6,448 nt of DNA from Pseudomonadota bacterium (GTDB lineage Bacteria; Pseudomonadota; Gammaproteobacteria; Steroidobacterales; Steroidobacteraceae): the NCBI GenBank assembly GCA_021808195.1, contig JAKBCE010000138.1, positions 1 to 6,448 on the forward strand, given 5' to 3'. The notes under the pieces were generated by a model. It searched no databases and had not been told where the DNA came from. It worked only from the letters and a program-made list of their open reading frames with translations. Below, in pieces: positions 1-6,448 of the stretch; within the stretch, counting starts at the first letter, position 1, and each line of letters opens with the position of its first letter. The position numbers were made by a program, and so were the translations under genes.

Positions 1-954
1 GAAGAAATCCGAGCACTCGTGGCGACCGATCTGGCCGCCGTCGATGAGGTGATCCGCCAGCGTCTGAAAAGCGCAGTGCCGCTGGTCGACCAGATCGCCG
101 AGCACATCATTTCCGGCGGCGGCAAGCGGCTGCGACCACTGCTCGTGGTGCTCGCCGGGCGTGCCTGCGGGCACCGGCCGGGGCACGTCGAAGCGGCCGC
201 GTTCATCGAATTCATCCACACCGCGACGCTGCTGCACGATGACGTGGTCGACGGCTCTTCGCTGCGCCGCGGCCGCTACACGGCCAACGAAGTGTTCGGC
301 AACCAGGCGAGCGTACTGGTGGGGGATTTCGTCTACTCGCGCGCCTTCCAGATGATGGCCTCGCTCACCTCGCAGCCGGTGATGGAAATCATGGCCGAGG
401 CGACCAATGTGATCGCCGAGGGCGAGGTGATGCAGCTGATGAACGCGCATGACCCCGAGACCACCGAGCAGCGCTACCTCGAGGTCATCTACCGCAAGAC
501 GGCCAAGCTGTTCGAAGCCGGCGGGGAAGTCGCGGCCGTGCTCGCCGGCGGCCCGCAACCGCTGCGTCAGGCACTGGCCGCGTACGGGCGGCACCTCGGC
601 ACCGCCTATCAGCTGGTCGATGACGTGCTCGATTACCGTTCCGATCCGGCCGAGCGCGGCAAGAACCTGGGCGACGATCTGGCCGAGGGCAAACCGACGC
701 TGCCGCTGATCCATGCGCTGCGGCGGGGCACCGAGGCGCAGCGCGCGGTCATCCGCCAAGCCATCGAACAAGGCGGCGCGGAGCTCGAACCCATCATCGA
801 GGCGATCGAGGCCACCGGCGGGCTCGACTACGCCGCCCGCCTCGCCCAGGATGCCGCCGAGCAGGCGCTCGAATCGCTGAAGGCGCTGCCCGATACGCCT
901 TATAAACGCGGTCTTGCGGCGCTGGCGCACTTTGCGGTGGAACACACCACCTGA
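1..954 (+). CDS. ispB: Octaprenyl/polyprenyl diphosphate synthase, 5' partial
   Basis: Class I trans-prenyltransferase that extends farnesyl diphosphate with isopentenyl diphosphate to make the long side chain of ubiquinone or menaquinone; cytosolic. Visible motifs are SGGGKRLRP (112-138), the first Asp-rich motif DDVVD in LLHDDVVD (238-252), GEVMQLMN, KTAKLFEAG, the second Asp-rich motif DDVLD in QLVDDVLDY (619-633) and GKPTLPL. Small residues Ala and Thr sit 5 and 4 places before the first DDxxD, as in long-chain synthases. The C-terminus (LPDTPYKRGLAALAH) matches the end of E. coli IspB. A GTG at position 19 could start a 311-residue protein, but the frame is open to base 1, and the residues encoded upstream (EEIRALVATD) align with the IspB N-terminus (EKINELTAQD). 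The real start is therefore probably a few codons outside the window. The gene looks intact and of normal length. Chain length (C40 or other) cannot be read from sequence. Confidence 0.93.
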   Translation, partial: EEIRALVATDLAAVDEVIRQRLKSAVPLVDQIAEHIISGGGKRLRPLLVVLAGRACGHRPGHVEAAAFIEFIHTATLLHDDVVDGSSLRRGRYTANEVFGNQASVLVGDFVYSRAFQMMASLTSQPVMEIMAEATNVIAEGEVMQLMNAHDPETTEQRYLEVIYRKTAKLFEAGGEVAAVLAGGPQPLRQALAAYGRHLGTAYQLVDDVLDYRSDPAERGKNLGDDLAEGKPTLPLIHALRRGTEAQRAVIRQAIEQGGAELEPIIEAIEATGGLDYAARLAQDAAEQALESLKALPDTPYKRGLAALAHFAVEHTT

Positions 955-1006
955 TTGGCACCCAGACTTGACCCTGCGCTCCGCTGTTCCTGAGACAGCA
1001 CGCGCA

Positions 1007-1032
1007 TGGACTCGGTCCCGAGGGACCTTCCA
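1007..1032 (+). terminator. Possible ispB 3' hairpin
   Basis: GGTCC CGAG GGACC (1014-1027, where the flanking C and G extend the match) makes a compact stem 60 bases after the ispB stop. It is flanked by a second pair, TGGA (1007-1010) and TCCA (1029-1032). There is no clear U-tract, so this may be a weak terminator or only a 3'-end stabilising hairpin. Confidence 0.3.
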
Positions 1033-1298
1033 TCCAGTTCGCGCTTCTCAGCGGACGGACTTGCCTGGCTCGGTTGAACCGAACCGCGTCTCGGATCCGC
1101 TCCACGCGCTTCACGTCCCGCCTACCCGGCGGTAGAGGCTCTTAACTTGTCTGTGATTATATCCAGTTGCGCGAACTGATGCAAGTACTGGGTCTGATCG
1201 TCTTTGGCCGGCAGGCATCCCGCTGCGATGATTTAAGCCGCGGGGGTCGCTCACCCTCCCAGTTCGCTTCGCGGCGCGCCGAGGCTCGCGAATTTACG

Positions 1299-1327
1299 TT
1301 GAAGCGCGAACGCCGCTTCAGTACACT
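1299..1327 (+). promoter_or_regulatory. Sigma70-like promoter of tRNA-Pro
   Basis: TTGAAG (-35, 1299-1304) and TACACT (-10, 1322-1327) are separated by exactly 17 bases. The sequence after the -10 is a run of G and C (cgccgccctgccgcc), the kind of discriminator associated with stringent control of stable RNA promoters. Predicted transcription start is near 1334, about 40 bases before the mature tRNA. A 6-bp inverted repeat, GAAGCG/CGCTTC (1301-1306 with 1314-1319), lies over the -35 and spacer. Confidence 0.6.
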
Positions 1328-1334
1328 TCGCCGC

Positions 1335-1366
1335 CCTGCCGCCGAGTGCCTCCACCGGACGGCAGG
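1335..1366 (+). other. Leader hairpin of the pre-tRNA
   Basis: CCTGCCG (1335-1341) pairs perfectly with CGGCAGG (1360-1366). A further CCG/CGG pair (1342-1344 with 1356-1358) stacks inside across one bulged A. The hairpin starts at about the predicted transcription start and ends 10 bases before the mature tRNA 5' end, so it would form the 5' leader removed by RNase P. Its function is an inference. Confidence 0.4.
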
Positions 1367-1376
1367 TTCCTTCGCT

Positions 1377-1453
<77 letters not shown>

Positions 1454-1586
1454 ATAAGTCAAAGGCTTGCGCGGTAAATCCGGGTCCGCCGGATCCCATC
1501 CGCCCTTCCGGGACTGATGGGGGACTCAAGCCACCCCCACTCATCGGTCCCTCAGCACAGGACCGCGCGGGCAACGGGCCCGTACC
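1454..1586. other. Inverted-repeat-rich junction segment after the tRNA
   Basis: These 133 noncoding bases contain four GC-rich inverted repeats. ATCCGG/CCGGAT lies at 1478-1483 with 1489-1494. A long stem pairs 1510-1519 with 1542-1551 (ten pairs including one G-T), continued by GGGG/CCCC at 1520-1523 with 1535-1538. CGGTCC/GGACCG lies at 1545-1550 with 1560-1565. CGGGC/GCCCG lies at 1568-1572 with 1578-1582. The long stem and CGGTCC/GGACCG share bases 1545-1550, so they cannot form together. No T-tract follows on the plus strand. Candidate roles are tRNA 3' processing or termination, a relic of the hsdR terminator, or protein sites at a mobile-element end. Confidence 0.5.
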
Positions 1587-1921
1587 CTATTGGTTGGTGA
1601 TCGCATACACCAAGTCGCCCACGAAGCGCTTGAACGATTCGTTCTCGACCAACTGCTTGTAGACCGCGTGTCGTCTGTCAGCAAGTGCTGCATCACCTTG
1701 GCTAGCGCCTGGTCGTGCGCCATGCGCGCGGTGTGCAGCGTGTTTTTCTTGGCATCCTGGTAGGCCGCGTAGGCAGCGACCTTCGGCGCGATGTCCTCGC
1801 GAATGCGTTTGGCGACCCGATCGGTGTCGGTAAACAAGGTACCGAACTGCTCGTTGAAGGTCTTCAGAATATTGCGCAGTCGATCCAACTCAGGCTCGCT
1901 CTTCCGCCCGCCGGCCGAAAT
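1587..1921 (-). pseudogene. hsdR: HsdR C-terminal relic, truncated and frameshifted
   Basis: On the minus strand, 1921 down to about 1667 encodes a peptide containing GRKSEPELDRLRNILKTF, then FNEQFGTLF, REDIAPKVAA and AHDQALAKVMQHLL. This is the recognisable C-terminal helical region of type I restriction endonuclease subunit HsdR, the motor and nuclease subunit of the EcoKI/EcoR124-like complex. Near 1664-1669 the frame breaks. Reading resumes in another frame as VYKQLVENESFKRF then VGDLVYAITNQ, ending at the family's natural C-terminus with TAG at 1587-1589. One missing base explains the shift. Only about 110 residues of a protein of usually 800-1000 remain. The nuclease and helicase parts, and hsdM and hsdS, are absent here. 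The piece is certainly not functional. Family resemblance is from memory of conserved HsdR C-terminal sequence. Confidence 0.82.
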
Positions 1922-1967
1922 CCCCCTCCCGCGCAGCGACGCGCCGCCTTCGCCACTTCTCTCAGGC

Positions 1968-1993
1968 CTGATCGAGTGCTTGCGGGCGAACCG
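1968..1993. repeat. 26-bp direct repeat, copy 1
   Basis: The 26 bases beginning CTGATCGAGTGCTTG and ending GCGAACCG are identical to 3661-3686, in the same orientation. Identity stops at both ends (1967 C against 3660 G; 1994 G against 3687 C). Read on the minus strand in the frame used by the DUF2274 gene, this copy encodes the same final residues (VRPQALDQ) and one further codon before TGA. It therefore resembles a detached 3' end of that gene. It abuts the hairpin at 1994-2012. Confidence 0.9.
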
Positions 1994-2012
1994 GGCTTGG
2001 TCCCCTCAAGCC
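1994..2012. repeat. Inverted repeat abutting repeat copy 1
   Basis: GGCTTG (1994-1999) and CAAGCC (2007-2012) form a perfect 6-bp stem around the loop GTCCCCT, starting on the first base after the 26-bp repeat. Copy 2 of the repeat also has a palindromic element on its same side, although the sequences differ. Confidence 0.6.
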
Positions 2013-2080
2013 ATGTAACCGCCTCGAACCCTCTCATCCCTGCACGCCGGAGGGCGGGAGGTGCCAATTTTCGCTCCTGG

Positions 2081-2107
2081 CTCAGGGGCTTGCACGGCGA
2101 ACCTGGC
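2081..2107. repeat. Diverged partial third copy of the repeat motif
   Basis: CTCAGG followed by GCTTGCACGGCGAACCTGGC (2088-2107) resembles the CTCAGG...GCTTGCGGGCGAACCGGGC arrangement at 1961-1996. It has about ten bases fewer between the two blocks and a few mismatches. This could be a decayed copy or a chance similarity in GC-rich DNA. Confidence 0.35.
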
Positions 2108-2159
2108 GACGGGATTCTGAACTGGCTCGATCCGAGGGAGCCCGGAAGCGACTCGGAAG

Positions 2160-2211
2160 TTATAGGATGCCGTAATTATCTGTTTCTGCTATATTTATCA
2201 TTGTTTATAGG
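2160..2211 (+). promoter_or_regulatory. AbiE promoter with flanking TTATAGG repeats
   Basis: An extended -10 element, TGC-TATATT (2187-2195), lies in an AT-rich island and predicts a start near 2202, giving a leader of about 25 bases before the antitoxin ATG. No good -35 is seen, consistent with an extended -10 promoter. Direct repeats TTATAGG at 2160-2166 and 2205-2211 (start-to-start 45 bases) bracket it, one upstream and one over the early transcribed region. AbiEi-family antitoxins are known to repress their own promoter, so these repeats are candidate operators; that assignment is inferred. Confidence 0.5.
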
Positions 2212-2226
2212 TCGTCTGTTTGCGCC

Positions 2227-2640
2227 ATGACCAGGAAGCCCCTCACCATCCGAGATCGCATCGCCGAGCGCATCCGTCGCACGCGCAAGACGGATGTCTT
2301 CCTGCGCGAGGATTTCGCCACCTTCGGGGCCTACGATGTCGTCGGCCGCGAGCTGCGCAAGCTGGTCGGCGAAGGACTCCTCGTCCAGGTGGGCTATGGC
2401 CTCTACGCGCGCGCGAAGCCCTCGGTGCTGTCGGGCAAGCCGATTCCGGTCACCCCTCTCATCGACATTGGCTACCAGGCGCTACGCCGCCTGGGCTATT
2501 CACCGCAGCCGAGCCGGGCCGCCCGGGACTACATCGAGAGACGCACGACACAGGTGCCCGCCGGCGATCGCATCGCCGTGCCCGGTGCGCGCGTGAAACG
2601 CAAGATCGTATTCGGGCCGCGCGTCATCGAGTACACATGA
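2227..2640 (+). CDS. DUF6088/AbiEi-like antitoxin and transcriptional repressor
   Basis: This 137-residue protein fits the DUF6088 / AbiEi-antitoxin family, the first gene of AbiE type IV toxin-antitoxin and abortive-infection modules. Residues about 10-60 read as a winged helix-turn-helix: FLREDFATFGAYDVVGRELR, then KLVGEGLLVQVGYGLYARAK with the characteristic GYGLYA wing. The rest (60-137) is a small C-terminal domain ending RKIVFGPRVIEYT. It would bind its own promoter (AT-rich island at 2160-2211) and neutralise the downstream toxin. The ATG at 2227 fits the domain start. The nearest Shine-Dalgarno-like sequence, ATAGG at 2207-2211, is weak and 15 bases away. The stop overlaps the toxin start as ATGA (2637-2640), implying coupled translation. 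It is shorter than classical AbiEi (about 200 residues), as DUF6088 members usually are. Family assignment is fairly sure; operator binding is inferred. Confidence 0.82.
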   Translation: MTRKPLTIRDRIAERIRRTRKTDVFLREDFATFGAYDVVGRELRKLVGEGLLVQVGYGLYARAKPSVLSGKPIPVTPLIDIGYQALRRLGYSPQPSRAARDYIERRTTQVPAGDRIAVPGARVKRKIVFGPRVIEYT

Positions 2641-3620
2641 AGCGGCTGACGCAGGCGCAATCGGAGCTGATTGACGCCTTCCTCGCCGAACACGGCGCGC
2701 GCGTGTCCACGGCACAGCTCGAAAAGGACTTTCTCATCTCCGAGGTGTTCTCGGCCTTCACCGCGCCGGTCGTGTACCGCGAGTATGAGGCGAAATTCGT
2801 CCTGTGCGGCGGCACGGCGGTATCCAAAGCACACCGCTTCACCGAGCGAATCTCCGAGGATGTCGACCTGCGGGTCATCGTCCCAACCGGATTGAGTCGC
2901 TCCGCTCAGAAGCGACTTCTGAGCCACGTCAAGGCCGAAGTGCTCGATCGCTTACGCCAACAGGGATATGACATTCCTGATCAGACCGTCAAAGCGGGCA
3001 ACGAGAACCGCTACATCGCGATCCTGCTGTCGTATGAATCACTCTATCCGCCCGACCAGGCGCTACGCCCGGAACTGCTGATCGAGATCAGCGCGCGCTC
3101 CCCGATCCTGACTCCTGTGGAGTGTGGCTACGATACCATCGTCAACGAACTGCTCGGGCGCGCCGAGCGCAGCGGCTCGATCGCATGTCTCGACATCCGC
3201 GAGACCATCGCCGGCAAGAACGCAGCCTTGCTGCGACGATGGTCGGCGCGTCTGCGCGGCGCCGGCCGGGTGTTCGAACTGGGCAACGCCCGCGATGAAA
3301 ATATCGTCAGACACATCTACGATCTCGGGCGCATCTTCGAGCACTTTCCGCGGGAGTTGACCGATGTGGAGGCGGGCCGACTGGCTCGAGAACTCCTGCT
3401 TCAGGACGCCCTCGAATTCGGGGGCCAAGACCCAGGGTTCAGGGATGCTCCGATCGAGCGGGCACGGGAAGCGTTGAACGATCTTGCGGCCAATAACGAG
3501 GCCAGGCAGTGGTACGAGCGCTTCACGGCGGCGATGGTGTACGGCGTGATTCCTCCCTTCGACGATGCGATGGGACGGATTCTCAAATTCGCAGACGCGT
3601 GGGTTCCGAGCGGCGGATGA
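2637..3620 (+). CDS. AbiEii/AbiGii-family nucleotidyltransferase toxin
   Basis: This 327-residue protein has the layout of the AbiEii toxin, a polymerase-beta-fold nucleotidyltransferase. Some characterised relatives modify tRNA and arrest growth, which is protective during phage infection. Visible core: FVLCGGTAVSKAHRF (GGT at 58-60), SEDVDL with the paired metal-binding Asp75 and Asp77, a later acidic position in LLIEIS (Glu150), and the family motif RETIAGKNAALLRRW (188-202, Lys194). The C-terminal helical region includes NIVRHIYDLGRIFEHF. The start is the ATG inside the antitoxin stop (ATGA). The same frame is open upstream to 2220, but that part is a shadow of the antitoxin gene. There is no strong ribosome site of its own, so expression probably depends on the antitoxin. 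It ends 34 bases from the converging DUF2274 gene. All expected catalytic residues are present and it looks intact. Its substrate is unknown. Confidence 0.88.
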   Translation: MKRLTQAQSELIDAFLAEHGARVSTAQLEKDFLISEVFSAFTAPVVYREYEAKFVLCGGTAVSKAHRFTERISEDVDLRVIVPTGLSRSAQKRLLSHVKAEVLDRLRQQGYDIPDQTVKAGNENRYIAILLSYESLYPPDQALRPELLIEISARSPILTPVECGYDTIVNELLGRAERSGSIACLDIRETIAGKNAALLRRWSARLRGAGRVFELGNARDENIVRHIYDLGRIFEHFPRELTDVEAGRLARELLLQDALEFGGQDPGFRDAPIERAREALNDLAANNEARQWYERFTAAMVYGVIPPFDDAMGRILKFADAWVPSGG

Positions 3621-3654
3621 CCACCAAACCATTGGACATCCCGATAATCCGCGG

Positions 3655-3912
3655 TCACGGCTGATCGAGTGCTTGCGGGCGAACCGCTCGCGAGCGCTCG
3701 CGCCGCATCAGCGCCTTGAACGCTTTGTCGCGCAGGATGAACTGCGTGAGCATGTGGGGGATGAGATCGGCCGCCAGCACCGTTTCGCCCCAGGTCTCAC
3801 TGTGCAGCGCCGCATAGCGGTCGAGCTGGGTCTTGAGACCTACGGGTAAGGTGATGGTGAGTTTCAGGGTATCGGTGCTGGGCAGGGGACCTAAGCGCAG
3901 CTTCGTGTTCAC
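3655..3912 (-). CDS. DUF2274 protein, last gene of the trb operon
   Basis: This 85-residue protein matches the DUF2274 family, small proteins of unknown function found directly after trbI in Tn4371-type conjugative elements. The family core is visible: LRLGPLPSTDTLKLTITLP (5-23), LKTQLDRYAALHSETWGE, then LIPHMLTQFILRDKAFKA. The pattern resembles a ribbon-helix-helix-like small protein, but no function should be assumed. It starts with GTG at 3912, overlapping the trbI stop as GTGA. Its Shine-Dalgarno GGGAGAG (3926-3920) lies in the inverted repeat GGAGAG-A-CTCTCC (3913-3925), which could hide the site until trbI is translated. The last codons (VRPQALDQ) lie in copy 2 of the 26-bp repeat, so the tail after about residue 68 may have been acquired or altered by recombination. 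Confidence 0.82.
   Translation of the reverse strand: MNTKLRLGPLPSTDTLKLTITLPVGLKTQLDRYAALHSETWGETVLAADLIPHMLTQFILRDKAFKALMRRERSRAVRPQALDQP
3661..3686. repeat. 26-bp direct repeat, copy 2, inside the DUF2274 gene 3' end
   Basis: Identical to 1968-1993 over 26 bases and in the same orientation. Here it supplies all but the last sense codon of the DUF2274 gene's end. The two copies enclose the whole AbiE module, with 1667 bases between them. Overlapping palindromes start at its right edge. Confidence 0.9.
3685..3702. repeat. Overlapping perfect palindromes next to repeat copy 2
   Basis: CGCTCGCGAGCG (3685-3696) is a perfect 12-bp palindrome and CGCGAGCGCTCGCG (3689-3702) a perfect 14-bp one, sharing eight bases. 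They encode part of the Arg-rich tail of the DUF2274 protein (RRERSRA). The first shares two bases with the 26-bp repeat. Arg/Ala codons in GC-rich DNA can produce such palindromes by chance, but the position next to the repeat is notable. Confidence 0.6.
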
Positions 3913-5249
3913 GGAGAGACTCTCCCTTCAAGGGCTCGAGAATCCTCGTTCGCGGGGTAGGGACCGAGCACCAGGTCCTTGGTCACGATCACCCGCACCG
4001 GATATCCAGGCCGGATGGTGATCGTCGGCTGGATGTTGAGATTGCGCCGGGTGATTTCCTGGCCGACCTGGTTCACGGTGCCCTGCAGGCCCTGGAGCGA
4101 GGCGTAGAGCAGGGACTGCGTGCCGCCCAATTGACCGGGCACGGCAAGCTCCGCTGCGGCCCCGAGGAGCGTCGAGACCGCGGCTCCCGCGACCAGGCGA
4201 TTCCAGTGCCAGTCGACCCGATCCTCGAGCCCGGTATAACCCTCGGTATCGGTCCCCGGCAATCGATCGAGCACGATCGATGACCCGTCCGGCAGAATGA
4301 GGCGTGTCCAGACGAGGAGCACCCGGCGCTGCCCGTAAGCCACCTGGCTGTCGTATACGCCGAGCAGGCGGGACCCCTGAGGGATGAGCAGAATCCGCCC
4401 CGTCACCGTGTCGTAGACGTTTTCCGTGACGGTGGCGATGATGTTGCCCGGCAGGTCCGAGTCGATGCCGGTGAGGAGCGCCGCCGGGATCACGGTGCCG
4501 GCCAGGAGCTCAAACGGCGAGCGCGGCGTGATGAGATGTCCCGTCGCGTAGATTTGGGCTTCGGCTTGCCCACTCAGAAACGCCTCCTTCTGCGCCTGAG
4601 CGCTCTGCGGGGCGCCCGCGCGCGCTGGAATTGCTCCCTCGCCGCTCAGCCCCTCGCTCACGTGCGCGGCAATCGCCTCGGCCGCCGCAAGACTCGACGA
4701 CTGCGCCACAGCGCCGGTGGACGCTGTGCTCGCCTCCGGGCTCGGCTGCTCCCGCAGCTGCACGAAGAGCTGCGCCTTCAGGGCATCCTGCGCCTCACGC
4801 TGCGCGCGCAGCCGCTCGGCGCGGATCGCGTCCTCCTCGGGACTCGGGGTGAAAGTCGGCCGCTCGGGCAGCTCCGGAATCCCGGCCGCGCGCTCCGCCT
4901 TCACCACCGCCGGACCGAACTCCCCGGCCGGCGCGCCAAGCTGCGGATATGTCCGAACGCCCGCGTAGCTGCGCGGCATGGCCGCAAGCCCTTGCGCATG
5001 GGCGACCTGCGTCGGCCCGGTGGCCTGCGGCGGCGCGATCGAACTGCGCGGCCTCGGCCGCCGCAGGCCGATCATCGCGGCGATCAGCACGGCAATCGCA
5101 AAGATCGCGAGGATCGCTGCCAGCGTCTTGCGATTGAGCCGCGTGACCGGCCGCGGCCGCGCCCGCAGCTCCAGCGCCGCGGCGCTCTCCTTCCTCGTCG
5201 CGCTCGGCGGCGCATCGCTCTGCGGCGCGCCCTCAGGACCTTCAGTCAC
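3909..5249 (-). CDS. trbI: TrbI, VirB10-like type IV secretion core protein
   Basis: This 446-residue protein is the VirB10-like subunit that spans both membranes in the type IV secretion core complex. It links the inner-membrane energy proteins to the outer-membrane ring. A short basic cytoplasmic segment (1-42) leads to one transmembrane helix (about 43-61, TLAAILAIFAIAVLIAAMIG). A long Ala/Pro/Gln-rich periplasmic linker follows (about 65-230) with a charged helical patch at 138-165. The conserved C-terminal barrel (about 235-431) contains LAGTVIPAALLTGIDSDLPG, GRILLIPQGSRLLGVYDS and LILPDGSSIVLDRLPGTD. A hydrophobic stretch at 351-369 matches the outer-membrane antenna region. NLNIQPTITIRPGYPVRVIV is typical of the TrbI end. 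It starts with GTG at 5249, overlapping the trbG stop as GTGA, with ribosome site GGGAGG (5261-5256). Length is normal and it appears intact. Confidence 0.94.
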   Translation of the reverse strand: MTEGPEGAPQSDAPPSATRKESAAALELRARPRPVTRLNRKTLAAILAIFAIAVLIAAMIGLRRPRPRSSIAPPQATGPTQVAHAQGLAAMPRSYAGVRTYPQLGAPAGEFGPAVVKAERAAGIPELPERPTFTPSPEEDAIRAERLRAQREAQDALKAQLFVQLREQPSPEASTASTGAVAQSSSLAAAEAIAAHVSEGLSGEGAIPARAGAPQSAQAQKEAFLSGQAEAQIYATGHLITPRSPFELLAGTVIPAALLTGIDSDLPGNIIATVTENVYDTVTGRILLIPQGSRLLGVYDSQVAYGQRRVLLVWTRLILPDGSSIVLDRLPGTDTEGYTGLEDRVDWHWNRLVAGAAVSTLLGAAAELAVPGQLGGTQSLLYASLQGLQGTVNQVGQEITRRNLNIQPTITIRPGYPVRVIVTKDLVLGPYPANEDSRALEGRVSP

Positions 5250-6265
5250 GTCCCGCCTCCCTGACCCGCCGCGCTCGGCCGCAGGTCCGTGCGCGTGATG
5301 CGCACGATCTGCTGGGGCGCAGCGCCTAAGCGCAGCTCCGCCTGCGCGAAGAGCCGGTCGACGATGTAGTACGGTGGCCGGACCTGATAGTTGACGAGCT
5401 CGCTCTGGCCCTTAGGTCCCAGGATGAAGAGCGGCGGCATCTCACCCTCACCGATCCCGGGCGGGAATTCGATAAAGACCCTCCGGCCATCATCGAACGC
5501 GCGCACCGGGCGCCAGGAGGGGTGATCGCCCGAGATCGCATACCGAAATCTGAGGCGCGCGACATCGATCCCTGCTGCGACCGGCTGGGCCTCCTCGGCC
5601 GCCGCGTTCCTCGCGCGCAGCGCCACCAGTTGATCGCGCGGATAATCCCACGAAACGGAGGCCATCCAGGTATCCGGGGTCGAGGTGAGCTCGAGGTGAT
5701 AGGTGCGCCGCGAGGTATCGATGACGAGGTTCGTGTGAAGACCGCTCTCAATCGGCTTCACGAGGATATGCACGCACCGCTCCGCGCCCTTGCCGCTCGT
5801 GGTATCGCCGATCACCCAGCGGACCGTATCACCGGCGGAGACCGAGATGAGCTGCTCACCCTTCTCGAGCGCGATATCCGTGACCCGCTCCGGGCTCGTG
5901 TAGACCTGATACAGCGCGCCCGGCGTGTAGGGCCAGACCTGCATCGCATTCACGAACGCCGCTCGCGAGGGTTGGATGAGCGCCGCCGCATTGGCGGCTC
6001 TCACCTGGCTTCGCGGATCCTCAGTCTCCTTCGGCGCGGGAGGGAGCAAGTCCGGTGTCAACTTGAGTTGTCCCGGAAGCGGCAGCGCCTGCGGCACCTC
6101 GATGATCTTCACCGGGGCCGGGGGATTCGCGATGCGCCGCGCCGCGACGAAGTGATCGAGCGAAATGCTGGGCGGCGGACGCGGGCTCGCGCAGCTGGCG
6201 AGCGCGCTGCTCGCGATCATCAGCGCGACGAGAAGCGATGCGGGAAGACGATTCTCTGCAGTCAC
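5246..6265 (-). CDS. trbG: TrbG, VirB9-like outer-membrane core protein with lipobox
   Basis: This 339-residue VirB9/CagX-family protein forms, with TrbI, the outer-membrane ring of the conjugative pore. The N-terminus is an export signal with hydrophobic core (about 9-21) and a lipobox LASC (22-25), so Cys25 is probably lipidated. A Pro-rich linker (about 26-90) follows. The VirB9 N-domain (about 105-205) is marked by VWPYTPGALYQVYTSPERVTDI, GDTVRWVIGD, HILVKPIESGLHTNLVI and RTYHLEL. The C-domain (about 237-328) is marked by LRFRYAISGD, RVFIEFPPG, PPLFILG and VNYQVRPPYYIVDRLFAQAELRLG. It starts with GTG at 6265 inside the trbF stop (GTGA), with ribosome site GGAG seven bases upstream (6276-6273). 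RP4 has a separate lipoprotein, TrbH, between trbG and trbI; none is present here, so this lipobox may take over that anchoring role (inference). Confidence 0.93.
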   Translation of the reverse strand: MTAENRLPASLLVALMIASSALASCASPRPPPSISLDHFVAARRIANPPAPVKIIEVPQALPLPGQLKLTPDLLPPAPKETEDPRSQVRAANAAALIQPSRAAFVNAMQVWPYTPGALYQVYTSPERVTDIALEKGEQLISVSAGDTVRWVIGDTTSGKGAERCVHILVKPIESGLHTNLVIDTSRRTYHLELTSTPDTWMASVSWDYPRDQLVALRARNAAAEEAQPVAAGIDVARLRFRYAISGDHPSWRPVRAFDDGRRVFIEFPPGIGEGEMPPLFILGPKGQSELVNYQVRPPYYIVDRLFAQAELRLGAAPQQIVRITRTDLRPSAAGQGGGT

Positions 6266-6448
6266 TTGGAATCTCCGGTGGATGGCACGGTGCTGAGGTC
6301 GCGGCTCCAGTCGAGCCCGTCGATGTAGATACCGAGCGGGTTCTTGCTTAAGGAAACGACATCGTGTGGCGTGTGGATCACGATCGTGAGGATCCCCGTC
6401 CAGCGCTCGGTCGAGACGAGCGCGCCATTGGCGAAGGTTTGCTCGGTC
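6262..6448 (-). CDS. trbF: TrbF, VirB8-like, C-terminal end (5' outside window)
   Basis: Only the last 62 codons are present. Translating the minus strand up to the TGA at 6264-6262 gives ERWTGILTIVIHTP, then LSKNPLGIYIDGLDWSRDLS and a short tail, PSTGDSK. The ERW..ILTI and KNPLGIYI..LDWSR signatures are characteristic of the C-terminus of TrbF, the VirB8-like bitopic inner-membrane protein that helps assemble the type IV secretion system. The gene continues beyond base 6448. It overlaps trbG by GTGA, and its 3' end contains the trbG ribosome site. The order trbF-trbG-trbI, without trbH, is that of Tn4371-type transfer operons. Confidence 0.9.
   Translation of the reverse strand, partial: TEQTFANGALVSTERWTGILTIVIHTPHDVVSLSKNPLGIYIDGLDWSRDLSTVPSTGDSK

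What the first reader, a model, noticed from the sequence alone, without database searches (positions are those of the whole stretch)
1968..3686. Exact 26-bp direct repeat encloses the AbiE module
Bases 1968-1993 and 3661-3686 are identical in the same orientation, with identity ending sharply at both sides. A 26-base exact match at this spacing is most unlikely by chance. Between the copies lies exactly one complete unit, promoter plus antitoxin plus toxin. Copy 2 is the 3' end of the DUF2274 gene; copy 1 keeps that reading frame and also reaches a TGA one codon later, so it looks like a displaced copy of the gene end. This fits a cassette whose insertion duplicated or re-created the end of the trb operon, or homologous capture of cargo. 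It could also let the module be lost by recombination.
Basis: partly seen in the sequence, partly recalled or inferred. Interest (0 to 1): 0.75.

Follow-up and report, generated by a model that had tools for sequence, protein, structure and literature searches.

The report
Duplicated gene overlap flanking defence cargo
The 26-letter repeat on either side of a phage-defence gene pair is the doubled overlap of two facing genes in a mobile element: inserting cargo there without breaking either gene requires a second copy of the overlap, and relatives show the same spot empty or holding other genes.

Summary
The repeat is real: 1968-1993 and 3661-3686 match 26/26, none expected by chance. In 4 of 4 empty relatives (L003-L006) a LysR-type gene converges on DUF2274 and the ORFs overlap by exactly 39 bp; the 26-mer lies inside. 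Copy 1 is the native 3' end of that LysR gene (truncated here at 1907), copy 2 the native 3' end of DUF2274. The same seam holds AbiE here, an HD-domain gene in L007, an HNH-like gene in L008 and an AbiE deletion scar in L009; each time LysR and DUF2274 have separate 3' ends. Weaker similarity past the overlap suggests a longer, eroded duplication. L005 and L040 are recombinants with breaks in DUF2274 and LysR, so the seam is traded between elements by homologous exchange. How the first doubling arose is not shown. No tested ORF between the copies is a recombinase. Excision across the repeat is neither shown nor excluded; the one loss scar seen is imprecise. Modest interest: a cargo hotspot with a neat anatomical explanation.

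The parts
1377..1453 (+). tRNA-Pro (cgg), context; its last 44 bp recur in L002
1587..1912 (-). stretch matching the 3' end of a type I restriction hsdR gene; LysR homology starts at 1907, so the two remnants are fused about there
   Evidence: 75.8% DNA identity to an annotated hsdR on a Sphaerotilus plasmid
1907..2018 (+). 3' remnant of the convergent LysR-type gene; stop drifted (TGA to TGG), now ends at TAA 2016-2018
   Evidence: near full-length open frames in L066 (L039), L061 (L053) and L067 (L054)
1962..2000 (+). copy 1 of the 39-bp LysR/DUF2274 overlap (exact core 1968-1993)
2001..2038 (+). eroded stub of the DUF2274 3' part carried with copy 1
   Evidence: 21 of 38 matches at a one-base shift in the window (best other register 19); 22 of 38 in register in L054
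2227..2640 (+). abiEi antitoxin gene (DUF6088)
2637..3620 (+). abiEii toxin gene (nucleotidyltransferase)
3655..3693 (-). copy 2 of the 39-bp overlap (exact core 3661-3686), 3' end of DUF2274
3655..3912 (-). DUF2274 gene, at the end of the trb operon
3909..5249 (-). trbI
5246..6265 (-). trbG (Pfam CagX)

Best explanation
In this family of trb-type mobile elements a LysR-type regulator gene and the DUF2274 gene at the end of the trb operon converge and overlap by 39 bp (shown in 4 of 4 cargo-free loci). Cargo has been placed between them, and in the loci where both sides are visible LysR and DUF2274 then end in separate copies of the old overlap (clear in the window and L007; by position and weaker similarity in L008 and L009). 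A plain insertion into a 39-bp overlap would cut one of the two genes, so only arrangements with a doubled overlap keep both (inference). The filled or empty seam is then traded between related elements by homologous recombination, with LysR and DUF2274 as homology arms (two recombinants shown; that this is how AbiE arrived here is inference). The first doubling most likely came from a seam-spanning duplication or an unequal exchange between two co-resident elements, which would leave stubs of both genes beside the cargo; this step is inferred. In this window LysR was later truncated by a deletion joining it to hsdR.
For: One copy and a 39-bp overlap in 4 of 4 empty loci (L003-L005 are 90-92% alike in LysR, so not 4 independent cases); overlaps of 50 and 65 bp in the distant pairs L027 and L028, so overlap looks ancestral. 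Separate ends in window, L007, L008, L009; two copies also in L010. AbiE lies beside LysR in five other contigs: L040, L043, L044, L053, L054. Similarity beyond the overlap: L008 26 of 38 in register (other registers at most 19), L007 20 of 24 on the other side, L054 22 of 38. Recombinants: L005 matches L003 at 175 of 203 informative sites in LysR and 17 of 17 in the first 100 columns of DUF2274, but 183 of 556 over the whole DUF2274-trb block; break near column 111, 0 of 500 permutations as large. L040 LysR is L009-like up to about column 747 (119 of 166), then 8 of 45, compared with L054; 0 of 500. The main ORFs between the copies are AbiE, HD and HNH-like, none a recombinase; short ORFs were not scanned.
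Against: The first doubling was not caught in the act. Similarity past the overlap is weak in single loci. In register on the LysR side L007 (14 of 38) and L043 (12) show none and L009 has 18 against 17 elsewhere. In local alignments to the other gene the shuffles reached the score in 46 of 200 (L009), 25 (L043), 25 (L044), 9 (L040), 6 (L053), 5 (L007), 4 (window) and 0-2 (L008, L010, L039, L054) on the LysR side; on the DUF2274 side in 128 (window), 129 (L001), 52 (L002), 58 (L009), 47 (L010) and 0 (L007, L008). So the AbiE loci give no significant LysR stub beyond the overlap. L008's two copies aligned to each other do not exceed shuffles. L010 has an unidentified gene, not LysR, left of copy 1, and only a DUF2274 stub. 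Only 3 of 10 distant DUF2274 loci (L021-L030) show LysR within about 1.5 kb, so the pairing is not universal. Tree support is low (0.51-0.74 at key LysR nodes, 0.41-0.72 in TrbI), so one doubling with later loss cannot be told from several. The loci are metagenome bins with several seam loci per bin.
Confidence: 0.66

Rival explanations
1. Site-specific integration: the overlap is an attachment site, and single-gene cargo units integrate there by a recombinase supplied in trans, as islands integrate into gene 3' ends.
For: One site, direct repeats, restored gene ends, and 3 of 3 cargo types pointing the same way as LysR.
Against: No recombinase among the main ORFs of the units; similarity to a flanking gene runs past any short core in L007 and L008; the copies are only 70% (window) and 68% (L007) identical over the aligned stretch.
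Confidence: 0.15
2. A chance tandem duplication of about 100 bp at the seam came first, made a spare intergenic gap, and unrelated cargo later landed in it by ordinary illegitimate or IS-mediated insertion.
For: Explains stubs of a neighbouring gene beside the cargo and their variable lengths.
Against: No locus with a bare tandem seam was seen; L009 comes closest but keeps an AbiEii tail.
Confidence: 0.2
3. Transposon-type target-site duplication.
For: Direct repeats at both ends.
Against: 39 bp or more is far longer than usual target duplications (recalled), and the two genes between the copies are not a transposase.
Confidence: 0.03

Closest known systems
Variable regions (hotspots) of Tn4371-family ICEs
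   Same: A trb-type transfer scaffold with changing accessory genes at fixed places (PMC2789088, 12 of 16 passages seen).
   Different: The passages seen place that variable region ahead of traR/traG, not after trbI; the word search of that paper found LysR 0 times.
Islands that integrate at gene 3' ends (SGI1-like islands at trmE or dusA)
   Same: Insertion at the 3' end of a gene (PMC8409611, title and start of abstract in a listing); that the end is restored by a direct repeat is recalled.
   Different: Here two convergent genes are concerned at once, and no integrase was found in the unit.
AbiE type IV toxin-antitoxin / abortive infection system, also found on ICEs
   Same: Adjacent AbiEi and AbiEii genes; AbiE on an ICE is published (PMC11062541, abstract and outline).
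   Different: Not in the genes but in the placement at an overlap seam.

Membership tests
AbiE type IV toxin-antitoxin | AbiEi-type antitoxin gene followed by an AbiEii nucleotidyltransferase toxin gene | tested here: met
   PADLOC AbiEi 6.9e-43 and AbiEii 3.1e-72; Pfam AbiEii 1.1e-28
AbiE type IV toxin-antitoxin | toxicity neutralised by the antitoxin | not testable with these tools
   needs an expression assay
ICE with trb-type transfer system | trb mating-pair genes | tested here: met
   TrbI 3.2e-66 and CagX 3.8e-69
ICE with trb-type transfer system | integrase, relaxase and att sites in one element | tested here: inconclusive
   window too short, integrase and relaxase not looked for; 44 bp of the tRNA-Pro end recur in L002
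Gene-end-targeting integrative island | direct repeat that leaves the interrupted gene with an intact end | tested here: met
Gene-end-targeting integrative island | own recombinase gene in the unit | tested here: not met
   main ORFs between the copies are AbiE, HD or HNH-like; short ORFs not scanned
Gene-end-targeting integrative island | excised circle | not testable with these tools
   no reads held

The most novel reading that the evidence does not exclude
The overlap of the two convergent genes is a true attachment site for integrase-less, single-operon defence cassettes, moved in fixed orientation by a recombinase encoded elsewhere: a minimal cassette system outside integrons.
Probability: 0.1. 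Interest if true: 0.75.

Novelty: new variant of a known kind. Interest (0 to 1): 0.42.

Why it matters
It gives a concrete, testable rule for where a mobile element can take on cargo without harm: at an overlap of two convergent genes, provided the overlap is doubled. Such doubled overlaps would be a sequence signature for finding cargo sites, and with empty and differently filled relatives in hand the history of the site can be followed.

Tried and rejected
Dispersed-repeat reading: rejected for the 4 genomes searched. Displaced DUF2274 end: replaced by the shared-overlap reading. The plasmid collection searched by DNA (1480-4000) gave 5 records and no seam match: one hsdR, two with a 146-bp stretch inside abiEi, two with DUF2274 pieces. 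By protein, 122 plasmid records hold a DUF2274 relative; 4 of them were opened, other genes follow DUF2274 and no LysR is annotated within 4 kb. Viral contigs: no relative of AbiEii or DUF2274 and no exact 22-mer. Promoter scan of 1900-3800: none. The LysR search (E up to 1e-40) hit 11 of 296 genomes; the distant hits in G085, G144 and G155 and a fragment at a contig end in G004 were not examined. Literature: DUF2274 in 0 papers; other searches, listings only except for the two papers.

Full report
Observation. The 26-mer at 1968-1993 and 3661-3686 is exact and does not occur by chance (2 matches with up to 3 mismatches, 0 in 200 shuffles). The window holds, left to right, a polyprenyl synthase gene, tRNA-Pro, an hsdR remnant, a LysR remnant, abiEi, abiEii, DUF2274 (minus), trbI (minus) and trbG (minus).

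Relatives. A scan of one-per-species genomes with the DUF2274 protein found 241 stretches matching a pattern, 10 of which encode a relative. Of these 10 loci, 4 are empty (L003-L006), 3 carry AbiE (L010; L001 and L002 end inside abiEii), and 3 carry something else (L007, L008, L009). No whole genome of the window itself is held.

What the repeat is. In the 4 empty loci DUF2274 converges with a LysR-type gene (PF00126 and PF03466 in L003), and in all 4 the ORFs overlap by 39 bp; three of the four (L003-L005) are 90-92% alike in LysR. In L003 the overlap codes SGLIECLRARPA-stop one way and SRGARPQALDQP-stop the other. The 26-mer lies inside it. In the window, copy 1 continues the LysR frame (LLSGLIECLRANRA...) and copy 2 ends DUF2274 (...VRPQALDQP). 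The LysR stop has drifted in both copies: TGG in copy 1, CGA in copy 2, where no LysR needs it. In L027 and L028, whose LysR is 31 and 28% identical to that of L003, the pair overlaps by 50 and 65 bp, which suggests that overlap came first. Against a general rule: of 10 distant DUF2274 loci (L021-L030) only 3 show LysR nearby (L026 a fragment, L027, L028).

Cargo at the seam. Gaps between the two genes' stops are 1636 bp in the window, 694 in L007, 1522 in L008 and 143 in L009. L007 holds an HD-domain gene (HD_4, 1.9e-15; no PADLOC match). L008 holds a protein with a region matching PADLOC PDC-M68A at 1.9e-23 and several HNH-type effector models, nothing in Pfam. L009 keeps the tail of abiEii, so AbiE was lost there by an imprecise deletion. 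AbiEii close relatives (86% or more) occur in 7 of 296 related genomes. LysR lies beside the module in 5 of these 7: G038, G050, G056, G057, and in G001 on a contig (C310) that ends inside abiEi. In G004 another gene, without a Pfam match, lies left of copy 1, and in G046 no LysR was found in 16 kb. Several of these copies are truncated.

Extent of the duplication. Similarity goes on past the overlap, unevenly. On the LysR side, 38 columns compared in register with DUF2274 gave 26 matches in L008, 22 in L054, 21 in L053 and L039; window 21, L010 22 and L040 20 at a one-base shift; L044 20 at a two-base shift; L009 18; L007 14; L043 12. The best other registers reach 17-19, so L007, L009 and L043 give no support there, and the AbiE loci are not independent of each other. 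On the DUF2274 side the last 24 columns before the overlap match LysR at 20 of 24 in L007, 14 in L009, 13 in L010, 12 in L008 and 11 in window, L001 and L002; in local alignments only L007 and L008 beat all 200 shuffles there, while the AbiE loci do not stand out (window 128, L001 129, L002 52, L010 47 of 200 as good; L009 58). Aligned to each other, L007's two copies score far above shuffles (54.6 against a maximum of 30.6), the window's (38.8 against 33.0, largely through the 26-mer) and L010's (47.0 against 34.2, a long gapped alignment) above them, L008's (22.6 against 28.2) do not; for L009 the test was void because its windows overlap. I read this as a seam duplication of roughly 90-120 bp whose constrained 39-bp centre is best kept; the length is an estimate.

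Exchange. L005 carries an L003-like LysR and 3' two-fifths of DUF2274 on an L007-like trb block; the break falls about 111 columns into DUF2274 (maximum chi-square 201.8, permutation maximum 16.4, 0 of 500 reach it). L040 carries an L009-like LysR whose last part is of the AbiE lineage (0 of 500 against each of L054, L053, L044); its middle third resembles no compared locus closely. L009 and the window share 90-97% identity in most of DUF2274-trbI (89% in one 100-column block) while their LysR ends share 62%. Homologous exchange around the seam is thus shown; that AbiE moved this way is the economical inference.

Not a dispersed repeat. In the four genomes behind L001, L004, L005 and L006, 3 of 4 have matches, 6 in all with up to 3 mismatches, and the reversed control pattern has 0; 5 of the 6 lie at a LysR or DUF2274 end, the sixth is L010's copy 1 beside AbiE.

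Limits. The loci are metagenome assemblies; one bin (G001) holds five seam loci (L001, L002, L003, L009, L040). Key nodes in the LysR tree have 0.51-0.74 support and in the TrbI tree filled and empty loci are interleaved with 0.41-0.72, so the number of doublings is open. In the LysR tree L040 was merged from two segments. Neither excision nor function was tested. What is said about usual target-duplication lengths is recalled. No print report of this seam was found in the searches, which were narrow.

Noticed in passing
window 1541-1912: An hsdR 3' remnant is fused to the LysR 3' remnant, pointing to a deletion between tRNA-Pro and the seam that removed most of LysR.
   Followed up: partly
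window 1410-1453; L002:4815-4858; L064:9692-9727: The tRNA-Pro 3' end recurs as 44 identical bp in L002, and 36 bp of it (window 1408-1443) in L064, possibly the element's attachment site.
   Followed up: partly
L010:3954-5135; L064:752-2005: A Fic-family gene (Pfam Fic and Fic_N in L010) lies on the DUF2274 side of the AbiE module in L010; L064 has a similar ORF there (not scanned).
   Followed up: partly
L043, L044, L061, L062: AbiEii similarity stops at different points (about residues 197, 206, 48 and 59) within the contig, so many AbiE copies look decayed.
   Followed up: no
P0001-P0057: The C-terminal tail of DUF2274 (RPQALDQP or close to it) recurs in many of the 85-aa relatives, as expected if it is held by an overlapping gene; 83-aa forms have a shorter tail.
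   Followed up: no
L010:7144-7410: A reading frame without a Pfam match, not LysR, abuts copy 1 almost exactly at the left edge of the 26-mer.
   Followed up: partly
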